NCBI GenBank assembly: GCA_021835105.1
Contig: JAKBQS010000042.1
Span: 1 to 8,015, forward strand
Direction of reading: 5' to 3'
From: Microcaldota archaeon
Lineage (GTDB): Archaea > Micrarchaeota > Micrarchaeia > Micrarchaeales > CABMGC01
DNA: 8,015 nt
In this document: one piece after another, positions 1 through 8,015 of the stretch
Position numbering within the stretch: position 1 is the first letter of the stretch
Layout of the letters: each line of letters opens with the position of its first letter
The notes under the pieces: generated by a model
Told to the model about the DNA's origin: nothing
Databases searched by the model: none
Seen by the model: only the letters and a program-made list of their open reading frames with translations
Position numbers and translations under genes: made by a program

Positions 1-56
1 GGTCATGTGCTCCCTAAGCACAGAGCCTAACCAGACTAGCAGACGACCCCGTCCGC
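1..56 (-). ncRNA. Unidentified structured RNA, 5' part only (runs off the left edge)
   Basis: Read on the minus strand, this GC-rich stretch sits downstream of rpoN after an A/T-rich spacer. It begins with a perfect 7-bp hairpin (GCGGACG, loop GGGT, CGTCTGC; 56 to 39). A TAGTCTGGTTAGGC segment follows, then a second hairpin with a 6-bp stem (TGTGCT, loop TAGGG, AGCACA; 22 to 6). No convincing protein frame covers it. The TAGTCTGGTTAG segment resembles an archaeal tRNA D-loop, and the second hairpin could be an anticodon arm, but several conserved tRNA positions do not fit. I therefore leave the family open: an atypical or intron-bearing tRNA, or another stable RNA. The 3' part lies outside the window. 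Confidence 0.35.
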
Positions 57-60
57 AGCA

Positions 61-88
61 ATATATTGATACTAAATGCTTTTTATCC
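61..88 (-). promoter_or_regulatory. Possible TATA-type promoter for the left-edge RNA
   Basis: On the minus strand the rpoN-distal spacer contains ATAAAAAGC (86 to 78), centred about 26 nt before the first base of the GCGGACG hairpin at 56. That is the usual distance from an archaeal TATA box to the start site. A second A/T-rich element, CAATATAT (68 to 61 region), lies closer and would place a start near 38. The choice between the two is uncertain. Confidence 0.3.
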
Positions 89-104
89 TTATCGCACCCC
101 GTCT

Positions 105-305
105 TTACTTCATGCTGAAATTTATAACCTCATCAATGAGGTCAACATGGCTTATCAGCATGCGCCTGCAGCAATACCTATTTACCTTCAGTTCTCCAAG
201 CACCTTCTCAGGGTCTTCCTTATTCTTGTTAACCCTCATGTCGAATTCCTCCCATCTGTCAGCTACTACCTGCCCGCAAGAAAAGCACCTTACTGGTATC
301 ATCAT
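105..305 (-). CDS. rpoN: DNA-directed RNA polymerase subunit N (RpoN, Rpb10-like)
   Basis: This is the 66-residue zinc-binding subunit of archaeal RNA polymerase, the homolog of eukaryotic Rpb10, which works in assembly together with subunits D, L and P. It begins IPVRCFSCG and contains [17 protein letters not shown]. The zinc site is formed by C7, C10, C45 and C46 (CX2C followed by CC), all present. The length is normal for the family. Two ATG codons stand in tandem at the start. A good Shine-Dalgarno AGGTGAT (317 to 311) lies 5 nt upstream of the first and overlaps the rps9 stop, so translation is probably coupled to rps9. In many archaea rpoK follows this gene. Here an A/T-rich spacer and a possible RNA gene follow instead. 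Confidence 0.97.
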
Positions 306-310
306 AGGAA

Positions 311-317
311 ATCACCT
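311..317 (-). promoter_or_regulatory. Ribosome binding site of rpoN, overlapping the rps9 stop
   Basis: Minus-strand AGGTGAT matches the archaeal anti-Shine-Dalgarno sequence and lies 5 nt before the rpoN ATG. Its TGA is the rps9 stop codon, so ribosomes ending rps9 translation are placed on the rpoN start. Confidence 0.7.
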
Positions 318-863
318 ATAGGACTTCTGGAACCTCGCCCTTGCCTTAGGGCCCTTGAATTTCTTCGGTTCCACCCTCCTATAATCATCAACAAGAAGTG
401 CCCTGTCATAATCCATGTACTTCTTCCTTAGGGATTCATCTCCAGCCGCAGCCACAATGGCCTTTGCCAGGGCGCTGCGTGCAGCCTGCGCCTGTCCGCT
501 GCTCCCTCCTCCCTTGACAAATATCTCTATATCGGATCTTGCAGCAAGCTCGGAAGCCTTCTCGCTTACGAGAAGGGGCTCAAGTATGATATTCCTAAGA
601 TCGCTTGGCTTGATTAAATCTGCATTTACCCTGTTTACCCTGATCATGCCACTGCCCGAGACTATGCTGGCCCTGGCTATGGCCCTCTTCCTCTTGCCCC
701 TAACAACTATAACGCTCTCCCTGACCTTTGCTGCAGGCTTCTTCTTATGCCTCGCAGCCTTCTTCGGCGCCTCCTGCTTCTGCTTCGGGCTCTCCTTCAC
801 CTGCGAGAATTCATTAAGTTCCTTGTTAAGGCTATCTGTTTTTTCCTCTGCCATTGAAATCAT
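312..863 (-). CDS. rps9: Small ribosomal subunit protein uS9 with N-terminal extension
   Basis: Ribosomal protein uS9 of the 30S subunit head, whose basic C-terminal tail reaches towards the P-site tRNA. The core begins at about VIVVRGKRKRAIARASI and continues through EIFVKGGGSSGQAQAARSAL, YDRALLVDDYRRVEPKKF and the typical tail GPKARARFQKSYR. The core is about 130 residues, as usual for archaea. It is preceded by roughly 50 residues rich in Lys, Glu, Pro and Ala, with no recognisable domain and probably disordered. Several starts are possible: TTG at 866, ATG at 863 (forming TGATG with the rpl13 stop) and ATG at 854 (MAEEK). I chose 863 because of the TGATG junction, but no start has a strong Shine-Dalgarno sequence. 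Confidence 0.96.
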   Translation of the reverse strand: MISMAEEKTDSLNKELNEFSQVKESPKQKQEAPKKAARHKKKPAAKVRESVIVVRGKRKRAIARASIVSGSGMIRVNRVNADLIKPSDLRNIILEPLLVSEKASELAARSDIEIFVKGGGSSGQAQAARSALAKAIVAAAGDESLRKKYMDYDRALLVDDYRRVEPKKFKGPKARARFQKSYR

Positions 864-1303
864 CAAATCTTATATCCAAGCTTTCCGGAAAGCTCTTTTA
901 TGCTTACGCATGTCTCAAAGACGCTGTCCTCCTTCTTCGCCTCTATCTCGCTGTATTTAATGTCCTTGAAATTCTCAGGTACGCCTATATAGACTCTCAG
1001 CCTGCCATATGCCGCTTTCCCTGTTGCCTTCTTGTAAGGCAGCATGCCGCGCACTATTCTCTTTACAAAAAAGTCAGGTCTCCTGGACCAATAGGGTGAA
1101 TGTTCAGGGTTTGCCTTATCCTGGAGCTCTATGTGGTGCTTGTATTTGCCATATATGCTCTTCAAGTGGCCGCTTATGACGAGCTCCTCCGCATTGAATA
1201 GGTTTACCTTATTGCCCTGCAGAAGCAGCTTCGCTACCTTTGTCGATAGCCTGCCAAGAACATAACCTCTGCAATCTATATTGTATTCCTGCACAAAAAT
1301 CAC
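863..1303 (-). CDS. rpl13: Large ribosomal subunit protein uL13
   Basis: Ribosomal protein uL13 of the 50S subunit, 146 residues, normal for archaea. Diagnostic stretches are the N-terminal RGYVLGRLSTKVAKLLLQG, the NAEELVISG strand-turn, the SPYWSRRPDFFVKRIVRGML region and PYKKATGKAAYGRLRVYIGV. The start is taken as GTG at 1303. It overlaps the rpl18e stop in a 4-nt GTGA junction, and the encoded N-terminus then precedes the conserved DCRGYVLGRL by a normal distance. Its own stop overlaps the likely rps9 ATG as TGATG. These overlaps indicate one transcript with coupled translation. Confidence 0.97.
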   Translation of the reverse strand: MIFVQEYNIDCRGYVLGRLSTKVAKLLLQGNKVNLFNAEELVISGHLKSIYGKYKHHIELQDKANPEHSPYWSRRPDFFVKRIVRGMLPYKKATGKAAYGRLRVYIGVPENFKDIKYSEIEAKKEDSVFETCVSIKELSGKLGYKI

Positions 1304-1647
1304 ATAATAACTTTTATCTTGTCCTTTTTAAGCATTTGCCCGATGTCGACTATCTCGCATCCGCCGCGCTTAAGCTTCTCCTCCGCGGAAGCAGAGTAGC
1401 TTATCGCAGAAATTCTGAACTTCTTGCTTATACTACCAACGCCAAGCACCTTCCCAGGGACTACTATATCTGAGCCGTCTTCGGCAAGCATGTCTATCTT
1501 ATCCAGGTTTACGGCTACCATCTGCCTCTTCGGCCTAGATGCTAGCTCTGCAATCCTCTTTGCAGTCTTGCTTGCCCTCCCCGCGCCAGAGGCTGCGCTT
1601 ATCCATTCTGCCTTGTCCCTGTTTTCTATTCTCTTTGTTCCTGCCAT
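1300..1647 (-). CDS. rpl18e: Large ribosomal subunit protein eL18 (L18e)
   Basis: Archaeal or eukaryotic-type ribosomal protein eL18 of the large subunit, 115 residues, close to the archaeal norm of about 120. Family signature regions are ASRPKRQMVAVNLDKID, then VVPGKVLGVGSISKKFRISA and SYSASAEEKLKRGGCEIVD. An in-frame ATG further upstream lies inside the tRNA-Leu gene and is not credible. The ATG at 1647 (MAGTKRIEN) gives the correct family N-terminus. Only a partial Shine-Dalgarno (AAAGG) lies between the tRNA 3' end and this ATG, so the mature leader after tRNA excision would be about 17 nt. The gene overlaps rpl13 at its 3' end. Confidence 0.97.
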   Translation of the reverse strand: MAGTKRIENRDKAEWISAASGAGRASKTAKRIAELASRPKRQMVAVNLDKIDMLAEDGSDIVVPGKVLGVGSISKKFRISAISYSASAEEKLKRGGCEIVDIGQMLKKDKIKVIM

Positions 1648-1664
1648 TGCAAAACCTTTCCATA

Positions 1665-1750
1665 TGCGGGGGGTGAGATTTGAACTCACGCAAGTGCTAA
1701 ACTACTGACCCCTCAAGCCAGCGCATTTGACCATGCTCTGCCACCCCCGC
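1665..1750 (-). tRNA. tRNA-Leu(GAG)
   Basis: A complete intronless cloverleaf on the minus strand. The acceptor GCGGGGG (1750-1744) pairs with CCCCCGC (1672-1666), with discriminator A at 1665. The D arm has a GCA/TGC stem and a GG in the loop. The anticodon stem CTGGC/GTCAG encloses the loop TTGAGGG with anticodon GAG, which reads CUC and CUU leucine codons. A long variable arm, as expected for tRNA-Leu, is followed by the T arm GTGAG-TTCAAAT-CTCAC. The 3' CCA is not encoded. The gene begins 1 nt after the rpoD stop codon and ends 17 nt before rpl18e, so it sits inside the RNA polymerase and ribosomal protein cluster. A leucine tRNA upstream of rpl18e is a recurring arrangement in archaea. 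Confidence 0.95.
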
Positions 1751-1751
1751 G

Positions 1752-2327
1752 TTAATGTTTCTTTACCTCTTTGTATACTTCTTTTATGTCATCTGTTATT
1801 ATACTTAACGCCTTTCTTAGCACCTCATGGGGTGGTATCTGCCCGAAACTCTCTATATAAAACTCAAAGTCTGTATCAGAGAGCGCCTTGTAAGTAACCA
1901 GCGCAGGCTGGAACTTTGCGCTCCTTGCCGCATTGCTCATAACTGCCTTGCCGTCAAGCCTTATAGTCTGTCCCTCCTTAAGCTTCATTATCGGTATGTT
2001 CTCATTTGCCACCTTGACTTCCTTGTCGCTGCTCTTGAGGTCCTTTGAGTATACTATGGTGGGTCCAGAAGCATTCATCGAAAAGACTATCTGATCTTCT
2101 CTTGTATATCCGCTCAGGGGCGTATGTATTGGCACAAGCCCTATGCGGTGCGCAAGATATTCATCAAACATCGCACCTGAGTTTTCATACATGGTGACGC
2201 TGTCTATAGCAAAAGTATCAACGCTGTTTATTGCAATTCTCCTGAGCGAATTTGCAAAGTTAAAACTGATGCCACTCAACCTGAACCTTATCGAATTCTT
2301 ATTAGAGTCTATCATTTCCAGCTTCAT
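1752..2327 (-). CDS. rpoD: DNA-directed RNA polymerase subunit D (RpoD, Rpb3-like)
   Basis: Archaeal RNA polymerase assembly subunit, the homolog of eukaryotic Rpb3 and of one bacterial alpha. It forms the platform with subunit L. Characteristic residues are NFANSLRRIAINSVDTFAID (about 23-42), YENSGAMFDEYLAHRIGLVP (47-66), AKFQPA (137-142) and a C-terminal helix after IPPHEVLRKAL. At 191 residues it is short. It contains no cysteine at all, so the ferredoxin-like Fe-S domain found in some archaeal D subunits is absent or lost. The ATG at 2327 lies about 28 nt from the centre of a CTATATAG box, so the transcript is probably leaderless or nearly so. The stop TAA is followed after 1 nt by tRNA-Leu. 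Confidence 0.97.
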   Translation of the reverse strand: MKLEMIDSNKNSIRFRLSGISFNFANSLRRIAINSVDTFAIDSVTMYENSGAMFDEYLAHRIGLVPIHTPLSGYTREDQIVFSMNASGPTIVYSKDLKSSDKEVKVANENIPIMKLKEGQTIRLDGKAVMSNAARSAKFQPALVTYKALSDTDFEFYIESFGQIPPHEVLRKALSIITDDIKEVYKEVKKH

Positions 2328-2351
2328 GCAATCATAAAAGGCGTATTAATA

Positions 2352-2359
2352 CTATATAG
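2352..2359 (-). promoter_or_regulatory. TATA box of the rpoD-tRNA-ribosomal protein operon
   Basis: The palindromic CTATATAG is centred about 28 nt upstream of the rpoD ATG, in the 103-bp spacer between the kelch-repeat gene and rpoD. This is the normal TATA-to-start distance, and it predicts initiation at or within a few bases of the start codon. A second A/T-rich element (TTTAAGAATATT on the minus strand) lies just upstream and could be an alternative. No strong terminator is visible in the same spacer. Confidence 0.6.
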
Positions 2360-2430
2360 CGTAATATTCTTAAATCTTATTTATGCACCCTTTTCCTGTT
2401 CAAAACCATGCAAACTGCATGATTACGGAT

Positions 2431-3825
2431 TTATCCCGCAAAGCAGGATTCATACTGCAGCCCGCTAGGGAAGGAAGAAGTCCCTATCCAATTGCCCACG
2501 CCACTGGAAGTAAGCGGGGCGTAATAGACATCAGAAGTAAGTCCTGCAGGAGTGTACCCTCCCACACAGTATATATTGTTATTAACCACTGCGCACGACT
2601 CTCCTCCAACCTGGAGCGGGTAACTATTACTCTGCGTCCATGCCCCTATGCCGCCGCTACCTACAGTAGCATAGTAAACGTCTGCTGTCTCCCCTACTGA
2701 AGACCCACTGTTAGTATATCCTCCCACACAGTAAACTACGCTCCCGCTTATCACACACGGCTGCCCTGCGATGGTAATCGGATAGGATTCTGTAGAGAGC
2801 CAGTTTCCATCAGCTCCTGACGCAATACTTGCGTAATACGTGCTCGTTGTGAAAACCTCAGCTCCGTTAGATCCGCCCACACAGTACATGTTTCCCAGAT
2901 AAGTAACGCACGATGTGCCTGTTATCTGCCCTATAGGGTACGGTGTACCTGCACTCCATCCCCCAAGCCCTGACGCTCCTGCAGAGGAGTAAAAGATATC
3001 GTTTGTGTAAGTGCCGTCGTAATATCCACCAACGCAATATAAATCACCTGTATAACTGCCGAATGTGCACGCTTCTCCGACAACGCTTCCAGGGTAGCTT
3101 GTAGCCGTGCCCCATCCCTGCACTCCAGTATAGGCAGAGGAGATAGGCGCATAGTATACAGAATTCGATGATGAGGATCCGCTTCCTCCCACGCAGAAGA
3201 CTTCTGCTCCATTGGATGCACATGACTGATCCTGCACATTAGCAGGATATGTTACTGGCGATTTCTTCCATGCCTCGAGCCCGTTCTGCGTCACTCCGCC
3301 ATAATAATCATAAGTTGTGCCTATGCTCCCCGTATCGCCTCCAACGCAGTAAACAAAACCCTGCGATGTAGTAGATACTGCTGCACTTATGCTTGCGATT
3401 ATCTGGCTGAGACCTTGCTGAGAGCCCTCAGAATATACTATCCATAAATATCCGTTGAAGTGCGAACCTATTGCAGAATTACTCAATGGGCATGAAAAAG
3501 AGAGGTTATACGTCTGCCCTGCAAGAAAATTAAGGGCAACAGGCGAATAGGATGTCGGGGGCGTCTGGCTGGTTGTGCATGCAATCCCCTGTACGGTAAT
3601 TCCCGTGCCTATATATCCAATGTCTGCAGTAAGTATCCCTCCGCTTGAGAGTTCCGGATTACTGCACTTGAATCCAGAATACGCAACGCATGCGGTAGGA
3701 AGCCCAGCGCCGCTGAAAACGCCAAGCTCGAAAAGTGCGCCGAGAACCACTGCTATAATCAGTATCGCCCATCCGTACGTCATCAGGTATTCCATGGCGC
3801 TCTGGATCCTGAGGTACGGAACCAT
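2431..3825 (-). CDS. Pilin-like signal, cysteine-rich six-repeat kelch surface protein
   Basis: A 464-residue predicted surface protein. Residues 1-37 hold a class III (type IV pilin-like) signal: a short basic start (YLRI), the cleavage-site motif QSAMEYLMTYGWAIL with Q8, E12 and L14, and a hydrophobic helix to about residue 33. Residues 38-155 form a spacer domain with four Cys (46, 54, 83, 112). Residues 157-464 contain six repeats of 50-54 residues with the pattern Y/F-CVGG, VYYA, GxW, YP, then a second Cys. The CVGG cysteines are at 160, 211, 264, 315, 366 and 420, and the second ones at 202, 253, 306, 357, 411 and 461. The double-glycine plus Trp spacing is kelch-like and predicts a beta-propeller, anchored to or assembled on the outer membrane face as a pseudopilin. 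It has its own TATA-like box and no operon partner. The ligand is unknown. Confidence 0.85.
   Translation of the reverse strand: MVPYLRIQSAMEYLMTYGWAILIIAVVLGALFELGVFSGAGLPTACVAYSGFKCSNPELSSGGILTADIGYIGTGITVQGIACTTSQTPPTSYSPVALNFLAGQTYNLSFSCPLSNSAIGSHFNGYLWIVYSEGSQQGLSQIIASISAAVSTTSQGFVYCVGGDTGSIGTTYDYYGGVTQNGLEAWKKSPVTYPANVQDQSCASNGAEVFCVGGSGSSSSNSVYYAPISSAYTGVQGWGTATSYPGSVVGEACTFGSYTGDLYCVGGYYDGTYTNDIFYSSAGASGLGGWSAGTPYPIGQITGTSCVTYLGNMYCVGGSNGAEVFTTSTYYASIASGADGNWLSTESYPITIAGQPCVISGSVVYCVGGYTNSGSSVGETADVYYATVGSGGIGAWTQSNSYPLQVGGESCAVVNNNIYCVGGYTPAGLTSDVYYAPLTSSGVGNWIGTSSFPSGLQYESCFAG
2434..3357 (-). repeat. Six tandem kelch-like coding repeats (about 153 bp each)
   Basis: The C-terminal two thirds of the surface protein consist of six consecutive units whose CVGG motifs are 51, 53, 51, 51 and 54 residues apart. 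The nucleotide repeats are diverged but recognisable, for example the recurrent cccacacagta on the plus strand (TACTGTGTGGG, coding YCVG), seen near 2560, 2723 and 2878. The last unit ends right after its second cysteine (ESCFAG). Confidence 0.8.
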
Positions 3826-3846
3826 GCTTTTACATCAGTATACAAA

Positions 3847-3854
3847 GCTTTAAA
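3847..3854 (-). promoter_or_regulatory. TATA-like box of the kelch-repeat gene
   Basis: Minus-strand TTTAAAGC begins 2 nt after the hmgA stop codon and is centred about 25 nt before the ATG of the surface-protein gene. Initiation at or next to the start codon would give a leaderless mRNA. There is no Shine-Dalgarno sequence before this ATG, which fits that reading. Confidence 0.5.
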
Positions 3855-3856
3855 CC

Positions 3857-5107
3857 CTACCTTTTGATCCTTCCATGGCTTGAAGACAAATCCTTTGCTG
3901 CTTCTGCACAGAGAAGATTGAGTTCTCCGGCGAGGCAGACTGCGGCAATGACTTCCGCAAGCTGAAGCCTTGATGCTCCGTCTGGATCATTATCCCCGTA
4001 GAGGCCCATCATCTTTAGCACTTCCATCTGCGTCTCCCTTTTAGTGCCGCCGCCATAAGTTCCTATCTCTATCGAAGGAAGGTAGCATGATATATAGAGG
4101 CCGCCTTTTATAGCAGCAGCATCTGTAAGCGCCTGTGCACCCTCCACTACCTGCGCCATATCCTGCCCCATGGCAAGGTACAATGAGGCCAGCATGTTTG
4201 CTACATGACCATTAAAGCCGTGAGAGCCTGCAAGCGCCGAGCCGCTAAGGTTCTTAGATTTGTTAAGCTCGGCAACTACTTCGGCTTTGAGACCGAACCT
4301 TCTCTCAAGCAGCTCTGCAGGTATAAACAAATCAGCAATCACAGAGACTCCCCTGCCTTCTATAAAGTTTATCAAAGCAGGTTTTTTGTCTGAGCACATA
4401 TTCCCAGATTCGCTTATTATCTCTGCCTCGATTCCCTTGTTCTTCCTGAACTCCGCTACTATTGCATCAGATGCTAACTTAGAAGCAATGGTAACCATAT
4501 TCATGCCCATCGCCGCTCCTGTTGTAGCCCTGAAGCGCAGGTGAACATCCCTTCCTGAAGGGTAAGGCCTGGCCTCTATAAACTTTCCGTGCCTTGTGCT
4601 ACTCGAGAAAGCCCTCCTTAGTATCTCCTGCCCTTCCGCGCTAGACGCAAAAGCCGAGAATGCCGCGGCCTCCTTAACATTGCCTGTCCTTATAAGCACA
4701 TCCCTTGTCATCCCGTCCCTTATCACGGCCGCATTTATCCCGCCCGCTTCATTCGAAGCTGATATTCCCCTTGATATTCCGGCGACGAGCTTTCCTTCTG
4801 TAGTTGCAAGGAGCACCGGATAGCTTCTCGATGCATGCAATCCATTCACCTTTATCTCTCCTGCGTATCCGAGCGGTACCTGCACTGCACCCACAGGATT
4901 CTCTATATTCCTGTCAACCGCATCGTTGAAGTCAAGGGAACCTGATCCTACGGCAGACAAGCTGCACCCAAACCTCTTTTCCAGATAAGCCCTCCTTATC
5001 TCCGTTGCCGTATTGCTATCAATTCCAAGCGATTTCTCAAGGGAATAAAGCTTTAATTCCCCCTTCCCGATCCTCTCCAATGCCTCATCAATATTCTTCC
5101 TATCCAT
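3857..5107 (-). CDS. hmgA: Class I 3-hydroxy-3-methylglutaryl-CoA reductase
   Basis: Reduces HMG-CoA to mevalonate with two NADPH, the committed step towards archaeal isoprenoid membrane lipids. At 416 residues it has normal archaeal length and no membrane domain. All four catalytic residues are visible: E104 in ATTEG, K241 in SDKKPALIN, D316 in GQDMAQ and H411 in SSSHGRI near the C-terminus. The HMG-CoA region ENPVGAVQVPLGYAG (70-84), the dinucleotide-binding GAAMGMNM (197-204), the GRGVSV loop and SIEIGTYGGGT (345-355) are also present. The C-terminal SSSH arrangement fits class I. The ATG at 5107 is preceded by Shine-Dalgarno GAGGTG, which overlaps the stop of the upstream HMGR-like gene. 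The gene is the last of the sucCD cluster in this window. Confidence 0.97.
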   Translation of the reverse strand: MDRKNIDEALERIGKGELKLYSLEKSLGIDSNTATEIRRAYLEKRFGCSLSAVGSGSLDFNDAVDRNIENPVGAVQVPLGYAGEIKVNGLHASRSYPVLLATTEGKLVAGISRGISASNEAGGINAAVIRDGMTRDVLIRTGNVKEAAAFSAFASSAEGQEILRRAFSSSTRHGKFIEARPYPSGRDVHLRFRATTGAAMGMNMVTIASKLASDAIVAEFRKNKGIEAEIISESGNMCSDKKPALINFIEGRGVSVIADLFIPAELLERRFGLKAEVVAELNKSKNLSGSALAGSHGFNGHVANMLASLYLAMGQDMAQVVEGAQALTDAAAIKGGLYISCYLPSIEIGTYGGGTKRETQMEVLKMMGLYGDNDPDGASRLQLAEVIAAVCLAGELNLLCAEAAKDLSSSHGRIKR

Positions 5108-5112
5108 AAAAG

Positions 5113-5118
5113 CACCTC
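5113..5118 (-). promoter_or_regulatory. Ribosome binding site of hmgA inside the stop of the HMGR-like gene
   Basis: Minus-strand GAGGTG lies 5 nt before the hmgA ATG and shares bases with the TGA stop of the upstream HMGR-like gene (ATATGAGGTG). Termination of one gene therefore places ribosomes on the start of the other, which suggests coupled synthesis of the two proteins. Confidence 0.7.
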
Positions 5119-6562
5119 ATATAAGCTTTTCCTTAGTATTTGCCAGCCCATCATTATAAGCCAGCCTGTGCTGGTTTAATCCTCCTGCAAGCGCCGCAGC
5201 AGCTGTAAATGCGGCAATACGTATAGAGTTTGACCCCGGAGCGAGATCCCTCCGCAGCCCCATTATGGCTTCGCATTCTTCCCTAGTCGGTGAGGTCAGG
5301 CCTTCGCTACCCCACTCGAAATTGGTAAGAGTCACAGAGTACATTATTCCCCTCTTGCCATTAATTTCGTATGGCTCCGCATCAGTAATACATGAGGATG
5401 ATAGTATTGGGGGCGAACCGGCAACCGCTGTCATTACCCCTGCTATTATCTCCGGTTCCATTCCGCACATGTGTGCGCTTGCGCCTAATTTTTCCCTCCA
5501 GAGATGATTCTTCGAGTAGCTCATAATATGCATGTCTTCAGCTCCAAGATGCCCTTCGCTTCCTGAGATCTCGTGCATTATATACGGCTCGGGAAGGAAG
5601 ACAGAGGCCTTCACCTTCCTGCCTCGTATGCTCTTATCAGAGACTGCCATATCGCCGTCCTCGCCTCCTGCCAGCCAGAGGCTCCTGTACGGGATCCTTT
5701 CCGCAGTAAGCCTCTCAGTAAGGAAGTTCCTCAGAAGTATGCCTGTAGCATAAGTTGCTATCTCATGTCCGTAAAAATCTCCGCTCATCCTGTATATGAA
5801 ATTCACCGAGAGTTCATGCCCCTCCCCATTCTTGGCATAAGAGCACGTTATCTCTCCAAGCGCACCGCCTTTCTGCGAGAGTATCCTATTAGCCGCATCG
5901 TATACCTCCGATAGGAACTCCGCTGAAGTTATCGCCCTCCGCGCCGCATCTGCATTCTCAAAATTTTCGAATCTGAAAGTCGGGGATCTTGTAGCCACGG
6001 AGTCCCTTTCCACATATACCTTAACGGTTCCGTTTGAACCATAGTCAACAAGCTTTTTAATCATCTTTATTCCGAAGCTCACTCCCTCAGTAACGCCGCC
6101 CCTGAAATTACACATAGGTATAAATTCAGAAGCGCTGAACCTCTCATCCTTGCGCCCATCTTTATTTACCTCGACCTCTATACTTACTGGTCCTGCGACT
6201 GTTATTCTATCACCGCCTATATACTGTACATATTCTGGTTTTCCTGACTCTGAGACAAGATTCCAGTGCGCTGAATTTCTTAAATAATCAAGCTTGGTTA
6301 AGTTTCCGGATGCTTCCATGTGCCTCTCAACTCCCCTCCTAAGTGCTTCTCCTGCGTAGTATTGATAAAAAGAAATAATCTCCTTCTCTGCGAATGCTGA
6401 CGTATAAGTCCTTATTTTGTCCTGCCCGAACCGCTTCTCAATCTCCTGTGGAAGTTTATGGAGGGGCACGCGTCCCCTGAAAACTCCCTCTGCAAGGGAG
6501 TCAAGTATACTGTCGAGCCTCTTCCTCTGCGCAGGGTATCTTCTTTCTATCTCGTAAGCCAT
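5117..6562 (-). CDS. Divergent HMG-CoA reductase paralog, probably catalytically altered
   Basis: A 481-residue protein collinear with HMG-CoA reductase. The N-terminal helix region (LPQEIEKRFGQDKIRTYTSA) matches the HMGR linker domain. YIGGDRITVAGPVSIEVEV (114-132) corresponds to the ENVxGxxxxPxGxAG region. GVTEG keeps the catalytic Glu (E159). MSGDFYGHEIAT (259-270) replaces the GMNM nucleotide motif. GDMAVSDK (303-310) resembles the SDKK lysine motif but is followed by a deletion. AVAGSPP has Ser383 where GQD has the catalytic Asp. FEWGSEGLT replaces EIGTYGGGT. The C-terminus (ANTKEKLI) lacks the catalytic His. It may be a regulatory or structural partner of HMGR, or an enzyme with a changed reaction. 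It starts 4 nt after the sucD stop. The frame is intact over 1.4 kb, which argues for function. Confidence 0.8.
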   Translation of the reverse strand: MAYEIERRYPAQRKRLDSILDSLAEGVFRGRVPLHKLPQEIEKRFGQDKIRTYTSAFAEKEIISFYQYYAGEALRRGVERHMEASGNLTKLDYLRNSAHWNLVSESGKPEYVQYIGGDRITVAGPVSIEVEVNKDGRKDERFSASEFIPMCNFRGGVTEGVSFGIKMIKKLVDYGSNGTVKVYVERDSVATRSPTFRFENFENADAARRAITSAEFLSEVYDAANRILSQKGGALGEITCSYAKNGEGHELSVNFIYRMSGDFYGHEIATYATGILLRNFLTERLTAERIPYRSLWLAGGEDGDMAVSDKSIRGRKVKASVFLPEPYIMHEISGSEGHLGAEDMHIMSYSKNHLWREKLGASAHMCGMEPEIIAGVMTAVAGSPPILSSSCITDAEPYEINGKRGIMYSVTLTNFEWGSEGLTSPTREECEAIMGLRRDLAPGSNSIRIAAFTAAAALAGGLNQHRLAYNDGLANTKEKLI

Positions 6563-6566
6563 CCAA

Positions 6567-7439
6567 TCACATTTCCCCTTCTATAAGCTTTACAGTCTCG
6601 CCTGGAGTAGATCCGACTGTTATTCCAGCCTTCTTGAACGCAGCAATCTTCTCATCTATGCTCCCTCTGCTTCCAGATACTATCGCACCGGCATGGCCCA
6701 TCTTCCTGCCTTTCGGTGCATATCTGCCTGCCATATACGCTATAACAGGTTTTTTTATCGATCCGTCCAAAACCATCGATGCGACTTCTTCCTCCTGCGA
6801 CCCGCCTATCTCACCTATAATCAATATTGCCGCAGTATCCTTGTCTTCCTCAAAAAGGCTGCACGCCTGCGAGAAACGTAGCCCCTGCACAGGATCCCCG
6901 CCAACGCCAATGCATGTGGATTCTCCAAGCCCGACACTGGATATCCGTGATGCCATCTCATACATCAGTGTGCCGCTCCTTGAGGCTATACCTATCTTTC
7001 CAGGGGAAAAGACACCATTAGGCACAAAGCCTATCTTAACCTTCAATTCAGGGTCTATTATCCCTGCGGTATTTGGCCCTATAAGGGTGGCTCCGGACCT
7101 CCTTGCTGCAGACACCATTCTCACCTCACTGTGCAGCGGTATGTTTTCCGGAGGGGCCACAACCAGTCTTATCCCAGCGCTGAAAGCCTCAAGCGCTGCA
7201 TCAAGCGCCGCAGCAGGAGGGACGAAAAGAACAGAAGAATTAGCGCCTGTAGCCTTGACAGCTTCATATACTGTGTCAAATACCGGCACTCCGTGGACGA
7301 TCTCCCCTCCCGCTCCAGGCCTGACTCCACCTACAACTTGCGTTCCATACTCTAGCATGGTCATTGTGTGCATGCTTCCAGCCTTGCCAGTTATACCCTG
7401 CACTATGACCTTAGTGTCCTTATTTAGTATTATTCCCAT
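6567..7439 (-). CDS. sucD: Succinyl-CoA synthetase (ADP/GDP-forming) alpha subunit
   Basis: Alpha subunit of the reversible synthetase converting succinyl-CoA, NDP and phosphate to succinate, CoA and NTP. At 290 residues it is full length. Residues 1-120 form the CoA-binding Rossmann domain (VIVQGITGKAGSMHT; VVGGVRPGAGG). Next come GPNTAGIIDP, IASRSGTLMYEMA and CIGVGGDPVQG. E210 in GEIGGS and the phosphorylated histidine H249 in GRKMGHAGAI are present. The usual TEGIP segment is replaced by PPENIP and the usual GPNCPG by GPNTAG, minor changes near the acyl site. The ATG at 7439 forms TGATG with the sucC stop, and a TTG one codon upstream is the alternative. The substrate could differ from succinate, see the beta subunit. 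Confidence 0.93.
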   Translation of the reverse strand: MGIILNKDTKVIVQGITGKAGSMHTMTMLEYGTQVVGGVRPGAGGEIVHGVPVFDTVYEAVKATGANSSVLFVPPAAALDAALEAFSAGIRLVVAPPENIPLHSEVRMVSAARRSGATLIGPNTAGIIDPELKVKIGFVPNGVFSPGKIGIASRSGTLMYEMASRISSVGLGESTCIGVGGDPVQGLRFSQACSLFEEDKDTAAILIIGEIGGSQEEEVASMVLDGSIKKPVIAYMAGRYAPKGRKMGHAGAIVSGSRGSIDEKIAAFKKAGITVGSTPGETVKLIEGEM

Positions 7440-8015
7440 CAAGCATCAACCGCTGCCTTCACTGCGCTCTCCATATCTGCAAAATTGCGAATGCCGCATC
7501 TTAGCAGAACTTCTTCTCCTTCTCTAACCCTATTTCCAGCCATCCTTACGACAACCCTGAATCCTGGTTTCTTATCCTCAATGAATCTGCGCACCCCTTC
7601 AGCCATCTCATCGCATCTGTTCAGGCCTGCAAATAGGTTCACAAGCATTGCCTTCATAGATCCGCGTTCGCTGAGGATGCAGCACGCTTCGTACACGCCG
7701 TCTCCATTAACCTGTGCAAGGTCAAGGAAGTTTGCAGGCTTTCCTCCGGCCATGCTTATCATATCTAGCGTAGCCATTGCAAGCCCAGCCCCGCTGCATA
7801 CCAATCCTACATCCCCTCCGATATCAACATAAGACCATCCCTTCCCGCTCATCCTTGCGCCTACTCCTTTCTTCATTTCATCAGGGTGTATCATCTGCGC
7901 ACCATCCAATGATATAAACGCATCAAGGGCCGTAAGCCTCCCGCTGCGGTCTAATCCTGCCGGATTTATCTCTACAGTCTCCGCTCCATATGCGCAGAAT
8001 ATCCTGTATAGCCCC
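7439..8015 (-). CDS. sucC: Succinyl-CoA synthetase (ADP/GDP-forming) beta subunit, C-terminal part
   Basis: The 5' end lies beyond the right edge, and 192 residues are visible. The frame is open from the last full codon (GLYRIFCAYGAETVEINP). The ATP-grasp end is recognised from EINP followed by LTALDA, the Mg2+-binding residues of the family, although the Lys normally after DA is Phe here. The C-terminal CoA-ligase domain follows: VDIGGDVGLVCSGAGLAMAT, GGKPANFLDL, AMLVNLFAGLNRCDEMAEG and FRVVVRMAGN. The usual glycine-rich GGGA(T/S) loop after NFLD is replaced by AQVNGDGV, and GGI before RCD reads AGL. These changes are in the part facing the alpha subunit active site, so activity or substrate may be altered. 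It pairs with sucD, which starts inside its stop codon. Confidence 0.92.
   Translation of the reverse strand, partial: GLYRIFCAYGAETVEINPAGLDRSGRLTALDAFISLDGAQMIHPDEMKKGVGARMSGKGWSYVDIGGDVGLVCSGAGLAMATLDMISMAGGKPANFLDLAQVNGDGVYEACCILSERGSMKAMLVNLFAGLNRCDEMAEGVRRFIEDKKPGFRVVVRMAGNRVREGEEVLLRCGIRNFADMESAVKAAVDA

Follow-up and report, generated by a model that had tools for sequence, protein, structure and literature searches.

A conserved HMG-CoA reductase-like protein of Micrarchaeota with all four catalytic residues replaced, encoded next to a succinyl-CoA-synthetase-like ligase

HMG-CoA reductase (HMGR) is the statin-target enzyme, and its fold is among the best studied in biochemistry. In the archaeal DNA analysed here, a stretch of 8,015 nucleotides referred to as the window, a complete HMGR gene is directly preceded by a reading frame for a second HMGR-like protein (HMGR-L). 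Is HMGR-L a partner of the HMGR beside it, a broken copy of it, or a protein with a function of its own? The genes concerned are the following.

3857..5107, minus strand: HMGR of class I type, 416 aa, with the catalytic residues E104, K241, D316 and H411 all there
5117..6562, minus strand: HMGR-L, 481 aa, HMGR fold predicted, all four catalytic positions replaced
6567..7442, minus strand: succinyl-CoA-synthetase-like (SCS-like) alpha subunit, with motif MGHAGA, member of a mevalonate-linked clade
7439..8014, minus strand: SCS-like beta subunit, C-terminal part only, with loop AGLN; the gene runs off the window

HMGR-L is a single uninterrupted frame with an ATG start. The minus strand carries, one after another, SCS-like beta (to 7439), SCS-like alpha (7442-6567), HMGR-L (6562-5117) and HMGR (5107-3857). 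The beta and alpha genes overlap, 4 nt separate the end of alpha from the start of HMGR-L, and HMGR begins 9 nt past the HMGR-L stop, a spacing that suggests a single transcript for all four. The MGHAGA motif of the alpha subunit is presumably the phosphohistidine site. Downstream of HMGR come a gene of the kelch type, one resembling that of RNA polymerase subunit D, and genes that look like those of ribosomal proteins, the ribosomal names being given by eye. A contig (L001) of 'Candidatus Micrarchaeota archaeon isolate MAS1.bin30' (G001) carries an 87%-identical HMGR-L in the same gene order, with the same 9-nt gap to HMGR by its coordinates. It also holds the full-length counterpart of the truncated beta gene (L001:6054-7124), and a mevalonate kinase gene (TIGR00549, above cut-off) precedes the block.

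Based on profile searches, HMGR-L belongs to the HMG-CoA reductase superfamily. It matches PF00368 with an E value of 8e-9, which passes the curated cut-off, in a match that starts at residue 125. Comparison of the HMGR-L and HMGR profiles by hhalign gave a probability of 99.7 and an E value of 6e-27 over 397 columns, and structure prediction of HMGR-L alone, a check that the preliminary description of this locus had proposed, returned the HMGR fold. The homology is beyond chance. Searched against solved structures by its sequence, HMGR-L matched two plant HMGRs along some 100-120 residues close to the C-terminus, with E values of 0.004 for the single sequence and 0.0002 for the profile. The neighbouring HMGR scores 342.9 bits against PF00368 (cut-off 27) and 400.7 bits against NCBIfam TIGR00533 (E 6.7e-120), the latter below the cut-off of 441.8. 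A pairwise BLASTP between the two neighbours was not significant (E 0.55), and their common origin must therefore lie much further back than a tandem copying at this locus. In a tree of 38 rows, the six rows of HMGR-L group as a single clade (100/100), whose stem, with 7.07 changes per column, is so long that its attachment point means little. The window HMGR is not the sister of that clade and falls in a 17-row clade (100/100), outside of which the HMGR of a second, divergent genome with HMGR-L (G163) is found. We therefore reject the idea that HMGR-L arose recently from its HMGR neighbour by tandem duplication. The preliminary description, which saw an old HMGR duplication lying directly upstream of the active enzyme, was right on both its age and its position. 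The profile matches and the model support HMGR-L as an ancient paralog of the HMGR superfamily with a predicted HMGR fold.

What has become of the active site? The HMGR residues E104, K241, D316 and H411 are invariant in 17 of 17 HMGR rows. HMGR-L was brought into register with them by hhalign (window row) and by MAFFT L-, E- and G-INS-i, all of which agree on the catalytic columns. The model has pLDDT below 50 at residues 296-310, 355-366, 383-385 and 475-481, among others; because these active-site loops are of low confidence, the register in the regions of the catalytic Lys and the catalytic Asp rests on the sequence alignments. Of the six HMGR-L rows, the window protein, P0002 and P0003 are about 86% alike, and agreement in 6/6 rows thus stands for about four independent lineages. 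The positions that matter most are given here.

6101..6103, minus strand: Arg154 codon, aligned with the HMGR catalytic Glu (TTEG); invariant, 6/6
5762..5767, minus strand: His266-Glu267 codons, in the place of Met-Asn in the NADPH motif GMN, which reads GHE; invariant, 6/6
5648..5650, minus strand: Met305 codon, aligned with the catalytic Lys (DKK); Met/Leu in 6/6, with Leu in the more distant rows; the loop register is less certain
5510..5512, minus strand: Lys351 codon, a retained HMGR Lys; invariant in the HMGR and HMGR-L families
5450..5452, minus strand: Glu371 codon, at an HMGR-invariant Asn; invariant, 6/6
5132..5134, minus strand: Lys477 codon, at the position of the C-terminal catalytic His; invariant, 6/6

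The fourth catalytic residue, the Asp of GQD, aligns with Gly382, and this column reads Gly, Gly, Gly, Pro, Ala and Ala in the six rows. HMGR-L has thus lost all four catalytic residues, two of them by invariant replacements. The absence of the Asp and of the C-terminal His had been recognised before, the Ser pointed out in place of the Asp being the residue adjoining Gly382. The Glu and Lys that were thought to be kept turned out to lie beside the catalytic columns. The supposed TEG glutamate belongs to residues 158-160, four residues from the Arg154 column at its closest, and column 159 varies as E, E, E, S, D and E. The SDK-like lysine motif occupies residues 308-310, past the catalytic column at 305, and reads SDK, SDK, SAK, SPK, SPK and AVR. 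Of the two nucleotide motifs described as lost, GMNM is indeed replaced, by GHEI in the window protein; GTxGGGT is mostly gone, but the flanking E416 and the two glycines G418 and G421 remain.

The placement of Lys477 was also compared with structures. In two models, the 1dq9_C rows put residue 477 of the window protein and residue 473 of the G163 protein on human residue 866, named elsewhere as the catalytic His (PMC11948995). The 1dqa_B row agrees; other rows are off by one to three, such as 2q6b_D (480 on 866) and 3cd5_D (476 on 864), and the C-terminal end has pLDDT below 50 in both models.

With near-invariant defined as the same residue in 16/17 HMGR rows or more, 18-19 positions that are near-invariant in HMGR and invariant in HMGR-L hold the same residue, 14-15 hold a different one, and 50-51 HMGR near-invariant positions are variable or gapped in HMGR-L. 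The common positions include R135/R192, D240/D304 and K285/K351 (HMGR/HMGR-L). The human counterparts of R192, D304 and K351, namely Arg590, Asp690 and Lys735, we take to be HMG-binding residues. Among the exchanged positions, R154 stands in place of E, H266-E267 in place of MN, E371 in place of N and K477 in place of H. The HMGR-invariant E69 and N70 have no conserved HMGR-L counterpart in any of the three alignments. HMGR-L has invariant motifs of its own, among them GLNQHRL, ATRSPT and GHE, and its invariant polar or reactive residues R154, H266, E267, E371, H465 and K477 include several at HMGR active-site positions. Two unusual HMGRs of other genomes were considered as intermediates and rejected, as both keep GQD and the G030 protein also TTEK and TDKK (by eye). 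They are a divergent 477-aa HMGR with its catalytic motifs kept (L122 5305-6738, G030) and one with a class II look by the motif EEPS, as read by eye (L123 5633-6919, G094).

The term degenerate, used for HMGR-L in the preliminary description, does not fit the way the gene evolves. Comparing the window with L001 by the Nei-Gojobori method gave a dN/dS of 0.073 for HMGR-L and 0.044 for HMGR, both rough values with dS near 1, and of 0.103 for SCS-like alpha. The frame is open in the window, L001 and G163, and dozens of columns are invariant among HMGR-L lineages that are only 32-42% alike. HMGR-L is under purifying selection. It is also rare. Searches with a sensitivity limited to shared 5-mers, scoring 7997-7999 candidates each time, found six clusters among 5.8 billion proteins, P0001 being the window protein and P0006 that of G163. 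Among 301 genomes of the phylum, two hold HMGR-L (G001 and G163; E up to 1e-15), and the same two alone among 395 relatives; a looser tally of 42 out of 295 genomes (E up to 1e-5) consists mostly of HMGRs matched through their C-terminal part. Carriage by a virus or plasmid was rejected, no HMGR-L relative being found in viral contigs or plasmids.

With which protein, then, does HMGR-L go? Its gene context was read in the window, G001 and G163. A three-gene block of SCS-like beta, SCS-like alpha and HMGR-L is present in two divergent Micrarchaeota lineages, one represented by window 5117-8014 and L001 6054-9446 and the other by G163, where the order is the same and alpha and HMGR-L overlap by 4 nt. 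In G163 the HMGR gene is on contig C39 and HMGR-L on C4. HMGR therefore adjoins HMGR-L in one of the two lineages, whereas the SCS-like pair is directly upstream in both. The search for the same gene pair in archaeal genomes, suggested together with the idea of an HMGR hetero-oligomer, thus yielded no conserved pairing of the kind expected for an obligate subunit. HMGR-L neighbours the mevalonate-linked ligase clade wherever its context was read, and this acyl-CoA ligase is its best-supported partner.

To what kind of ligase does the partner belong? An SCS alpha search across the phylum gave matches in 41 of 301 genomes. Seventeen loci (L080-L096) were examined, the others, which score lower, having 79-149 bits in reading frames about 450-680 aa long. 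Seven genomes and the window form one alpha clade (100/99) in a tree that omits G232, which is near-identical to G282. Like SucCD, the SCS-like neighbours have ATP-grasp_2, CoA_binding and Ligase_CoA domains and a GHAGA motif. They differ from it in forming their own clade, in their beta loops, in beta scores below the cut-off and in the company of mevalonate genes. The beta loop is AGLN in 8/8 clade rows and GG[IV]T in 7/8 other Micrarchaeota rows, a comparison made without the G038 and G232 betas, and the loop upstream of it has AQ in place of GG. The NCBIfam NF001913/TIGR01016 cut-off of 370 bits was passed by none of five mevalonate-linked betas tested (222-300 bits) and by four of five other Micrarchaeota betas, the one below it being that of G018; the SCS-like alpha is just over one curated cut-off and just under another. 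The low beta scores hint at another substrate than succinate, although the enzyme may yet be a succinyl-CoA synthetase of the ordinary kind.

The neighbourhoods of the clade are in line with its link to the mevalonate pathway. The ligase is followed by HMGR-L and then HMGR in G001 and the window, by HMGR-L in G163, and directly by HMGR in G100 and G027. In G108 an unknown protein, an M20 peptidase, HMGR, MVK and MDD stand in a row, and the loci of G107 and G230 run into contig ends, G230 having no HMGR match at all. Thus, in five of the seven clade genomes the ligase is in one gene run with an HMGR-family gene. Among ten other genomes, G232 has no HMGR and the other nine have it always on another contig, which in fragmented assemblies is weak evidence of distance, or more than 380 kb from the ligase. 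From this difference, the ligase clade is a mevalonate-cluster gene in several Micrarchaeota. Its loci in mevalonate clusters are listed here, together with those of two kinds of genes that accompany them.

window 6567-8014; L118 3385-5386; L119 7142-9158; L121 4692-7368: SCS-like ligase genes of the AGLN clade
L118 5561-7641; L121 7369-9388; L120 1956-3587; L114 3-1235: M20-type peptidase and 275-306 aa protein loci

The M20-type peptidase genes lie beside SCS-like or HMGR genes in G100 and G108 (by Pfam) and in G107 and G230 (by eye). A protein of 275-306 aa is encoded in the same kind of place in G100, G108 and G230; these proteins have no Pfam match above cut-off, and those of G108 and G230 do not match each other (E 0.79).

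Does HMGR-L fill a gap in the mevalonate pathway? G001 and G163 each hold HMGS, thiolase and HMGR, and their GHMP kinases resemble MVK, PMK and MDD by sequence, partly by eye. As the pathway looks complete in both, HMGR-L is an addition to it and fills no evident gap. The archaeal HMGS model TIGR00748 has a match in G001 and G163, with none listed for G100, G027, G107, G108 and G230. Could the SCS-like enzyme supply HMG-CoA in place of HMGS? This was dropped as a main reading, given the divergent HMGS-like proteins of G100, G027 and G054, which match PF08540 elsewhere in these genomes. The G100 protein (L126 1204-2826) has 540 aa, matches PF01154 as well as PF08540 and adjoins an IPP-isomerase-like gene (by eye); similar frames of 520-540 aa are present in L127 (G054) and L128 (G027). 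G107, G108 and G230 remain without an HMGS match, in assemblies of unknown completeness. As to HMGR itself, G046, G096 and G166 each have two matches, one on either strand and separated by about 2 kb, and G266 has three matches.

To our knowledge, only one other reaction has been shown on the HMGR fold, the reduction of fatty acyl-CoA by FcrA. Compared with class I HMGR (TIGR00533/PF00368), HMGR-L is without any of the four catalytic residues and has GHE for GMN. FcrA is an HMGR homolog of haloarchaea and bacteria that keeps the Glu, Lys, Asp and His, has a small residue in place of the HMG-binding Lys, and lies near the acyl-CoA ligase gene fadD in one genome (PMC11948995). An elongated alkyl pocket is a further mark of FcrA. 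Like FcrA, HMGR-L is a paralog on the HMGR fold, would serve in a role other than that of HMGR, and has an acyl-CoA ligase gene close by. In its catalytic set and its Lys, HMGR-L looks like the opposite case, as the set is gone and Lys351, in our reading the HMG-binding Lys discussed for FcrA, is kept in 6/6 rows. No HMGR paralog with replaced catalytic residues was found in the open-licence PMC literature, among the matches listed, and PMC12892359 names HMGR among Micrarchaeota mevalonate genes, with no paralog mentioned in those passages. HMGR-L is a real, conserved HMGR offshoot, undescribed as far as that literature shows.

The best explanation, in which we have about even confidence, is that HMGR-L is a rare ancient HMGR offshoot that strong selection maintains for a new function. 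On this view it is no broken copy, most likely no subunit of HMGR either, and its job is probably one not yet described. The second suggestion of the preliminary description, a different reaction on HMG-CoA or a related thioester, fits best. The fold, the catalytic swap, the selection and the gene block are computed; from here on we infer what the substrate, the reaction and the complex may be. The SCS-like enzyme would convert a small carboxylic acid and ATP to a CoA thioester, or run in reverse to make ATP. HMGR-L would take this acyl-CoA or acid in the old HMG pocket with R192, D304 and K351, and would act on it through the new polar set R154, H266-E267, E371, H465 and K477, by a chemistry that differs from the Glu/Lys/Asp/His hydride transfer of HMGR. 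In its full form the proposal is tentative: a new enzyme type whose substrate is an HMG-like acid or CoA ester and whose dedicated partner is an ADP-forming acyl-CoA synthetase, with an Arg/His-Glu/Lys site and no NADPH hydride transfer, in a side branch of the archaeal mevalonate pathway.

It is possible, if rather doubtful, that HMGR-L catalyses nothing itself and, as a subunit that binds a metabolite or as a sensor, regulates the SCS-like ligase or the flux through the mevalonate pathway. The replacement of the four catalytic positions and of the GMN cofactor motif would agree with this, as would the three retained residues that we assign to the HMG pocket and a gene that abuts the ligase genes in the same direction; the invariant R154, H266, E267, E371, H465 and K477, however, look more like a new active site. 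A hetero-oligomer in which HMGR-L stabilises or regulates the neighbouring HMGR is unlikely. HMGR active sites form at subunit interfaces and 9 nt lie between the two genes in the window and L001, but a complex is disfavoured by the gene context, as the G163 HMGR is on another contig and elsewhere in the HMGR tree. Moreover, the catalytic set of the window HMGR is already full and its family's E69 and N70 lack a conserved equivalent in HMGR-L. Quite improbable is an acyl-CoA reductase with a re-invented catalytic set, so that the acid would pass through the acyl-CoA made by the SCS-like enzyme to an alcohol: FcrA offers the precedent of an HMGR homolog that reduces fatty acyl-CoA and lies near fadD in one genome, yet it keeps the Glu, Lys, Asp and His (PMC11948995), none of which HMGR-L has, its GMN being GHE in 6/6 rows. 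A decaying, functionless duplicate would account for the loss of the known HMGR motifs and is very hard to reconcile with the low dN/dS, the open frames in three genomic contexts and the invariant motifs specific to the family.

If the preferred reading of a new function is true, HMGR-L would be a natural experiment in which the fold was kept and all four catalytic residues were replaced, two invariantly (Glu to Arg and His to Lys). Its tie to an unusual SCS-like enzyme in mevalonate clusters suggests an acid-CoA step, so far undescribed, close to the synthesis of isoprenoid lipids in Micrarchaeota, archaea whose lipid supply and dependence on a host are in question.

A separate observation concerns the kelch-repeat protein downstream of HMGR (window 2431-3825, minus strand, 464 aa), which has the stretch SAMEYLMTYGWAILIIAVVLGAL at its N-terminus. 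Other proteins in G163 and G001 begin with similar stretches, as if a pilin-type signal were joined to variable outer domains.
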